Assembly: GCA_023150615.1 (NCBI GenBank)
Contig: JAKLKO010000005.1
Location: forward strand, 62,001-126,000
DNA: 64,000 nt
Direction: 5' to 3'
Source of the DNA: Phycisphaerae bacterium
Lineage (GTDB): Bacteria; Planctomycetota; Phycisphaerae; UBA1845; UTPLA1
In this document: one piece after another, positions 1-64,000 of the stretch
Layout: the number at the start of each line of letters is the position of its first letter
Numbering within the stretch: position 1 is the first letter of the stretch
Program-made: the position numbers and the translations under genes
The notes under the pieces: model-generated
What the model saw: only the letters and a program-made list of their open reading frames with translations
Database searches by the model: none
What the model was told of the DNA's origin: nothing

Positions 1-1410
1 CAAGATTCGGGATCCGGGGCGGGTTCCGACGCCGATGCGGGGCAGCCTTCGCCGGGTGCGACGACCACGCAGCCCGTCACGGCGTCGCCCGCCGCGACGC
101 CTTCACTGATACAGAAGCTACCTGACTACTCGGGCGACTGGTGGTCACGCGGGTACCTCACCGGCGACTGGGGCGGCGCACGGACCGAGTTGGCGGAGAA
201 CGGCATCCTCTTCGACTTCGGCCTGACGCAGATCATCCAGGGGAATGCCCACGGCGGGAAAGACACGCACAACGCGTTCCGATACTCCGGTTCGGTCGAT
301 TACACGCTCCGGCTCGACACGGCGCGGATGAAGCTCTGGCCGGGCGGGCTGATCACGCTGCGCGGCGAGACGCAGTTCGGTCAAAGCATCAACAGCAAGG
401 CCGGCTCGCTCGGCGTGGCGAACTTCGACGCGCTCCTGCCGATTCCCGATGAGGGCGGAAAGACGACACTTTCGGAGTTCTACATCACGCAGGCCCTGTC
501 CGAAAAGCTGGTCATCGTGGCCGGGAAGATGGACCTCACGAGCGGGGACGCGAACGAGTTCGCGCACGACGAGCGATCGCAGTTCCTGAACTCCGCGTTC
601 CGCATCAATCCCGTGCTGTTCACCGCCGGGCCGTATACCGCAATGGCCGTCGGCGTGATCGCGTTGCCGACCGACTGGCTGACGATCAGCACATTCGTGA
701 ACGACAACGATCCCGAAGGGGCGGCCACGAAGACCGGCTTCAACACCGCATTTCACGATCGCGACTGGCTGTCGGTTGCGCAGGAATACACGTTCAAGAT
801 CCGGCCGTTCGAGAAGCCCGGGCATCAGCGCTTCGGCTGGTTCTGGACATCGCGCGACTTCGTCGATTTCGCGGGCGATCCGCGGCTTCCGCTGCCCGGC
901 CGCGTGCAGAGCCTCGGGTTCGCGCGCCGCGGCGGGATCGGTTCGCGCGGGATCCGCCCGATTCGCCTTGGGAACACGGTGCTGCGCGCGGACGGGCCGG
1001 ATCGCCGGCCGGACGACTGGGGCCTGTATTACAACTTCGATCAATACCTGCACACGGAGGCGGACGACGCGACGCAGGGCTTCGGCGTCTTCGGCCGGTT
1101 CGGATGGTCGACCGGCGAGTCCAATCCGGTCGAGCAGTTCTACAGTCTGGGCGTCGGCGGCCGCGGGTCGATCCCGACGCGCGACCGCGATACGTGGGGC
1201 ATCGGCTACTACCACGTCAACGTGAGCGACGATCTGCCGGAGCTGCTGGACATGCACAGCGAACAGGGCGTCGAGCTGTACTACAACATCGAGGTGACGC
1301 CCTGGTTGCACATCTCGCCCGACGTGCAGGTGCTCATCGATCCGGGCGCCGGCTTCGACGATCGCGATGTCGCGCTGGTGTACGGCCTGCGCGCGCAGAT
1401 GAGTTTTTGA
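1..1410 (+). CDS. OprB-family carbohydrate porin (5' end outside window)
   Basis: Outer-membrane beta-barrel of the carbohydrate-selective porin (OprB) family, expected to let sugars diffuse into the periplasm. The frame is open from the first base, so the start codon and signal peptide are missing; 469 residues remain. A Ser/Ala/Gly/Pro-rich linker covers about residues 1-38, then the family hallmark YLTGDWGGARTELAENGI at about 52-69. The rest is a typical alternating barrel sequence with many aromatic/Gly strands, and the protein ends in Phe (QMSF), as outer-membrane proteins do. The first Met, at 190, is inside the conserved domain and cannot be the real start. No sugar-transport gene lies downstream, so the substrate cannot be told. 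Confidence 0.85.
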   Translation, partial: QDSGSGAGSDADAGQPSPGATTTQPVTASPAATPSLIQKLPDYSGDWWSRGYLTGDWGGARTELAENGILFDFGLTQIIQGNAHGGKDTHNAFRYSGSVDYTLRLDTARMKLWPGGLITLRGETQFGQSINSKAGSLGVANFDALLPIPDEGGKTTLSEFYITQALSEKLVIVAGKMDLTSGDANEFAHDERSQFLNSAFRINPVLFTAGPYTAMAVGVIALPTDWLTISTFVNDNDPEGAATKTGFNTAFHDRDWLSVAQEYTFKIRPFEKPGHQRFGWFWTSRDFVDFAGDPRLPLPGRVQSLGFARRGGIGSRGIRPIRLGNTVLRADGPDRRPDDWGLYYNFDQYLHTEADDATQGFGVFGRFGWSTGESNPVEQFYSLGVGGRGSIPTRDRDTWGIGYYHVNVSDDLPELLDMHSEQGVELYYNIEVTPWLHISPDVQVLIDPGAGFDDRDVALVYGLRAQMSF

Positions 1411-1605
1411 TTCATGCGCCGCGAGGCTCTAATCGAACTTGTACGATAAGCTCCTCGGCGCATCCGCTGAGAGGATCGCTGGTCCGGACGGGACTGGAGG
1501 CCCGGCCGCGTGGTCGGGTGTCGGAATCGAAGGCTCAGCGCCCGATCATGCCGCGTTTCCGCGGACGTTAGACCGATTATCAGACATCGCTTCGCCGGAA
1601 CTGCG

Positions 1606-1635
1606 TTGATCCGGCCGCGCATCCTTACGTATACT
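1606..1635 (+). promoter_or_regulatory. Sigma-70-like promoter of the lipoprotein gene at 1666
   Basis: TTGATC at 1606-1611 and TATACT at 1630-1635 are 18 bp apart, and the ribosome binding site and GTG start of the next gene follow within about 30 bp. This is a pattern match only; no transcript data. The rest of 1411-1665 shows no convincing gene. Confidence 0.45.
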
Positions 1636-1665
1636 TGAGACGCCGCGCCACAGGAGAGGGACGAC

Positions 1666-2142
1666 GTGCCGACTCGGGCCGTGCCGCCGACAAGACCGAT
1701 CTTGCGACCCGCCCCGCGCAGCGCGGCGTCCGTCGCGGGCTGCATCCTCGCCATTGGCGCGATGGCCGCCCTGCTGGCGTGCCAGACGAACAACGGCGTC
1801 GTGCCGACCGGCTCGATCAACGTCAACGGCGACTGGGTGATTACGTCGACCGTTCCCGACTTCGAATCGGCCTGTATCGCCTTCGCCGACGGTTACCTGG
1901 CAGAATGGCTCGATGGATGCACGACCGATTACCCGGTCATCGTCAGCCAGCTCGTGACCATCTTTGGTGAGCAGGTCTTCGTCGGCGCGACGGTCAACGT
2001 CTTCGGCGAAACGGTGATCGTCATCCTCGATCTGATGCTCCAGGACGATGGCACGTTTGCAGGTTCGATCCGCATCAAGCGCGCAACGTCCGATCAGTTT
2101 GTCAGCTCCTCTGCGACCATGGTCCGCCCGCCCGCGCCATAG
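1666..2142 (+). CDS. Small secreted lipoprotein of unknown function
   Basis: Unrecognised 158-residue protein. The GTG start is chosen because AGGAGAGG sits 7-8 bases upstream. The N-terminus is basic, followed by a hydrophobic stretch (about residues 22-38) and a lipobox LLAC with the modified Cys at 39, so it is probably a lipid-anchored exported protein. After the Cys come about 120 residues beginning with a GDWVITSTVPDFES-like segment and a predicted all-beta alternation (VFVGATVNVFGETVIVILDLML), resembling the many short beta-rich lipoproteins of planctomycetes that describe a compound's effect on a stain or wall; no named family is evident. It lies between a porin gene and another lipoprotein gene, all on the same strand but with separate promoters. 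Confidence 0.7.
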   Translation: MPTRAVPPTRPILRPAPRSAASVAGCILAIGAMAALLACQTNNGVVPTGSINVNGDWVITSTVPDFESACIAFADGYLAEWLDGCTTDYPVIVSQLVTIFGEQVFVGATVNVFGETVIVILDLMLQDDGTFAGSIRIKRATSDQFVSSSATMVRPPAP

Positions 2143-2190
2143 GGGCCGCGCCGCGCGAGGCCGCTCGATCGCATCAGCCGCTCGCGACCC

Positions 2191-2219
2191 TTGTGCGCCC
2201 GGACGGCCCTCTCTATACT
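2191..2219 (+). promoter_or_regulatory. Promoter TTGTGC-N17-TATACT, almost leaderless
   Basis: TTGTGC at 2191-2196 and TATACT at 2214-2219 with a 17-bp spacer. The ATG at 2229 lies only nine bases after the -10 box, so transcription should begin at or just before the start codon. This argues against the upstream GTG at 2193, which falls inside the -35 box. The same -35 hexamer and spacer recur at 3174 and 33261. Confidence 0.5.
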
Positions 2220-2228
2220 CGCCCGCGC

Positions 2229-3041
2229 ATGCCGATTGCGCGGATCTCCTGCCGCTTGTTCGTCGCCGCCGCAATGCCGATATTGCTCGCGGGCTGCGAT
2301 GATTCGCGTCGCCGGCCGACCTCGGAAACGTGGAAGGCCGAGCCCGCCGTGATCGAGTTTGAGGGCCGAAGGCTCGATGAGAACACACCGCCGAAAGACG
2401 TCGCCATCATCTTTCTCGAGGTGTTGAAGCGCGGCCAGGCGATCCGGAAGGCCGGCATGGGCGATCCGAAGAACGTCGAGCGATACCGTGAGATCGAGCG
2501 TTTGATCTGGCGCTTTTCCGCGGCCGACGCGGTGCTCAAGGCGGCGGAAGCGGACCCGTTTCACATCGTGCCGAAGCGCCTGTCGCCCGAGCGCGCCGTC
2601 GAGATCATCTCCGCCTTCTGGACTCCGACCGTTGCGCACTACCTCGACGGCATCCGCGCCGAGACGGCGGTTGAGTCCGGACCGTCGAAGGATGAGCGGG
2701 TGGTCCGCATCCAGGCCGGCAATCCGCGAGACCGCGCGGTGCTCCGCGAGATCAGCGAGTCGCTTTCCGGCCAGCGCGATCCGAGCGGTGCACCGCTCGT
2801 GGCCGGTTCGCCGCTGTTCGAGCAGCGCTTGCGCGAGGCGGCGGTCGCGCGGGGCGTGAACCCATCGCCGGATGCCACGATCGAGATCGGACTGACACGC
2901 TTCGGCCCGTACTGGCGGATCAGGTCGGTGAAGCTTGCGCCGCCGATCTCGTCGGCCATGGCCCGGCCGCGGGCGATCTTCCCCAGGCCATCGCCGCGGC
3001 CGCGCTCAACGCAGCCGACAAGCGCCTCTCCGGCGAGCTGA
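2229..3041 (+). CDS. Lipoprotein of unknown function, 3' end probably frameshifted
   Basis: Unrecognised exported lipoprotein. Starting at ATG 2229 the protein begins with a short basic end and hydrophobic stretch and has a classic lipobox LLAGC (residues 19-23). The mature part is helical and charged, about 240 residues, with FGPYWRIRSVKLA near residues 227-239. After about base 2940 this frame turns into Pro/Arg/Ser-rich sequence typical of an out-of-frame reading, whereas the frame one base back (from GCC at 2939) continues with GC-rich third positions and a natural sequence (ADLVGHGPAAGDLPQ) to a TGA at 3095-3097. The likely intact gene therefore spans 2229-3097 with a one-base lesion around 2937-2945. 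Either a real mutation or an assembly error. Confidence 0.65.
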   Translation: MPIARISCRLFVAAAMPILLAGCDDSRRRPTSETWKAEPAVIEFEGRRLDENTPPKDVAIIFLEVLKRGQAIRKAGMGDPKNVERYREIERLIWRFSAADAVLKAAEADPFHIVPKRLSPERAVEIISAFWTPTVAHYLDGIRAETAVESGPSKDERVVRIQAGNPRDRAVLREISESLSGQRDPSGAPLVAGSPLFEQRLREAAVARGVNPSPDATIEIGLTRFGPYWRIRSVKLAPPISSAMARPRAIFPRPSPRPRSTQPTSASPAS

Positions 3042-3173
3042 GCCTCAACTCGCCCGAATCCACCTCCACGTCTCCGGCTGAATCGGATGTGCGATGACGG
3101 CGGTTTTTGCGGACGCTGCGCAAAACCTGCGCCCTGGCTAAAGAAGTTCTTCTGCCTCCGCCGAATCTGTTGT

Positions 3174-3202
3174 TTGTGCAATTTGCGCAGTTTACCTATA
3201 TT
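3174..3202 (+). promoter_or_regulatory. Promoter TTGTGC-N17-TATATT with overlapping inverted repeat
   Basis: TTGTGC at 3174-3179 and TATATT at 3197-3202, 17-bp spacer, about 190 bases upstream of the B12-binding-fold gene. A near-perfect palindrome overlaps the -35 box: TGTGCAA (3175-3181), one base, TTGCGCA (3183-3189). The 8-mer TGCGCAAA at 3117-3124 is the exact reverse complement of TTTGCGCA at 3182-3189, so the region has operator-like half sites. The rest of 3098-3394 holds no gene I can support. Confidence 0.45.
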
Positions 3203-3394
3203 AACGCACTGGACTCGATCCGAGTTGGTGTGCGAGTTCGGGTGTTGGTTGTGTAAGAGTCGCGCGGAGGCGCAGCAGACGTTTGAACCGGCGGTTCCTG
3301 CCGGCGCAGCTCGGAGAGCGGCGGGCGTGACCTGCGACGGCGCGGTCACGGACGGATTCAACGGGCGCGTTGGCAAGGCCAAAGGAGTCACGCG

Positions 3395-4144
3395 GTGATG
3401 AGGCAGGAGAGCACGTTTACGGGTCTGTTTGAGCAGTACATGGAGCCGCTGGTCGAGGGTCGCCGGCAGACATGTCGGAGCCTGGTGCTCGACGCGCTGC
3501 GGTCGGGCGGCGAACCAACGCGGATCTATCACGAAGTGCTCTGGCCGGCGATGGAGCGCGTGGATCGGCTGTACCGCGAGGACCGGATCTCGACGGCGAT
3601 CCAGAACATGGCGGCGCGGATCAACCGCGTCGTGGCGGATCAGATCCAGTCGTTTCTGCCGATTCAGCCCTCGAACGGCAAGCGCATCCTGATCACCTGC
3701 GCCGCGGGCGAGCAGGAGGAGCTCGGCGCACAGATGTGCGCGGACCTGTTCGAGTCAAACGGCTGGGATGTCTACTTTCTCGGCGGCGGCGTGCCGAACG
3801 ATGAGATCCTGTCGCTGGTCGGGCAACTTCGCCCCGACATTCTGATGATCTTCGGCAGCCGGCCGCAGGATGCGCCGGTGGCGCGGCAATTGATCGACGA
3901 GATCCGCGCGATCGACGCCGTGCCGCAGATGAACATTCTCGTTTCGGGCGGCGTTTTCAATCGCGCGGCGGGACTCTGGAAGGAGGTCCGCGCCGACCTG
4001 TTCGCCGAGACGGCGGTCGAGGCGCTGGACCTGGCATCCACGGCGCCGCCGCGGACGGCGGAGCGGCGCAGTCCGAATGCACCCAAGAAGCGGCGACGCC
4101 GACGGCGGCCGCCGTTGCTGGTCCAGCCGGGCGAGGAGGATTGA
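3395..4144 (+). CDS. Cobalamin-binding-fold sensor-like protein lacking the axial His
   Basis: 249-residue protein with the two-part architecture of B12-binding regulators: a helical B12-binding-2 cap (about residues 10-88) and a Rossmann-type B12-binding domain (about 95-212, RILITCAAGEQEELG, DVYFLGGGVP, ILVSGG). Relatives such as CarH/LitR carry GEQHELG, whose His ligates cobalt; here the His is Glu108, so base-off/His-on binding is not possible and cobalamin may not bind at all. No DNA-binding domain is present, but a very basic tail (KKRRRRRR, about 231-238) could bind nucleic acid or membrane. Start is GTG 3395 or ATG 3398 after AAAGGAG. It converges on a FixJ-type regulator 12 bases away, so a role in the same sensory circuit is plausible but inferred. 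Confidence 0.75.
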   Translation: MMRQESTFTGLFEQYMEPLVEGRRQTCRSLVLDALRSGGEPTRIYHEVLWPAMERVDRLYREDRISTAIQNMAARINRVVADQIQSFLPIQPSNGKRILITCAAGEQEELGAQMCADLFESNGWDVYFLGGGVPNDEILSLVGQLRPDILMIFGSRPQDAPVARQLIDEIRAIDAVPQMNILVSGGVFNRAAGLWKEVRADLFAETAVEALDLASTAPPRTAERRSPNAPKKRRRRRRPPLLVQPGEED

Positions 4145-4156
4145 TCGGCCCGCGTC

Positions 4157-4864
4157 CTACGGGGGCGGCGTCCCGTCGGCGGATGGGGGGCGGGTCTCTG
4201 CGGATGGCGGCGGACTTGCGCGGTTCGCGAGCCCCGCGGCGACCGTAACGCGGACGAGGTCGGCGACGCCCCTTACTCCGAGTTTGCGCATGATGTGGGC
4301 GCGGTGGACCTCGACCGTTTTCTGGCTGAGGTCCAAGTTGGTTGCGATTTCCTTGCTGGGCAGTCCATCGATGACGAGTTGCATCACTTCGCGTTCGCGC
4401 GGCGTGAGCTGTGCGTAGCGCTCCCAAGTGTCGGCGTGCTCGGCGCGGGCGGCCTGTTGCTGGCGGTCCAGTTCGATGGCGTTGCGCACGCGCTCGATGA
4501 GCGCCTGATCGTTGAACGGTTTTTCGAGGAAATCCACGGCGCCGTTGCGCATCGCGCGGACGGCCATGGACACGTCGCCATGCCCGGTCACGAAGATGAT
4601 CGGCAGGTCGATGCGGTGCGCGACGAACCAGTCCTGAAGTTCGAGACCGCTCATGCCCGGCATTCGGACGTCGAGCACGACGCAGCCGCGCTGCCACGGC
4701 TTCCAGCTGGAAAGGAACTCGGCCGCCGACGCGAAGGTCTCGACGCGCTGCTGCACCGATTCGAGCAGCCAGCGGATGGAGTCGCGCGCCGCCGCGTCGT
4801 CGTCGATTACGAAGGCCGTCGGCGGCTGTGTCGCGTGCGCGGACGATGGCTGCGAGTGCGCCAT
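4157..4864 (-). CDS. FixJ/NarL-type response regulator
   Basis: Two-component response regulator of 235 residues from the ATG at 4864. The receiver domain (about 16-130) shows the acidic pair IDDD (20-23), phosphoacceptor D65 in VVLDVRMPGMSG, T93 in the FVTGHGD switch and K115 in FLEKPF. A LuxR/FixJ-type helix-turn-helix follows (about 150-207, LTPREREVMQLVIDG, KEIATNLDLSQKTVEVHRAHIM), then a Pro/Ser-rich tail. An upstream in-frame ATG at 4912 is possible, but the domain starts much later. It lies 275 bases downstream of, and in the same orientation as, the large PAS histidine kinase, its obvious partner. A 10-bp palindrome, TCGGTACCGA, is at 4966-4975 in the gap. Confidence 0.9.
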   Translation of the reverse strand: MAHSQPSSAHATQPPTAFVIDDDAAARDSIRWLLESVQQRVETFASAAEFLSSWKPWQRGCVVLDVRMPGMSGLELQDWFVAHRIDLPIIFVTGHGDVSMAVRAMRNGAVDFLEKPFNDQALIERVRNAIELDRQQQAARAEHADTWERYAQLTPREREVMQLVIDGLPSKEIATNLDLSQKTVEVHRAHIMRKLGVRGVADLVRVTVAAGLANRASPPPSAETRPPSADGTPPP

Positions 4865-5139
4865 CCTGAGCTTCTCCGAGTTGACCCGAACATGAAACAT
4901 CGTACCCGCCATGTGGGAATACGCTACACCTTTCGCCGCTCCCGCCGGGTGCTGCGAAATACTCGTCGGTACCGACCCCGAGGTTTTCCCGGGGTTCCAC
5001 CACGTCTCTCTCGGGTATATGCGTTATTCGAGTGCGAGTTTTGACGCGAAATCCGGCGGAATAAAGAACTTCAGATGCTTCGGCAGCGAGCGCTCGGGCT
5101 GCCGCTCTGCCGAACATCTGATCGGTACGCCGCAGCGGC

Positions 5140-8100
5140 CTAGGTATTTGTTGGTATGGCGACTCCCCGCGGAAGGGTCAGGCAGAAGGTCGTGCCTCCG
5201 CCCGGCCGCGGCATGGCGCGCAGCACGCCACCGTGGGCTTCCGCGATCGATCGGCTGATCGACAGGCCCATTCCGAGCCCGTCCGGCTTCGTGGTATAGA
5301 ACGACTCGAACACGCGTTCGAGCAGCTCCGTCGGGATTCCGCAGCCGCGGTCGCGGACGAGGAGCCGGACCCCCCCCGCTTCATCCTGTGCGGTTTCGAT
5401 GGTCAGTTGCCGCTGGTGGGCGGGCACGTCGGCCATGGCCTCGCAGCCGTTGCGGATCAGGTTCATCAGAATCTGCTCGATCTGGATGTCGTCGCCCTGG
5501 ACCGGCGGGAGGTCATCAGCGAGCTGGAGGCGCAGGTCGACCTTTTCGAGGACGCCGGGCCGTGACAACTCGACGGACTCGCGGACGAGGCGATTGACGT
5601 CGAGCGCGGCGAACGCGGGCTCGCGTCGCCGGACGAAGCGCTGCAATCGCCGCACGATCTCTCCGGCGCGGGCGGACTGCTCCGCAATGTTCTTGAGGGC
5701 CGCCTGTAGTGAGTTATCCGGTAGCTCGCCCGACTTCATGCGAAGCAGGCAGCCGCGGGCATAGTTCGTTAGCGCGGCGAGGGGCTGGTTGAGTTCGTGG
5801 GCGATACCGGTGGCGAGTTCGCCCATGAGGCTGACGCGCGCGACGTGGGCAAGGTCGGCGAGATGGCGTCGAACCTGCTCTTCGGCGCGGCGGCGCTGCG
5901 CGTACTCGACTTCCATGGCGCGGTTGGCCTCCTGGAGTGCGGCCGTTCGCTGCACGACGCGGGCCTCGAGCTCATCGTGGGCGGCGCGGAGGGCGTCTTC
6001 GGCGGCCTTGCGGCGCTGGACCTCGCGCTGCGCTTCGTCGTAGAGGATGGCGGTTTCGGCGGCACGGGCCTCGGCGTCGGCGCGGGCGGCGACGAGCTGG
6101 GCGTAAAGCGCGGCGTTCTCGAGCGCGACGGCGGCGGCGTCGGCCACGGCCTGGAGCGTCTGCACGTCAGTCTCCGAGATCGGGCGCGGGTTGGACCAGT
6201 GCACACCCATCGCGCCCATCGGGTCGGCGGAGCGGATGGGGACGAAGGCGATCTCGGCGTCGGCGGCCGGATCGCCGTCCGACACCTTGCCGTTGGCGAG
6301 GACGAGCGGTCGCCGATCGGCGGCGCAGCGTTCGGCGTGTTGCAGATACGATTCTGGCGGTTCGTTCAGCGCAGAAGCACAGGTGAGGTCGGGGTCGATC
6401 CGCAGCGTTGAGTCGCCATCGCGCAGGACGCCGATGACGGCGGGCGCGCCGCAGAGATCGAGAACGGCCTCCCGAACGAGGCGGAGAACGGCCGGGCGCT
6501 CGATGGCGCGGGACAAGCTCTGGAGGAGACGGACGAGTCGCTCGAGGACGGCGCGTTCGCGCTCGAGACTGAGTTCCATGCGTTTGCGGAGGGTGATGTT
6601 GGCGAAGGCGCCGAAGGCGCGGGCGGGCCTGCCTTCCTCGAACTGGACGCGGCCGACGGCACGGACCCAGATGCGGTTTCCGCGCGCGGTGATGAGTTCG
6701 AGTTCGAGGTCCCAGGGTTCTCCGGTCTGCATCGCGCGTTCGACGGTCCGTGCGATGATCTCGCGGCTGCCGGGGGCGTAGAAAGAAAGGGCGGTTTGCA
6801 GGGTGGGCACGTACTCGGCCGGATCGACCTCGTGGATGCGGTGGGTCTGCTCCGTCCAGTAGAGGTTGCCGGTAAGGAAGTCGAGTTCCCAGCCGCCGAT
6901 CTCGGCGACGGCGTTGGTCTGTTCGAGCAGGCGATCGCGCCGACGCGTGTCCGTCACGTCGCGCCCGATTCCGTAAGTGACGTTATCGTCGGCGGAATAG
7001 CTGAGTCGGCCGTGGATCCAGCGGGTGGAGCCGTCGCGGGCACGGGCACGGACCTCGACCGCGACGACGCCGCCGCCGCTGGTCGCGGCCGTCAGCGCGG
7101 CGGCGAAGGCGGCGTGGTCGTCCGGGTGCGTCAGTTCGAGCACCGGCCGGCCGACGAGCTCGGTCGCGTCGCGCCCGAGGGTCCGGGCGAGGGCGGGATT
7201 GACGCGGCGGAATCGTCCATCGGGCGTGATTTCGGCCATGAGGTCGAAGGCGGATTCGAAGAGCCGATCGCGTTGTTCTTCGGCGCGGTGGGTGGCGCTG
7301 GTGTCGATCATGACGCCGTAGACGCGGAGGGGGTCGCCGGGCGCGTGGTCGACCTCGACGGTGTCGTGGATCCAGACGACTCGGCCGTCGGCGGCGATCA
7401 TGCGGTATTCGAAGACGTGCGACTTGCCGCCGAGGGTCTGCGCGCGGCAGAAGGCGATGGCGGCGTCGCGGTCGTCGGGATGGAGGTGGTCCACCCAGAA
7501 GTTCGGCGCGCACCACTGTTCGACCGTGTAGCCGAGCAGCGAACCGGGTGCGCCGTGGACGTAGGTGAACCGCATGGTGGCGGCGTCGGCCTCCCAGGCG
7601 ATGACGCCGACGCGGGCAACGACGCTCTGGTAGCGTTCCTCGGTGCTTCGAAGCGCGGCCTCGACGCGTTTGCGTTCGGTGAGGACTTCGGTAAAGAGCA
7701 TCACGCCGCCGATTTCGCCGCGGTCGTTGTGCCAGGGTCGGATTTCCCATCGGACCCAGTCGACCGATCCATCGAGTCGCGTGAAGAGGTCTTCGTCGCA
7801 GCGTTCGATCGCGCCGGCGAGGCATCGGCGGTGGATCTCCTTCCACCGTTCGGGGATCTCGGGGAAGACCTCGTAGTGCGACCGGCCGGTGAGGTCGACG
7901 TCACCGAGCCGATAGTCGGCGAGCCAGCGTCGACTGAAGGCGATGTAGCGCATCTGGGTGTCGAACATGGCGACGGCGGCGGGGGAATGATCGAGCATGA
8001 GTCGCAGGTTTGCCGCGCTCTGGGCGAGTGCCTCGGCGGCGCGCTTGCGCTCGGTGATGTCGCGGAGGAGGGCCTGGATGGCGGGTCGGCCGCCGAAGTC

Positions 8101-8694
8101 GCAGGGGGAGGCGGTGGCCTCGACGTCGACGACAGAGCCGTCGAGTCGGCAGACGCGGATTTCGATGAGGGGCGCGACCTCGCGTTCGCGAAGGACGCGC
8201 TGGATTCGCGAGCGCACGAGGTCGCGCGAGGCATCGACCGCGCGGTCGAGAATCGGCGTGCCGATGAGTTTGCCGGTCGAGTCGGCTCCGAAGAGCTGCA
8301 CGGCGGCGGGGTTAGCGTAGAGGATGAGGTTGCCGTCATGCACGAGAACGGCGTTGGGGTTGATCTCGACGAGGGCGCGGTAGTTCTGCTCGCTCCGGAC
8401 GAGATCGACCTCGGCGCGGCGACGCACGGATCGCGAGATGAGCAGAAGGACGATGATGCCGGACTCGGCGATGATGCAGGTGAGCGCGGGCAGGAGATAG
8501 GACGGCGCGGCGGCGAGCGGCTCGGCCGGTTCGGCGGCGCGTTGCGCATCGGCGGACGGCGCGCGCGTCGCGCTGTGCGCGGAATGCGTTGATGCGACCG
8601 CGACGACGATGATCAGCGACGCGAGGAGAACGCGTCGCATGCCGGCGTGAGACGTGCGCGGACGCCGGGAGGCCGGACCTCGCGAATTCGGCAT
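5140..8694 (-). CDS. Multi-PAS/GAF sensor histidine kinase (FixL/DctB-like core)
   Basis: Membrane sensor kinase of 1184 residues. ATG 8694 is preferred to 8760 because GGGAGGGAATCC precedes it. Two hydrophobic segments lie at about 20-38 and 66-88 with a short Ala-rich loop between, so there is little periplasmic domain. Then come five PAS/PAC units (about 100-720; several with D-I-T-E-R-K-R-like ends), a GAF domain (about 735-890), a coiled coil, HisKA with phosphorylated His966 in GIAHELNQPLAALTNYARG, and HATPase with N-box NLIRNGCEAM (around 1078), G1 DRGCGIP and G2 GLGMGLS (1139-1145). No haem-binding PAS signature could be confirmed by eye, so the signal is unknown. Autophosphorylation and transfer to the neighbouring FixJ-like D65 is the expected reaction. 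Confidence 0.92.
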   Translation of the reverse strand: MPNSRGPASRRPRTSHAGMRRVLLASLIIVVAVASTHSAHSATRAPSADAQRAAEPAEPLAAAPSYLLPALTCIIAESGIIVLLLISRSVRRRAEVDLVRSEQNYRALVEINPNAVLVHDGNLILYANPAAVQLFGADSTGKLIGTPILDRAVDASRDLVRSRIQRVLREREVAPLIEIRVCRLDGSVVDVEATASPCDFGGRPAIQALLRDITERKRAAEALAQSAANLRLMLDHSPAAVAMFDTQMRYIAFSRRWLADYRLGDVDLTGRSHYEVFPEIPERWKEIHRRCLAGAIERCDEDLFTRLDGSVDWVRWEIRPWHNDRGEIGGVMLFTEVLTERKRVEAALRSTEERYQSVVARVGVIAWEADAATMRFTYVHGAPGSLLGYTVEQWCAPNFWVDHLHPDDRDAAIAFCRAQTLGGKSHVFEYRMIAADGRVVWIHDTVEVDHAPGDPLRVYGVMIDTSATHRAEEQRDRLFESAFDLMAEITPDGRFRRVNPALARTLGRDATELVGRPVLELTHPDDHAAFAAALTAATSGGGVVAVEVRARARDGSTRWIHGRLSYSADDNVTYGIGRDVTDTRRRDRLLEQTNAVAEIGGWELDFLTGNLYWTEQTHRIHEVDPAEYVPTLQTALSFYAPGSREIIARTVERAMQTGEPWDLELELITARGNRIWVRAVGRVQFEEGRPARAFGAFANITLRKRMELSLERERAVLERLVRLLQSLSRAIERPAVLRLVREAVLDLCGAPAVIGVLRDGDSTLRIDPDLTCASALNEPPESYLQHAERCAADRRPLVLANGKVSDGDPAADAEIAFVPIRSADPMGAMGVHWSNPRPISETDVQTLQAVADAAAVALENAALYAQLVAARADAEARAAETAILYDEAQREVQRRKAAEDALRAAHDELEARVVQRTAALQEANRAMEVEYAQRRRAEEQVRRHLADLAHVARVSLMGELATGIAHELNQPLAALTNYARGCLLRMKSGELPDNSLQAALKNIAEQSARAGEIVRRLQRFVRRREPAFAALDVNRLVRESVELSRPGVLEKVDLRLQLADDLPPVQGDDIQIEQILMNLIRNGCEAMADVPAHQRQLTIETAQDEAGGVRLLVRDRGCGIPTELLERVFESFYTTKPDGLGMGLSISRSIAEAHGGVLRAMPRPGGGTTFCLTLPRGVAIPTNT

Positions 8695-9005
8695 GGATTC
8701 CCTCCCCGGGCCGTCGCCCGTTGAGTGCATGGACGGGACGATCCGCCGAGGATGCCGCACCGGGGACGTGCGTCGTGCCGGGTTCGCGGAGCGGACGGAT
8801 CGTCAGCGTCCGGGCCCGCGAATATCGTACGCGACGGGCGTAGGGACATGAAGCCGGCGGCCGGGAGTCCGGAGCGGAGAACGCGGGGCGGCGTCGGGAA
8901 AAAGGTACGGGTGTGCGGAGAATCTCCGGGAAGTCGGGCCCCTCCGTCTGGTAAGATGGCGTATCGGCACGGCGTTCGGGCGGTCGTGCCGTACGAGCTC
9001 GATTG
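8695..9005. other. Divergent intergenic region, kinase / Cys-rich secreted protein
   Basis: 311 bp without a supported gene between the divergently transcribed kinase and the secreted protein. It must hold promoters for both. An inverted repeat, CGGCACG at 8965-8971 and CGTGCCG at 8985-8991, flanked by GTA/TAC (8961-8963 and 8992-8994), lies just upstream of the rightward gene and could form a hairpin in its leader or be an operator. No clear -35/-10 pair was found. Confidence 0.35.
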
Positions 9006-10157
9006 ATGACGCCGATGATCGCTGCAGTCGCGCTGGCGATGTCGATGGCGCACGGCGCCGGCGGCGTGGCGTCGGCGTCGCCGCTCATCGCGTTCGCCGC
9101 GTTCGGGGCGTGCAACGCGGATTCGCGACTGAACGGCGAGGACGTGGGGGCGTTTGTCACCTGCCTGCTGGCCAGCGGTCCGGACTGCGAGTGCTGGGAC
9201 CTCAACGACAACGGCGCGACCGATGCGCCGGACATCCCACCGCTCGTCGCGACGCTGCTTGACACGCTGCCCTGGGCGAACAACGACCGGTACGTCGCGG
9301 TCCTGAATGCCCCGATCAACGGAAACGTCCTGACGAACGACCTCGATCCGCTTGGGCCGGGGACGACGGCGGTTCTGATCACGCCGCCGGCGCAGGGGAC
9401 GTTCAATCTGGCGGCGGACGGGACGTTCAACTACACGCCGGCGTTCAACGTGAGCGGCGAGCAGACGTTCGCGTACCGCGCGGTCAACGGGTCGGGGGCG
9501 TCGGGACCGGCGACGGTGTTTCTGCGGACGTGCACGTCGATGACGGCGAGCTGCGACGGCGACGTGCGGAACGGCTGCGAGACGAGCCTGACGACGGTGA
9601 CCGATTGCGGCGCGTGCGGCGTGTCGTGTTCGCTGGCGAATGCGACGGAGTCTTGCGCGACGGGAACGTGCGTCATCGTGACCTGCGACATCGGCTACGC
9701 GGATTGCGATGCGAATCATGCGAACGGCTGCGAGGTTTCGCATGCGGCGTACTCGAATTCGTGCGCGACGCCGGAGAACCTCGGACTGGCTTGCGGAGAC
9801 ACGAACGCCAACTTCCTGTGTCCGCCGACGAGCTTCTTCGTGCACGCGAGCCGCTCGCGCCGCGATTCGCGCTGGTACCTTGTTCGCGCGCGCGAGTGTT
9901 CGGATTGCACGGCGGCGATCCAGGCGCGGATCACGCTGGCCGTGCCCGCGGGGATCGATTACGACCTGTTCGCGTACTCGGCGTGCGGGACGCTCTGGGC
10001 CTCCTCGACCAACGGGATGGGCCAGACGGAGCAATTGACGCTGAGTCGGAACGACTCGGGCGGCTCGGACGACAGCTACAACTACTGGATCGAGGTGCGC
10101 TGGTTCAGCGGGGCCTCCTGCTCGAATTGGACGCTGACGATCGAAGGCCGCGACTGA
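9006..10157 (+). CDS. Secreted dockerin-like / Cys-rich repeat protein
   Basis: Exported protein of 383 residues (ATG 9006; TTG 9003 directly before it is an alternative; no strong ribosome site). Order: signal peptide (about 1-25), a dockerin-like pair (about 32-85; NADSRLNGEDVGAFVTCLL and DLNDNGATDAPDIPPLVATLL), a cadherin/VCBS-like beta domain (about 90-175; NDLDPLGPGTT, GTFNYTP), two or three Cys-rich repeats of the CDGxxxNGCE ... DCGACGVSCS kind (about 180-250) known from myxobacterial and planctomycete surface proteins, and a C-terminal beta domain like bacterial pre-peptidase domains (IDYDLFAYSACG ... QTEQLTL). Likely extracellular, structural or binding; no catalytic motif is visible. 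A dockerin-like module at the N-terminus rather than the C-terminus is unusual. Confidence 0.75.
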   Translation: MTPMIAAVALAMSMAHGAGGVASASPLIAFAAFGACNADSRLNGEDVGAFVTCLLASGPDCECWDLNDNGATDAPDIPPLVATLLDTLPWANNDRYVAVLNAPINGNVLTNDLDPLGPGTTAVLITPPAQGTFNLAADGTFNYTPAFNVSGEQTFAYRAVNGSGASGPATVFLRTCTSMTASCDGDVRNGCETSLTTVTDCGACGVSCSLANATESCATGTCVIVTCDIGYADCDANHANGCEVSHAAYSNSCATPENLGLACGDTNANFLCPPTSFFVHASRSRRDSRWYLVRARECSDCTAAIQARITLAVPAGIDYDLFAYSACGTLWASSTNGMGQTEQLTLSRNDSGGSDDSYNYWIEVRWFSGASCSNWTLTIEGRD

Positions 10158-10312
10158 TTCTCCACGTGTCGACCGGACAAGCGCCGTTGCGCGAAATGCG
10201 CCCCGTCGGGCGACTCCGGCCGCGATGCAGGAACGAGGCCGCTGCGGCGGGCATGCGCTGTATTCGCCCGGTGGGTACTTGCCGCGTACGGCCGGATTCC
10301 ACGTGACCGATG

Positions 10313-11497
10313 TCAGAGCTTTGAAAACGCCTCGAGGGCGCGGGAGAGGTGTTCGCGCTGGTGCGCGGCGGAGACCTGGACGCGGAGGCGGGCCTTGCCC
10401 TCGGGCACGACGGGGTAGCCGAAGCCGATGACGAAGACGCCCAACTCCAGCAATCGCTGGCTGGCGGCGATGGCCTTCGAGGTTGCGCCGAGGATGATCG
10501 GCGTGATCGCGCTTGGCCCTTCCACGGTTTCGAAGCCGAGTTTGCGCAGCCCGTCGCGGATGAAGCGGACGTTCTCGCGGAGCCGCGTGACGCGCGAGCG
10601 GTCGCGCATCAGGATCTCGACGGCCTTGTCGGCGATGGCCGCCGTCGCCGGCGGCAACGCGTTGCTGAACAGTTGGGGGCGGGACTTCTGCACGAGCAGC
10701 TCGATCAGGCTGCGCGGACCGGCGACGTATCCGCCCGCCGCGCCGCCGAGGGTCTTGCCGAGCGTGCCGGTGAGGACGTCGATCCGGCCGTGCAGGCCGA
10801 AGTGCTCGGCCGTGCCGCGGCCGGTCTCGCCGACGACGCCGACGCCGTGAGAGTCATCGACGACGAGGTCGGCGTGGTACTCGCGGCAGAGGGCGTGGAT
10901 GCGATCGAGGGGCGCGAGGTCGCCCTCCATGCTGAAGACGCCGTCTGTGACGACGACGCGAAAGGGCTTTGACGCGGCGGCCTTGAGCTTCGCCTCGAGA
11001 TCGGCGACGTCGGTGTGGCGATAGACGTGCGCTTCGGCGTTCTTGGCGATCTGCCGGCCGAGCCGGATGGCGTCGATGATGCTGGCGTGGTTTAGCTCGT
11101 CGGAGATGACGGCGATCTGTCCATCGGCGACGGTCATGAGGGTGGGGAGGATGGCCTCATTGGCATTCCAGCAACTGACGTAGGTGGTCGCGGCCTGCGT
11201 GGCGGAGAGTTCGGCGAGCCGGGATTCGAGCGCGCGGTGGTAGTCAAACGTCCCGCAGATGAAGCGAACGGAGCCGGTTCCGGCGCCCCAGCGCGGCGCG
11301 GCGCTGGCGCCGGCGGCGACGACCTCGGGGTCGTTGGCGAGCCCGAGGTAATCGTTGCTGCAGAGCACGACGACGGGGCCGATGCCTTCGATGGTCGCGG
11401 TCGGGCCCATGGGGGTCGTGAGCAGTCGCAAGGTCTTGAACTGTCCCTGGGCCCGCATCGCGTCGAGGTCGGCGTCGATCTTGTTCCAGAGGCTCAT
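10313..11497 (-). CDS. kbl: Glycine C-acetyltransferase (2-amino-3-ketobutyrate CoA ligase)
   Basis: PLP enzyme of the alpha-oxoamine synthase family, 394 residues, full length. It is expected to interconvert glycine + acetyl-CoA and 2-amino-3-oxobutyrate in threonine breakdown. Visible motifs: CSNDYLGLAND (46-56), GTGSVRFICGT with DYHRALE (73-91), DELNHASIIDAIRLG (133-147), DDSHGVGVVGETGRG (214-228) and the PLP lysine K248 in GTLGKTLGGAAGG. The N-terminal segment and the RFICG signature fit Kbl better than BioF, SPT or HemA, but these paralogues are close. No threonine dehydrogenase gene is adjacent. Its ATG overlaps the TGA of the upstream gene (ATGA, 11494-11497), so the two are probably translationally coupled. 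Confidence 0.9.
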   Translation of the reverse strand: MSLWNKIDADLDAMRAQGQFKTLRLLTTPMGPTATIEGIGPVVVLCSNDYLGLANDPEVVAAGASAAPRWGAGTGSVRFICGTFDYHRALESRLAELSATQAATTYVSCWNANEAILPTLMTVADGQIAVISDELNHASIIDAIRLGRQIAKNAEAHVYRHTDVADLEAKLKAAASKPFRVVVTDGVFSMEGDLAPLDRIHALCREYHADLVVDDSHGVGVVGETGRGTAEHFGLHGRIDVLTGTLGKTLGGAAGGYVAGPRSLIELLVQKSRPQLFSNALPPATAAIADKAVEILMRDRSRVTRLRENVRFIRDGLRKLGFETVEGPSAITPIILGATSKAIAASQRLLELGVFVIGFGYPVVPEGKARLRVQVSAAHQREHLSRALEAFSKL

Positions 11498-12507
11498 CGT
11501 GCGATCTCCGGGGAGGCCGGGGACTTGCCGGCGGCCGTGCGCTGGTCAAGCGAGGCGAGGTTGAACAATCGCTGTTTGAGTTCGTCGTACATGGCGTCGA
11601 TGGGGCGGTCGATCTCGCGGGTCATGGCGGCGCGCTGCTCTGGGTTCTTAAAGGCGGCGACGGTCTGGTAGTCTTCGTCGAGGTCTGTGCGCAGCTCCCG
11701 GGCGCGGGCGACGACGTCGTTGGCGATGGCCTCGGCGGCGCGGCGTTGATCGAGGTTGTAGTGATAGCGTTGCTCGGCAAGCCCGACGGTCTTGAGCCAC
11801 TGGTCGATCGGCGGCGCTGCGGGGAAGTAGCGCGGCACGGGCGTGGGCGGTGCGGTGGTCGAGTCGAGCACGACGGACAGGTCGGCCTTGCGAATGGTTC
11901 CGTCGAGCTTCAGCTCGGTGCGGTAGCGTTCGAGGGCGAAGGCGGCGCGGGTGTCTGGCAGGCCCGGGGCGATCGAGGCGAGGGGGACCGGCTGCGGCAG
12001 TTCGACATACTTGCGTCGCGCGCGGACGATCGTCGCCCAGGCCTTGGCGCGCTCGTTCTGCGGGATGGCGTGCGCGATCCGACCGAGGGTGTTGACCGGT
12101 TCGAGCGGCGAGCCGAGCAGGATCTGCTCGAGCTGGCCGTAGAGATAGTCGATGCGTGCGCGGCCGGCGGGCGTGCGGCCTTCCGGGCCGGCTTCAAGTT
12201 CGGCGATTTCGCGGGCGAGGTCCTGTCGCGCGGCGCGGGTGTTGCGTTCGTAGAGGTCGTTGTCGTTGACCATGAGCTTGAAGTTGCGGGTGATGGACTC
12301 AAGCTGGTAGGTGTACTCGAACTCGATGTCCTTGCGGAGGGCCTCCTCGTAGCGGTCGGCGAGTCGCTGCGATTCAGCGCGGATCTCCGGCGAGCTGGGC
12401 AGCGTGGTGGCGACGTTGTGGGCCGGCGGGATTTCGGTGAATTGCGCGATGGCCATGCGGGCCGATCCAACGACGAGCCAGGCGAACAGGCCGGAGCGGA
12501 TGGGCAT
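11494..12507 (-). CDS. Secreted protein of unknown function coupled to kbl
   Basis: Unrecognised 337-residue protein. ATG 12507 is chosen because GAGGAGG lies just upstream and a clear signal peptide follows (MPIRSGLFAWLVVGSARMAIAQ). The mature chain is rich in Arg, Glu and Ala and mostly helical, with stretches suited to coiled coils around residues 45-110 and 245-310 (LADRYEEALRKDIEF, LERYRTELKLDGTIRKADL). No domain or catalytic motif is apparent. It overlaps kbl by four bases, yet nothing in the sequence links it to amino-acid metabolism; coupling may simply reflect compact gene packing. Periplasmic location is inferred from the signal peptide. Confidence 0.65.
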   Translation of the reverse strand: MPIRSGLFAWLVVGSARMAIAQFTEIPPAHNVATTLPSSPEIRAESQRLADRYEEALRKDIEFEYTYQLESITRNFKLMVNDNDLYERNTRAARQDLAREIAELEAGPEGRTPAGRARIDYLYGQLEQILLGSPLEPVNTLGRIAHAIPQNERAKAWATIVRARRKYVELPQPVPLASIAPGLPDTRAAFALERYRTELKLDGTIRKADLSVVLDSTTAPPTPVPRYFPAAPPIDQWLKTVGLAEQRYHYNLDQRRAAEAIANDVVARARELRTDLDEDYQTVAAFKNPEQRAAMTREIDRPIDAMYDELKQRLFNLASLDQRTAAGKSPASPEIAR

Positions 12508-12629
12508 GGTCCTCCTCGATGCGAGTCCCGCGGCGGAACGCGGATTCGTTCGCGCATTCTCGGGAATGCGGCGCTGCGGGTCAATTCGTGCCATGGTCAC
12601 GTCGGGCCGCGCGCCTGTCGCCGCGGCGT

Positions 12630-13784
12630 TCAACCTTCGTGGTGGCCGGGATCGAACAACCGCGCGCACTCCTGGCGGCAGAAGCGGTCGGTCATTCCGG
12701 CGACGTAGTCGCAGACGACGCGCTCGAGGCCCTGCTCGGCGATCCGCTCCACGTATCGCTGCGGCATGAGGTACGGTTCGTCGCAGTAGGCCTGGAACAG
12801 GTCGCGAATGAGTCGCCGCGCTTTTGCATCCATCCGGACGACACGGTGATTGCGGTATACGTGCGTCATCAGGATCCGCTGCAGGGCGTCCACCCGCTCC
12901 TGCATGTCGCCCGAAAACGCGATCAGCGGCCGGCCGGCCCGGCGCACGTCATCGGCCGTTCTGACGCCGGCGAACCGGCGCGCGGATTCTTCGGCGACGT
13001 CCTGGACGAGGCGGTCGGCGATGGCGTCGAGGACGGGTCGTCGGATTCCGACGAGCGGCCGATCGGGCCATTGGGCGCGGATACGGCCGAAGGCGTCTCG
13101 CCAGAGGGTGGATTCGGCAAGCAGTGATTCGTCGAGCATGCCCTGCATCAGGCCGTCTTCGAGGTCGTGCAGGCTGTAGGCGATGAGGTCGGCGAGGTTG
13201 GCAACCTGCCCTTCGAGGGGCGGCAGCGGTCCGCACGCGTACAGGGCGGCGGGGGTCGGGTCACTCGTCGCGGATTCGTCCGGCCGGTCGTACGGCGTGC
13301 AATGCTTGATGAGACTTTCGCGAAGCTCAAAGGAGAGATTGAGGCCGCGAAAGGCCGGGTAGGGATGCTCGAGGTAGTCCACGACGCGGAGCGACTGGAC
13401 GTTGTGCTCGAAGCCGCCGCGGCCGGCCATCAGCTCGTTGAGGGCTTTTTCGCCTGCGTGGCCGAACGGTGGGTGTCCGAGGTCGTGGGCCATGGCGACG
13501 GCTCCTGCGAGGGTGGCGTTGAGGTTGAGTCGCCGGGCGAGCCTCTGAGCGTGGGCGGTGACTTCGAGGGTGTGGGTGAGGCGCGTGCGGAAGTGGTCAC
13601 CTTCGTGCGAGACAAAGACCTGCGTTTTGTGGACGAGCCGGCGAAAGGCGGTGCAATGGAGGATGCGGCGCCGGTCGATCTCGAACGGGGAGTCCGCGCC
13701 CGCGGCGAGATCGGCTGGCGTCTCGGCGTGAGGTCGGCCGAGCGAGCGATCGTCGTGGACGGCGTAGGTTGCGAGTGTGGACAC
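12630..13784 (-). CDS. dgt: dGTPase-like HD-domain triphosphohydrolase
   Basis: HD-superfamily enzyme of the deoxyguanosinetriphosphate triphosphohydrolase-like family, 384 residues, hydrolysing dNTPs to nucleoside and triphosphate. Start is GTG 13784 (VSTLATYAVHDDR), with GGAGG about ten bases upstream; the open frame farther upstream is the antisense of the HIT gene. Motifs: SPFEIDRRRILHCTAFRRLVHKTQVF-type entry region at about 32-57, first metal His71 in RLTHTLEV, the HD pair H100-D101 in AMAHDLGHPPFGHAGE, and a later Asp in NLADLIAYSLHDLEDG. C-terminal helices resemble type-2 dGTPase-like proteins. It ends 123 bases upstream of the next leftward gene; its start is 14 bases downstream of the HIT gene's stop, so the two form an operon. 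Confidence 0.9.
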   Translation of the reverse strand: MSTLATYAVHDDRSLGRPHAETPADLAAGADSPFEIDRRRILHCTAFRRLVHKTQVFVSHEGDHFRTRLTHTLEVTAHAQRLARRLNLNATLAGAVAMAHDLGHPPFGHAGEKALNELMAGRGGFEHNVQSLRVVDYLEHPYPAFRGLNLSFELRESLIKHCTPYDRPDESATSDPTPAALYACGPLPPLEGQVANLADLIAYSLHDLEDGLMQGMLDESLLAESTLWRDAFGRIRAQWPDRPLVGIRRPVLDAIADRLVQDVAEESARRFAGVRTADDVRRAGRPLIAFSGDMQERVDALQRILMTHVYRNHRVVRMDAKARRLIRDLFQAYCDEPYLMPQRYVERIAEQGLERVVCDYVAGMTDRFCRQECARLFDPGHHEG

Positions 13785-13797
13785 GTCGCGCCTCCGC

Positions 13798-14340
13798 CTA
13801 CCGGGTCGTTGAGCCGCGCCGCGTGCGCGGCAGGCCGGCCTCGGCGGAAATGCGCCGCAGGTCGGCGTAGAGCGTGTCGATCGACTGCAGGATGACGCGG
13901 GCGTCGCCGACGACGGACATGAAATTCGTGTCGCCGTTCCAGCGCGGCACGAGGTGCAGGTGCAGATGGTCAGGCAGTCCCGCGCCGGCGCAGCGGCCGA
14001 AATTGATGCCGACGTTGAAGCCGTGGGGCGAGATGGCGCGGGAGAGGGCGGCCTGCGCGTCGGCGACAAGCTGGATCAGCTCGAGTTTCTCAGCGTCGTC
14101 GAGGTCGTCGAGCGCGGGCTTGTGCGGGCCGGTGGCGATGAGCAGGTGGCCGTTGCTGTAGGGGAAACGATTGAACAGGACCATCGCGCGATCGGTGCGC
14201 CAGAGGACGTGGTTGGCCGTGTCGGACTCGGGGTGCGACCAGTATTGACAGAGGAAGCAGCCGCCGCCGGCCTCGTCGCTCAGCGAGCGGATGTACTCCA
14301 TGCGCCAGGGGGCCCAGAGGTTTTCGTTTGCTTCCGGCAT
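13798..14340 (-). CDS. HIT-family hydrolase (Ap4A phosphorylase-like)
   Basis: Histidine-triad protein of 180 residues, acting on nucleotide polyphosphates or AMP-linked substrates. ATG 14340 begins the conserved NLWAPWRMEYIRSL opening seen in actinobacterial and planctomycete HIT proteins. A CxxC zinc pair lies at C28 and C31, FNRFPYSNGHLLIAT at about 56-70, FNVGINFGRCAGAGLPDHLHLHLVPRW contains the triad H125-L-H127-L-H129, and GDTNFMSVVGDARV follows. The full domain is present, with a short basic tail (PRTRRGSTTR). It is the first gene of a leftward pair with the dGTPase-like gene, both acting on nucleotides, which fits nucleotide-pool cleaning; that joint role is inference. Confidence 0.9.
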   Translation of the reverse strand: MPEANENLWAPWRMEYIRSLSDEAGGGCFLCQYWSHPESDTANHVLWRTDRAMVLFNRFPYSNGHLLIATGPHKPALDDLDDAEKLELIQLVADAQAALSRAISPHGFNVGINFGRCAGAGLPDHLHLHLVPRWNGDTNFMSVVGDARVILQSIDTLYADLRRISAEAGLPRTRRGSTTR

Positions 14341-14443
14341 GCTTTCGGACAGTCTAAGGACCGCGCGGGGGAATGAAAAGCCATCGATGCGGCCGACGAG
14401 CGACGGCCTGCGGGCCGGCCGGGGATTCGTCGATATTGATGGC

Positions 14444-15730
14444 ATGGCGACGGCAGTCGAGGTCATCGAACGAACGGAGGAATGGCGCGCGGGACGACCG
14501 ACCGTCGGCGAGGCTTCATTGGTTGAAGGGGCTGCGCCGGCGGAGGTCGGGCGGCATCGCGTTGCGTCGATCACGATGTGCTATCCGACGGCGTCGGAGC
14601 CGTGGCGCGGCAGGTTCGTGCAGTGGCGACTGGCGGCCCTGACGCGCCACGCCGACGTTCGCGTGATTTGTCCGCGGCCGTGGTTTCCGATCGTGCGGTC
14701 GGATGGTGCGGCGAAGGATGCCGCCGGTGCGGCCGCGTCCGAGGAGCCGCGGGCGGAAGTCGTCCCGATGCTGTGTGTGCCGCGTCTGCTGAAGTCGCTG
14801 GATGGCTGGTGGTTCGGCCGTGCGGCGCTGGCGGCTCTGCGGGCGCTTCGCGAGCGGTGGCCGTTCGATCTTGTGGATGCGCACTTTGAATGGCCCGATG
14901 CAGTCGGGGCGGTGTGGGCGGCGCGGCGCCTGGGCGTGCCGGTTGTGGTGACGCTTCGCGGCAAGCTGCCCGGGCAGATGGGGCACCGGATCCGGCGGCG
15001 ACAGATCGCGTGGGCGCTGGCGGCGGCGGATGCGCGAATCGCGGTGTCGCGGTCGCTGGCCGGGTTGGCGCGGGAACTCGTCGGTCGCGAGTTGCCGATC
15101 GAGGTGATTCCGAACGGCGTGGATAGGGCGTTGTTTCATCCGCTGGATCGGGCGGACGCGCGCCGTGCGCTGCCGGACAGCGGCGAAGCGCGGTGGATCG
15201 TCTCGGTCGGGCATCTGCAGCGCCTGAAGGGATTCGATCTGTTGATCGAGGCGTTGCCGGCGGTGCGTGCACATTTGGGCGACGTGCGGCTGGCGCTGGT
15301 CGGCGGTCCGGCGGGCGAGCCGCGGTATGAGCGGTCGCTTCGGGCGCTGGTCGATACGCTCAAACTGGGTTCGGCGGTACGGTTTCTCGGCCGGGTTGCG
15401 CCGGGCGAAGTCAACGTGCTGCTGAATGCGGCCGATCTGTTCGCGCTGGCATCGCGGTCGGAGGGGGGATCGAACGCGCTGCGCGAGGCGCTGGCCGCGG
15501 GCGTGCCGGTGGTCGCGACCGAGGTTGGAGGGAATCCGGAGCTGGTCTGCGATGCCGCGCTGGGGCGGACATGCGCCGTGCGGGCCGATGCGCTGGCGCT
15601 CGCGATCATCGACGCGCTGCGGCAGTCGTGGGACCGCGCGGCGATCGCCGCGGCGGGCGGACGTCGCACGTGGCAGGATGCGGCGCGGGAGACGATGGAC
15701 GTGTTCCGCCGCGTCGCGAGGGCGCGATGA
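14444..15730 (+). CDS. Glycosyltransferase family 4 protein
   Basis: GT-B-fold glycosyltransferase of 428 residues, retaining, probably cytosolic or membrane-associated and building a surface polysaccharide or glycolipid. ATG 14444 (MATAVEVIERTEEW) is the first plausible start after the divergent HIT gene. The N-terminal acceptor domain has TMCYPTASEPWRGRFV near residue 43 and FDLVDAHFEWPDAVGAV; the C-terminal donor domain has the GT4 signatures SVGHLQRLKGFDLLIEAL, VRFLGRVAPGEVNVLLNAADLFALASRSEGGSNALREALAAGVPVVATEVGGNPE (E-x7-E motif in the EGGSNALREA part). A TagB- or exopolysaccharide-like donor cannot be told. Its stop overlaps the ATG of the next glycosyltransferase (ATGA, 15727-15730), so the two are translationally coupled. 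Confidence 0.88.
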   Translation: MATAVEVIERTEEWRAGRPTVGEASLVEGAAPAEVGRHRVASITMCYPTASEPWRGRFVQWRLAALTRHADVRVICPRPWFPIVRSDGAAKDAAGAAASEEPRAEVVPMLCVPRLLKSLDGWWFGRAALAALRALRERWPFDLVDAHFEWPDAVGAVWAARRLGVPVVVTLRGKLPGQMGHRIRRRQIAWALAAADARIAVSRSLAGLARELVGRELPIEVIPNGVDRALFHPLDRADARRALPDSGEARWIVSVGHLQRLKGFDLLIEALPAVRAHLGDVRLALVGGPAGEPRYERSLRALVDTLKLGSAVRFLGRVAPGEVNVLLNAADLFALASRSEGGSNALREALAAGVPVVATEVGGNPELVCDAALGRTCAVRADALALAIIDALRQSWDRAAIAAAGGRRTWQDAARETMDVFRRVARAR

Positions 15731-16902
15731 TCGAAGGGCGGAACATCGTCTGCTTCGCGAGCGGCTGGGACTACGACCCGACCAGCAAGCATCACCTCAT
15801 GCGCATCCTCGAAGAACGCAACCACATCGTCTGGGTCAACTACCACGGCTCGCGGCGGCCGAGCGCGACCGCGGCCGATCTGAACGCGATCCTACGCAAG
15901 CTCACGCAGTTCGCGGCCGGACCGCTGCGAGCGAGTGAATCGATCACGGTGATCACACCGGCCGTCGTGCCATTGCCGGGTCATTCCGCTGCGCAGCGGC
16001 TCAACCGCTTGCTGCTGGTGCGGCAGGTCCGATCGGTGCTGGATCGACTGCCACCGCGTCCGGTGCAGGTCTGGTCGTTCGCGCCGGATGTCGGACATCT
16101 TGCGGGACAATTCGGCGAAGAGCTTTTCCTATACTACTGCGTCGATGCGTTTGGCGAGTTTGCCGGCTACGACCGCCCGGCCATTCAGCGGGCGGAGCTC
16201 TTGACGCTTCGCGCGGCGGACCTGGTGATTACGACGTCGGCGCGGCTGTACGAGTCGAAGCGCGGATTCAATCCGCGGACGGAGCTCGTCTTCCACGGAG
16301 TGGACTGGGAGCATTTTCAGCGCGACGACGCGGCGGGTGAGCCCCCGGCGGAACTTCGAGACGTGCGCGGTCCGGTGCTGGGGTTCTTCGGGTTGATCGA
16401 GCACTGGATCGACGTCGAGATGCTGGCGGCCGTTGCGCGGCATCGGCGCGACTGGACGATTGCGATGATCGGCGACGTGCGCACGGACGTCGCGGCGCTG
16501 CGCGAGTGTGCCAACGTGCGGTTGCTCGGACGGCGGCCGTACGCCGAGCTGCCGCGGTATGCGCGGTGGTTCGACGTCGGGATGATCCCGTTCCGGCTGA
16601 ACGAGCTGACGCGGGCGGCGAATCCGATCAAGCTTCGCGAGTATCTCGCCGCGGGCCTGCCGGTGGCATCGACGCCGCTGCCGGAGGTGCTGCGCTATCG
16701 GCCGCTGATCGAGGTCGGCAACGGGCCGGAGGGCTACGCCGCGGCGTGCGAGCGGGCGCTGCGCGGGAACGACGAATCATCGCGGCTGCGGCGGCGCGAG
16801 GCGATGCGGCGCGAGGGATGGCGAGAGAAGGTGGCGGATATCTCGGGGATGATCGAGGGCGTGCTGGCGGGGCGGCGGTCGCATTCTGACGCGACGACGT
16901 AA
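15727..16902 (+). CDS. Glycosyltransferase (GT-B, TuaH-like)
   Basis: Second glycosyltransferase, 391 residues, coupled to the preceding one by a four-base overlap; ATG 15727 starts MIEGRNIVCFASGWDYDP. The N-terminal half has the NYHGSRRPSATAADL loop and a segment VQVWSFAPDVGHLAGQFG and LYYCVDAFGEFAGYD found in polysaccharide-type glycosyltransferases that sense the 'YxCVDDF' pattern. The C-terminal donor domain reads VLGFFGLIEHWIDVEMLAAVARHR, VRLLGRRPYAELPRYARWFDVGMIPF and LTRAANPIKLREYLAAGLPVASTPLPEV, with the conserved NPIKLREYLAAG helix. No membrane segment is seen. Probably adds a later sugar in the same surface glycan as its partner; the product is not deducible. Confidence 0.85.
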   Translation: MIEGRNIVCFASGWDYDPTSKHHLMRILEERNHIVWVNYHGSRRPSATAADLNAILRKLTQFAAGPLRASESITVITPAVVPLPGHSAAQRLNRLLLVRQVRSVLDRLPPRPVQVWSFAPDVGHLAGQFGEELFLYYCVDAFGEFAGYDRPAIQRAELLTLRAADLVITTSARLYESKRGFNPRTELVFHGVDWEHFQRDDAAGEPPAELRDVRGPVLGFFGLIEHWIDVEMLAAVARHRRDWTIAMIGDVRTDVAALRECANVRLLGRRPYAELPRYARWFDVGMIPFRLNELTRAANPIKLREYLAAGLPVASTPLPEVLRYRPLIEVGNGPEGYAAACERALRGNDESSRLRRREAMRREGWREKVADISGMIEGVLAGRRSHSDATT

Positions 16903-16908
16903 TCGGGA

Positions 16909-17619
16909 TTAGGACTCGGCGGCCCACAGCGCCGCGACGGCGATGGCGGCGGTCTCGATCCGCAACGTCGTAGAGGCGAGTCGCGCGGGTGTCGCGCCCG
17001 CCGCGCGCAACTGTCCGAGCTCGTCATTCGTCCAGCCCCCTTCCGGCCCGATGAGGGCAAGCCAGCAGGCGTTCGGGTGCGGCGCGAACAACCGCGCTAC
17101 GGTCGGGGCTTCGGGATCAGGATGTCCGAACAGGACACGGTCGTGTTCCCGGGCGCGCTGGAGGATGGTCGCGATTCCCGCTGGGGGCACGATGGTCATT
17201 TCCAGTGCTGCACCGCATTGCTTCGCGGCCGAGGTGCAGATGCGTCGCCAGCGCGCGAGTTTGCCGGTTGCGGGACGGACGACACTGCGGTGGCAAATCA
17301 TCGGGATCAGCGTGCGGACGCCCAATTCGGCGGCCTTTTCGACGAGCCAGTCGGCGCGCGGGCCCTTCGGCATCGCGACGGCGAGCGTCAGCGAACGGCG
17401 TGGGGCAACGGTCGTTGTCCGCGAGAGGATATTCGCTTCGAGTCGGTCGGCATCCGCGCGGGTGATCTGCGCGCGGGCCTCGCCGCCGACGCCGTCGAAG
17501 AGCACGACGCGGTCGCCGGCGCGGAGTCGGCGCACGCGAAGGGCATGGTGCGCCTCTTCTCCGGCGAGGCAGACGACGTCCGACGACAGGCTCGCGACTC
17601 GAATCCGCGGTTCGGCCAT
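16909..17619 (-). CDS. rsmE: 16S rRNA (uracil-1498-N3)-methyltransferase
   Basis: SPOUT-class RNA methyltransferase RsmE, about 236 residues from ATG 17619 (an ATG at 17655 is possible but adds an unconserved extension). An N-terminal PUA-like domain (EAHHALRVRRLRAGDRVVLFDG) precedes the trefoil-knot domain with AMPKGPRADWLVEKAAELGV, CHRSV and the signature LALIGPEGGWTNDELGQLRAAG followed by LASTTLRIETAAIAVAAL. The deep-knot SAM site and the LRIETAA end are intact. It methylates N3 of U1498 in the 30S decoding centre. It converges on the glycosyltransferase gene six bases away. Confidence 0.93.
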   Translation of the reverse strand: MAEPRIRVASLSSDVVCLAGEEAHHALRVRRLRAGDRVVLFDGVGGEARAQITRADADRLEANILSRTTTVAPRRSLTLAVAMPKGPRADWLVEKAAELGVRTLIPMICHRSVVRPATGKLARWRRICTSAAKQCGAALEMTIVPPAGIATILQRAREHDRVLFGHPDPEAPTVARLFAPHPNACWLALIGPEGGWTNDELGQLRAAGATPARLASTTLRIETAAIAVAALWAAES

Positions 17620-17777
17620 GCGTTGAATCGTCGTGTCGCGCGGCGCGGGGATCAAGGCGTTCGGTCCGCGGCCGGGTGCTCGTACGTGGCGGGACGGGCG
17701 GCGTGGCGTTCAAGGGCCTCCGCGGCGACCGCCGATAGCACTTGAGACGACTCCGCAATCGTTCATCGAGTGCTGAC

Positions 17778-18530
17778 ATGGCCGACTTGCCCGCCGCGCC
17801 GCGACCCGACGGATCGACACCGTCGGACTCTGCGCTGCCATCGGACGTCGATGTCGAAGCACTGCTCGCTCAGGCCGAGGCGCTCGCACGGGACGTGACG
17901 GCCGAGATCGGCGTCGCGGGCGATGCGCCGCCGGGTGCGGAGCCGACCAACGCGGAACTCGACGCCGAAACTGAGACAACGCAGGATGTGACGACACGGT
18001 TTGAGCAGGTCGACGCACTCGTTGACGATGCGGCGGAGGCCGTCGGTGCGGAGCGGCCGGCGCCCGATGCGCCGGCAGCAGCGGGATCGGTCGAGGTCGG
18101 CGTCGAATCGATCGAGTCGGCGTCGCCTGAGGCGGCAATCAGCGGGGCATCGCCGGCCGTCGACATCGAGTGCGTGGACGCGGATGGGGAACCGTCCGAA
18201 GGTGGGGCCCGCGCGGAGGTCGATGCTGACGCCGCGCCCTCTGAGTCCGCCGCGTCGGCGGCGGGATGCGCCGAGGCTGAACGGGATTCTCCCGCCGACA
18301 TGGGGCCGGACGCCGCCAACGCCGATCAGGGCTCCCTGTTCATTCGGATGCCGCTCTGGATTCTGGCATATGTCTTGTTGGTGCTCGACAAGCCGTTCGG
18401 CTGGATCGGTCTCGGGCCGCGCCGAGTCCTCGGTGCGGTCGCCGTGGCGACGTTTATCATGGCGGGCGTCGCCTGGCTTCTTCCGCTCCTGACGGGTCAC
18501 GCTCCGGCGTCGCCGGCGGCCGGTCACTGA
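17778..18530 (+). CDS. Acidic low-complexity membrane protein
   Basis: Unrecognised protein of 250 residues from ATG 17778 (an ATG at 17742 is possible). About residues 1-185 are an Ala/Asp/Glu/Pro/Ser-rich disordered region, strongly acidic, with an amphipathic-looking piece VDVEALLAQAEALARDVTAEIG near residue 24. The C-terminus has two hydrophobic segments: IRMPLWILAYVLLVLDKPFGWIGLGP (about 195-220) and VLGAVAVATFIMAGVAWLLPLL (about 223-244). The shape, a long charged cytosolic arm on a small membrane anchor, recurs in planctomycetes. It precedes the 1042-residue membrane protein by 60 bases on the same strand, so they may work together. No function is assigned. Confidence 0.7.
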   Translation: MADLPAAPRPDGSTPSDSALPSDVDVEALLAQAEALARDVTAEIGVAGDAPPGAEPTNAELDAETETTQDVTTRFEQVDALVDDAAEAVGAERPAPDAPAAAGSVEVGVESIESASPEAAISGASPAVDIECVDADGEPSEGGARAEVDADAAPSESAASAAGCAEAERDSPADMGPDAANADQGSLFIRMPLWILAYVLLVLDKPFGWIGLGPRRVLGAVAVATFIMAGVAWLLPLLTGHAPASPAAGH

Positions 18531-18590
18531 ATTCGCGCTTCGACGGGCTTCGGGGGGTAGAATAGGGGGACGCCCTGCCGGAGCACCCCC

Positions 18591-21500
18591 ATGCCACGCC
18601 CGGGACCGGATCGACGACGCGATCGCGAGCACGTGCTGACGTACGGTCTTTCGGCCGTTCGGGCGCGGGTGAAACTCGCCGACGCGGCGTGCGGTCTGCT
18701 GAGTCTTGCTGCCTGGATCGCGGGGTCTCTGCTAGTTCTGGTGATTCTCGATCACATCGTATCCGGCGGACTGGATCGGGCGTGGCGACGGGCGGGGCTG
18801 GTGGGAGCGTTGACGGCATCGGCCGTGGTGCTGGGCTGGCGAGTGATCCGTCCGCTGTCGCGGCGGATCGCGGACATGTACGCGGCGAGGCTGCTCGAGC
18901 GACACTATCCGGAGCTGGAGAACGCGCTGGTGACGGCCGTGGAGCTGCGCGGGCGGCGTCTGGTGCGCTCGGGCGTGGCGTACGGGGTGGCGGATCGCGT
19001 GGCGCAGACGCTGGCGCGGATGGGGTTCGCGGTCCCGGTGCCGTGGAAGGATGTGCGTCGTTCGGCGTCCGCGTTGTTGACCGTGCTCAGCGTGTTCGGG
19101 CTGTACGCGTTTCTTTCGCCGAAGGCGGTGTGGCCGTCGCTGATGCGGATGCTCGGAAGCGATCGACCTGCGCCGTCGCGGACCTGGGTAGTGGTGCGTT
19201 CGCCGGCGGAGGATGTGTCGGTGCTGATCGGCGAGCCCGTGACGTTCGAGGCGGAGGTCGGCGGTCGGATTCCGGACGCAGCGCACGTCGAATTCTCGAG
19301 CGACGGCGGCGCCACGTGGATCGCCGGCGAACGATTGCCGCTTCAGATGCAGTCGCCGGTCGAGGGTCGGCGCGGGCGGCTGTGGATGGTCACGCGACCG
19401 GGTGAGGAGACGCGCGCGTCGCGCGACTATCGCATCGTTGCTGGCGACGCGGTTTCGCTGACGCGACGGCTGACCGTACGGCCGCTGCCGGACGTGGCGT
19501 CGGCGCGCCTGCGGATGGAGTTTCCGCGCTACACGGGGCTGGCGCCGCGGACGCGTCCGGCGGGCGACATCGAGGTGATCGCCGGAACGCGCGTCACGCT
19601 GCACGTCGAGACGACCGTGCCGGCGCGGGATGCGCGGCTCGTGTTCCGGCGCGTCGGGCAGGAGGTCTCGCGGATGATCTCGCGCGATGCGCCGGAGGCG
19701 CAATCGCTCGAGGCTTCTTGGCTGGCGGAGCGGGACCAGGTCTTCTTCGTCACGTTCACCGATCGATTCGGCGCGGTATCGCGGAATCCGATTGAGTATC
19801 GGCAGCGCGTGCGGCCCGACGGTGCGCCGGAGATCCGGATGAAATCCCCGGTGGGCGAGGTCGTGCTGGCGTACGGGCAAGCGTATGCGTTGTCCGCGGA
19901 GGTGGGCGACGACTTCGGATTGTCGCGTATTCTGCTGCGCTATGCGGCGAAGGGTCGGACCGATGAGCGCGAGCTGTCCGGTCGCGCGACGGCCGAGCCG
20001 GGCTGGCAGCGGGTCGCGACAACGCTTCGGCCGACGGAGCTGGGCGGCGGTACGGACGCGGACGTGGAGTGCTGGATCGAAGTCGCCGACAACCGGCACG
20101 ATTCAGCGAACCAGCCCGCGCCGCAGCGGACGATCGGACCGGTGATCCGGCTGCGCATCGATCCGAAACGGACGACGCCGCCCGAGCCGCCGCCGACGGA
20201 GTCGGAGGATGCGTCCCCGGACGGCGATGCGGAGTCCGACAACGAGGGTTCATCGGCGGGCGAGGACCAGGCCCCCCCAGAGGTGGCGCGAGCGGCCGCG
20301 GATGATCTACGCGAGTTCCTCGATCGGAATCGCGACGCGATCGAGAAGCTGCACGAGCGAATGGAGCGCGAACGCCGGGAAGACGCGTCAGGTGACGCGT
20401 TGCGCCAACGCACGAACGGGAAGGCGGGCGAGGAATCCGCCGAATCGGGCCGTGGCTCGTGTGAGCAGCCCGAAGCGGGCGATCCCGACGATGGCGGCCA
20501 ATCGGGTCGCGAGCGTGGGAGCGAGTCGGGGCGGCGACCGGCGCGGAGCGGTGACGAGTCGCGCGAGCAGGGTGGCGGCGGCGGCGCACTCGAGCGCGAC
20601 GGAGGCGGCGATAACTCGAAGCGCGACGACCGTAGTGACGCGAAGGGTGACCGGGACGACGGCAAAACGAAGCAAGATTCGGGCGACGGCCGGTCCGACG
20701 AACGTCGAGAGAGAGGGTCGAAGCCCAACGCCGGCCGCGTCCCGGGTGAGGAAGACGGCGGCGAACGGTCCGACGGCGACGGCGATGGCAAGCAGAGCGG
20801 TGGCCGGGCGGAGGACAAGCCGCGGTCGGGCGGAAAGCCCGATGCGAGCGGATCGGACAAGCCGGGCGACGACGGCCCCGCGGGCGAGAACCCGTCGGAC
20901 GATGCGCGGTCGCGCGATGCCTCGCGCGGTTCGCAGGGGGAACGCAAGCGTTCAGAAGAGGATTCCGCGGCCGACAGCAGTTCGGTCGGTTCGGAAGGGT
21001 CGAGGACGAGAGAACACACCAAGGGCGACGCCGACGAAGCCAAACCGGGTTCGGGTGAGAAGTGCGCAGGCGCGGATGATCGCAAGCCTTCCGAGGGTGG
21101 CGAAGGGTCTGGTCGCGCCGAGGCCGGGGAGTCGGCCGGCGAGTCGAAACCGAAGTCCGGAGGCGATGGAACGCATGCCGGGCGGATGCCGGCGTCGGGC
21201 GTGGACTCCGGTCCGCCGGAAACTGGTGACTTGCCGGCGGGGGATGAGCCGGAGCGGCATGGCCCGGACGATGGCCAGTTTGTGGAGGAAGGTGCGACGG
21301 GCGATCGACCTGAGTCGCTCGGTCGCACGGAACGGTTGGTGAACGAGCTTGAGCGTCGGTTGCGTCGTGGCGGCGACGAGGCGGACGAGTTGCTCGAAGA
21401 CCTCGGCTGGGCGCGTGCGCGGGCCGAGCAGTTCGTGCGTGAGTATCGTCGAAAGGCCGCCGCCGTCGGGCCGCAACTGCTGGAGACGGAGCGGCCGACG

Positions 21501-21719
21501 CGGACGAGACAGATGCGCTCGGCGGAGACGGATTCGGGAGGGATTCAGCGAGGAGATCGCGGGTCGCGCGCGTTCGGCGGGCTCGCGGGGGTCGATTCGC
21601 GCGAGGCCGTGTCGGAGGGGGCGTTGCGTGATGCGGAGGCGGAGGTCGTTCCGCCGGAGTTCCGCGAGATTCTGGACGAGTACTACCGTTCGATGGCGCA
21701 GACCGCGCCGCCGAAATAG
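18591..21719 (+). CDS. Large DUF4175-like membrane protein with a charged disordered linker
   Basis: 1042-residue membrane protein. Three hydrophobic helices lie at about 34-57, 69-86 and 159-176, giving a membrane anchor with a cytosolic RRIADMYAARLLERHYPELENALVTAVELRG segment between, as in DUF4175-type proteins. Residues about 190-525 form beta-rich domains (VVVRSPAEDVSVLIGEP, DFGLSRILLRYAAKG) that should face the periplasm. Residues about 530-910 are an extreme Glu/Asp/Arg/Lys/Gly/Ser polyampholyte almost without hydrophobics. A structured end returns with LVNELERRLRRGGDEADELLEDLGWARARAEQFVREY and PPEFREILDEYYRSMAQ. Its role is unknown; DUF4175 relatives sit beside MoxR/VWA gene sets, none of which is visible here. 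The ATG start follows GGAGCACCCCC. Confidence 0.7.
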   Translation: MPRPGPDRRRDREHVLTYGLSAVRARVKLADAACGLLSLAAWIAGSLLVLVILDHIVSGGLDRAWRRAGLVGALTASAVVLGWRVIRPLSRRIADMYAARLLERHYPELENALVTAVELRGRRLVRSGVAYGVADRVAQTLARMGFAVPVPWKDVRRSASALLTVLSVFGLYAFLSPKAVWPSLMRMLGSDRPAPSRTWVVVRSPAEDVSVLIGEPVTFEAEVGGRIPDAAHVEFSSDGGATWIAGERLPLQMQSPVEGRRGRLWMVTRPGEETRASRDYRIVAGDAVSLTRRLTVRPLPDVASARLRMEFPRYTGLAPRTRPAGDIEVIAGTRVTLHVETTVPARDARLVFRRVGQEVSRMISRDAPEAQSLEASWLAERDQVFFVTFTDRFGAVSRNPIEYRQRVRPDGAPEIRMKSPVGEVVLAYGQAYALSAEVGDDFGLSRILLRYAAKGRTDERELSGRATAEPGWQRVATTLRPTELGGGTDADVECWIEVADNRHDSANQPAPQRTIGPVIRLRIDPKRTTPPEPPPTESEDASPDGDAESDNEGSSAGEDQAPPEVARAAADDLREFLDRNRDAIEKLHERMERERREDASGDALRQRTNGKAGEESAESGRGSCEQPEAGDPDDGGQSGRERGSESGRRPARSGDESREQGGGGGALERDGGGDNSKRDDRSDAKGDRDDGKTKQDSGDGRSDERRERGSKPNAGRVPGEEDGGERSDGDGDGKQSGGRAEDKPRSGGKPDASGSDKPGDDGPAGENPSDDARSRDASRGSQGERKRSEEDSAADSSSVGSEGSRTREHTKGDADEAKPGSGEKCAGADDRKPSEGGEGSGRAEAGESAGESKPKSGGDGTHAGRMPASGVDSGPPETGDLPAGDEPERHGPDDGQFVEEGATGDRPESLGRTERLVNELERRLRRGGDEADELLEDLGWARARAEQFVREYRRKAAAVGPQLLETERPTRTRQMRSAETDSGGIQRGDRGSRAFGGLAGVDSREAVSEGALRDAEAEVVPPEFREILDEYYRSMAQTAPPK

Positions 21720-21743
21720 GCGCGCCCCATCGCGTTTCGTCGA

Positions 21744-22382
21744 TCAGCCGGGTCGGACCCTGGAGGGGTCGCGGACCGAGACGAGCTCCATCCGCTCGCG
21801 GGTCTTCGTGTAGAGCGAGCCGCCCATGCGGCCGATGGCGGCGAGCTTATCCGGGTCGCAGGTCCCGTCCGGGGCGAGTACGTCGTCGTCGACATGCACG
21901 ACGAGGACGTCGCCCATGACGACATTGCCCGCGCCGTTTTCGATCCCGAGCTGGATGATCTGACGCAGTCGGCACTCGATGTTGACCGGCGATTCCTTGA
22001 CCAGCGGCGGCCGGACGTGCGTCGCGGGCAGGGGCGTGAGGCCGGCCTTCTCGAACTCGCTTTCGCCGCGCGGCCACTCGGTGCTGGTGACGTTCATCGC
22101 CTTGGCGTTCGATTCGGTGACGGTGGCGATGACGAACTCGCCGGTTTCGCGAATGTTCGCGAGCGTGTCCTTCGGATCGCCGTTGCGATTGAGGGCCGGG
22201 GAGAAGAGCACGACGGGCGGATTGGCAGAGACCATGTTGTAGAAGCTGAAGGGCGCGAGGTTGGTCTTTCCATCGCGGCTGATCGACGAAACCCACGCGA
22301 TCGGACGCGGCTGCACGAAGCTGAGGTAGAGACGGTGCAGGTCGCGCCACGATTTCTCGGTATTCGCAAGGTCGATGATCAT
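21744..22382 (-). CDS. Flavin reductase family protein (FMN-binding split barrel)
   Basis: 212-residue protein with the FMN-binding split-barrel fold. Typical features are PRPIAWVSSISRDGKTNLAPFSFYNMVSANPPVVLFSP (about 26-63), GEFVIATVTESNAKAMNVTS, and the loop with the acidic segment VNIECRLRQIIQLG. It should bind FMN and reduce it with NAD(P)H or act as an oxidoreductase on an unknown partner; no monooxygenase gene is beside it. The ATG at 22382 is the natural start (MIIDLANTEKSWRDLHRLY). It ends the leftward cluster that begins with the two unknown proteins and yhbY, nine bases downstream of yhbY. Confidence 0.85.
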   Translation of the reverse strand: MIIDLANTEKSWRDLHRLYLSFVQPRPIAWVSSISRDGKTNLAPFSFYNMVSANPPVVLFSPALNRNGDPKDTLANIRETGEFVIATVTESNAKAMNVTSTEWPRGESEFEKAGLTPLPATHVRPPLVKESPVNIECRLRQIIQLGIENGAGNVVMGDVLVVHVDDDVLAPDGTCDPDKLAAIGRMGGSLYTKTRERMELVSVRDPSRVRPG

Positions 22383-22391
22383 GTTCGCAGT

Positions 22392-22709
22392 TTATCCGCC
22401 GTCCGCGGCGCTGTCAGTCTCGTCGTCGATGGCAGCGTCGACCGCCGGCTGATAGAGCGTGACGACGAAGCCGATCCGTCCGACGAGCGCCGCGGGGATT
22501 CGTTCGGCCATTTCGGCGGCGATGGCGTCGGCCGCGTCGCGATCGACGCCGTCGATCCGCACCTTGAGCAGAGGTGTTTTCGCCAGTGCCTGTCGAAGCT
22601 GGGCGATCAGCGCATCGCTGAGTCCGGCTCGGCCGACGGTGATCCTCGGTTTGAGCGCGTGTGCCCGACGCGCCAGCGCGCGACGCTGTTGATTCGTGAG
22701 CGGCGTCAT
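22392..22709 (-). CDS. yhbY: YhbY-type RNA-binding protein (CRM domain)
   Basis: 105-residue CRS1-YhbY (CRM) domain protein, a small RNA-binding factor that associates with the ribosomal large-subunit precursor in bacteria. It starts MTPLTNQQRRALARRAHALKPRITVGRAGLS, with the GxxG loop GRAG at 26-29, then ALIAQLRQALAKTPLLKVRID and a closing beta-alpha segment ending in IGFVVTLYQP; a short acidic tail (DDETDSAADGG) follows. Length matches the single-domain family. Its ATG overlaps the stop of the upstream gene by four bases (22706-22709), so translation is coupled. Confidence 0.9.
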   Translation of the reverse strand: MTPLTNQQRRALARRAHALKPRITVGRAGLSDALIAQLRQALAKTPLLKVRIDGVDRDAADAIAAEMAERIPAALVGRIGFVVTLYQPAVDAAIDDETDSAADGG

Positions 22710-23446
22710 GGTTCTCGGGTTCCGTATCGCGGCCGGCTGATGTGGAACGCGGCGCTATCGATGGGCGGATCGAAGCGGACGTCATCGTAGGACATCGACA
22801 CGACCGTGCGTTCGTCGGCGCCGTGGCCCTGATCGATGCTCCAGCGGAGCAGGGCGAAGCGGTCCTGATCGATCCAGACGCGAAGCCGCGCGGGTCGTGG
22901 CCCGCCGGTCTCGCGGACAAGGACATAACACGGCCGGCCGCGGACGAAATCGAGCTGCCCGAGCATCCAGTCGGCGCGGCCGCGCGGTCCGTCGTCGAAG
23001 GCGCGCGGTCCGCGGCAGAAGAGGTCGACGGTCAGGAGGCCGACGCCGCCCGCTGCCAGTTCCGCGGCGGTCTGCCGGGGCGTGTTGGTAAAGGCACGGT
23101 ACTTTCCGAAGCGGTCTTTCTGCCCGTCGTAGGTCCAGACGTTTCGATCCTGCACGACGACGACGTCGCGATCGATTTCGATCCGCATCTGGGCCGGGCG
23201 GCGGAGGACCAGCGCGATCCGCCTTCGCTGCTCCTGCGCGGTGCGGGCGTCCTCGAGCGTGCCGAACGCCTCGAGCGATTTTGCGGCGGTGTAGCGCTGC
23301 GCGCATTGCGACAGCACGTCCGAGGCGTCGATGCGGCCCGGCTCAGCCGTTGTGGGACGGAAGGCGCGGCACCCGCAACTCGCCGCGCAGGCCGCGCCGG
23401 CAGCGACGAGCCAGTGGATGCGTCGACGTTGAGCCGGGTGCTTCAT
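22706..23446 (-). CDS. Lipoprotein carrier/outer-membrane-sensor-like protein (LolA-type fold)
   Basis: 246-residue exported protein, ATG 23446, overlapping both neighbours by four bases. The N-terminus has a short hydrophobic stretch and a Cys cluster AASCGCRAF (residues 21-29) that could act as a lipobox (Cys24). After a linker the chain shows the LolA/DUF2092-like half-barrel alternation: TAAKSLEAFGTLEDARTAQEQRRRIALVLRRPAQMRIEI, DVVVVQDRNVWTYDGQKDRFGKYRAFTNTP, and closing strands PCYVLVRETGG, RLRVWIDQDRFALLRWSID and VSMSYDDVRFDPPIDSAAF. It resembles planctomycete proteins assumed to sense or carry lipids; binding a lipid is inference. Middle gene of the coupled unit with yhbY. Confidence 0.7.
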   Translation of the reverse strand: MKHPAQRRRIHWLVAAGAACAASCGCRAFRPTTAEPGRIDASDVLSQCAQRYTAAKSLEAFGTLEDARTAQEQRRRIALVLRRPAQMRIEIDRDVVVVQDRNVWTYDGQKDRFGKYRAFTNTPRQTAAELAAGGVGLLTVDLFCRGPRAFDDGPRGRADWMLGQLDFVRGRPCYVLVRETGGPRPARLRVWIDQDRFALLRWSIDQGHGADERTVVSMSYDDVRFDPPIDSAAFHISRPRYGTREP

Positions 23447-24018
23447 CGCTCCGCCTGAGACGCGGGGGCACGGCGGCCGAAGGCGGCGAGCTTCATCCGC
23501 GCCGTGAGTCGGTCGTTGACGAGCAATTCGCTCCGAACGACGCCGTAGATCGGCACGTCCGGGTGCATCCAGATCCGCCGCTCGCAGCGCAGTCCGTCGC
23601 GCGTCCAGCGCGACACGGTTCGCCGGCAGCGCCAGCGCCGGCCGGCGGCGTCGATCGTGTCCTCCGATTCTGACAGGTCGCCGCCGTCGTCGCGCGCGAC
23701 GTCGATCGCGTAGTCCGAGTCGAGCCGGACGGTCCGAATGGCCGGCAATCCGACCAGCCGGCCGTAGAGGACGGTGCGGACTTCCAGCTCCGCCAGCAGC
23801 AGCGTGCGATGCGTCAGCTCGACGCGTTCGACGCCGCTGGGAGACTCGTAGACCACCCAGTCGCCGACGTCGCAGTGGAGGAGCGGCGTGATCCGGCGCG
23901 GCGATGAGCGCGTGGTCGAGGCGGGCGGCGAGGCGGACTCTTGCGGCGCGGCGGGCTGCGTCGGGGGCGACGGGTTCATGGCGACGGCGAGCAGCAGGCA
24001 GACCGATTGAAGCGTCAT
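23443..24018 (-). CDS. Exported protein of unknown function
   Basis: Unrecognised 191-residue protein. ATG 24018 is chosen since it starts a signal peptide (MTLQSVCLLLAVAMNPSPPTQ); an ATG at 24090 would prefix basic, unconserved residues. After a Pro/Ser-rich linker the domain has a beta-rich look: LLHCDVGDWVVYESPSGVERVELTHRTLLLAELEVRTVLYGRLVGLPAIRTVRLDSDY, then WRCRRTVSRWTRDGLRCERRIWMHPDVPIYGVVRSELLVN. That last phrase (a Trp-rich strand then 'SDVPIYGVVRS') resembles conversion-type proteins that modify a protein's surface charge, but no family is certain. It is the first gene of the coupled leftward unit. Confidence 0.6.
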   Translation of the reverse strand: MTLQSVCLLLAVAMNPSPPTQPAAPQESASPPASTTRSSPRRITPLLHCDVGDWVVYESPSGVERVELTHRTLLLAELEVRTVLYGRLVGLPAIRTVRLDSDYAIDVARDDGGDLSESEDTIDAAGRRWRCRRTVSRWTRDGLRCERRIWMHPDVPIYGVVRSELLVNDRLTARMKLAAFGRRAPASQAER

Positions 24019-24175
24019 AGGATCGCGTCCATCGGGGGCGCGCGGCGCAACGCGGCGCCCGTTCCCCGGCGGAATGCTGCGCTCGAGCATGGACGGCCCG
24101 TCGACTGTATCCGACGCACGGGCCGCACTGCAACGGCGGGTGGTGGGCGGTCGGCCGGGCGGCTACGATGATGGC

Positions 24176-24652
24176 ATGCCGGAGGGCTCCAACGGACAGC
24201 CGTGGTATGCCGACGGGCTGAAGTTTCGCTGCACGCAGTGCGGAAATTGCTGCAGCGGGGCTCCGGGCTACGTCTGGGTGACGCGTGAGGAGATCCGTCG
24301 GATCGCGGAGTTCCTCGGGCGGGGCGACGACACGCTTGATCCGACGCAGCTTCGGGGCGTCGGGTCGCGATGGTCGCTGACCGAACGGAAGAACGGGGAT
24401 TGCGTGTTCCTTCGAACGGAAGCCGGCAAACGCATCTGCGGCATCTATCCGGTTCGGCCGCTTCAGTGTCGCACTTGGCCGTTCTGGGACCAGAACCTCG
24501 ACTCGCCGACCGACTGGGCGCGGGCGTCGGAAGACTGCCCGGGCATCAATCGCGGGCCGCGCTACAGTCTGGTGCAGATCGAGGTTCGGCGCACGGCCAA
24601 GTGTTGGGACGCGGTCGATTCGGCGACGGGATCGGGACGAACGAAGTCATGA
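24176..24652 (+). CDS. YkgJ-family cysteine-cluster protein (CxxCxxCC)
   Basis: 158-residue protein of the YkgJ/Fe-S cysteine-cluster family, start ATG 24176. The cluster motif is CTQCGNCC (Cys 19, 22, 25, 26), followed by GYVWVTREEIRRIAEFLG, a GDCVFL segment and CGIYPVRPLQCRTWPFWDQN, whose two Cys complete the probable metal site. Members are thought to bind zinc or an Fe-S cluster, with no agreed reaction. The stop overlaps the ATG of a second member (ATGA, 24649-24652), making a coupled pair of the same family. The divergent leftward unit starts about 150 bases upstream. Confidence 0.88.
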   Translation: MPEGSNGQPWYADGLKFRCTQCGNCCSGAPGYVWVTREEIRRIAEFLGRGDDTLDPTQLRGVGSRWSLTERKNGDCVFLRTEAGKRICGIYPVRPLQCRTWPFWDQNLDSPTDWARASEDCPGINRGPRYSLVQIEVRRTAKCWDAVDSATGSGRTKS

Positions 24653-25098
24653 GCGGAATTGGGGAGGCAGCCGGCGGGGCGGATTCGGGCGGGGACGCGT
24701 TCGAAGTCCGGATGGCCGAGTTCTACGCGTCGGTCGACCGTGCAATCGAGTCGCGGGGCGCTGTCTGCATCAACCGCGGATCGTGCTGCCGGTTCCGGGA
24801 GTTCGGACACAGCCTCTACGTAACCGAAGTGGAGCGGCGATATTTTCTCAAGCGGCAGTCGGTCGATGGGTTGCGGTCCGTGGTGAGCGACGAGGCCTGT
24901 CCGTACCAGGTGGGCGGGGCCTGCACGGCCCGGGCGCACCGGCCGCTGGGTTGCCGCGTGTATTTCTGCGATCCGACGAGTCGGGACTGGCAAGGGCTGC
25001 AGTACGAGACGGGCCTAGCGGAGCTGAAGGCGATCGGGGAGGCGTTCGGAATCCCCTACCGGTACCGCGAGTGGTTGACGGCGTTGCGTGGCGATTGA
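24649..25098 (+). CDS. YkgJ-family cysteine-cluster protein, second copy
   Basis: 149-residue paralogue-like partner of the preceding gene, start ATG 24649. Its cluster is less regular: CINRGSCCRFREFG near residues 41-54 (one Cys further out than CxxCxxCC), then EACPYQVGGACTARAHRPLGCRVYFCDP around 82-108, which supplies four more Cys. The chain starts with an acidic leader and an MAEFYASVDRAIESRG helix and ends in GIPYRYREWLTALRGD. Spacing suggests a metal site with a variant ligand set. Two adjacent divergent copies coupled by a four-base overlap suggest that they form a heteromer; this is inferred. Confidence 0.8.
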   Translation: MSGIGEAAGGADSGGDAFEVRMAEFYASVDRAIESRGAVCINRGSCCRFREFGHSLYVTEVERRYFLKRQSVDGLRSVVSDEACPYQVGGACTARAHRPLGCRVYFCDPTSRDWQGLQYETGLAELKAIGEAFGIPYRYREWLTALRGD

Positions 25099-25198
25099 CT
25101 CGGCGTCGCGGTGGCCGATAAGATTCGTGCGGCACATTGGTCAGGCGCGAGCGGGGTTGTGCCGATATAGGGTGATCGGCGGAGGTATCGAGGGTGCC

Positions 25199-25405
25199 AT
25201 GAGAATCGTCAGGGCCTTTTTGTTGTTGCTGGTATTCTCCGTCCTGTTCGTCGGTAATGGCTGCGGCGTCGGGACGACGGCGGCCGACACGATGCGTCAG
25301 ACGGCGCGCGTGGCGGACTACGATGCACGGATGCTGGTCGATGACGTCAGCCTCTTCATCATGACGGATCGGCCGATGCGCGGCTCGTACTACGCGATCC
25401 CCTGA
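25199..25405 (+). CDS. Mini-lipoprotein, 68 residues
   Basis: Very short secreted protein from ATG 25199 (MRIVRAFLLLLVFSVLFVGNGCGVG). A hydrophobic signal stretch at about 5-20 ends in a lipobox-like GNGC (Cys22), leaving only about 46 mature residues (TTAADTMRQTARVADYDARMLVDDVSLFIMTDRPMRGSYYAIP). Several planctomycete genomes encode such mini-lipoproteins, and the mature sequence is a single amphipathic helix plus a tail. GGAGG at about 25180-25184 is rather far from the ATG. It lies between the YkgJ pair and the Rieske protein on the same strand. Confidence 0.65.
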   Translation: MRIVRAFLLLLVFSVLFVGNGCGVGTTAADTMRQTARVADYDARMLVDDVSLFIMTDRPMRGSYYAIP

Positions 25406-25435
25406 ATCGCGGATCATCGGCATCCGACGACGACC

Positions 25436-25783
25436 ATGTCCGACTGGGTCCGCGTCGCCAGTTTGAATCAACTGCCTGTCAACCGCGGGAGGTTTTTTGA
25501 GCTCCGCGGTCACGAGTTGGCGGTCTTCCGGCTCTCGAATCCCGAGCGCGTTGTCGTCGTGAGCAATTGCTGTCCGCACGCCGGGGGAAACATCGCGGCG
25601 GGGGACGTGGACGGCGCGTGCGTGACCTGCCCGTGGCACCAGTGGCAGTTCAATCTGGAGACGGGTGTATCGCCGTTGTCGGAGTCGGCGCGGCTGACCA
25701 TCTATGAGAGCCGGGTGGTCGATCAGCACGTCGAAGCGCGACTGCCGCCGAAGCGCAAGAACACTCCCAGCGTCATGGTGTAG
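25436..25783 (+). CDS. Rieske [2Fe-2S] protein (NirD/ferredoxin-like)
   Basis: 115-residue soluble Rieske protein, start ATG 25436. Cluster ligands are in CPHAGG (C and H) and CPWHQW (C and H), the pattern CxH...CxxH of Rieske ferredoxins and of nitrite reductase small subunits; the fold is carried by VVVVSNCCPHAGGNIAAGDVDGACVTCPWHQWQFNLETG. No membrane segment, so it should be a cytosolic electron carrier. No nitrite reductase or dioxygenase partner is nearby; the two Cys-cluster proteins upstream are the only metal-related neighbours, and an electron-transfer link to them is a guess. Confidence 0.88.
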   Translation: MSDWVRVASLNQLPVNRGRFFELRGHELAVFRLSNPERVVVVSNCCPHAGGNIAAGDVDGACVTCPWHQWQFNLETGVSPLSESARLTIYESRVVDQHVEARLPPKRKNTPSVMV

Positions 25784-25844
25784 TCGCGCGCCGCGCGACG
25801 CAATTGCGCACGCGGTCCACGCCGGACCGCTCCGAATACGGTGT

Positions 25845-27287
25845 CTATTCGACGTATGTCGGGCCGTTGACCGTCGGCGGCGGGCGGGCGCGGAGGTCGT
25901 CGGCCGACAGCGCGGCGAGTGGAGAGATCTCGATCGGGTGCGCGGGCTCGCCATCGGCGCGGCGCGGCACGCGGGCGCCGGCCACGTCCAGCCAGCGGGC
26001 GGCGCGGCGGACCATGTCGCGCTGGGCGGTCTCAAGCGAGTCGACGCCGGTGGCGTTTTTGACCGGGCTGAACTCCTCGGTGCGGTCGGTCTCCAGAATC
26101 AGCGACGGCGTTTGTGTCAGGGGCAGGGCGTCGAAGATGAAGGCCTCGAGCTTGATCGCGTTGGGTTCGGCCGGTTCGATGCGCTGTCCGGTGCCGAGGT
26201 CGATGCACGGGACCTTCTTCTCCGCGCGGTGCCAGGGCAGGCCGAAGGCTTCGGCATCGCGCGTGAGGCGTTCGACGAACCCGCGCGACAGGACATGGAT
26301 GGCGAGGTTGGCGGCGTCGAAGCGGCGCGAACCGTCCGGATTGCGAGCGTGCGCGAGGGAATCGGGCAGATCGGAATACTCGATCACCCGGACGTGGCCG
26401 TCGGCGAGCACAAAGTTGCCGACGCGTTCGAGGTCGTCGGACTTCGGAACCATCTTGCTCGACATCTCCGATCCGCGCTGCGCATGCAGACCGACGAAGA
26501 GCGGATCGAGGCAGCGTACGAGCGGATTGTCGACCTGGAAGTAGCTGATGTACTCGATGCCGTGCGCGGCCATCTCGGCGAGCACGCCGCGCCGCGCCAT
26601 GGCGAGCAGCGAGCCGCCGTGTCCGTCGGGAGAGAGCGCGACGCGGTGCGGTTGGTCGAGGAGGATGCGGCCGTCGGGTGCGAACGCGGGCATGACGCCC
26701 TGCGGAAAGAAAACGACGTTGCCCGGATCGAGGCCGAAGGCGCGGTGCTCGCGGAAGAACGCCCGGGTCGCGTCATCGTTGCCCGGGCTGGTCATGATAT
26801 ACCAGCGGATGGGATGTCCGACGCGCCGCTCCGTGGCGAGTATCTGCTCGGCGAACAACTGGAAGAGCGGTTTGCGGCGGATCGGCGAGACGGGCAGGCA
26901 GCCCTTCGGACCGGCGAATCCGAGTCGCGTGCCCTGTCCGCCGGCGACGGTGAGCGCGGCGACACGCCCTGCGCGGAGCAGCGACCACCCCTCGTCCCTG
27001 GCGGCGTGAGTTTCGTCGGAGGGATGATCCGGATCGGGCCGCGGAACGAAGGGCGCGGGCTCGATGCACTGGAAATCGGCGTGTGGGGGGATGTTCCGAA
27101 CGCACGTTTCAACGAGGCGCTGAATCGGCACGAAGTCGATCTGTTCCAGGTCGGCCAGCAGCGCGTCGCGCTCGTCGTCGGACAGTCCGGGCCAGAAGCG
27201 CAGCAGATGCCGCTGGCCCGCCGCCTCGCAGCGCTGACGCATCACCTCGAATCGCTGCTGCCGGTTGTCCACGGCGGGAATCTCCAC
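25845..27287 (-). CDS. UDPGP-family UDP-sugar pyrophosphorylase
   Basis: 480-residue nucleotidyltransferase of the UDPGP (UAP1/UGP2-like) family, making UDP-N-acetylglucosamine or UDP-glucose from UTP and the sugar 1-phosphate. Motifs: VAALTVAGGQGTRLGFAGPKGCLPVSP (about 108-133), the YIMTSPGNDDATRAFF segment, VFFPQGVMPAF, and VALSPDGHGGSLLAMARRGVL, followed by ISYFQVDNPLVRCLDPLFVG. The last motif, with PDGHGG, is the UAP1/AGX type, so UDP-GlcNAc is the likelier product, but the assignment rests on those motifs only. Divergent from the DUF362 gene with a 67-bp shared promoter region. Confidence 0.88.
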   Translation of the reverse strand: MEIPAVDNRQQRFEVMRQRCEAAGQRHLLRFWPGLSDDERDALLADLEQIDFVPIQRLVETCVRNIPPHADFQCIEPAPFVPRPDPDHPSDETHAARDEGWSLLRAGRVAALTVAGGQGTRLGFAGPKGCLPVSPIRRKPLFQLFAEQILATERRVGHPIRWYIMTSPGNDDATRAFFREHRAFGLDPGNVVFFPQGVMPAFAPDGRILLDQPHRVALSPDGHGGSLLAMARRGVLAEMAAHGIEYISYFQVDNPLVRCLDPLFVGLHAQRGSEMSSKMVPKSDDLERVGNFVLADGHVRVIEYSDLPDSLAHARNPDGSRRFDAANLAIHVLSRGFVERLTRDAEAFGLPWHRAEKKVPCIDLGTGQRIEPAEPNAIKLEAFIFDALPLTQTPSLILETDRTEEFSPVKNATGVDSLETAQRDMVRRAARWLDVAGARVPRRADGEPAHPIEISPLAALSADDLRARPPPTVNGPTYVE

Positions 27288-27354
27288 GGGGGTCCAGCCC
27301 TGGCGGCCGCCCGGTCGATAACCCTATGGAATTCGACGGATTGTTGTCAACGCG

Positions 27355-28383
27355 ATGCTTGACGCGGACCCATCGACGACCGGCCCGGACTCGACGACGC
27401 GCCGCAGGTTTCTCCGCGCGACAGCGGCGGCGGTCGTGCCCGCGCTGTTTGGTGCAGCGCGGGGCGACGACGGCGTCGCCGCGGCAGTGCGAGCGGTAAC
27501 GAGTTCGACGACGGCCCCGGCTGCCGACGCGGGTGCGACCGCGCAGGTCGTCGAGACGAACTCGGAGTACGTGATCAGCGGCCAGACGGTGCAGCCGAAC
27601 GCGCTGGACGAGATGCTGTCGGTCGGGTTGCAGCAACTCACGCGGACCGAATCGACGCCGGCGGCGTGGAACACGATTCTCCGGCCGGACGACGTGATCG
27701 GCATCAAGTTCAACTCGTCGGGCGCGGCGAGCATCGGGACGACACCGGTCTTCGCCGGGGTTCTGTTGCGATCACTCGTTCTGGCGGGCTTCGACCCAGC
27801 CCGAATCGTCATGATCGAGGAGGGTGGCGCGACGCGGCCGAGCGTCCGCACCGCGCGGCCGGAGTTGCGGTACTCCGACAGGACGGTGGATTTCGGCTGC
27901 GGGTCAGACGCGTTCATCGGGTTCGTCGAGCAGGTGACGGCGATCATCAATGTGCCGTTCCTCAAGACGCACCACACCGCGGTCATGACGTCGTGTCTGA
28001 AGAACCTCTCGCACGGGCTGATCCGGCATCCGGCACGGTTTCATTCGAACGGGTGCGATCCGGCGATCGCGCGGATCGTGGCATCGGAGCCGGTCCGCAG
28101 CCGGCTGCGGCTGAACATCGTGAACGCGTTGCGGGTGGTGACGGACGGCGGCCCGCGGGCAAGGGCGGACGACATCCTGAACTTCGGCGGGCTGCTGTTT
28201 TCGACCGACCCCGTGGCGGCGGATGCGATCGGGTTCGAGATTCTCAACCTGATGCGGGCGCTACGTAAACTACCGCCTTTGTTGGTGTTACCGACGATTC
28301 CTCCGCAGTTGGTGACGGCAGCGCGGCTCGGGCTGGGGCAGGCGGACACGGAGCGAATCCGCTGGCGGCGGACGACGGTGTAG
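27355..28383 (+). CDS. DUF362 domain protein with Tat-like signal
   Basis: 342-residue exported protein of the DUF362 family. A twin-arginine type N-terminus (TTRRRFLRATAAAVVPALFG, about 14-33) suggests folded export, and DUF362 relatives carry Fe-S clusters, although here the typical four-Cys ferredoxin motif is not visible. Visible family features: WNTILRPDDVIGIKFNSSGAASIGTTPVFAG, IVMIEEGGATRP, NVPFLKTHHTAVMTSCLKNLSHGLIRHP, and DPVAADAIGFEI. The FLKTHHTAVMTSCLKNLSHGL block is the most conserved and should line an active site. Reaction unknown; periplasmic location inferred. Divergent from the UDPGP gene. Confidence 0.82.
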   Translation: MLDADPSTTGPDSTTRRRFLRATAAAVVPALFGAARGDDGVAAAVRAVTSSTTAPAADAGATAQVVETNSEYVISGQTVQPNALDEMLSVGLQQLTRTESTPAAWNTILRPDDVIGIKFNSSGAASIGTTPVFAGVLLRSLVLAGFDPARIVMIEEGGATRPSVRTARPELRYSDRTVDFGCGSDAFIGFVEQVTAIINVPFLKTHHTAVMTSCLKNLSHGLIRHPARFHSNGCDPAIARIVASEPVRSRLRLNIVNALRVVTDGGPRARADDILNFGGLLFSTDPVAADAIGFEILNLMRALRKLPPLLVLPTIPPQLVTAARLGLGQADTERIRWRRTTV

Positions 28384-29112
28384 ATTCCCCGCAGTCCGTT
28401 TGGGAAAGCTGTGAAATCTTGCGGAAAGATCGGTTGGGGGCGATTGGGCCGCTGGTCTGCGGCGGATTCCGTTTGACACCGGCGGAAACACGCAATTAGA
28501 ATCCGGTGGCGAGTCGATAGGAGGAACTGCGAACAGTCGCGAGCACGTGCGGGTCCATCCGACGTTATTATTCTTACTTCTTACCGACGTATATCCATTC
28601 CGTATCATCCCGCCTGAAGCTCGAAACGAAGTTCCGAACGGTTGCCGAGATCGCGGTCTGACGCGCGGCGCACGGTCCATCATTCGGCCGCCGCGTGCAC
28701 CGGTGACTTCGGACGGGTGACGAGAGTCTCCCGCGGTTCGAGGGTATCGAAGGTCGAGGCGTACAAACGATCGGCTGCGGTTGCCGTGCCTTCATCGGCG
28801 CGGCGTATCGGCTGAATCGATGAATCGGATGTGCACGGGTGATCGAGCCCGACGGCGCTGCGTCGCGGGAGTTCTCGAGCCCTGGATTGTGAACGAGACC
28901 AGGTCGTTTCGCAGACGGATCCGGGCATGACGACCGCCGCCACTGGGCGTGCATGTCTTGCCGGTGTTCTCGTCGGTGGTCGACGACCATTCGTTCTCAT
29001 GTGATCTCGTCCGTATCGTGTCCGGCACGCGTGCTCGGCAGGAGCGGACGGCCTGAGGATCGTTGACAAGCCGGAAACACCCGGTGCACAGGTTTCCAAG
29101 GAGTACTCGGCC
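28384..29112. other. Long intergenic leader before the pseudopilin pair
   Basis: 729 bp with no supported gene. It holds the promoter at 28473-28502, an AGGAGG at 28519-28524 not followed by a good start, and a second TTGACA at 29063-29068 without a matching -10. TTGACA followed closely by GGAAACAC appears twice (28473 and 29063). The last 20 bases contain AAGGAG (29098-29103) nine bases before the pseudopilin ATG. A long 5' untranslated leader of about 600 bases is therefore possible. Leftward open frames here have Pro/Arg/Ser-rich, shadow-like products. Confidence 0.5.
28473..28502 (+). promoter_or_regulatory. Strong sigma-70-like promoter TTGACA-N18-TAGAAT
   Basis: Consensus TTGACA at 28473-28478 and TAGAAT at 28497-28502, 18 bp apart; the best -35 in the window. 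It lies about 600 bases upstream of the first pseudopilin gene, the next supported gene on this strand, so it would give an unusually long leader or an undetected small RNA. Pattern match only. Confidence 0.5.
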
Positions 29113-29958
29113 ATGAGAAAACTCAAACTCCGCTGGAAGGCGTTCACGCTGATCGAGCTGCTGGTGGTGGTGGCCATCATCGCCCTGCTGATCTCGATCC
29201 TGCTTCCGTCGCTGTCGCGGGCGCGGGAGCTTTCGAAGCGGACCGTCTGTCTCTCCAACATCCGCGGCGTGGGCCAGGGCATGTACATCTATGCCCAGGA
29301 CGGTGACCGGTTCCCCGCCTACGCGGGCACGAACACGGTCGGGTCGATGACCATTTTCAACCCGCCGGATCGCACGGGCGACGGTGCGGGCAGCGGTCCG
29401 TCGACGACGGGCGTTCCGTCGCCGACCGTCGACCTGTGGCTGCTGCTGCGGGCGAACAACTGTACGCCGAAGCAGTTCAACTGCCCGAGCACGACGGATA
29501 CGCCGGACCCGGCGCAGGACACGACGGCGTACTACGACTTCCTGACGTCGACGAACCTGAGCTACGCCTACCAGTACCAGCATTCGAGCACGCGCCAGAT
29601 CATCGGGACGGCCTCCGAGCCGAACTTCCCGATCTTGGCGGACTCGAATCCGTACATCAAAGGCGGCGTGCAGTCGGCGCTACCGGCCGATCGCCGGGCG
29701 CAGTGGCGGGGCAACAGCACCAACCACACGGCGCGCGAGGTCAGCAACGTCCTGTTCGTCGATGGTCACGGCGAGTCGCCGAAGGATCCGGCCGTCGGCC
29801 TTCCGGGCCGCAACGATCCGTCCTCCCCGGTGTTCAAGCCGCAGGACAACATCTACTCGACGCACCTGGCGAATCAGTTCGTCGATCCTGGCAACCAGAG
29901 GCCGACGGCGACACTGTGCGCGCTGGGCGGTCGCTCCGACACGTGTCTCGTGCCGTGA
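29113..29958 (+). CDS. Prepilin-type (pseudopilin) H-X9-DG-like protein
   Basis: 281-residue pseudopilin. The class III-type prepilin signal is MRKLKLRWKAFTLIELLVVVAIIALLISILLPSLSRAREL in short: a basic leader, cleavage before Phe in KA^FTLIE, E at +5 and a hydrophobic helix. The unusual -1 residue is Ala rather than Gly. The C-terminal region (about residues 60-281) is the beta-rich planctomycete domain ending in NVLFVDGHGESPKDPA, the H-x-DG-like motif of DUF1559-type prepilins. It should be processed by a prepilin peptidase and assembled by a type II secretion-like machine in the inner membrane/periplasm. AAGGAG precedes the ATG by nine bases. Tandem with a second copy; a terminator follows. 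Confidence 0.88.
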   Translation: MRKLKLRWKAFTLIELLVVVAIIALLISILLPSLSRARELSKRTVCLSNIRGVGQGMYIYAQDGDRFPAYAGTNTVGSMTIFNPPDRTGDGAGSGPSTTGVPSPTVDLWLLLRANNCTPKQFNCPSTTDTPDPAQDTTAYYDFLTSTNLSYAYQYQHSSTRQIIGTASEPNFPILADSNPYIKGGVQSALPADRRAQWRGNSTNHTAREVSNVLFVDGHGESPKDPAVGLPGRNDPSSPVFKPQDNIYSTHLANQFVDPGNQRPTATLCALGGRSDTCLVP

Positions 29959-29992
29959 CGCACGACGCGCGTTGGTCGTGACGAATGGAGCG

Positions 29993-30027
29993 AGCGGCAG
30001 CCTCCGAGCGGGGCTGCCGCTTTTTTT
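29993..30027 (+). terminator. Rho-independent terminator between the tandem pseudopilins
   Basis: Perfect 10-bp stem AGCGGCAGCC (29993-30002) / GGCTGCCGCT (30012-30021), nine-base loop, followed by a run of seven T (30021-30027). It lies after the first pseudopilin and only 30 bases before the start of the second, so the second gene needs read-through or its own promoter. Confidence 0.85.
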
Positions 30028-30056
30028 CGGCGCGGATTCGCCGCGCAGGCGGCAGA

Positions 30057-30905
30057 ATGGCGGGCACAGAGTCCAGTTCGCGTCGTTGCGGCACGGGCTT
30101 CACGATCATCGAGCTGATGGTCGTGATCGCGATCATCGCGCTGCTCGTCTCGATCCTGCTGCCGTCGCTGTCGCGGGCACGGGAGATCAGCCGGCGGACC
30201 GTTTGCCTGACGAACCTCCGCGGCATCGGGCAGGGCATGTACATCTATACGCAGGACGGTGAGCGCTTCCCCGCGCGCGCCGGCAGCAGCGCCGTCGGCA
30301 GCATGACGATCTTCGATCCGAACCATCGCACGGCGCCCGGCGGCGCATCAACGCTGGGTACGCCGTCGCCGACCGTCGACCTGTGGCTGCTGATGCGTGA
30401 GACGACGATCGTGCCGAAGCAGTTCATCTGTCCGAGCACGACGGATCAGCCCGATTCCGCGCAGGAGCCGACGGCGTACTACGATTTCACGACCGCGGCC
30501 AACCTCAGCTACGCGTATCACTATCAGCACAGCACGGTGCTCGATCCGATCGGACCCGGCTCGCACTCGCAATTCCCCGTGCTGGCCGACGCCAACCCGT
30601 ACATCAAGGGCGGCGTGACATCGTTCGTGTTCTACGACCGCGTCGGCCCGGGCCGCGGCAACAGCGTGAACCACACGAAGCGCGAGGTGAGCAACGTGTG
30701 GTTCGTGGATGGGCACGCGGTGACGGTGCGGGACCCGGCCGTCGGACTGGCGGGCAAGCCGGATCCGAACTGGCGGCGGGCGATCGCGCAGGACAACATC
30801 TACTCGGCCCACCTCCGCAATCAGGCGGTCGATCCGGGGAGCTTTCGGCCCAAGGCGACGGAATGCCTGCTGGGCGATCGCTCGGATGCGTGCCTCGTGC
30901 CGTAG
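30057..30905 (+). CDS. Prepilin-type H-X9-DG-like protein, tandem copy
   Basis: 282 residues from ATG 30057 (MAGTESSSRRCGTGFTIIEL); an upstream start at 29985 would run through the terminator and is unlikely. Cleavage would be G^FTIIEL with Gly at -1, the standard site, unlike the Ala in the first copy. The hydrophobic helix VVIAIIALLVSILLPSLSRA and the whole C-terminal domain match the preceding gene closely (GIGQGMYIYTQDGERFPARAG, SPTVDLWLLM, CPSTTDQPDSAQ, NVWFVDGHAVTVRDPAVG, ending in CLLGDRSDACLVP), so this is a tandem duplication. Two adjacent prepilins of this kind probably form a heteropolymer or serve different conditions; unknown. Confidence 0.86.
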   Translation: MAGTESSSRRCGTGFTIIELMVVIAIIALLVSILLPSLSRAREISRRTVCLTNLRGIGQGMYIYTQDGERFPARAGSSAVGSMTIFDPNHRTAPGGASTLGTPSPTVDLWLLMRETTIVPKQFICPSTTDQPDSAQEPTAYYDFTTAANLSYAYHYQHSTVLDPIGPGSHSQFPVLADANPYIKGGVTSFVFYDRVGPGRGNSVNHTKREVSNVWFVDGHAVTVRDPAVGLAGKPDPNWRRAIAQDNIYSAHLRNQAVDPGSFRPKATECLLGDRSDACLVP

Positions 30906-30957
30906 GCGGCGCGCGATCGTCGAGGGCTGGATGCCGCGGCGACGTCATTCCCTTCGT

Positions 30958-33072
30958 TTACAGACCGAGCAGCACGGATACGAAGCCCGGGATGTCGGCC
31001 ACGTCGATCTCGTAGTCCCCGCTGAAGTCGCCGCGGCAGACGACCGGGCCGCCGGCGGTGCCCGAGAGCACGGCGGCGACAAACACGGCGATGTCGTCGC
31101 CGTCGGCGTCGCCGCTGAGATTCACGTCGCCGTCGGGCGATCCATCACAGACGGTGAGCACGGCCGCCGCGCTCGTCGATGACCCGCAGGCGTTGAGAAC
31201 GACGCAGTCGTAGGCGCCGGCGTCTCCGACGTCCCCGGGAGTGACGGTCAGCGTGGCAGTGGTCGCGCCGGCGATGTTGCCGCCGTCGGACAGCGGCGTG
31301 CCGTTGTGCCGCCACTGGTACGTCAGGACGCCCGCGCCGGAGGCGGAGACGGTGAAGTCGACCGGTGCGCCGATGGAGGTCACGGCCGATTCCGGATTGC
31401 TGACGAACACGGGCCGACACACGTCATTGATGTTCGCGACGAGGATACCCGCAGTGCCGTCGCTGAAATCAGCGCGGAAGACGAGCTGCCCGGAGTCATT
31501 GAAGCTGGAGTTCCGGCCGTTGTTGCCACCGGTGCCCGTGATCGGGCGGAGCAGGCTGATGGTTCGGAAGTTTCCGGGGGCGACTTCGATTGTCTGGCCC
31601 TCGCGGACAACGAGATGCATGACGCCGAACGGGTCGGTCGCGAAGATTGCGAGGTCGTTGGCGAATGTGACGCCCGTCCCAGTCAGCGTGGCGAGGAAGG
31701 CGAGCTGGCCGGCGCCGTTCATGACGGGCGAGACGGCCGCGGCGGGCAGTCCCTGGAACGTGGTGAAGGTGACGCCGGCGGGGACGTCGGGTACGGCATC
31801 GCCTTCGCGCGCGATGATGTGCAGCGCTCCGAGGTCGTTGAGTGAGACGATTGCGACATCGTTGGCGGCGGTGATCGTCGGGCCGGCCAGCCGCGCACGG
31901 AAGGCGACGCGGTTGGCGGCGTCGAGTCGCGGAAAACCGTTGCCGAAGAGCGCTTCGAGGTTGTTGTAGGTGTGTCCGATCGGAAGATCGAGCACGGCGC
32001 CGCCTTCGAGCATGATAAGGTTGGTGACGCCGAGCGCCAGGCCGCGCCAGACGCCGAAGTCGGTGTCGGTGGTGACGCCCGGTCCGCCGAGGAATCCGCG
32101 GAACGAGACCGCGCCGGTGTCGTTCAGCACCGGGTCTTCCATGGCGAAGAAGACGCCGGGGGATGGATCGTCATCGTCCTGGCCCGGCGCGGCGTTTCCT
32201 TCGCGCGCCATGAGGTGGACGCTGCCGGGCGTCCCGGCCCAGAGCCCGAGGTTGTTTGCGCCGCCGACGCCGGGGCCCGTGACCGTCGCAAGGAACGCGA
32301 TCTGGCCCGGCCCGTTGACGCGGACGCTGGCGGGGGTGAAGTCGAGAAACGAGATACCCGGTCCGGTGTCTGGGGCGGGATCGCCTTCGAAGACGGCGGT
32401 GGAGAGCGAGCCGGGCGCGCCGATCCAGATTCCGCTGTCGGGCGACGGCGAGGCGTTTGTCGTACCGAAGAAGCACACCTGGTTGAAGCTGTTGAGCAGC
32501 GGGGGATCGAATGAGGCGAAGGTCATGAAACCCGGGACCCACGGCCCCGGCGCCGTACCGCCTTCGCGGGCCATGAGAGAAAGGCTCGTCGGCGGCCCGG
32601 ACCACATGGCCATGTCATTGGTCGCCGAGACGCCCGGTCCTGCGAGCGTGGCGCGGAAGGCGATGCGACCGTTCGGGTTGAGGGAGGGCGAGAAGTTGTC
32701 GGAGAGGGCGCCGATCGTGATGCCGCCGCCGATTTCCGGCGCGGCGTCGCCTTCGCGGATGGCGAGCACGAGCGACCCGGGTTTCCCGACCCAGATGCCG
32801 CGGTCATTGGCGCCGGTGACGCCCGGGCCGGTGAGATTGGCGGTGAAGGCGATTTCGCCGGCGTTGTTGATGAACGGAAAGCCGACGCCGAGGTCGATGG
32901 CGCTGAAGGTGACGCCGACCGGAGCGCCGGGCGCTTGCAGACCTGAGGCCGAGACCGGCTCAAACGTGATGGTCTGCGCGTGCGCGGCTGGCGCGGCGAG
33001 GACGGCAATCGTGGACATGGCGACGATGGATTGGATCGCGCGGCGGGCATTACGGAGGGTTGAGCAGTACAT
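30958..33072 (-). CDS. Secreted seven-repeat protein with Ig-like and dockerin-like C-terminus
   Basis: 704 residues from ATG 33072 (MYCSTLRNARRAIQSIVAMSTIAVLAAPAAHAQ), a clear signal peptide ending AHA^Q; an ATG at 33099 is possible. About seven repeats of some 75-80 residues follow, each with an N-x-x-G-x-I/V-A-F-x-A core and GPGV...ND...G-PGSL-...REGD-AP. This is the planctomycete 'DUF7453-like' pattern, probably a beta-propeller or tandem beta domains. An Ig-like domain lies at about 560-645 (NPESAVTSIGAPVDFTVSASG, TYQWRHNGTPLSDGG), then dockerin-like C-terminal repeats (DGDVNLSGDADGDDIAVFVAAVLSG, RGDFSGDYEIDVADIPGFVSVLLGL). Probably extracellular; binding or structural. Confidence 0.75.
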   Translation of the reverse strand: MYCSTLRNARRAIQSIVAMSTIAVLAAPAAHAQTITFEPVSASGLQAPGAPVGVTFSAIDLGVGFPFINNAGEIAFTANLTGPGVTGANDRGIWVGKPGSLVLAIREGDAAPEIGGGITIGALSDNFSPSLNPNGRIAFRATLAGPGVSATNDMAMWSGPPTSLSLMAREGGTAPGPWVPGFMTFASFDPPLLNSFNQVCFFGTTNASPSPDSGIWIGAPGSLSTAVFEGDPAPDTGPGISFLDFTPASVRVNGPGQIAFLATVTGPGVGGANNLGLWAGTPGSVHLMAREGNAAPGQDDDDPSPGVFFAMEDPVLNDTGAVSFRGFLGGPGVTTDTDFGVWRGLALGVTNLIMLEGGAVLDLPIGHTYNNLEALFGNGFPRLDAANRVAFRARLAGPTITAANDVAIVSLNDLGALHIIAREGDAVPDVPAGVTFTTFQGLPAAAVSPVMNGAGQLAFLATLTGTGVTFANDLAIFATDPFGVMHLVVREGQTIEVAPGNFRTISLLRPITGTGGNNGRNSSFNDSGQLVFRADFSDGTAGILVANINDVCRPVFVSNPESAVTSIGAPVDFTVSASGAGVLTYQWRHNGTPLSDGGNIAGATTATLTVTPGDVGDAGAYDCVVLNACGSSTSAAAVLTVCDGSPDGDVNLSGDADGDDIAVFVAAVLSGTAGGPVVCRGDFSGDYEIDVADIPGFVSVLLGL

Positions 33073-33260
33073 GATTCGGCTCCACGAGTCCCTCGTCATC
33101 CTGACGTGATCTTCCGCTGCGTGATGAGCGTTGGAGGCTCGCGTTCGGCGATTCCCGATGTGCGGTTCCTCGCAAGAGAAGACGGCCGGGATGGAGATTC
33201 GGACACGTTCGTCGGCAGGAATTCGGACGAACCAGCGGCGGTCCGCGGTCTGGGCGTTCG

Positions 33261-33289
33261 TTGTGCGTCGCGGCGGGAAGGGCTATAAT
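33261..33289 (+). promoter_or_regulatory. tpx promoter TTGTGC-N17-TATAAT
   Basis: TTGTGC at 33261-33266, TATAAT at 33284-33289, 17-bp spacer, about 100 bases upstream of tpx. The -35 hexamer and spacing are the same as at 2191 and 3174. The divergent leftward gene starts at 33072, so this region also holds its promoter. Confidence 0.55.
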
Positions 33290-33391
33290 TCGGGCCTTTA
33301 CTGGGCTTGTGTGAACGCTGGATGACCGGCGGCGGGCGTGGCCGGAGGCTGGTTCTGCCGCCGCGGCGCTAAGAGACGAAGGAGAGACGGC

Positions 33392-33910
33392 ATGGCGCGG
33401 AACATCACGTTGAAGGGCAATCCGGTGACGATCGAGGGTCCGGAGCTGAAGGTGGGCGACACGGCGCCGGATTTCACGCTTCAAGGCGTGGACATGTCGG
33501 ACGTCACGTTGGCGAGCACGGCGGGAAAGGTCCGGATCCTGATGACGGTTCCATCGCTGGATACGCCCGTGTGCGACAAGGAAACGCGGCGTTTCAACGA
33601 GGAGGCCGCGAAGCTTCCGAACGTGGAGATCGCGGCGATTTCAGTGGATCTGCCGATGGCGATGAAGCGCTGGTGCGGCGCGGCGGGGGTGGAGAAAGTC
33701 CGCTGCCTGTCGGACCATCGAGCGACGGACTTCGGCCGCAAGTACGGCGTGCTGATCAAGGGCGGTCCGCTGGACCGGTTCCTGGCACGGGCCATCTTCG
33801 TGGTGGACAAGGGCAACAAGCTGGTTCACGCGGAGTACGTTCCGGAGATCGCGCAGGAGCCGAACTATGACGCGGCGCTGGCCGCGGCCCGGAAGGCGGC
33901 GGGGGGGTAG
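33392..33910 (+). CDS. tpx: Thiol peroxidase (Tpx)
   Basis: Atypical 2-Cys peroxiredoxin of the Tpx class, 172 residues from ATG 33392, preceded by GGAGAG. It reduces hydrogen and organic hydroperoxides using thioredoxin. The peroxidatic Cys61 is in TVPSLDTPVCDKETRRFNE, the resolving Cys95 in MKRWCGAAG, as in E. coli Tpx; an extra Cys105 (KVRCLSD) follows. The rest (KYGVLIKGGPLDRFLARAIFVVDKGNKLVHAEYVPEIAQEPNYDAALAAAR) fits the family to the end. It is a single-gene unit: promoter TTGTGC-N17-TATAAT upstream, terminator at 33944-33975 downstream. Confidence 0.95.
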   Translation: MARNITLKGNPVTIEGPELKVGDTAPDFTLQGVDMSDVTLASTAGKVRILMTVPSLDTPVCDKETRRFNEEAAKLPNVEIAAISVDLPMAMKRWCGAAGVEKVRCLSDHRATDFGRKYGVLIKGGPLDRFLARAIFVVDKGNKLVHAEYVPEIAQEPNYDAALAAARKAAGG

Positions 33911-33943
33911 GCCGTCGCCGCCGCTCGGAAGTAATTGCGTCGC

Positions 33944-33975
33944 GGCCCACGGATCGCCTCCGTGGGCCTTGTTTT
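33944..33975 (+). terminator. tpx terminator
   Basis: Perfect 10-bp stem GGCCCACGGA (33944-33953) / TCCGTGGGCC (33959-33968), five-base loop, then TTGTTTT (33969-33975). It separates tpx from typA, which begins at 34009. Confidence 0.8.
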
Positions 33976-34008
33976 CGGCGGACGGCGAGGGACTCGAACG
34001 GATCAGGC

Positions 34009-35844
34009 ATGGCGCAAGAGCACATCCGGAACGTCGCGATCATCGCTCACGTCGATCACGGCAAGACGACGCTCGTCGACTGCATGCTGAAGCAGTCGGG
34101 GACGGTCCGCGCCGAGTCGGTCGAGCATGACCTGATCCTGGACAGCAACCCGCAGGAGCGCGAGCGAGGCATCACGATCTTCGCGAAGAACTGCGCGATC
34201 CGGTGGAAGGACTACAAGATTAACCTGATCGACACGCCCGGACACGCGGACTTCGGCGGCGAGGTGGAGCGAGTGCTGAAGATGGCCGACGGGTGTCTGC
34301 TGCTGGTCGACGCGTTCGAGGGGCCGATGCCGCAGACGCGGTTCGTGCTGAAGAAGGCGTTCGAGATCATGCTGCGGCCGATCGTGGTCATCAACAAGAT
34401 CGATCGGCCGGATGCGCGGATCAACGAGGTTCTGGACGAGGTGTTTGACCTGTTCGTGGACCTCGGGGCCGACGACGCGACGCTCGACTTCCCGATCCTC
34501 TACGCCGCGGCGAAGCACGGCTGCGTGCGGCGGGAACCGGACGATTCGAACACGGACGTCACGCCGCTGTTCGAGCAGATCGTGTGCTCGGTGCCGCCGC
34601 CGACGGTCGAGCCGGGCCGGCCGCTCCAGATGCTCGTGACGACGCTGGACTACAACGACTACGTCGGACGAATCGGCATCGGGCGGGTGTTTGCGGGGAC
34701 GCTTCGGGCCGGGCAGCCGGTGTGCCTGATCCGCCGCGATGGTCAGCGGCACGTGGAACCGGTCGACATCGTGTACACGTTCGACGGGTTGGGACGGCGG
34801 AAGGTGGAGTCGGTCGAGGCAGGGGACATTGCGGCGGTCGTCGGTCTGCCGGACATCGGGATCGGCGACACGGTGGCGGACGCGGAGGATCCGCACCCAC
34901 TGCCGGTGATCGCGGTGGATGAGCCGACGCTGACGATGGTGTTTGCGGTGAATGACTCGCCGTTCGCCGGGCGGGAGGGGAAGTTCCTGACGACGCGGCA
35001 CTTGCGCGAGCGGTTGATGAAGGAGCTGCAGAGCAACGTGGCCCTGCGGGTCGAGGACATGGCGCAGCGCGACAGCTTCCGCGTGTCGGGGCGCGGGCTG
35101 CTGCACCTCGGCGTGCTGATCGAGACGATGCGCCGCGAGGGTTACGAGCTGCAAGTGGGCAAGCCGCGGGTGATCTACAAGGAGTTGAACGGCCACAAGA
35201 CCGAGCCGATCGAGTATCTGGTCGTCGACGTACCGTCGGTTTCGCAGGGGGCGGTGATCGAGCTGGTCGGCGCGCGGCGCGGCGAGCTGGTGAAGATGGA
35301 CGTGGCGGACAACCTGGTGCATCTGGAGTTCACGATCCCGGCGCGGGGGCTGATCGGGCTGCGGACGCGGGTACTGAATGCAACGCGCGGCGAGGCGGTG
35401 ATGCACCACAGCTTCTACGAGTACGAGCTGTTGCGCGGGGCGATCCCGGTGCGGCTCGCGGGCGTGATGGTGGCGTCGGAGACGGGACGGGTGACGGCGT
35501 ACGCGCTGGAGGGCCTGTCGGACCGGGGGATGTTCTTTGTGAAGCCGGGCGACGCGGTCTACGCAGGTCAGGTCGTCGGCGAGCACTGCAAGGACGACGA
35601 CATCGAAGTGAACGTCTGCCGGGCCAAGAAGCTGACGAACATCCGCGCGGCGTCGGCGGACAAGACGGTGGTGCTCAAGCCGCCGCGCGAGATGCCGCTG
35701 GAGCTGGCGCTGGAGTACATCGAGGAGGACGAGTTCGTCGAGGTGACGCCGTCGGCGGTGCGGCTGCGGAAGCGGGTCCTCGATGCCACGCGCCGCAAGC
35801 GAATGCAACGCGACGAGACGGCGGCCGAGAGTCGGGCGCCGTAG
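34009..35844 (+). CDS. typA: Translational GTPase TypA/BipA
   Basis: 611-residue ribosome-associated GTPase TypA (BipA), full length from ATG 34009. G1 is [10 protein letters not shown]3 DTPGHADF, G4 NKID, then domain II, the BipA-specific region and C-terminal domain with [25 protein letters not shown] and [42 protein letters not shown]. The last part reads [45 protein letters not shown], as in standard TypA. It binds the ribosome A site region and acts in stress and 50S maturation. Between the tpx terminator and the methyltransferase gene; no promoter was obvious in the 33 bases after the terminator. Confidence 0.95.
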
Positions 35845-35873
35845 GAGCCGCATTCCGCCCGGCGAGTGCGCAC

Positions 35874-36413
35874 GTGCTGACGCTGCGAAACGTCGCGATC
35901 AACGTCGGCTACTATGGGATTACGCTGTTTGCGCTTCCGGCGGCGCTGCTGATCGCGGAGCGCCGACTCGGCTGGGCCGGTCCGCCGCGTCCCGCATGGC
36001 GCGTCGCCGCGCTGGTCATCGCTCTTCCCGGGGCGGCGCTGCAACTCTGGTGCATCGTGCTGTTCCAGTGGATCGGCCGCGGGACGCCATCGCCGCTGCT
36101 TCCGACTCGTTCGCTCGTGCGGCGCGGCCCGTATGACCGGGTCCGCAATCCGATGAACCTGGGGGAACTGGCGGTCTTCGCGGGTCTGGCCTTGTGGTTC
36201 GCGTCGCCGATCCTGGCCGCGTACGTGGCGGCGGCGGCGCTGGTGTTTCATGCGTTCGTCGTCCGGGTGGAGGAGCCATGGCTCGCGGCGCAGCACGGCG
36301 CAGCGTACGATCGTTACCGGCGGGCCGTGCGCCGATGGCTGCCGCGGTGGAGGTCGATGGTCGAATCGGGTCGCGGTGACTGGGGCGATGGACTGGAGCG
36401 GCACGATGGATGA
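35874..36413 (+). CDS. Isoprenylcysteine methyltransferase-like integral membrane protein
   Basis: 179-residue membrane protein of the isoprenylcysteine/phospholipid methyltransferase (ICMT/PEMT) superfamily, GTG start 35874. Hydrophobic helices lie at about 8-28, 42-65 and 95-125. The SAM-binding core motif is ...RRGPYDRVRNPMNLGELAVFAGLALWF (about 85-112), followed by VRVEEPWLAAQHGAAYDRYRRAVRRWLP, with the conserved E-P and Y-x-x-Y-R elements of the family. The substrate (an isoprenoid, phospholipid, or small thiol) cannot be told. Overlaps the start of the next GNAT gene slightly. Confidence 0.8.
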   Translation: MLTLRNVAINVGYYGITLFALPAALLIAERRLGWAGPPRPAWRVAALVIALPGAALQLWCIVLFQWIGRGTPSPLLPTRSLVRRGPYDRVRNPMNLGELAVFAGLALWFASPILAAYVAAAALVFHAFVVRVEEPWLAAQHGAAYDRYRRAVRRWLPRWRSMVESGRGDWGDGLERHDG

Positions 36414-37167
36414 GTCGCAGATCGTCTCCGCGATGCGTCGCGCCGACCAGGTGTACTACGCCCAGTTGTGCGACGTGGAGACGCTGGAGTTCGGCCTGGC
36501 ATACCTTGGCCCATCGTTTCCCGACTCGGACGAGACGAACCAGTTCCGCGAGGTCGTGCTGGGCACGACGCCGCCGGCCGCGGCGTACGAGTCGGTCGAG
36601 CGATTGTTCGGGCAGCGCGGACTGACGTGCCGGCGCTGGGTGCCGGCGCTGGGGCAATCGACGGACGTGTTTGAGGCGTTCCTGCCGCGCGCCGGATGGT
36701 CGCGCTGTGACGTGATCGCGATGGTCCTGCAGGAGATGCACGCACCGGTTCCGGAGGGATCGCCGGTGCGGGTCTTGCCGGGTCGGGCGATGCGCAAGGC
36801 GCTGCGGGCAACGTTCGGCGAGGGCGCGGCAGGCGAGATCGAGTCGGACGCGTGCACCGAGCGGATGAACGACTCCAATCTCGACGTATTCGTCGCGATG
36901 CTGGAGGACCGGCCGGCGGGTCGCGTGGCGTATCACGAGGTGGGCGACATCGCCGCGCTGCGAGATCTGTACGTACTTCCGGAGCAGCGCGGGCGGGGCG
37001 TGGGCCGCGCGCTGGCGCGGCACGCGGTGTCGGTGGCGCGGCGGCTGTCGCCGCGCGTGTTCCTCGCGCCGCTGGATGCAGCGAGGACGGACGTGCGAGC
37101 ACTGCTGGAGCGGGCGGGCTTTCGCGCGGCGGGCGCGCTGGCGGAATATCGCCGGGGCGTGACGTAG
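36406..37167 (+). CDS. GNAT-family N-acetyltransferase
   Basis: 253-residue acetyltransferase. ATG 36406 (MDESQIVSAMRR) is chosen with GGAG eight bases upstream; ATG 36388 would add six residues. It overlaps the preceding stop at 36413 by eight bases. An N-terminal region of about 130 residues (poorly conserved; LGTTPPAAAYESVERLFGQRG) precedes the GNAT domain at about 150-250: VAMLEDRPAGRVAYHEVGDIAALRDLYVLPEQRGRGVGRALARHAVSVARR, with the acetyl-CoA-binding QRGRGVGRAL. The two-part layout resembles double GNATs with a degenerate first half. Substrate unknown. Confidence 0.82.
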   Translation: MDESQIVSAMRRADQVYYAQLCDVETLEFGLAYLGPSFPDSDETNQFREVVLGTTPPAAAYESVERLFGQRGLTCRRWVPALGQSTDVFEAFLPRAGWSRCDVIAMVLQEMHAPVPEGSPVRVLPGRAMRKALRATFGEGAAGEIESDACTERMNDSNLDVFVAMLEDRPAGRVAYHEVGDIAALRDLYVLPEQRGRGVGRALARHAVSVARRLSPRVFLAPLDAARTDVRALLERAGFRAAGALAEYRRGVT

Positions 37168-37197
37168 GCTGCGGTCGTGGGAGGTGAGGTCGGCGGG

Positions 37198-37986
37198 ATG
37201 AGCGACGAAGCGCTGCGAGTTGTGGATGAGCTGGCCGCGGCGCTGGCATCCGCGCGCGGCGCGGTCGCGTTCACCGGCGCCGGCATCAGCACCGAGAGCG
37301 GCATCGCCGACTTCCGCAGCCCCGGCGGCGTGTGGTCGCGATATCAGCCGGTGCCGTACGACGAGTTCCTGGCCAGTCACGAGGCGCGCCGGCGGTTCTG
37401 GGCCGCGCGGCGCGAGATGTACGAGACGCTCAAGACGGCGCGGCCGAACGCGGGTCATTACGCGCTCGCGCGGCTGGAAGCGCTGGGGCGGCTGCGTGCG
37501 GTGATTACGCAGAACATCGACGAGCTGCATCAGCAGGCGGGAAGTCGCCGCGTGCTTGAACTGCACGGCACGGCCCGCAAGGTGGCGTGTGTGTCGTGCG
37601 AACAGACCTATCCGGCGGAGGAGATTCACCGGCGCGTGGTGGCAGGCGATGAGGCGCCAACGTGCGATGCGTGCGGCGGGTGGCTCAAGTCGGGGACCGT
37701 GTCCTTCGGCCAGCCGCTGCCGATGGACGTGTGGCGAGAGTCGGATCGGCTGGCGCGGGAGTGCGACCTGTTTCTGGCAATTGGCTCGTCGTTGCAGGTT
37801 CAGCCGGCGGCGTCGCTGCCGGTGGTGGCGAAGCGGCATGGGGCACGGCTGGCCATCGTGACGGCGAGCGAGACGCCGCTGGATGACTTCGCGGATTATC
37901 TGATCCGCCGGCCGATCGGGGAGACGTTTGAGCGGATCATGGGCCGCGTCGGGCCATCGACCACGGGTGTCGAGCCACGTACATAG
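37198..37986 (+). CDS. Sir2-family NAD-dependent protein deacylase
   Basis: 262-residue sirtuin from ATG 37198 (GTG 37177 is an alternative start). Removes acyl groups from lysines with NAD+ as co-substrate. NAD-binding GAGISTESGIADFRSPGG (28-45), QNID (105-108) and catalytic His123 in LELHGT are present, as are the four zinc ligands C131, C134, C156 and C159. GSSLQVQPAASLPVVAKRHGARLAIV and the final FADYLIRRPIGETFERIM complete the Rossmann half. FGQPLP replaces the more usual FGExLP, a mild change. The Y and R of bacterial desuccinylases could not be placed by eye, so acyl preference is open. Confidence 0.9.
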   Translation: MSDEALRVVDELAAALASARGAVAFTGAGISTESGIADFRSPGGVWSRYQPVPYDEFLASHEARRRFWAARREMYETLKTARPNAGHYALARLEALGRLRAVITQNIDELHQQAGSRRVLELHGTARKVACVSCEQTYPAEEIHRRVVAGDEAPTCDACGGWLKSGTVSFGQPLPMDVWRESDRLARECDLFLAIGSSLQVQPAASLPVVAKRHGARLAIVTASETPLDDFADYLIRRPIGETFERIMGRVGPSTTGVEPRT

Positions 37987-38040
37987 CGAATGCGCTGCGG
38001 GGAGCATCGGCACGGCTAGGCGCGGCGAAAGGAAAAACGG

Positions 38041-38046
38041 TATAAT
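38041..38046 (+). promoter_or_regulatory. -10 box TATAAT of the PEP-CTERM repeat gene
   Basis: Consensus TATAAT at 38041-38046, about 75 bases upstream of the GTG start at 38122. No matching -35 hexamer is seen at the expected spacing, so the promoter is weak or activator-dependent. This is a pattern match only. Confidence 0.35.
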
Positions 38047-38121
38047 CATACTCGGGGATGGTGGTCGGGGCCCGGAGACGCGGTCGCCGACTTGCCATCC
38101 GGGACCCGCGGAGAGCGGATC

Positions 38122-39369
38122 GTGCCTCGAATTGCGATGGCCTGCATCGGCGCATCCGCACTCGTCGGGGCCGCACTGGCCGCGCCGAGAGCGGCGCATG
38201 CGACGGACTTCGCGCTGACGCCGGTCGTCGACACGACGGACATCATTCCCGGATCGAGCGAGACATTTGACGGCGTGTTCGGGGCTTCCCTCCGCAACGA
38301 TCACATCGTCTTCGGCGGCTCCGGCGATGTAAACGGCGGGATCTACTCAACCCTGGGCGGATTGAGCCTCATTGCCGATCGCAACACGCCCGTCCCCGGT
38401 GTGCCGGGCAGCACGTTCCTGAACGCCAGCAACCACTCGTTCGACGGCACGCACGTCGCGTTCTACGGCAACACGCTGGGCGGCAACGGCGTCAGCGGGA
38501 TTTACAGCACGATCGGCGGACTCAGTATCGTCGCAGACACGAACACGCCGATCCCCAACTCGCCGTTCGGTCACACGTTCAAGCAATTCGAAAACCTGCC
38601 GATGCTCGACAACGGCCAGGTGGTCCTCCGAGGGCAGGACCAATTCGGCAATTACGGAGTCTACCTGCACAACGGCCTGAGTCTGACACGATACGCGGAC
38701 TGGCAGACCGCCGCCCCGGACGGCTCGGGGAATTACTCCGTGATGTTTTTTCCGAACATCGAGGACGGCCGCGTCGGGTTCGTTGCGGGCACCTCGACCA
38801 ACTGGGCCGAGTTCGTGGACCTGGGCAGCGGACTTGCCGTGCAGGCCGACATCAACACGCCGATGCCCGGCGGGCCGGCGAACTTCGCGGGGCTCGGGCG
38901 ACCGCACATGGAGGATGGCGATCTCGCATTCGCCGCGACCGATCAGAGCGGTGCGCACATCGGGATCTACGCGAATTTCGGCGGCGGCCTGACGAGGGTG
39001 GTCGACGTGAACACGCCCATTCCCGGCGGCGTCGGGACGTTCACGAACTTCTTCGAGTTTTCGCTCAGCGACGAGACCATCGCGTTCTGGGCCACGGGCA
39101 CGGGCGGGCAGGAGGGGCTGTTCTTCGCCCGCGACGGCATGATGCACCGCGTCATCGGGCTCGGCGACACCATCAACGGCCAGACGGTGACGACGCTCTA
39201 TTTGTACAACGAGGGGCTTGATGGTGACTCGCTGGCCTTCGCGGCAGGCTTCGGCGAGGTCGGATTCCTGACGGCGATCTACGTCGTGACGATTCCCGAA
39301 CCGGCGGCGTTTTCGTTCCTGCTTCTCGCGGCGCTCGCCGCTCGCGTCGGACACCGCGGCTCCGGCTGA
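38122..39369 (+). CDS. Secreted repeat protein with PEP-CTERM-like anchor
   Basis: 415-residue exported protein. GTG 38122 is preferred: GGAG lies upstream and the signal peptide (MPRIAMACIGASALVGAALAAPRAAHA, about 1-27) follows. The body has five or six repeats of roughly 60-65 residues with a G-x-x-x-x-I/V-A-D-x-N-T-P-x-P-x-G-x-x-x-x-F core (LSLIADRNTPVPGVPGSTF, LSIVADTNTPIPNSPFGHTF), a shorter cousin of the seven-repeat protein near 31-33 kb. The C-terminus IPEPAAFSFLLLAALAARVGHRGSG is PEP-CTERM-like: Pro-Glu-Pro, hydrophobic helix, basic end. It should be handled by an exosortase, and anchored or released at the surface; no exosortase gene is in the window. Confidence 0.75.
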   Translation: MPRIAMACIGASALVGAALAAPRAAHATDFALTPVVDTTDIIPGSSETFDGVFGASLRNDHIVFGGSGDVNGGIYSTLGGLSLIADRNTPVPGVPGSTFLNASNHSFDGTHVAFYGNTLGGNGVSGIYSTIGGLSIVADTNTPIPNSPFGHTFKQFENLPMLDNGQVVLRGQDQFGNYGVYLHNGLSLTRYADWQTAAPDGSGNYSVMFFPNIEDGRVGFVAGTSTNWAEFVDLGSGLAVQADINTPMPGGPANFAGLGRPHMEDGDLAFAATDQSGAHIGIYANFGGGLTRVVDVNTPIPGGVGTFTNFFEFSLSDETIAFWATGTGGQEGLFFARDGMMHRVIGLGDTINGQTVTTLYLYNEGLDGDSLAFAAGFGEVGFLTAIYVVTIPEPAAFSFLLLAALAARVGHRGSG

Positions 39370-39507
39370 ACACGGCAATCCCGTAACATCATCGCAACCG
39401 GCGAAGCGCCGTCAAGCGCGATCGCGAATCTGGACGGTCGCGCGGCGCAGCGGTACAACCCCCGGCCTGCGCGGTCCGGGAGGGTCCGCGATTCGAGGGT
39501 GCGGAAG

Positions 39508-40626
39508 ATGAAATCGCTGAAGGGTCGGGACTACATCGAGACGCAGGACTTCTCCATCGATGAACTGAACCAGCTCGTCGATTTCGCGCAGGACCTCAAG
39601 AAGAAGTTCCACGCGGGCCGCAAGACGCTGCTCCTGCCGAACCAGACGGTTTATCTGCTGTTTTTCGACAAGAGCACGCGGACGCGCAACGCCTTCGAGG
39701 CCGGCGCGACGCAGCTCGGGGCGCACGCGCACTTCCTCGATTCATCCGTGACGCAGATCTCCCACGGCGAGACCGCGAAGGACACGGGCATCATCCTCGG
39801 CAGCATGGGCCACGCGATCGCCATCCGCCACGACCTGATTCTCGACGAGGGCAATCGCTACATGCGCGAGGTCGCCGACAACACCGACGTGCCGGTGATC
39901 AACATGCAGTGCGACGTGGACCACCCGACGCAGACGCTGGCCGACCTGATGACGGTCCGCGAGGTGTTCGGGCGCAAGCTCGCCGGGCGGAAGATCGCGG
40001 TGTCGTGGGCCTACTCGCCATCGTACGCAAAGCCGCTGTCGGTGCCGCAGGGGCTCATCACGCTGATGACGCGGTTCGGGATGCACGTGACGCTGGCGCA
40101 TCCGCCGGGCTATCGACTGATGGATCGGACGGTCTCGGCGGCGGAGCAGAACGCGCGGGCGTCCGGCGGGTCGTTCCGGATCGTGCACGACATGGACGAG
40201 GCATTCCGCGACGCGGACATCGTGTATCCGAAGAGCTGGGGCGCCTACGATCTGATGCTCCAGCGGCGCGATGCGCGGTCGAAGGACGAGATGGACCGCA
40301 TCGAGCGCGAGTGCCTGGCGATGAACGCGAAGTACAAGAACTGGATCTGCGACGAGCGGCGCATGAAGCTCGCCCGGCCGCACGCGATCTATATGCACTG
40401 CCTGCCGGCCGATCGCGGCGGGGAAGTGACGGACGCCGTGATCGACGGCCCGCAGTCGGTGGTGTTTCAGGAGGCCGAGAACCGCCTGCACACGGCAAAG
40501 GCGATCATGGCGTCGGTGATGCGGGAGCGGCCGTTCGCCCGCGGCGCGGGGGCGTCGCGCGGCGCATCGAAGTCGAGATCGAAGCCGTCGCGGGCGGCCG
40601 GATCGCGCGGCAAGCGCAGGCGGTGA
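39508..40626 (+). CDS. ygeW: YgeW-type carbamoyltransferase
   Basis: 372-residue carbamoyltransferase (ATG 39508; GTG 39499 also possible). Carbamoyl-phosphate site STRTR at 56-60 (FFDKSTRTRNAFE) and HCLPADRG, both intact. TWGWS-type second half reads WAYSPSYAKPLSVPQGLITLMTRFG and VTLAHPPGYRLM, the fingerprint of the knotted YgeW subgroup rather than ornithine or aspartate transcarbamylase. The acceptor amine is not known for this subgroup. The last 28 or so residues (RGAGASRGASKSRSKPSRAAGSRGKRRR) are a basic Ser/Arg/Lys tail not typical of the family. A carbamate kinase gene follows three bases later, as in E. coli ygeW...yqeA, so carbamoyl phosphate made here can be cashed for ATP. Confidence 0.82.
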   Translation: MKSLKGRDYIETQDFSIDELNQLVDFAQDLKKKFHAGRKTLLLPNQTVYLLFFDKSTRTRNAFEAGATQLGAHAHFLDSSVTQISHGETAKDTGIILGSMGHAIAIRHDLILDEGNRYMREVADNTDVPVINMQCDVDHPTQTLADLMTVREVFGRKLAGRKIAVSWAYSPSYAKPLSVPQGLITLMTRFGMHVTLAHPPGYRLMDRTVSAAEQNARASGGSFRIVHDMDEAFRDADIVYPKSWGAYDLMLQRRDARSKDEMDRIERECLAMNAKYKNWICDERRMKLARPHAIYMHCLPADRGGEVTDAVIDGPQSVVFQEAENRLHTAKAIMASVMRERPFARGAGASRGASKSRSKPSRAAGSRGKRRR

Positions 40627-40629
40627 GTC

Positions 40630-41589
40630 ATGAAACTGGTGGTCGCGCTCGGCGGGAACGCGCTGAGCGCGCCGGGCGAAGTGGGGGACATCGACGATCA
40701 GTTTCGGCACACGACCGAGACCGTGCACCGGCTGGCTGATCTGATCGGGGCCGGCCACACGCTGCTTATCACGCACGGGAACGGCCCGCAGATCGGGAGC
40801 ATCATGCGGCGCGTGGAGATCGCGGCGCGGCAGAACATCTATCCGATTCCGATGACGCTGGCGGTGGCCGATACGCAGGGCGGCATGGGCTACATGATCA
40901 GCCAGTGCCTGATGAACGAGCTGGCATCGCGCGGCCGGTGGCGCCTGTGCTCGACGCTGATCACGACGACGGAGGTCGATCCTGACGATCCGGCGTTTCG
41001 TCATCCGTCGAAGCCGATCGGGCCGTTCTACACGCGGCAGCGGGCCGAGGAGCACCGGGACCGCGACGGCTGGACGGTGGTGGAGGATGCGGGTCGCGGC
41101 TGGCGGCGCGTCGTCGCGTCACCGAAGCCGATCTCGATCGTCGAGATGCCGGTGATCGCGCGACTGATCGACGCGGGGGAACTCGTCGTGGCGTGCGGGG
41201 GAGGCGGGATTCCGGTCGTGCGGACCGCGGACGGCCGGTATCGGGGGCGCGACGCGGTAATCGACAAGGACCGGACGGCGGCGCTGCTGGCGCTAGGGAT
41301 CGACGCGGATGCGCTGATCGTCCTGACTGGCGTGGAGCGCGTCTGCGTGAAGTTCGGGACACCGGCGCAGCGCGCGGTTGATCGCATGACGACGAGCGAG
41401 GCGGCGGCGCTGATGGAGGCGGGCGAGTTTCCGGAGGGATCGATGGGGCCGAAGATCGAGGCGGCGCTTCGATTCCTCGGCGGTACATCGAAGCCCGAGG
41501 CGTTCGTGCTGATCACGTCCTGCGAGCGCGTGCTGGATGCCTGGGCCGGACGGACCGGGACGCGGATCGTCCGCGGATCGCGCGGCTAA
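40630..41589 (+). CDS. arcC: Carbamate kinase
   Basis: 319-residue carbamate kinase, ATG 40630, three bases after the carbamoyltransferase. It converts carbamoyl phosphate + ADP to ATP + carbamate (ammonia and CO2). Motifs: MKLVVALGGNALSAPGE (1-17), THGNGPQIGSIMRRVEIAAR, AVADTQGGMGYMISQCLMNEL, the nucleotide region VVACGGGGIPVVR and GRDAVIDKDRTAALLA, FPEGSMGPKIEAALRFL, and ITSCERV. Full length. With YgeW it makes a minimal unit that could yield ATP from a carbamoylated nitrogen compound; arginine deiminase, arcD, and the ygeX/ygeY homologues are absent from the window. Confidence 0.92.
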   Translation: MKLVVALGGNALSAPGEVGDIDDQFRHTTETVHRLADLIGAGHTLLITHGNGPQIGSIMRRVEIAARQNIYPIPMTLAVADTQGGMGYMISQCLMNELASRGRWRLCSTLITTTEVDPDDPAFRHPSKPIGPFYTRQRAEEHRDRDGWTVVEDAGRGWRRVVASPKPISIVEMPVIARLIDAGELVVACGGGGIPVVRTADGRYRGRDAVIDKDRTAALLALGIDADALIVLTGVERVCVKFGTPAQRAVDRMTTSEAAALMEAGEFPEGSMGPKIEAALRFLGGTSKPEAFVLITSCERVLDAWAGRTGTRIVRGSRG

Positions 41590-44500
41590 CGTCCGCGGAA
41601 ATCCGACGGGTCGTTCGGCTCGGTGATCGCTTCCAGGCCGCGGCGCAGTTCAAGCAGTGATCGCGATTCGACGTGCGGTTTGCCGAGCGTACCCGTGACG
41701 TGGACGCCCAGCAGATCGCGAGAGGCCTCGTCGAACAGCTCGGAGAGCAGCGGCACGCGCAGGCGATGCGGACTGCCCGCGACGAGCGTGATGTCCATCT
41801 GCTGCGACTCGGTGTCCACCGTGCCGCCACCGAGGAACGAGACGGCGTGGCCCTGCAGGTCGATCTTCGAGAAGCGAAGCGTGCGGCCATCGAGGTGAAA
41901 CTGCAACCAGCCATCGTGAAACATGTTCTGGTCGGGCGCGAGGTTGAGCACCTGGAAGACGCCGAGGGCGAGCGGAAGCTGCCAGACCTGCGCCTGGCGG
42001 ACGAAGAACTCGCCGCCGCCGCGACGGCTGGCGTCGTCGCCCGCGCGGCCGCGGAGGTAGAGCTTTCCGTAGAGAAGTCCCTTGGCGTTGGACGCCCGCT
42101 GTTTCTGGAGATTCGCGGCGTCGAGGTATTGGGCAAGCTCCGCATCCTGGACGTACATCGTGCACGAGTAATCGGTGTGCTCGGGGCCGAAGGTCACGGA
42201 GAAGGTCCCGCTGGCGTCGCCGCCGAACAGGTGCGCGGCGATGCTCGATAGTTCGAGCGTTCGGGAATCGGGCTTCATGCTTGCGTCCAGCTCGACGCCG
42301 CGGAGATCAAAGACGCCAAAACGGGCTTGGCTGAGCCTCGCGTGGGCCTGAAGCGACACGCCGCCGGTCCCGCCGAACGAGCCGCTGCCGTCAATCGACC
42401 CGCGGACGTCGGCCAGCCCCATTCCGACGCGGGCCGATGCATCGTGGAATGTGACGCGGCCTTCCCAGTCCCAGCGCGTCCCGCCGTCCGGTTCGCACCG
42501 GAACCGCAGTACGGTGTTCTCCAGGTCGACGCGGCCCCGCGGTCGAATCTGTCGCCACGGATCACGCACCACGGCAGGCAGTGCCGAGGCGAGCGGTTCG
42601 TCGAGCGGGATTCCGCGAACCTCAACCCGCAGCGCGCCGCCGCGGATTCCGTCGTCAAGATCGAGCGATCCGCTCAGGACGATGGAACCGCCGGCGCATC
42701 GGCCCCTCATCTCGCGCAGCTCGATGCGTCGATCGGTCACCAGCGCGTGGCCCTCGACCTCCTCGAGCGGCAGCGGGAATCCGTGATAGCGCAACCGCCC
42801 GCCCATCAACTCGATCTCCGTGCGGAATGCCTGCCGTCGGTTGCCGTTTCGCTCAAGCTGATGCAGGCGCGTCGTGACGTTGACCGTGCCGCGCGGCGAG
42901 AGCAGTTCCCAGACGCGCTTCAGCGGCGCCGGCAGGGCGGACTCGATCGTCTGGTCGAGCCGGACGTCGCGCACGGTGATGGTCAGGTCGGCGCGGTGAC
43001 CGTCCGGAAGGCGCGAGACGTCGCCTTGCGCATGGACGCGCGCTCCCCCGTGTCGGCCGTTCACGTCGATCAGGGTCACCTGATCGGGCGTGATCCGCAG
43101 TCGGCCAGCGATGTCGGTGATGCCGTACGGGAATTCCTCGTACTGCATCGTCGCACCACGCAGCTCGGCCCACATGTCGTATCCGAGTCGTGCCTGTCCG
43201 GGCCGGCTGAAGACGCGGCCTGCGAGGTGGACGAGGCCGCTCGGCTGAAACTGGCGGAAGGCAGCGCGTGCGTCGGGCGGCAGTGCCTGACCGAGGGCGT
43301 CATCGAGAGGCAGGTCGTCGGCCTCGACGAGCAGTTCGAGCGTCGGCGTTCCGGCGCCGTCCGGCGAATCATCGAGGGCGTAGCCATCGACGCGGACGAC
43401 GGGCGGTCGGCGCCGCGTGTCCGGATCGAGCGCGCCGGCAAGGGCAGGATTGCCGGTCAGGCCGTCGATGCGAATCACGCCTGGACTGATGGCGAGTCGG
43501 CCGCGGACGCGTTCGAGTGGATAGGGGAACTGGTCGAAGCAGACGCGCGTGTCGACCAGATCGGCGATGACACGGGTTTCCCACGGCGCGGGGCCGTGCT
43601 CCGGATCGCCGGACGATCGCTTCAGGTCGACCGAGACGCGCGCCAGCCCGCGCGGATCGAAGCGCTGCCAGATGCGGCGGTATTTCTCGCCGAGGCAGCG
43701 GTAGAGCGCGGCGTCGAGCGGTACGGACGAGGCGTCGATCGTCAGGTCGACGGCGGTGTACCAGTCGGGCGACGCCACGCGCCCGTTGAGGCAGAGTTCG
43801 GCCGCTGCGTGTCGCCCGCGGAGGTTTTCGAGGCGGATGCCGTCGGCGGCGAACCTGACCTGGCCCGTCAGGTCGTGCAGTCGATAGGGAAACCACAAGT
43901 AGGCCGCGTTGGCGCCCCGGGGCGAGAGCGTGCCTTCGAAGGAGACGTGGCGCCCGGGTCCGGCTTCGCGGCGAAGCCGGCAATCGACGTCGATCTTTCC
44001 GAACGGATCGTAGTGCTTGAAGAACTCGCGTATTTTCTGAGGGACGGTCGGACTTTCGAGGATTTTCGCGCGCGTATTGCCTTCGGGCATGGGGGCGCCG
44101 CGGAGCTCGGCGGCCAGATCGAGCCCGACCTGATCGAGCGCGAGGTCGATTTGCGAGATGTTGCCTGCGACGGTGGCCTCCGCGCCGTTGAGGAGACCCT
44201 TGAGGTCGAGGTGAACGGTCCCGCGGGCGAGTCGGAGCGTGCCGGAGATTCCGCGAAACTCGAACGCAGCGTCATTGGACGGCGACGTTTCGTCACGAGG
44301 CACGGCGGATCCCAGCCCGGCGGCCGTCGCCTCGCCCGATCGGAGCATCGAGAGCGGGATGGCGAACTGAACGTCGCGCAGCCAGAGATCGAACTCGCGG
44401 TCCTCGTCCTGCGTCCCGCCGTAGCGGAGCTTTCGCGACCGGATGTCGCCTTTCAGCTCGAGCTTCGCGAAGAACTCCTGATAGACCTTCGGGAGCAGGC

Positions 44501-45263
44501 TGCGAATCTCACCCAGTCCGATGATCGGAGTGTCACTGACGCTGCCCTTCGCGAAGTCGAAGGTCATTCGGCCGCGGTTGGGGCTGTGGCCGTACTTGCG
44601 GATGTCGATCAGGTAAGTCGTGGTTTCGCTCGGGTGCAGGTGAGGAAAGGCGTCGACGTCGAGCTTAACGGTGTCGCCGGGATGTCGACCGGTGTCGTCG
44701 ATGGTCACAAACCGCACGCGCGCATCCCGGAGCCGCATGACCGGGCGCTGCGGCTCGCGCCGCATCCGGCGCGGTTCGATCGTGCGGAAGAGCGATTGCC
44801 AGTTGAAGCGGCCGGTCTCGATATTCTGCACGATGGTGAGAGTCGGATGGGTGGCGGTGATCTGCTCAACGCGCAGCTCGAACGGCAGCCGCCACGGGTC
44901 GTGTTCGAGATGGACCGAGCTGGCGGAGAAGATCTCGCGCGCGACGGCGTCCTGCGCGTTTGCGTCGAGGGTCGGATCGGGCGGCGTCGAGACGCGGACC
45001 TTGGACAGGTAGATGCCGCCGAAGAGCGAGAAGCTCGCTTTCTCGACGTGGACCTCGCCCCCGGTGGCCTGCTGAAGGAATCGTTCGGCGCGACGGCGAA
45101 TGGCCTCGTCGGTGGTCCGAAATCGGTAGATGGCGTAGCCGAGCGCGATCAGGAGCAGGATGGCCCAGCCGATCCGCGCGCGGGTGTCGGAGACTGGACG
45201 GCGGAGAAACGTCTGCTGCGAGACGTAAGGGAGACGTCGCCGGCGTGGCTGGGTCGTCGGCAT
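41586..45263 (-). CDS. Large AsmA/TamB-like membrane protein
   Basis: 1225-residue protein with one N-terminal membrane anchor (about 30-47) and a huge periplasmic part built from repeating beta-rich AsmA/DUF3971-type units: GGEVHVEKASFSLFGGIYLSKVRVS near the start, several RGRVDLENTVLRF- and ISQIDLALDQVGLDLAAELRG-like stretches, and an AsmA-C-like end with GGTVDTESQQMDITLVAGSP and LLGVHVTGTLGKPHVESRSLLE. Such proteins form groove-like bridges from inner to outer membrane for lipid transport. It is the last gene of a leftward unit with a GT39 enzyme immediately upstream (abutting, stop at 45264 / ATG at 45263). The ends converge with carbamate kinase at 41586-41589. Lipid transfer is inferred. 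Confidence 0.82.
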   Translation of the reverse strand: MPTTQPRRRRLPYVSQQTFLRRPVSDTRARIGWAILLLIALGYAIYRFRTTDEAIRRRAERFLQQATGGEVHVEKASFSLFGGIYLSKVRVSTPPDPTLDANAQDAVAREIFSASSVHLEHDPWRLPFELRVEQITATHPTLTIVQNIETGRFNWQSLFRTIEPRRMRREPQRPVMRLRDARVRFVTIDDTGRHPGDTVKLDVDAFPHLHPSETTTYLIDIRKYGHSPNRGRMTFDFAKGSVSDTPIIGLGEIRSLLPKVYQEFFAKLELKGDIRSRKLRYGGTQDEDREFDLWLRDVQFAIPLSMLRSGEATAAGLGSAVPRDETSPSNDAAFEFRGISGTLRLARGTVHLDLKGLLNGAEATVAGNISQIDLALDQVGLDLAAELRGAPMPEGNTRAKILESPTVPQKIREFFKHYDPFGKIDVDCRLRREAGPGRHVSFEGTLSPRGANAAYLWFPYRLHDLTGQVRFAADGIRLENLRGRHAAAELCLNGRVASPDWYTAVDLTIDASSVPLDAALYRCLGEKYRRIWQRFDPRGLARVSVDLKRSSGDPEHGPAPWETRVIADLVDTRVCFDQFPYPLERVRGRLAISPGVIRIDGLTGNPALAGALDPDTRRRPPVVRVDGYALDDSPDGAGTPTLELLVEADDLPLDDALGQALPPDARAAFRQFQPSGLVHLAGRVFSRPGQARLGYDMWAELRGATMQYEEFPYGITDIAGRLRITPDQVTLIDVNGRHGGARVHAQGDVSRLPDGHRADLTITVRDVRLDQTIESALPAPLKRVWELLSPRGTVNVTTRLHQLERNGNRRQAFRTEIELMGGRLRYHGFPLPLEEVEGHALVTDRRIELREMRGRCAGGSIVLSGSLDLDDGIRGGALRVEVRGIPLDEPLASALPAVVRDPWRQIRPRGRVDLENTVLRFRCEPDGGTRWDWEGRVTFHDASARVGMGLADVRGSIDGSGSFGGTGGVSLQAHARLSQARFGVFDLRGVELDASMKPDSRTLELSSIAAHLFGGDASGTFSVTFGPEHTDYSCTMYVQDAELAQYLDAANLQKQRASNAKGLLYGKLYLRGRAGDDASRRGGGEFFVRQAQVWQLPLALGVFQVLNLAPDQNMFHDGWLQFHLDGRTLRFSKIDLQGHAVSFLGGGTVDTESQQMDITLVAGSPHRLRVPLLSELFDEASRDLLGVHVTGTLGKPHVESRSLLELRRGLEAITEPNDPSDFRGR

Positions 45264-46517
45264 TCAGCGGTCCTGTCCATCGGCGGGGCCAGGCGGCGCC
45301 GCCCGTCGGGTCGTGACGTGCGCGATGGCGATACCGGCAAGGATCATCAGAAGCGGCATGACCGGCACGCGGTAGCGCACGGACCCGACAAAGATGGAGT
45401 GTAGCACGGAAAAGTAGAGCGGCGCTGCGAGCAGCAGCCAGAGTGCGTCGCGCCGTCGGCGAAGGGTCCAGATTCCCACCAGGGCCAGCAGATAGACCGG
45501 CGCCACGGTAAGCCAGCCGATGGCGGTGAAGGCATCGCCCTGGTAGCCGGGTGCGTGGAGCGTGATCGACCAGGTGCGCCGGAGCTTGACCCACGCGAGG
45601 CGCAGCGTCACGGCTGGATGCGAGCGCGCCCAGGCGATCGCGGCTTCGCGGCAGACGCGGTCGCGCACGGCCTCGTTCGCATCGGGCGGGAACGCTGGCC
45701 AGACGACCTTTTCCATGCCCGGTCCGCCGTCGGCCCAGGGGCCGAGCGATTCGAGCAGTGTCGCGCCCGAACCGGTTCGAACGGGGACCCAGTGTCCGAG
45801 GAGGCGGTAGTTCCGTGCGGCGACCGGGGCGATGGGAAGTGCGAACGCGAACAGAAATCCGCAGGCGAGCAGCGCGCGACGCGCCGGGCGTGCGCGGCCG
45901 ATCAGGAGAGCGGGCAGCAGTGCGATCGGCAGGAGCAGGCCGCTGCTGCGGGTGATCGCGCCGAGTCCGAGGCAAAGTCCGGCGAGGCAGACCGGGAGAA
46001 TCCGCGCATCCTGTCGTGCCGCCAGGAGGCGATCGATGGTCCAGAGCAATGCGGCGGAGTAGGCAACCTCAGTGAGCACAAGCCCGTGAAAAAAGAGCGT
46101 GATGGGGTCAAGCGAGAGAATCAGTGCGGCCACGATCGCCGCTCGGGTGCCGCCGAGTCGGTCGGCGATGCGGTAGACCGCGATGACGCACGCGAGTCCG
46201 AGGATCACGTTGACAGCGCGGCCGCAAAGCAGGATTGCCCCGTTGGACGATGCGCCAAGAGTCGGCGCGATCGATAGAAACAGCGGATAAAGCGGGTCGG
46301 TTCCGCAGCGACCATGGTTCGACTCGATCGGTCCGAGTCCGGCGGCGATGTTCCGAGCGACGGCGACGTAGCGGCGGGTGTCGGGGTAATCGAATCTAGC
46401 GGGTGAGACGGCGGCGTATGCGACCATCGCGAGCCGTGCGGCGAGCGCGAGCGGCAGGATCCACCGCAGCGCCGAAGGGCGCCGCGCATCGCCGTACGCA
46501 GGCGACGGCGGCGTCAC
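45264..46517 (-). CDS. Glycosyltransferase family 39 (ArnT/PMT-like) membrane protein
   Basis: 417-residue polytopic membrane protein. About ten hydrophobic segments are visible (for instance ILPLALAARLAMVAYAAVS, AILLCGRAVNVILGLACVIAVY, ALLACGFLFAFALPIAPVA, LLMILAGIAIAHV). The first loop has the acidic motif FDYPDTRRYVAVARNIAAG with Asp-Thr in place of the usual Asp-Glu, and TDPLYPLFLSI, as in GT39/dolichyl-phosphate-mannose-type transferases. It would move a sugar from a lipid carrier to a periplasmic acceptor. ATG 46517 overlaps tilS (ATGA, 46514-46517). Together with the AsmA-like protein it suggests envelope glycolipid building. Confidence 0.8.
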   Translation of the reverse strand: MTPPSPAYGDARRPSALRWILPLALAARLAMVAYAAVSPARFDYPDTRRYVAVARNIAAGLGPIESNHGRCGTDPLYPLFLSIAPTLGASSNGAILLCGRAVNVILGLACVIAVYRIADRLGGTRAAIVAALILSLDPITLFFHGLVLTEVAYSAALLWTIDRLLAARQDARILPVCLAGLCLGLGAITRSSGLLLPIALLPALLIGRARPARRALLACGFLFAFALPIAPVAARNYRLLGHWVPVRTGSGATLLESLGPWADGGPGMEKVVWPAFPPDANEAVRDRVCREAAIAWARSHPAVTLRLAWVKLRRTWSITLHAPGYQGDAFTAIGWLTVAPVYLLALVGIWTLRRRRDALWLLLAAPLYFSVLHSIFVGSVRYRVPVMPLLMILAGIAIAHVTTRRAAPPGPADGQDR

Positions 46518-47605
46518 GGGTTCGCCGCCGCGCGCCGCGAACCGGCACTGTGTCGGGTCCGTGCGGGTCGGTGTGCGGAGGCCCGAGTCGCACCGGTCGT
46601 GCGCGTTATCCGCACCTCGTCGCCGTGCCGCGTCGCGACGTATCCGCCGGGCAGCTCGACGCGCTTGCCGGCGCGGCCGGCCGCGGCCAGCTCGCCGACG
46701 GCGCGCAGATGCTCGAAGCGCAGCTTCTGCTCGGGCGCGCGAAGCCGTTGCAGCGCGAGCAATACGACGTGCGCGCGGATGATCCGCGGCCGGCGGGCCA
46801 GGCCGTCCGCATCGAAGACGATCGAGCCGCGTCGCGACGCGCGCATCAGTCGCCGAAGGGCCTCGGTGGCGACCTCGTCGATGAACTCGTGCGCCCAGGC
46901 GGCCTGTTCGGAGAGGCGGCGCAGGGCCTCGACGCTTCGCGGGTTGAGTTCATCGCGCAGCAGCGGCAAGAGGCGATGACGGATGAAGTTCCGTGTGACG
47001 TCGGTCCGCGCGTTGGTCGAGTCCTCGCGAACACGCAGCCTCCGCGCGGAGACGTACTCTCTTATCTCGGTGCGAGTCAGCGCGAGCATCGGCCGGACCA
47101 GTCGTACGCGGCTGCGCGGCGCGATCGGCCGCACGCGCGGAATGCCCAACAAACCGCGCAGTCCGGTCCCGCGGATCAGCCGGTGCAGCACCGTCTCGGC
47201 ATGATCATCCGCATGGTGTGCAACGACCACCCACGTCGCGCGGCGCCTCCGGGCGCAGCGCTCGAGGAAGGCATAGCGGGCGCGGCGAACCGCGTCCTCG
47301 GCCGTATGTGACGACGAGCGTCGAGGCAATCGCTCCACGTCGCACGGCAGGCCGCGCTGCGCTGCGATGGCAATGACGAACTCGGCATCGGCATCGGACT
47401 CTGCGCCGCGCAGGCCGTGATTCAGATGCGCAACCGACAACCTCCAGCCCGCCTCGGCGCGGCGGTTGAACGCATCGATTGCGGAGAGCATGGCGACGGA
47501 GTCGGGCCCGCCGGAGACGGCCAGGACGATCCGCGCCGCGTGGGGCACGCCCGATTCGGTCAGCGCATGTCCGACGAGTCGTTCGAAATCGGCGGCGTGC
47601 ATCAT
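46514..47605 (-). CDS. tilS: tRNA(Ile)-lysidine synthetase
   Basis: 363-residue TilS, which attaches lysine to C34 of the AUA-reading tRNA-Ile using ATP, an essential step. The PP-loop motif SGGPDS is at 31-36, followed by SVAHLNHGLRGAESDADAEFV, HHADDHAETVLHRLIRGTGLRGLLGI, RPMLALTRTEIREYV and EDSTNARTDVTRNFIRHRLLPLL, all canonical. The C-terminal TilS-C region ends in a Pro/Arg/Ala tail (about 330-363). Overlaps the upstream hydrolase by four bases (47602-47605) and the GT39 gene by four, so all are coupled although functionally unrelated. Confidence 0.93.
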   Translation of the reverse strand: MMHAADFERLVGHALTESGVPHAARIVLAVSGGPDSVAMLSAIDAFNRRAEAGWRLSVAHLNHGLRGAESDADAEFVIAIAAQRGLPCDVERLPRRSSSHTAEDAVRRARYAFLERCARRRRATWVVVAHHADDHAETVLHRLIRGTGLRGLLGIPRVRPIAPRSRVRLVRPMLALTRTEIREYVSARRLRVREDSTNARTDVTRNFIRHRLLPLLRDELNPRSVEALRRLSEQAAWAHEFIDEVATEALRRLMRASRRGSIVFDADGLARRPRIIRAHVVLLALQRLRAPEQKLRFEHLRAVGELAAAGRAGKRVELPGGYVATRHGDEVRITRTTGATRASAHRPARTRHSAGSRRAAANP

Positions 47606-48594
47606 GGATTCCGCCGGGAGTTGGTTCCGGCGACATCAATGTACGCTGCGGCATCGTGGGCGTCCAACGTCCTGCCGCTCGACAGCTCGCGCCGCAGCAC
47701 ATCGCCGACGACTTGCCGCAGCAATCGCGCCGAGATGACGCCGCTGAGGTGACTGCACTCCAGCTCGTGCACCTCGATCGACGGATGCGATCGCCACCAC
47801 GGTCGGAGCAAGTCGATGTCGACCATCGTGTCGTGCCGGCCGTTGATCATGATGAGTCGAGCACCATCAAGTGAGCCGGCGCGATCGAGGTCGGTCCCGG
47901 CGCGGAGGTCGTCGTATTTCGTGCGTCGGCGAAAACCGCGGTCGACAAACCGGGTGAACGACGATCGCAGGAGCATGGCCGCGAGGAACGGCGTGGCGAG
48001 AATCGAGACGTTTGCGTCGAACCGCGGCTCGTGCATCGCCTCGATCAGCGCCGCGATCCCGCCGATGCTCATGCCGGCCAGGACGCGGCGGTCATGGGCC
48101 GCGCCGAACTGATCGACGAAGGCCTTGGCGGCAATCACGCTGCACGCCAGGAAGTCCTCGAAACCTTCGATGCGTTCGAACCGAGCTGCCTCACCGCAGC
48201 GTCGATCATCGTGGTCCAGCCCGACGATCAACCCGCGATCGGCGTCGAGCGCCGGGTCGGCGCGTGCGACCAGCGTCGCGAACGATCCGCCCGGGACCGG
48301 CTCGCCGAGGCCGTGATGATAGAGGACGAGTCGCCGGCTCTCGGTCGCGGCGCGCTCGAAGTAGAGCGCGGTCTCGAACGTCGCGCCGCGGGCGGTGATC
48401 TCGACGCGATAGCGCGTCATCCGGCCGCGCGTCTCCGTCGGTTCGAAACAACAGGTCGCATCGCCCCAGCGCGCGATCCGTTCCCGGAACGGCGTGCTGG
48501 ACAGCGCGTGTGTATCGCGCAGATAGCGCGGTCGCCCGAGTGCGAGCAGCGTGAGCAGGACGTGGTCAATCGCGCGTGCGGCCGGACCCCACAT
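47602..48594 (-). CDS. Alpha/beta-hydrolase-fold protein
   Basis: 330-residue hydrolase, first gene of the leftward coupled unit. ATG 48594 (MWGPAARAIDHVLLTLLALGRPRYL). The nucleophile elbow is GMSIGG (about residues 178-183) and an oxyanion-hole type LVLYHHGLGEPVPGGSF precedes it; a possible acid Asp lies in MINGRHDTMVDIDLLRPWW and a His in ELECSHLSG. The general YHHG...GMSIGG...GRHD...SHLSG order is that of dienelactone/acyl hydrolases. Substrate unknown. Two hairpins occupy the 214 bp between rlmN and this gene. Confidence 0.8.
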   Translation of the reverse strand: MWGPAARAIDHVLLTLLALGRPRYLRDTHALSSTPFRERIARWGDATCCFEPTETRGRMTRYRVEITARGATFETALYFERAATESRRLVLYHHGLGEPVPGGSFATLVARADPALDADRGLIVGLDHDDRRCGEAARFERIEGFEDFLACSVIAAKAFVDQFGAAHDRRVLAGMSIGGIAALIEAMHEPRFDANVSILATPFLAAMLLRSSFTRFVDRGFRRRTKYDDLRAGTDLDRAGSLDGARLIMINGRHDTMVDIDLLRPWWRSHPSIEVHELECSHLSGVISARLLRQVVGDVLRRELSSGRTLDAHDAAAYIDVAGTNSRRNP

Positions 48595-48667
48595 GCCTGC
48601 ATGATAGGGCGGCGCCGGCGGCGAGCCTATTGCGGCGCGTTTGCGCGAAGAGCCGGCGCGTGTGCGC

Positions 48668-48734
48668 GGACAACGAGAGTCCTTGTCCTACCGGCTTGGC
48701 GAGCCTGGTTCTGAAGGGCGCGGGGACCAGGCTC
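48668..48734 (-). other. Two hairpins between rlmN and the hydrolase gene
   Basis: GAGCCTGGT (48701-48709) and ACCAGGCTC (48726-48734) form a perfect 9-bp stem, extendable by a T-G wobble and a C-G pair. GGACAA (48668-48673) and TTGTCC (48683-48688) form a 6-bp stem beside it. No T run follows, so this is not a clear terminator; it could be a leader element of the hydrolase-tilS unit or a transcription pause. Nothing else is seen in 48595-48808. Confidence 0.35.
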
Positions 48735-48808
48735 AACTTTGTCCGACGGGGCCGAGACACGAGAAGGGCAATGTCCTGCGCGGCGGGCCGGGCGCTCGTC
48801 CGACGCAG

Positions 48809-49930
48809 TCACGCGTTTTTCGACGACGGCGCGCGGAGTTCGACGGGGACGGATGATTCGTCGCGTGCCTTGCGACGAAGCTGGCCGCAGGCGGCGTCGA
48901 TGTCGAGTCCGCGCGAGGTCCGCACGTGGGCGTTGACGCCGGCCTTGCGGAGGATTGCCTGAAACGCGTGCGTCGCTTCGGATGTAGGGCGGTCGTAGGG
49001 CAGGCCGTCAATCGGGTTGTAGCGGATGAGGTTGACGTTGCAGCGCATCGACTTCGCGATTCGAGCGAGTTCGGTCGCATGCTCCGGGCGGTCGTTGACG
49101 CGGTCGAGCAGGATGTACTCGAGCGTGATCTCGCGGCCGGTGCGGTCGAAGTAGTGGCGGCAGGCGGCGATGAGGTCGGGCAGGCGGATCTGCTCGGCCC
49201 AGGGGATCAGTTCACGCCGCAGTTCGGACGTCGGCGCGTGGAGCGAGAGCGCGAGGTTGAGCTGCAGGCCTTCCTCGGCGAGCGCGCGGATCTGCTTCGG
49301 CAGGCCGACGGTGCTGAGCGTGATCTTCCGCGCGCCGATGCTCGGCCCCCACGGCGCGTTGAGGGTTCGGATGGCGGCCAGGACGTTGGCGTAGTTCGCG
49401 AGCGGCTCGCCGGAACCCATGAAGACGATATTGCTCAGCCGGACGGCGCGCGGGCCGCCGTCCGGCGCGTCGGCCGACGCGAATTCGCAGAGCTGTCGCA
49501 CGCGCTGCACCTGCTCGATGATCTGCCCCGCCGTCAGGTTGCGTTCGACGCCATCGAGGCCGCTGGCGCAGAATCGGCAACCGACCGGACAGCCGACCTG
49601 TGAACCGATGCAGGCCGTGCGACGGTCGCCGTCGGGGATCAGGACGCACTCGCTTGTCGCGGCGTCCGGCCAGCGGAGCAGGAGCTTGATCGTTCCATCG
49701 CGGGACTCGGCGCGGCGGATGATCTCCGAACTGTAGATCACGAACTCGTCGGTCATCGCCTCGCGGAGCGTCCGCGGCAGGTTGGACATGGCGTCGATCG
49801 ACGCCGCCCCGTGACGATAGACCCACTCGAGGATCTGCGTCGCGCGATAGGCGGGCTGGTCGTGCGCCTCCAGCCAGGGGGCGAGCGAGTCCGGCGTTTC
49901 ACTCAGGAGGTGTCGCGGTGCGGTCGTCAT
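48809..49930 (-). CDS. rlmN: Dual-specificity RNA methyltransferase RlmN
   Basis: 373-residue radical-SAM enzyme methylating C2 of A2503 in 23S rRNA (and A37 of some tRNAs). The cluster is C114-x3-C118-x2-C121 (GSQVGCPVGCRFCASGLDG), with GSGEPLANYANV, LSLHAPTSELRRELIPWA, and a C-terminal Cys in DIDAACGQLRRKA that corresponds to the methyl-carrying Cys. N-terminal region ILEWVYRHGAASIDAMSNLPRTLREAM is standard. It stands alone between the leftward hydrolase unit and the divergent/leftward hypothetical protein. A TACAAT box lies ten bases before its ATG (leftward), suggesting a very short leader. Confidence 0.95.
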   Translation of the reverse strand: MTTAPRHLLSETPDSLAPWLEAHDQPAYRATQILEWVYRHGAASIDAMSNLPRTLREAMTDEFVIYSSEIIRRAESRDGTIKLLLRWPDAATSECVLIPDGDRRTACIGSQVGCPVGCRFCASGLDGVERNLTAGQIIEQVQRVRQLCEFASADAPDGGPRAVRLSNIVFMGSGEPLANYANVLAAIRTLNAPWGPSIGARKITLSTVGLPKQIRALAEEGLQLNLALSLHAPTSELRRELIPWAEQIRLPDLIAACRHYFDRTGREITLEYILLDRVNDRPEHATELARIAKSMRCNVNLIRYNPIDGLPYDRPTSEATHAFQAILRKAGVNAHVRTSRGLDIDAACGQLRRKARDESSVPVELRAPSSKNA

Positions 49931-49975
49931 CGTGCCGCCTATTGTAGTGCGGCGGCGCGACGACGTGGCGCGGCG

Positions 49976-50914
49976 TCATTCCTCGCGGGCGCCGAAGGCG
50001 CGCTGCACGCTGTCGTGCGCCGCCAGCACACCGATCGCGCCCATGGCGGCGAATTCCATCGGCAGCGCGCGGCAGATCGGCGCCAGCTCGATCCGCGCGC
50101 CGATCCGCCGCGACGCCGGGTCGACGTTCGGCGCGCCGACGGCGTAGCCGACGGTTCCGACGATGGCCACGGCCAGCAGCAGCCAGAGTCCCTGCCGCAG
50201 ACGCAGGAACCACTGGCAGAGCAGCGTCGCGAGATAGAAGCCGATGCCGACGGCGAAGTAGACCTGCCCTTTGAGGATCGACTCGCGGTTGTCACCGCCG
50301 AGGATCCGGACGAGCACGAATGCGACCACGGCGACGATCGCGACGTTGGCCGCCGCGCGGGTCAGTTCCGCCGCGCTGTCGACCATGGCGCCGTCGGCCT
50401 TTCGCCAGTCGGCCCGCGGCCCGCCGGCCGGTGGCGTGAACCAGCTCGCAACCCAGTGCCCGACGACGGCGCCCACCGCGATCAGTCCGCACCAGAGCCA
50501 CATCTCGACGATCAAGTCGCGCGTCGGCCAGCCGGCGACCGACGTCGGCAGCGCCGTCGGGAGCGCCGCGATGCTCCCGCCGCGCAGGCTGACGGCGGCC
50601 AGTCCGACGGCGACCGCGATGGGTCCGAAGGACGCCGCGCTTCCGCCGTGAATCGCGACAGCCAGTCCCGCCGCGACGATGGCCAGCGCGATCATCTCGG
50701 CCATGACGATCAGGCGGTTGTCAACGAGCAGAAGGCTGATGGGGGCGAACGGGTCCTTCGGCTCGACAACCCAGTAGCCGACGTACCAGTAGACGGCCGC
50801 GGCGATGGCAAGCGCGGCGATCGTTCGTAGTCGTGCCGTCAGACGGCCGGACGATTCGCCGAGCTCGGACGGGACCACGGGTTGCGTCGCCGCGCCAGAG
50901 CTGTCAGTGGTCAT
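49976..50914 (-). CDS. Polytopic membrane protein of unknown function
   Basis: 312-residue protein with about seven hydrophobic helices (LRTIAALAIAAAVYWYVGYWVV, LIVMAEMIALAIVAAGLAVAIH, FGPIAVAVGLAAVSL, EMWLWCGLIAVGAVVGHWVASWF, ANVAIVAVVAFVLVRIL, QVYFAVGIGFYLATLLCQWFL, LWLLLAVAIVGTVGYAVGA). A hydrophilic GPRADWRKADGAMVDSAAEL loop lies between the fourth and fifth. No transporter or enzyme motif is seen. It overlaps the end of dapA by eleven bases (50904-50914), so it is translated from the same leftward message. Function not deducible. Confidence 0.75.
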   Translation of the reverse strand: MTTDSSGAATQPVVPSELGESSGRLTARLRTIAALAIAAAVYWYVGYWVVEPKDPFAPISLLLVDNRLIVMAEMIALAIVAAGLAVAIHGGSAASFGPIAVAVGLAAVSLRGGSIAALPTALPTSVAGWPTRDLIVEMWLWCGLIAVGAVVGHWVASWFTPPAGGPRADWRKADGAMVDSAAELTRAAANVAIVAVVAFVLVRILGGDNRESILKGQVYFAVGIGFYLATLLCQWFLRLRQGLWLLLAVAIVGTVGYAVGAPNVDPASRRIGARIELAPICRALPMEFAAMGAIGVLAAHDSVQRAFGAREE

Positions 50915-51794
50915 GGTTCGGGTCTCCTTCGAAGTAGGCGTGGAGCGCGGAGATCAGCCGGGTTCGATTCGCCGACGACAACGGACACATCGGCAGTCGG
51001 AATTCCTCCGCGAGCTTTCCGCGGAGAGCGAGCGCGGTCTTGATCGGAATCGGGTTCGTCTCGAGCGTGAGCAGGTCGCGCGCGAGGCGGAACGTCCGGC
51101 GATGCGCCGCCCGTGCATCGGCCCAGCGCTCCTCGAGCGCGGCCGACGTGAGCGCCTTGACATCGGTCGGGACGAGATTGGCCAGCACGCTGACGACGCC
51201 GCGTGCGCCGATGATCATCAGTGGCAGCGTCATCGTGTCGTCGCCGGACAGGATCGTGATGTCGCTCGCCAGCGCCAGCTCGCTGGCGGAATCGACGGAG
51301 CCGGTCGCGTGCTTGACCGCGGCGATGTTGCGATGCTCGGCGCGGAGCCGCGCGATCGTGTCGGCCGACAGCTCGACGGCCGTGCGGCCGGGGATGTTGT
51401 AGAGCAGGATCGGCGCGGCGATCTCCCGGGCGCAGCGCGAGAAGTGCTGGTAGAGGCCCGCCTGCGTCGGTCGGTTGTAGTACGGGTTGACGAGCATGAC
51501 CGCGTCGGCCCCGCGGCGAAGTGCGGCCACTGAATCGCGGATGGTGCGGGCCGTGTCGTTCGTGCCCGTGCCTGCGATGACGGGCACGCGTTTTTTTGTG
51601 ACGCGGACGACCGTGGCGATGACTTCTCCGCGCTCCTCGTCCGACAGTGTCGGCGATTCGCCCGTCGTGCCGCACGGCACGAGGCCATCGACCCCGCCGG
51701 CGATCACGTCCTCGACGAGCGCCTCGAGGGCCGGCGTGTCGATGCGGCCGTCGCGAAACGGCGTGATCAGTGCGACGAGGCAACCCTTGAACAT
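50904..51794 (-). CDS. dapA: 4-hydroxy-tetrahydrodipicolinate synthase
   Basis: 296-residue DapA of the DHDPS/NAL family, condensing pyruvate and aspartate semialdehyde in lysine/diaminopimelate synthesis. Start ATG 51794 (MFKGCLVALITPFRDG). CGTTGESPTL (41-50), VNPYYNRPTQAGLYQHF, LLYNIPGRT (Tyr132, Arg137), Schiff-base Lys161 in AAVKHATGS, and GDDTMTLPLMIIGARGVVSVLANLVP are all present. Family members are hard to separate (NAL, KDG aldolase), but GTTGESPTLS and PGRT favour DapA. Overlaps pdxJ by 28 bases (51767-51794) and the membrane protein by 11. Confidence 0.9.
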   Translation of the reverse strand: MFKGCLVALITPFRDGRIDTPALEALVEDVIAGGVDGLVPCGTTGESPTLSDEERGEVIATVVRVTKKRVPVIAGTGTNDTARTIRDSVAALRRGADAVMLVNPYYNRPTQAGLYQHFSRCAREIAAPILLYNIPGRTAVELSADTIARLRAEHRNIAAVKHATGSVDSASELALASDITILSGDDTMTLPLMIIGARGVVSVLANLVPTDVKALTSAALEERWADARAAHRRTFRLARDLLTLETNPIPIKTALALRGKLAEEFRLPMCPLSSANRTRLISALHAYFEGDPNHDH

Positions 51795-52531
51795 TGGCAG
51801 GACTCCGACGGAGCGTAACGCTTCAGCAGCTTGACCATTTCGCGCGTGGCGCGGCGGATGCCGACAAACATGGCCCGCGCGACGATCGTGTGCCCGATAT
51901 TGAATTCGACGAAGCCGGGCATGGCGGCAACGGGGGCAATGTTCCGGTACGTCAGGCCGTGCCCGCCATGGATCTCCAGTCCGCAGGCGCGTCCGACCGC
52001 AATGGCGTCGCCTAGGGCGTGCAGCGCGGCGACACGTCGCTGCGGCGTGCGGGCGTGGGCGTAGCCTCCGGTCCACAGCTCGACGCAATCGCAGCCGATC
52101 TCGGCGGCGGTCTCGACCTGCTCGGCCAGCGGTTCGATGAACGCGCTGACGCGGATGCCGCAGGCCTTGAGCTTCTTCACGACGGCCGCGACGCGGCGGC
52201 GGAGTCGGACGACGTCGAGTCCGCCTTCGGTGGTGAGTTCCTGCCGACGCTCGGGCACGAGGCAGCACTGCGTCGGGCGCAGCCGCGCGGCGATCGCGAC
52301 GATCGACGGCGCAATCGACATCTCGAGGTTGAACTTCACGCGGACAACGGCCTTCAGCGGTTCGAGGTCACGGTCGGTGATGTGCCTCCGGTCTTCCCGC
52401 AGGTGCGCGGTGATGCACGACGCCCCACCGAGCTGCGCCTCGACCGCGGCCCAGACCGGGTCGGGTTCATCCGTCCGCCGGGCCTGCCGGACGGTCGCGA
52501 CGTGATCGATGTTGACGCCGAGCGTGGCCAC
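51767..52531 (-). CDS. pdxJ: Pyridoxine 5'-phosphate synthase
   Basis: 254-residue PdxJ, closing the ring of pyridoxine phosphate from 1-deoxyxylulose 5-phosphate and 3-amino-2-oxopropyl phosphate (DXP-dependent route). GTG start at 52531 (VATLGVNIDHVATVRQARR), with GGGAGAGG just upstream. FNLEMSIAPSI, CCLVPERRQELTTEGGLD, VSAFIEPLAEQVETAAEIGCDCVELWTGGYA and HGGHGLTYRNIAPVAAMPGFVEFNIGHTIVARAMFVGI cover the barrel active site. First gene of the pdxJ-dapA-membrane protein chain; the DXP substrate is also the MEP-pathway intermediate for ispG elsewhere in the window. Confidence 0.93.
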   Translation of the reverse strand: MATLGVNIDHVATVRQARRTDEPDPVWAAVEAQLGGASCITAHLREDRRHITDRDLEPLKAVVRVKFNLEMSIAPSIVAIAARLRPTQCCLVPERRQELTTEGGLDVVRLRRRVAAVVKKLKACGIRVSAFIEPLAEQVETAAEIGCDCVELWTGGYAHARTPQRRVAALHALGDAIAVGRACGLEIHGGHGLTYRNIAPVAAMPGFVEFNIGHTIVARAMFVGIRRATREMVKLLKRYAPSESCQCSRVASSH

Positions 52532-52744
52532 GCAGCCTCTCCCAAACGGCACGAGTATACAGGTTATCGGGGTGGCGTGTCGGCCCGCCGTGGATCGCGG
52601 ATTGCGGGCGTGTCGAAGCGGCTCGTGGTACGTTCTCCCGGATAGGGCCTGCGCGGCCGGCGGTCCGGAAGCGTCGGATCGGGCTGCGTCTGCGGGCGGA
52701 CCGCTGGGAGAGCAATGGTGAATCCTCGACGATGGGAAGGCGTG

Positions 52745-54265
52745 ATGGTCCGCGTGGCGCGCGGGTCGGCGTTGCTGGTGCTCGCCGCGGGCGTGCCCGC
52801 ACTCGGTGAACCGCGTTCGTTTGACCCCGTCAATCCGCCGCAGGGGGTCTTCATGGATGACTGGTATGCGGCCACGATCGGCGGGGCGCGCTGCGGCCAT
52901 ATGCGCAGCATGACGCGCCGCGACGGGGACACGATCATCAGCCGTGCGGAGTTCTCGATCTCGATGCGGCGCGAGCAGGCGGCGGTCACGATCGAGATGA
53001 CCCAGTCGTATCGCGAGACGATCGACGGCAAGGCGTTGAGCTTTGAGCACAGCATGAACATGGCCGGCCAGCCGATCGTGCAGCGCGGTGTGATCTCGGG
53101 TCGGACGGTGAAGATGACGAGCGAGCAGTTCGGCACGAAGCAGACGAAGACGATCCGGCTGGACCGCGACGTGCAGTACACGTGGGGGCAGTGGCTGGCG
53201 CAGCACAAGCACGGGCTGAAGCCGGGCACGAAGTTCTCGATTGCGTCGTACGAGCCGACGCTGAAGGCTGACGAGCCGGTGGAGCTGGACATCGAGGTGA
53301 TCGGGACGGAGAACGTGAAGGTCGGCGATCGGAGCGTGTCCGCAACGCGCGTGCGGACGACGACGAAGCTGAGTGTGCCGATCCCGAGCGATTCGTGGGT
53401 TGATTCAATGGGTGTTCCGCTAGTGGTGACGATGCGCGTCGGGTTCCTCGACGTTCGGCTGGAGCGGACCGATCGCAGGAGCATCGAGACCGGCAAGCCG
53501 GACGAGCTGCCTGAGCTGTTTCTCAGCACGTTTATCCGCGTGAAGGAACCGGTCGATCGCATGGCGAAGGGGCTGGTGCTGCGCCTGTCGGTCGATGAGG
53601 ACAACATGCCCGAGCTTCCGACGACCGGCATGCAGACGCCGCAGCGGATTAACGATCGCACGGTCGAGCTGACGATCCGGCGGATCGATTGGGAGTCTGT
53701 CCGGCGCGAGGCGGCGACGAACGTGGACATTCCGCCCGATGTCCGCGCGCGGTATCTCCGCGGTTCGACCTATCTCGACACGTCGGACAAGAGGATCCGG
53801 GAGCTGGCGCTGCAAGGCCGCGCGCACGCGCGTGATCGCGCCCGGCTGGCGCACACGCTCTGTCGCTTCGTCGAGGGCTACGTCGAGGACAAGAACCTCG
53901 GCGTCGGCTTCGCGACCGCCAGCGAAGTGGCAAAGTCGCGCGAGGGCGACTGCACCGAACACAGCGTGCTGCTGGCGGCGCTGGCACGGGCCAACGGCCT
54001 GCCGTCGCGCGGCGTCGCGGGGCTGGTGATGATCACCGGGCCGTCGGCGGCCGATGCGCAGTTCGGCTATCACATGTGGACGCAGGTGTACGTGGCCGGT
54101 CGGTGGGTGGATATCGACGCGGCGATGCGGCAGCCGGAATGTGACCCGACGCACATTGCGCTGGGGATCCTGGCGCTGGACGACGACGGCGTGATCGAGG
54201 GGGCGACGTCGATGATGCCGCTGATGGGGCGGTTGAAGATCTCGGTGATACGCACCATCAAGTAG
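52745..54265 (+). CDS. Secreted transglutaminase-like protein
   Basis: About 506 residues from ATG 52745, after GGAAGG (GTG at 52715 is a weaker start). Signal peptide VRVARGSALLVLAAGVPALGEP. About 40-330 is a beta-rich region with planctomycete features (DDWYAATIGGARCGHMRSM, RTVKMTSEQFGTKQTKTIRLD). The transglutaminase-like core lies near the end: Cys in EGDCTEHSVLLAALARANGLPSRGVAGLV, His in FGYHMWTQVYVAGRWVDIDAA, and the Asp in that last motif, an intact Cys-His-Asp triad. It could crosslink or cleave peptides at the cell surface, or act as a papain-like peptidase; such proteins are abundant in this phylum. It is a single gene divergent from pdxJ. Confidence 0.82.
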   Translation: MVRVARGSALLVLAAGVPALGEPRSFDPVNPPQGVFMDDWYAATIGGARCGHMRSMTRRDGDTIISRAEFSISMRREQAAVTIEMTQSYRETIDGKALSFEHSMNMAGQPIVQRGVISGRTVKMTSEQFGTKQTKTIRLDRDVQYTWGQWLAQHKHGLKPGTKFSIASYEPTLKADEPVELDIEVIGTENVKVGDRSVSATRVRTTTKLSVPIPSDSWVDSMGVPLVVTMRVGFLDVRLERTDRRSIETGKPDELPELFLSTFIRVKEPVDRMAKGLVLRLSVDEDNMPELPTTGMQTPQRINDRTVELTIRRIDWESVRREAATNVDIPPDVRARYLRGSTYLDTSDKRIRELALQGRAHARDRARLAHTLCRFVEGYVEDKNLGVGFATASEVAKSREGDCTEHSVLLAALARANGLPSRGVAGLVMITGPSAADAQFGYHMWTQVYVAGRWVDIDAAMRQPECDPTHIALGILALDDDGVIEGATSMMPLMGRLKISVIRTIK

Positions 54266-54533
54266 GCTGAATCCTGACGCGCCGGTCGAACGGCGTCCGG
54301 GCGGCCGCATGATTGACACGCGTGCGGGAGGCACGCCGCTCATCCAGCGCACCGCTGGGAACGATGGTGAACTCCGGTGCACGTTGACGCCGTGGAGCCG
54401 CATCATCTCGGGCGGGCCCCGGCGCAGGCGGTGCTGATTCCGCCCAGAGCGGCGCGAAAGCGTTGTCAGTTGCGGACGAGCGGTTTGTCGCGCCATCATG
54501 TGTACGGTCTTACGGCCGCATCGTCGCACGTGC

Positions 54534-54539
54534 TATAAT
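54534..54539 (+). promoter_or_regulatory. -10 box TATAAT of the decayed toxin-antitoxin module
   Basis: TATAAT at 54534-54539, 23 bases before the antitoxin ATG at 54562, with GAAGGAG (54547-54553) as ribosome site. A poor -35 (TTACGG, 54510-54515) lies 18 bp upstream. The remainder of 54266-54533 has no gene I can support. Confidence 0.45.
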
Positions 54540-54561
54540 GAGCGTTTGAAGGAGTGTCGCC

Positions 54562-54776
54562 ATGCCGCCTCAGGACAGGATTGTGCGGGACCGGGCGATA
54601 TGCGGCGGTGAACCCGTCATCCGCGGGACACGTGTGACGCGGCGCACCGGGACTCGGTGGATGAAATCGTCGAGGGTTCTCCGACGCTCACGCGTGACGA
54701 CGTGCACGCCGTGATCGCGATCGCGGCCGCATCGGTGCAAAAAGTTCCGCCCACTCCGGGCGTGCCTGCGACATGA
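54562..54776 (+). pseudogene. DUF433 antitoxin, broken by an out-of-frame deletion
   Basis: Antitoxin of the DUF433 type, which normally pairs with a DUF5615 toxin. From ATG 54562 the sequence matches the family (DRIVRDRAICGGEPVIRGTRVT), then after about base 54648 it shifts; a stop follows 15 residues or so later in the first frame. Frame 0 from GAC 54651 continues the family (DSVDEIVEGSPTLTRDDVHAVIAIAAASVQ) to a TGA at 54774-54776. Homologues have about eight residues between the two blocks; only two bases remain, so about 22 bases (not a multiple of three) were lost. The TGA overlaps the toxin ATG (ATGA), the usual operon layout. The antitoxin is very probably inactive. Confidence 0.75.
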
Positions 54777-55129
54777 GGGTCAAGCTCGACGAAAACCTCC
54801 CTGGCCGCCTCGCCAGCGCCCTCGAAGGACTCGGGGACGACGTAGACACGAGTGTCCAGGAAGGCCTCGCCGGTGAGAAGGATGAGATCTTGTGGAGTGC
54901 AGCGCAGCAGGCGGGGCGGTATTTTGTGACGCAAGTTCTGGATTTCTCGGATGTGCGCCGCTTTTAACCCGGTTCACATCATGGATTGCTGCTTGTTCGG
55001 CGTCGACATCCAAGCTGCCGGGCGCTCGTTGCGCGGGTACGAGCGCTCTTCATGAATGAAGCCGTCACGAGCTGGGAAGGGTGATTCGTCGTTGCGACGG
55101 AGAGCAAGGATCGTGTTCGGAAACGATAA
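54773..55129 (+). pseudogene. DUF5615 PIN-like toxin with two in-frame stops
   Basis: Toxin partner of the DUF433 gene. The first 64 residues match DUF5615 (MRVKLDENLPGRLASAL, VDTSVQEGLAGEKDEILWSAAQQAGRYFVTQ). A TAA at 54965-54967 stops it, but the same frame continues with the family's next block, PGSHHGLLLVRR, then ALVARVRALFMNEAVTSWEG, a TGA at 55082-55084 where homologues have Cys, and FVVATESKDRVRKR to TAA 55127. So two nonsense changes interrupt an otherwise full-length gene. In addition the catalytic block reads TQVLDFSD rather than TQDLDFSD, losing an acidic residue. Together this is clear decay. A 64-residue product could still be made but lacks the rest. Confidence 0.78.
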
Positions 55130-55157
55130 CCGTTGGTCGTCTGCGGAGTGAAGTGCG

Positions 55158-55923
55158 GTGGCGCATCTGTCCGGCGACGAAATTCGACGACTGGCGCGCG
55201 AGATCGTTCGAGACACGCCAGGCGGGATTCGCTATACGCCGTTGGTCAGGCGAATACATGCGGATCACCCAGAAACGCCGATCAACACGATTCATGGAGG
55301 TGTGTGGGATCTGCATCGTCAGTTCGCCAATGAGATTGCGAAGCCGAGTCGAGGCGTATACGTCTGGATCCCAGCCACAGCGGCCGCGACGCCCGGCGAG
55401 CCTGCTCCAGCATCGCCGACGCCGGTCGCGGGACCACGCGAGCAGGATTTCTATGAGCCGTTCAAAGACTACCTTAAGGACGATCTGGAGGAGGCAACCC
55501 GGGCGGTCGTGCTTGGCGGAGCAGGGTTGGGCGAGAAGTGGGGTACACCGGACGTGATCGGCGTGTATAAGGCGCGCTTCAGACATCGTCAAGTTCGAGG
55601 CCGAGATCATCTCGGCCGAAGTCAAATCGAATCCGGCCGAACCGGTGACGGCTTTCGGACAGGCGGTCGCGTACCGGCTGTTTTCGCACAAGTGCTACCT
55701 TGTCATGACTCGTGCGGTTTCCGAGAACGATGCGAGTCGGTTTGAGGCGCTTGCGATGCTATTCGGCATTGGGCTTGTGTTTTTTGACGCCAATCCCGAG
55801 AACCCGAATTTTGAGATTCGCTGCCGTGCGCAGCGGTTTGCCCCCGACGTTTTCTATGCGAACGAGCTCGCAGAACGCCTGAGACAGCATGACGAACGGA
55901 AGTTTGAAGAACTCTTTTCGTAG
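55158..55923 (+). pseudogene. Winged-helix + PD-(D/E)XK nuclease-like protein, frameshifted
   Basis: GTG 55158 begins a protein with an N-terminal winged-helix-like domain (about 1-75; MAHLSGDEIRRLAREIV, NTIHGGVWDLHRQFANEI), a Pro/Ala linker and a PD-(D/E)XK-like domain: acidic residue in EQDFYEPFKDYL, then Asp in GTPDVIGVYKA. About base 55575-55581 the frame breaks. In the +1 frame the second half continues: IVKFEAEIISAEVKSNP (the E-x-K), then AFGQAVAYRLFSHKCYLVMT (QxxxY) to the TAG at 55921-55923. All nuclease landmarks (D, E-x-K, Q) are present but split in two frames. A recent frameshift or a sequencing error; nuclease role inferred from motifs. Codon use here looks less GC-biased than in neighbours. 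Confidence 0.65.
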
Positions 55924-55992
55924 ATTGTTGCCAATGCGCCCCGCAGGAGCGCTTCCCTGCTGATTCGGATAGGGCGCAGCGTACGAGGCCCC

Positions 55993-57207
55993 ATGGTGTC
56001 CCCCCGCCGGAAAACACGCCAACTATTCGTCGGCCCGGTCGCGGTCGGGGGCGGCGCGCCTGTCTCGATTCAGTCGATGACGAGCACGTACACCTACGAG
56101 ATCGACCGAACCATCGCGCAGATCCACCAGCTCGCCCGCGCCGGCGCCGACATCGTCCGCGTGGCCGTGCCCGACAAGGCCGATACCGACGCCCTGCGGC
56201 ACATCCTCCCGCAGGTCAGCGTGCCGATCGTCGCCGACGTTCACTTTCACTTTCAGCGGGCGCTCGAGGCCGTCGAGGCGGGCGTGCACAAGATCCGCCT
56301 GAACCCGGGCAACCTCCAGGACCGCGCGCAGGTCGACCGCGTCATCCGCGCCTGCCGCGAGCGGCGGATCCCGATCCGCGTCGGCGTCAACGAAGGCGGC
56401 ATCGTCGAGCGAAAGGACAAGGAGCAGCGCGCCGCCGAAAAGCAGCGGCTCGCCGAGGACTACCACGCGCACCTCATCCGGCTCATGATCGAGAAGGTCG
56501 AGGAATACCTGCGGATCTTCGACGCGAACGACTTTCATGACGTCGTGCTCTCGGCCAAGAGCATCGACCCGCGGATCGTCATCGACGCCTACACCGAGAT
56601 CAGCCGCCGCTTCGATTACCCGCTGCACCTGGGCGTCACGCACGCCGGGCCGAAGGAGACGGGCTGCATCCGCTCGGTCGTCGCGCTCGGCGCGCTGCTG
56701 GCCAACGGCATTGGCGACACGGTGCGGATAAGCTACGCGAGCGATCCGGTCTTCGAGGTCGAGGATGCAAAGGAGATGCTCTGCTGCCTGGGCATGCGGC
56801 AGCGAAACGAACCCGAGTTGATCGCCTGCCCCACCTGCGGGCGGATCGAGGTCGATCTGCTCAAGCTCGTGCAGGACGTGCGGCGGCGCCTGGCGGAGAT
56901 CCGCGTGCCGGTCAAGGTCGCGGTGATGGGCTGCGTCGTGAACGGTCCGGGCGAGGCGGAGGGGGCGGACGTGGCGGTGTTCGCCGGCCGTGGAAAGGGG
57001 ATCATCTACGTGCAGGGCGAGCAGACGCGGACGGTGGGCGAGTCGGAGATGCTCGAGGCGCTGTTCGAGGAGTGCGTGCGCTTCGCGGCGCGGGTGGAGT
57101 GCGGCGAGGCGACACTGAACCGCGGCGACGTGACGATCCGCCCGCCCGATCCGCTGCCGCGTGCGGACGGGAGCATCCCGCTGCCGGTCGTGACCGCGTC
57201 GCGGTGA
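55993..57207 (+). CDS. ispG: 4-hydroxy-3-methylbut-2-enyl-diphosphate synthase (IspG/GcpE)
   Basis: 404-residue IspG of the MEP isoprenoid pathway, reducing methylerythritol cyclodiphosphate to HMBPP with a [4Fe-4S] cluster. ATG 55993. The barrel shows VSIQSMTSTYTYEIDRTIAQIHQLARAGADIVRVAVPDKADTDAL, PIVADVHFHFQRALEAVEAGVHKIRLNPGNLQDRAQ and IRVGVNEGGIVERKD. The cluster ligands are CPTCG and C in MGCVVNGPGEAEGADVAVFAGRGKG, with the canonical NGPGEA. ERKDKEQRAAEKQRLAEDYH is an insertion common in this phylum. It stands on its own transcript; the ATG is 70 bases after the broken nuclease gene. Confidence 0.95.
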   Translation: MVSPRRKTRQLFVGPVAVGGGAPVSIQSMTSTYTYEIDRTIAQIHQLARAGADIVRVAVPDKADTDALRHILPQVSVPIVADVHFHFQRALEAVEAGVHKIRLNPGNLQDRAQVDRVIRACRERRIPIRVGVNEGGIVERKDKEQRAAEKQRLAEDYHAHLIRLMIEKVEEYLRIFDANDFHDVVLSAKSIDPRIVIDAYTEISRRFDYPLHLGVTHAGPKETGCIRSVVALGALLANGIGDTVRISYASDPVFEVEDAKEMLCCLGMRQRNEPELIACPTCGRIEVDLLKLVQDVRRRLAEIRVPVKVAVMGCVVNGPGEAEGADVAVFAGRGKGIIYVQGEQTRTVGESEMLEALFEECVRFAARVECGEATLNRGDVTIRPPDPLPRADGSIPLPVVTASR

Positions 57208-57243
57208 TTCGATCCGCGGCGCGGCGCGTTGAGTGCCGTGCGA

Positions 57244-59538
57244 CTACTCGGTGCGATTCTCCAGTTCCCGCAGTTCGTTCTCCGTCTCCGCATCGTCGGG
57301 GGAGCGCTTCAGATACTCGCGATACTGCCGGACCGCCTCGTCCACGCGGCCCTGACGCGACAGCGCGCGGGCCAGCCCCAGACGCGCCGGCGCCAGTTCC
57401 GGCTGCTGCTGAACGACCTCGCCGAACAGCCGGATTGCCGAAACGTCGTCGCCGCGCCGCGCAAACTCCAGGGCCAGATTGTATCGCGCCACCACGTACC
57501 CCGGATTCAGCCGCAGCGCTGCCTCGAACGACGCGATCGCCTCCAGCACCCGGCCCTGCGCCGAGAGCAGGTTGCCGAGATTGTTGTGCGATTCGGCATG
57601 ATCGGGGCGCAGCCGGATCGCCTCGCGATACGCCGCCTCGGCCTCCTTGGGCTGGTCGAGCTTTTGCAGTGCGTTGCCGAGGTTGTAGTGAAAGTCCGGA
57701 TTCCCCGCCGAAAGCCGGATCGCCTCGCGCAGCTTCTCGGCCGACTGCGCGTATCGCCCGGCCTCCATGTACGCCGATGCGATGTTGCTCAGCATCTCCG
57801 GATCGCTCGGCTTGAGCGCCTGTGCTTTCGCATACAGTTCCAGCGCTTCATCGATCCGCCCCTGCCGCACGAGCAGTTCCGCGAAGTTCACATAGACCGG
57901 CACGAGGTCCGGGTCCAGACGCATCACCTCGCGAAACGCCTTCTCCGCATCGGCCGGCCGGCCGGCACGGTTGTAGCAATCGGCGATGTTGAAGCGCGCG
58001 GCGACGAATCCCGGCCGCACGTCGATGGCGGTCTGATAGGTCGGGATGGCCCGCGCGAGGTCGTTCTCATCGGAGTAGGCGTGCGCAAGGTTGTAGTAAC
58101 CGGAGGATACCTCCGGCATGACGGCGATCTGGTGCGACCAGAGCGTCTTCGTGTCGCGCCAGATGCGCTGCTGGGCGATCGTCTTCGGAACGCGGGCGCA
58201 GAGCGCGACGAGGAGGATAGCCGCCGCGACGTGCGGCGCGCGATCGCCGCCGAGCAATCGCCGCGCCGCCGCTCGCAGGACGAGCAGCAGCGCGAGCGTC
58301 ACGACCCAGCCGCTCTGATACGCGTAGCGGTCCGCGGCGTATTGCAGGCCGACCTGAAATAGCCCGCTGACCGGCAGCACCATCGCCAGGTACGCGACGA
58401 GCAGCATCCAGACCGCCGGAACGCGCCGCCGCCACGCGATGCAGGCGATGAGAAGCGCGGCCAACAGCACGGCCGAGACGATCGCCGGTCGCCGCAGGTT
58501 CGACACGTCGCCGCGCTCCGGCGCTTCGCCGACGAGCCGGATCTCGCGGATCACCGGCTGCGGGCCGGGCCAGAGCGTCTCGCGCACGTAGAAGCCGAGA
58601 CTGTTGCCGCACAACACGAGCCGGTCGACGGGCGTCAGCGTGCGCGTCGTCACGGTCGCTTTTGTCGCGTGCTGGCCCCAGAACGCGACGATCGAAAACA
58701 GCGCCGCGGCCCCGATGGCGGGCCACTGGCGCACGAGCGCGCGTGCGAGCGTCACGCGCGACTCGCCCGCGCCGGCCGCGCGACGGCGGTACAGCTCCAG
58801 CAGAATGAACAACCCCGGCAGCACGACCGCTACGCCCTTCGCGAGCATGGCCGTGATCGCGACGAGTGCGGCGGCGCGGCGACGGTCGGCGAGGCAGAGC
58901 AGGAGGCTCGTCAGCGAAAGGACGCCGCAGACCACCTCGCGCCGCTCGGTGATCCAGGTCACGGCCTCGACGCGGAGCGGATGCACGGCCCAGAAGAGCG
59001 CTGCGGCGCCCGCGAGCAGCGACGTCGACCAGCCGGGTTCGGTCGGTGTCGAATTCGATGGCACGGCGGACATGGCCGGATCGCCGGATGTTGCGCGGCG
59101 CAGCCACGCTCCGCTCAGCAATCGCGCGAGCAGCAGCGCGAAGCAGGCGGCCGTCGCGGCGTGGAACAGGATGTTGGTCATATGGTATCCGCCGGGCCGC
59201 ATGCCCCACAGGACGTAGTCTGCGCCGAGCGTCAGCCAGGCAAGCGGTTGGTACGGGCCGAGGTGGAAGGTGGTGAACATCCAGGCGAGGTTCTTCGGTC
59301 CGAGGCCGCGGTAGTTTTCGTTCTCGAGAAAGTTCTTGTCATCGTCCCAGTTAACCCAGCCGTTCGACAGCGAGGGGATGAAGGCCAGAAAGGTAAGGAC
59401 GGCGACGGCGACAGGAATGAGCCAGGGTCGCGGCGCGGCGGAGGCGGTCGGCGCTGCGGTGGACGCGACGCGCGCTTGTGTCGATTGCGGCTCGCGAGGA
59501 CCACTCGGCCGGCCCGGTTTTTCTGCATTCCGCGTCAC
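57244..59538 (-). CDS. TMTC-like membrane/TPR protein
   Basis: 764 residues. After a disordered start, residues about 40-435 are a polytopic membrane region with some ten helices. The first large loop reads SNGWVNWDDDKNFLENENYRGLG and WMFTTFHLGPYQPLAWLTLGADYVLWGMRPGGYHMTNILFHA, the fingerprint of TMTC/PMT-type GT-C glycosyltransferases with the acidic WDDD. From about 455 to the end there are eight TPRs (GYYNLAHAYSDENDLARAIPTYQTAIDVRPG, ..., NPDFHYNLGNALQKLDQPKEAEAAYREAIRLRP, HAESHNNLGNLLSAQGRVLEAIASFEAALRLNP). Eukaryotic TMTCs mannosylate proteins with the same layout; in bacteria the acceptor is unknown. Single-gene unit on the minus strand. Confidence 0.82.
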   Translation of the reverse strand: MTRNAEKPGRPSGPREPQSTQARVASTAAPTASAAPRPWLIPVAVAVLTFLAFIPSLSNGWVNWDDDKNFLENENYRGLGPKNLAWMFTTFHLGPYQPLAWLTLGADYVLWGMRPGGYHMTNILFHAATAACFALLLARLLSGAWLRRATSGDPAMSAVPSNSTPTEPGWSTSLLAGAAALFWAVHPLRVEAVTWITERREVVCGVLSLTSLLLCLADRRRAAALVAITAMLAKGVAVVLPGLFILLELYRRRAAGAGESRVTLARALVRQWPAIGAAALFSIVAFWGQHATKATVTTRTLTPVDRLVLCGNSLGFYVRETLWPGPQPVIREIRLVGEAPERGDVSNLRRPAIVSAVLLAALLIACIAWRRRVPAVWMLLVAYLAMVLPVSGLFQVGLQYAADRYAYQSGWVVTLALLLVLRAAARRLLGGDRAPHVAAAILLVALCARVPKTIAQQRIWRDTKTLWSHQIAVMPEVSSGYYNLAHAYSDENDLARAIPTYQTAIDVRPGFVAARFNIADCYNRAGRPADAEKAFREVMRLDPDLVPVYVNFAELLVRQGRIDEALELYAKAQALKPSDPEMLSNIASAYMEAGRYAQSAEKLREAIRLSAGNPDFHYNLGNALQKLDQPKEAEAAYREAIRLRPDHAESHNNLGNLLSAQGRVLEAIASFEAALRLNPGYVVARYNLALEFARRGDDVSAIRLFGEVVQQQPELAPARLGLARALSRQGRVDEAVRQYREYLKRSPDDAETENELRELENRTE

Positions 59539-59559
59539 GGGAACAAATGGTACCCGGGG

Positions 59560-59997
59560 TCAGGGGGATTTTCCGATGCGCGAGCGCGGCTGGTTCGAGG
59601 CGTGATCGCGCGAATCACGCGAGCGCCACACCGCCAGCAGCATATCCTCGCCACCGCTCGACCGGCGTTGCAGGCAGTGCCGGCGGTGACGGTGTGCGGG
59701 CCGTGACTGATCGGCCGTGGCGTTCCAGGCCGCCCGCTCGCGCGGCGCCATCGAATGAGCCGGGATGATCGCTCGGCCGCGTCCGAGCACGATTCCGATG
59801 TCGGTCTCGACGCGCCCGTATTGCACGCAGATGTCGCTCATCTGCGTCGGGCGAGGATGCAACGACAGCTCGAGCCCGGTGGTGAACGCAAGCAGGGACA
59901 GGACTACCATCGCGTGGCGCGAAAAGCGGCGGCGCCTCGGTCCGTGGATGCCCGCATAGCCCAGTTTGGCCGGGTTTATGGCGGTGGATCGCTTCAA
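59560..59997 (-). CDS. Small exported protein, TTG start, unknown function
   Basis: 145 residues, tentative. The start would be TTG 59997 with GAAGGAAC ten bases upstream; GC is high at third positions in this frame. About 1-30 are basic, then AMVVLSLLAFTTGLELSLH (about 29-47) is a signal or anchor. The mature part DICVQYGRVETDIGIVLGRGRAIIPAHSMAPRERAAWNATADQSRPAHRHRRH looks protein-like, while the Arg/Ser-rich tail after about residue 105 looks less so. It faces the GspE-like gene across a divergent region of about 190 bp. No family recognised. Confidence 0.5.
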   Translation of the reverse strand: MKRSTAINPAKLGYAGIHGPRRRRFSRHAMVVLSLLAFTTGLELSLHPRPTQMSDICVQYGRVETDIGIVLGRGRAIIPAHSMAPRERAAWNATADQSRPAHRHRRHCLQRRSSGGEDMLLAVWRSRDSRDHASNQPRSRIGKSP

Positions 59998-60185
59998 CGC
60001 GACGTTCCTTCGTGCCGCGGCGTGCGATTGCGGTGCGACGCCATCGACCGATCATCGAGTCGGTGCCGATCGACCGTGCGCCGCGTCGCGATGGAAGATG
60101 AGCCACGCATCCCGACGCCCGGGACGCATGGTCCCGGACCGGGCGAGGCGACTAACAACCGCCGGGCTGGCACGTCCGTATCGGT

Positions 60186-61361
60186 GTGAGAACACTGCCG
60201 ATTCAACGGGGTGATCCGCGGCCCGGCCCGCCGGTCGACGCGGCCGGAGGGGTGGTCTGTCTCGTCGATGACCTGCTCCGCGAGGCGATCATCCGGCGGG
60301 CGACGGACCTGCACTTCGAGCCGGCCGACGATGGCCTGACCGTCCGCGCCCGGATCGACGCGGAACTGCACGCCGTCGAGCACGTTCCGCCGGATCTGTG
60401 CGGCAACGTCGTTGCGCGGCTGAAGGTCCTCGCCGGGCTGCTGACGTACCGCACGGACATCCCGCAGGAAGGCGCGCTGACGCTCGACGAGGGCTCGCCC
60501 GTCGCGCAGGACGTGCGGATCTCGACCATCCCGACGATCCGCGGCGAGCGCGTCGTACTGCGATTCCTCGCCCGGCAGCCGGACATCCTCTCGCTCGAAT
60601 CCCTCGGGCTGTCGGACGAGTTGCTGGCCGCGCTGCGAGGTACGGCCTCCGGCGGCGGCGGATTGATCCTCGTGACCGGTCCGGCCGGCAGCGGGAAGAC
60701 GACGACGCTGTACAGCCTCGTGCACTGGCTGATCGGTCGGCCGCACGCGGGGTGCATCGTGACGGTCGAGGACCCGGTCGAGTATCGCGTGGATGGCATC
60801 GCGCAGATCCAGGTGCAGCCGAGCCGCGGGCTGACTTACGCTCGCGTGCTGCGGAGCGTTCTGCGCCAGGACCCGGAGACGCTGCTGGTGGGCGAGATTC
60901 GAGATGCCGAGACGGCGCACGTCGCGGCGGAGGCATCGCTGACGGGCCACCTCGTACTGTCGACGATGCACGCTGGCGGCGCGGGCGAGGCGCTGCTGCG
61001 GCTCCTGGAGATGGGCGTGCCGGCGTACCAGATCACGAGCGGCGTGCGATTGATCGTTATGCAGCGTTTGCTGCGGCGGCTGTGCGAGTCGTGCCGCCGG
61101 CCGACTGGCGATCCCGAGGGGCCGTATGCCGCTGCGGGGTGCGATCGATGCCTGCACACGGGCTACGCGGGGCGGATTGCCTGCGGGGCAATCGCACGTA
61201 TGACGCCAAGGCTGCGCGAGGTGCTGCTGCGGCATGGCGACGCGGCGGCGCTGAGTGCGGCGGTCGACGCCGAGGGTCCGGCCGACCTCGCGCGCGACGC
61301 GGAGCGGCATGTTCGCGACGGGTGGACGACGCGGCCGGACGTGCGTCGCATCTCGGGCTGA
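60186..61361 (+). CDS. Short GspE/PilB-type secretion ATPase
   Basis: 391-residue hexameric ATPase of the GspE/PilB family, powering assembly of a pseudopilus. GTG 60186 (RTLPIQRGDPRPG) overlaps a preceding stop (GTGA). It lacks the usual N1/T2SSE-N domain (typical length 500+), starting with the N2 domain (DLLREAIIRRATDLHFEPADDGLTVRARID). Walker A GPAGSGKTT (165-173), Asp box TVEDPVEY, Walker B LLVGEIRD (233-240), His box LTGHLVLSTMHAGGA and a zinc tetra-Cys C300, C303, C319, C322 (CESC...CDRC) are intact. First gene of an operon with two GspF-like genes and a pseudopilin. Confidence 0.9.
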   Translation: MRTLPIQRGDPRPGPPVDAAGGVVCLVDDLLREAIIRRATDLHFEPADDGLTVRARIDAELHAVEHVPPDLCGNVVARLKVLAGLLTYRTDIPQEGALTLDEGSPVAQDVRISTIPTIRGERVVLRFLARQPDILSLESLGLSDELLAALRGTASGGGGLILVTGPAGSGKTTTLYSLVHWLIGRPHAGCIVTVEDPVEYRVDGIAQIQVQPSRGLTYARVLRSVLRQDPETLLVGEIRDAETAHVAAEASLTGHLVLSTMHAGGAGEALLRLLEMGVPAYQITSGVRLIVMQRLLRRLCESCRRPTGDPEGPYAAAGCDRCLHTGYAGRIACGAIARMTPRLREVLLRHGDAAALSAAVDAEGPADLARDAERHVRDGWTTRPDVRRISG

Positions 61362-61399
61362 TCGCGGCGTGCGTGAGGACTTGAGACGGAACCGTAACC

Positions 61400-62590
61400 A
61401 TGCGAGTCGACTACACGGGTCAGTTGCCGGGCGGGTCGGCGATCTCGGGTGCGATCGAGGTCGAGTCGCTCGACGAGGCGCAGCGCCGACTGGAGCAGAT
61501 GGGCGTGCGGGTGATGAGCGTCTCGCAGGCCCACGCGCCGCGGCCGCGGCGTCAGCTCGCGCGCGAGGACTTCCTGTTCTTCAACGAGCAGCTTGCGTCG
61601 CTCGCGCGGACGGACATGGCGCTCGAGCCGGGCTTGCGGATGCTGGCGCGCGATGTGAAGTCCGAGCGGCTGCGGCAAGTGATCGATGAGCTGGTCGCCG
61701 ATCTGTCGCGCGGCGTTCCGGTCGATCAGGCGATCGCGGCCCGCGGCGCGGCGTTCCCGCCGCTGTATGCGAACCTGATCCGCGCCGGCGTCGAGAGCGG
61801 GCAACTCGCCTCGACGCTGTTCAATCTGAACTCGCACTTCGAGCTGGCCGCGCGGACGCGACGGCTCGTCTGGGAGGCCGCGGGCTATCCGGTCGTCGTC
61901 GCGGCCGTGGCCCTGGCGGTCCTGTCGTTCTTTCTCTGTTTCGTGGCGCCGAAGTTCCGCGAGATCTACGCCGATTTCGGGATCCACCTGCCCGCGCTCA
62001 CGCTGGCGTTCCTGTGGGGCGGTGAGCGGTGGCCGATGTTCCTGGCGGCGTTTGGCGCGGTCATTGTCGGCGTATTCCTGCTCTGGAAGATGCTGAACTT
62101 GACGGCGCGCGGTGTCCGCATCCGCGAGGCGGTGGTCTCGCGGATTCCGCTCATCGGTCAGACGTTCGCGTGCAGCCTGATCGCGCGATTTTCGCGCTGT
62201 GCCGCAGTCCTCGCCGATGCGGGGCATCCGCTGCCGAACATCCTGCGGCTTGCGGCCGAGAGCACCGCCAGTCCGCTGCTGATTCGCGATGCGGAGCTTT
62301 GCGCGTCGGCCATCGAGCGCGGCGAGCCCGCGATCGCTGCGACGGCGCGGACGAGGTTGATCCCCGCGTGCTTCGCCTTCACCTCCGACGCGTCGCGCGA
62401 AGCGGACCGGCTGCCGGCGGCGCTGCACGAGATCGCTGAGACGTACTCCGATCTGGCCGAGCATCGCCTGATGATCCTGCGGACGGTCCTCGTGCCGCTG
62501 TTCACGCTGGTCGTTGGTGCCCTGATCGGCCTCGGGATCGTTGCGATCTTCCTGCCGCTGCTCACGCTGATCAACGCGCTGACCGGTTGA
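61400..62590 (+). CDS. GspF/PilC-type inner-membrane platform protein, first copy
   Basis: 396-residue platform protein of a type II secretion/type IV pilus-like machine. The N-terminal region MRVDYTGQLPGGSAISGAIEVESLDEAQRRLEQMGVRVMSV is the short GspF lead-in. Two T2SSF domains follow (FLFFNEQLASLARTDMALEPGLRMLARDVKSERLRQVIDEL ... and FSRCAAVLADAGHPLPNILRLAAESTAS...), with hydrophobic helices near 170-190 (AGYPVVVAAVALAVLSFFLCFVAPKF), 205-228 and 365-392. Comes 38 bases after the ATPase gene; a second F-like gene follows 28 bases later. Confidence 0.88.
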   Translation: MRVDYTGQLPGGSAISGAIEVESLDEAQRRLEQMGVRVMSVSQAHAPRPRRQLAREDFLFFNEQLASLARTDMALEPGLRMLARDVKSERLRQVIDELVADLSRGVPVDQAIAARGAAFPPLYANLIRAGVESGQLASTLFNLNSHFELAARTRRLVWEAAGYPVVVAAVALAVLSFFLCFVAPKFREIYADFGIHLPALTLAFLWGGERWPMFLAAFGAVIVGVFLLWKMLNLTARGVRIREAVVSRIPLIGQTFACSLIARFSRCAAVLADAGHPLPNILRLAAESTASPLLIRDAELCASAIERGEPAIAATARTRLIPACFAFTSDASREADRLPAALHEIAETYSDLAEHRLMILRTVLVPLFTLVVGALIGLGIVAIFLPLLTLINALTG

Positions 62591-62618
62591 GGAGCGTGCG
62601 CCCGCAGCGGGATGTTTC

Positions 62619-63800
62619 ATGGTCGTACTGATTTCAATCCTGATCTTCTTCGTGACGCCGCTCGTTCTCGTGGCGGTGATCCTCGGACACGCCGGCACGG
62701 TGGCGCGGCGGCTTCAGGATCAGGAGTTGGTCGACAAGTTGTCGATGATCGTTTCGCAGAACCTGCCGCTGGCGCCGGCGCTGCACGCGCTGGCCCGCGA
62801 TGCGCGGGGCTGGAACCGGCGGAGGATTCGCACGATCGCGCACGGCATCGAGCGCGGACTGCCGCTGTCCGAGGCGTTTCGTTGCGCGGATCGAAGCTGT
62901 CCGGGTGAGATCATCGGCACGATCGCCGCGGCCGAATGGAGCGGGACGCTCGCACCGGCGCTGCGGACGCTGTCCGAGAAGTCGAAGCGCCGTGCCGCGC
63001 AGCGGGATCGCAACCAATGGTTCGTAATTCCCTACGCGCTCGCGGTCTTCGCCATCCTTACCATCGAGATTCTGTTCTTCGATCAGGGCATATTCCCCCA
63101 CTTTCTGGAGCTATTCTCCGATTCCGGGATGAAAGTCCCTCGACTGACGGACAGCGTGTTCCACCTTGTGAGGCATGACGAGAAGTCACGTGAGCCGGCG
63201 GAGGAACTGACCACCGGCGCCATGCTGCGTTACACCCTCTGGTCGGTTCTTGGCCTCGGCGTGGTATTCCTGACGCTTCGATCCACTCCGCGCCGGACCG
63301 GCAAGCCCGGATTGCTCATGCGGGCCGGCGACTCGATTCGCTGGCTGCTGCCGGGACTTCACGGCATCGAACTGGCGCGCGGACTGGCGACCGCGCTGCC
63401 GGCCATCGAATTCGCGCTCGTCGCCGGCTGGCCGTTGGAGGCGGCCGTCGATCGCGCCGCGGCGGTCGATGTAAACGTCCGCGTCCGCCGACGGCTCGCG
63501 GCCTGGGCTGATGCGATGAAGCGCGGTGACTCGCCGCCTTCGGCCGCGCGCGGGGCGGGGTTGCCCGAGCTGCTCATCCAGGCGCTCGCCGGGGGCATGC
63601 GCGAAGGGGATCCGATCCCCGGCATTCACTACGCGCGCGGCTATTACGAAGCGATCTGCCGGCACTGGCAGTTGTGGCTGGCGCAGGCCGCGTGGCCCGT
63701 CGTGACGCTGGTCCTCGGCGCGTTCGTCGGCCTCTTTGTCGTCGCCGTGATCGCCCCGATGGCCGAACTCGTGAGGGTGGTATGCGCATCCATTCAGTGA
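62619..63800 (+). CDS. GspF/PilC-type platform protein, second copy
   Basis: 393-residue GspF-like protein from ATG 62619, without the lead-in of the first copy; it starts directly with a membrane helix (MVVLISILIFFVTPLVLVAVILGHAG). Domain 1 is IVSQNLPLAPALHALARDARGWNRRRIRTIAHGIERGLPLSEAFRCADRSC and domain 2 GLATALPAIEFALVAGWPLEAAVDRAAAVDVNVRVRRRLAAWADAMKRG. Helices near 140-162 (NQWFVIPYALAVFAILTIEILFF) and at the C-terminus (WLAQAAWPVVTLVLGAFVGLFVVAVIAPM). Two tandem F proteins are atypical; they may form a heteromeric platform. Overlaps the next pseudopilin gene by 19 bases. Confidence 0.85.
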   Translation: MVVLISILIFFVTPLVLVAVILGHAGTVARRLQDQELVDKLSMIVSQNLPLAPALHALARDARGWNRRRIRTIAHGIERGLPLSEAFRCADRSCPGEIIGTIAAAEWSGTLAPALRTLSEKSKRRAAQRDRNQWFVIPYALAVFAILTIEILFFDQGIFPHFLELFSDSGMKVPRLTDSVFHLVRHDEKSREPAEELTTGAMLRYTLWSVLGLGVVFLTLRSTPRRTGKPGLLMRAGDSIRWLLPGLHGIELARGLATALPAIEFALVAGWPLEAAVDRAAAVDVNVRVRRRLAAWADAMKRGDSPPSAARGAGLPELLIQALAGGMREGDPIPGIHYARGYYEAICRHWQLWLAQAAWPVVTLVLGAFVGLFVVAVIAPMAELVRVVCASIQ

Positions 63801-64000
63801 GCACGAGGCGAAGTTCGTTCGCTTGCCGGGCGGCCATGCTGATCGAAGTTGCGACGGCGACCGTGATCATGGGCGCGCTCATGATGGCCTTCGCCGAGAC
63901 GGTGCACGTGTTCAATGAGCGCCGCGCGCTTCTCGAAGCGCGCGTGCAGGGAATGCTGGCCGCGGAGTCGGTGATCGAGCGACTCCGCTCGGCCGAGCCG
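63782..64000 (+). CDS. Pseudopilin, cut by window end
   Basis: Partial prepilin-type protein, 73 residues visible. ATG 63782 overlaps the second GspF gene. Leader MRIHSVSTRRSSFACRA then A^MLIEVATATVIMGALMMAFAETVHVF: Glu at about +5 of the mature form and a hydrophobic helix, as in type II secretion minor pseudopilins. The residue before the cleavage site is Ala, not Gly, and the following residues A-M replace F-T, so processing may be weak or the signal is a non-cleaved variant. The C-terminal domain lies outside. Confidence 0.75.
   Translation, partial: MRIHSVSTRRSSFACRAAMLIEVATATVIMGALMMAFAETVHVFNERRALLEARVQGMLAAESVIERLRSAEP

Follow-up and report, generated by a model that had tools for sequence, protein, structure and literature searches.

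The segment 55158-55923 of the window (the whole stretch of 64,000 nucleotides that was analysed; coordinates are positions within it, on the plus strand, and residue numbers are those of the joined chain) raises the question of whether two incomplete reading frames are the halves of a single protein, and what role such a protein might play. The initial annotation assumed one protein, readable only by changing frame near 55578. Alignment with intact copies confirmed this view, i.e. the segment is one gene of ~254 codons, split by a single frame change near 55573-55580, whose two frames join into a chain matching intact homologues. The frame opened by the GTG codon at 55158 encodes MAHLSGDEIRRLAREIV...GLGEKWGTPDVIGVYKAR and makes sense up to ~55575, where it passes into unrelated residues that run on to a stop codon at 55745, while the C-terminal half is encoded in the +1 frame from ~55577 (SDIVKFEAEIISAEVKSNPAEPVTAFGQAVAYRLFSHKCYLVM...) to the stop codon at 55921-55923. 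Since the +1 frame is closed by a stop codon at 55555-55557, and the run-on of the first frame is unrelated, neither frame alone encodes the protein; the same stop codons (55555-55557 and 55745) bound the frame change. The nuclease motifs (GTPDVIG, 55542-55562; SAEVKS, 55612-55629; FGQAVAY, 55654-55674) and the family-invariant residues D132, E154, K156 and Q168 are all kept. When joined, the halves match the copy of genome G095 at 56% over residues 1-253 (E 5e-84) and a copy from a Polyangiaceae genome at 56% over the same residues, and such an end-to-end match to intact single-chain proteins is far beyond chance. The C-terminal half is present once in the window's own genome (70 contigs, 4.10 Mb). 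As read, the gene yields at most a truncated protein lacking the ExK motif, which is presumably inactive; this would not apply if the frame change arose in assembly.

Features of the split nuclease gene and of its upstream neighbours (positions in the window)
Feature	Position	Strand	Basis
DUF433 antitoxin-like gene, truncated/decayed, upstream neighbour	54562..54711	+	Pfam PF04255, profile positions 1-20 of 56 only
DUF5615 PIN-like toxin gene, truncated, upstream neighbour	54773..54967	+	Pfam PF18480, profile positions 1-62 of 110
N-terminal winged-helix domain, joined residues 1-72, GTG start	55158..55373	+	Model of the L019 homologue, weak Rok winged-helix matches
Linker, Ala/Pro-rich, poorly conserved, joined residues ~73-92	55374..55433	+	Gapped alignment columns; homologue model pLDDT <50
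PD-(D/E)XK nuclease domain, first part, starting frame, including GTPDVIG	55434..55577	+	Frame translation, alignment
+1 frame-change interval; alignment with intact copies points to near 55573-55580	55558..55580	+	+1-frame stop; similarity lost after ~55575 in the first frame
Remainder of the nuclease domain, +1 frame, including SAEVKS and FGQAVAY, stop 55921-55923	55578..55923	+	Frame translation, alignment

Intact homologues, for which a profile search had been proposed in the initial annotation, do carry both halves in one chain, which is the opposite of the outcome that the annotation had named as its refutation. With the joined chain as query, the family was detected in 14 of 150 related genomes (the window's own included), and with the alignment as query in 18 of 392 genomes taken from across the phylum; a few of the hits represent distant relatives only. 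Both searches combined revealed unbroken, full-length genes in 14 different Planctomycetota genomes. The family also occurs intact on a short contig of a Polyangiaceae (Myxococcota) metagenome-assembled genome (MAG), on pSA1, a conjugative plasmid from Novosphingobium resinovorum, and on four contigs of viral or provirus-like character; a search of 50,697 phage records yielded no homologue. The eight homologues aligned first share 45-58% identity with the window chain over their full length. Single proteins and alignment members gave nothing above noise in Pfam, NCBIfam (nothing above cut-off), PADLOC and PHROGs. The initial annotation could put no family name to the protein, which stands as far as these collections are concerned, but a close described relative, HrgA, does exist.

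What kind of lesion separates the two halves? The frame change at this site is absent from every other copy that was read, and the site contains neither a slippery run nor a stop codon. A full-length protein made by programmed +1 frameshifting, for which the conserved sequence of both halves might speak, is therefore scarcely credible and was rejected, intact homologues being single-frame throughout; the frame change is a local lesion or an assembly error. Because the halves are otherwise open and retain every invariant residue, the lesion should be either recent or artificial. It is conceivable that the break is an assembly or sequencing error in the MAG and that the organism itself carries an unbroken gene, as the preservation of both halves and the representation of the species by one assembly would allow. 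We regard this as doubtful, though by no means far-fetched, since there is no homopolymer of five or more nucleotides near the site, the two genes just upstream are truncated too, as in a decaying accessory patch, and many relatives also contain broken copies.

It was noted at the outset that the gene follows a decayed toxin-antitoxin pair, and Pfam profiles identified DUF433 and DUF5615 genes directly upstream, both truncated. The copy sits between a transglutaminase-like gene and ispG, and its G+C content (0.589, against 0.678 for the window) is at the bottom of 633 segments of the same size. Taking into account the low G+C content, the truncated upstream genes and the frequency of broken copies among relatives, the locus suggests a foreign, decaying patch between these two genes. 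No convincing flanking repeats marking a transposable unit were found around the gene. In the relatives listed, the transglutaminase-like gene and ispG lie far apart or on different contigs, so that an empty site was not definable.

Lesions of various kinds have disrupted approximately 12 of the 26 genome copies; in addition to the window copy, fragments of the family occur in about eleven genomes. One copy (L034/L040, also L062; G207:C22, ~24869-25129) has lost residues ~46-215 in frame, so that the start of the head is joined to the C-terminal tail and the catalytic region is gone. PIN or antitoxin-like genes lie nearby on both sides of this copy. Another (L030/L059, G226:C65) continues after residue 150, without a stop codon, into an unrelated ATPase-like P-loop sequence (SGVRHSGKTTLAKS), as might result from the insertion of another gene within the family copy. 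The halves of a third (L010/L017) are located at two contig ends (the start of G011:C189 and the end of G011:C6), with new sequence at the break, a pattern to be expected from the insertion of a repeated element. Others are represented by N-terminal (L012, L014, L033, L037) or C-terminal remnants (L009, L011, L013, L032). Where a fragment lies close to the end of a contig, the assembly may in some cases be responsible.

The DNA-binding-like N-terminus and nuclease-like C-terminus proposed in the initial annotation were borne out, as a winged helix and a PD-(D/E)XK domain respectively, by structural matches and by an AlphaFold2 model of the intact L019 protein, built from a six-sequence alignment (mean pLDDT 81; pTM 0.57, the arrangement of the two domains being uncertain). 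In the model, residues 6-70 (pLDDT ~90) form a head of three helices with a two-stranded wing, which a disordered linker (residues 75-88, pLDDT <50) separates from an alpha-beta domain (residues 93-252). Alignment, model and fold matches agree on a fusion of winged helix and nuclease. The G-T-P-D, E-x-K, A-F-G-Q and Y positions are invariant in 19 aligned, diverse intact proteins (pattern GTPDVIG...SAE[VI]K...FGQAxAY). D132, E154 and K156, which make up the PD-(D/E)XK superfamily motif, are present in 19 of 19 members and in the window copy; by analogy with the superfamily, these residues are the probable catalytic ones.

The alpha-beta domain is structurally most similar to the nuclease domain of PaqCI (Z 12.3 over 138 residues), followed by 3dnx (Z 11.0), EndoMS/NucS (Z 8.7), XisH, AspBHI and others. 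PaqCI differs in being a 491-residue, multi-domain, sequence-specific type IIS enzyme, with only 13% identity and a DNA-reading part that the family does not have. The top Foldseek match, 2ph7, was not taken as a sign of kinship (TM 0.26-0.30). The N-terminal winged helix has no Pfam match; its fold matches winged helices including the C-terminal one of the Bacillus protein Rok (Z 6.8), and such values may reflect a common arrangement only. Rok also supplied the only, marginal, sequence matches in the PDB (profile E 0.02-0.09), but it is a repressor without a nuclease.

A described relative emerged by way of a weak family match (L036) carrying a HARE-HTH domain, and of plasmid-borne relatives annotated as 'HrgA protein'. 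HrgA, the 'restriction endonuclease-replacing gene' of Helicobacter, combines a HARE-HTH domain with a restriction-endonuclease-like domain. We take the HrgA group to be COG2958, a designation of which no mention was found in the literature searched. In hhalign comparisons the family profile matched HrgA at 96.2% (E 2.1e-9) with the whole chain and at 96.1% (E 3.5e-9, 138 columns) with the nuclease domain alone, the PD, ExK and Q-A positions being in register. Single HrgA sequences score 30-96% against the family, whereas the best of 99 neighbour proteins used as a control reached 33.7% and the next 5.6%; distant HrgA sequences are therefore separated from the controls only as a profile, and it is as a profile that the HrgA-type nuclease domain was recognised in the family above all 99 of them.

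The two groups share the order of their parts (a winged-helix-type N-terminal domain, a linker, then PD-(D/E)XK), the PD, ExK and Q-A motifs with an RL...FGIGL/V stretch after them, and an occurrence alongside type I restriction genes; on pVPS43, a Vibrio plasmid, the hrgA gene is part of an hsdM-hsdS-hrgA-hsdR operon, and in Shewanella it precedes hsdR. They differ in length (~250 residues in the family, 310 in HrgA) and in the head, which is a shorter winged helix in the family. HARE-HTH (PF05066) was not matched by any of eight members at E 1, whereas HrgA relatives, including those of planctomycetes, match it at ~1e-11. Family heads reached 6.5% in hhalign against HrgA heads and 86%, over 40 columns only, against HARE-HTH, compared with 99% for HrgA heads. 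We therefore did not file the family as HrgA. In a tree the two are separated by a long branch, with full support on either side, and on these sequence comparisons the family appears as an uncatalogued sister family of HrgA, distantly related to it, presumably similar in its action, and forming its own clade. An HrgA query gave no match in the window's own genome. A HARE-HTH domain was seen there in a 323-codon open frame (G000:C30:6530-6730, E 1.7e-11).

Restriction or defence effectors were the initial annotation's comparison for this protein, and both gene context and the distant homology of the nuclease domain to HrgA lend support to it. Some intact copies, whose neighbours are given here descriptively, lie beside restriction-modification, AbiH/AbiV, Lamassu-like or toxin-antitoxin genes. 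One of them (L020) adjoins an ABC-3C component (MC5) and begins ~20 bases downstream of an Eco57I-type restriction-modification gene. Other neighbours are HsdR, AbiV and a control-protein-like HTH (L058), an HsdR-like helicase (L044), AbiH with an N6/N4 methyltransferase (L043), a type ISP enzyme (L051), and a Lamassu-like ATPase with a control-protein-like HTH (L057; assigned from the sequences, because PADLOC gives counts per family without member names). HEPN, HepT-like, MNT, PIN or MazF genes accompany L046, L048, L052 and L053. Several intact copies adjoin housekeeping or solitary toxin-antitoxin genes rather than a defence island, and no conserved partner gene was found next to the family, no Pfam family being common to more than 3 of 150 neighbour proteins. 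The control-protein-like HTH genes of L057 (8436-8663) and L058 (8652-8885), from two Planctomycetota genomes, are divergent and directly upstream, an arrangement resembling regulated restriction-modification systems.

In our opinion, the window gene is probably a copy, gained by horizontal transfer and now broken, of a gene for a small stand-alone restriction effector, which, with less assurance, would be type IV-like. According to sequence and model, the winged helix would bind double-stranded DNA and the PD-(D/E)XK domain would cut it, with a metal ion held by D132, E154 and K156. Since no methyltransferase was recognised beside most intact copies, the protein itself may tell foreign from own DNA, the simplest route being that the winged helix reads a base modification on invading DNA (type IV-like, modification-dependent restriction).

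Such genes might instead encode a restriction endonuclease of the conventional kind, or a subunit accessory to type I, IIG or ISP systems, and the protein would then need a methyltransferase acting in cis or in trans. This would agree with the position of the L020 gene behind its Eco57I-type neighbour, with the hsdR-like genes at L058 and L044, with the divergent HTH genes of L057 and L058, and with the place HrgA can take within a type I operon. A DNA methyltransferase was recognisable within ~4.4 kb of 3 of the 18 intact copies (L020, L043, L051; Pfam and motif scan, some contigs being short). These three count against a stand-alone protein, but the rarity of recognisable methyltransferase genes argues against dependence on them. 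The partner systems also vary by locus (type I, ISP, Eco57I), as would be expected of a guest in defence islands rather than of a fixed subunit. We consequently consider this alternative unlikely.

A nuclease that acts in abortive infection or like a toxin, perhaps under the control of adjoining toxin-antitoxin genes, looks distinctly improbable. The window copy does come after the DUF433/DUF5615 pair, and other copies adjoin MazF, PIN, HEPN/MNT or HepT-like genes, but the toxin-antitoxin families vary from locus to locus and none recurs as a conserved partner.

The idea that the stand-alone effector reads modified DNA draws on two analogies. Winged-helix fusion endonucleases (DpnI, FcyTI, Psp4BI, wH-GIY-YIG and others) have been proven 6mA-dependent, and 87% of more than 1,000 cases have no adjacent methyltransferase gene (PMC11037411), while a HARE-HTH restriction endonuclease has been proposed to discriminate modified DNA (PMC10853773). 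By analogy, the head of the present proteins may read some feature of invader DNA, and the family is possibly modification-dependent. It resembles the former enzymes in being a small, stand-alone combination of winged helix and nuclease, and perhaps in mostly having no adjacent methyltransferase; however, in their PD-(D/E)XK members the nuclease comes first and the winged helix last, the reverse of the order found here. A tentative and rather unlikely extension is that the family forms a distinct, undescribed class, whose N-terminal non-HARE winged helix would read a modification not yet known for winged helices, and which would spread between phyla on plasmids and proviruses and be repeatedly inactivated.

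The family is a small, widespread group of nucleases missed by current defence catalogues, and it can now be linked to HrgA, a relative with an unsettled role of its own. While the window copy is a broken example only, the compact intact homologues offer a test bed for modification reading by winged helices that do not belong to the DpnI type. Two further proteins without a Pfam match (L035, L015) are also weakly similar to the nuclease domain, i.e. a 229-residue form without the winged helix and a 447-residue form with a different N-terminus.
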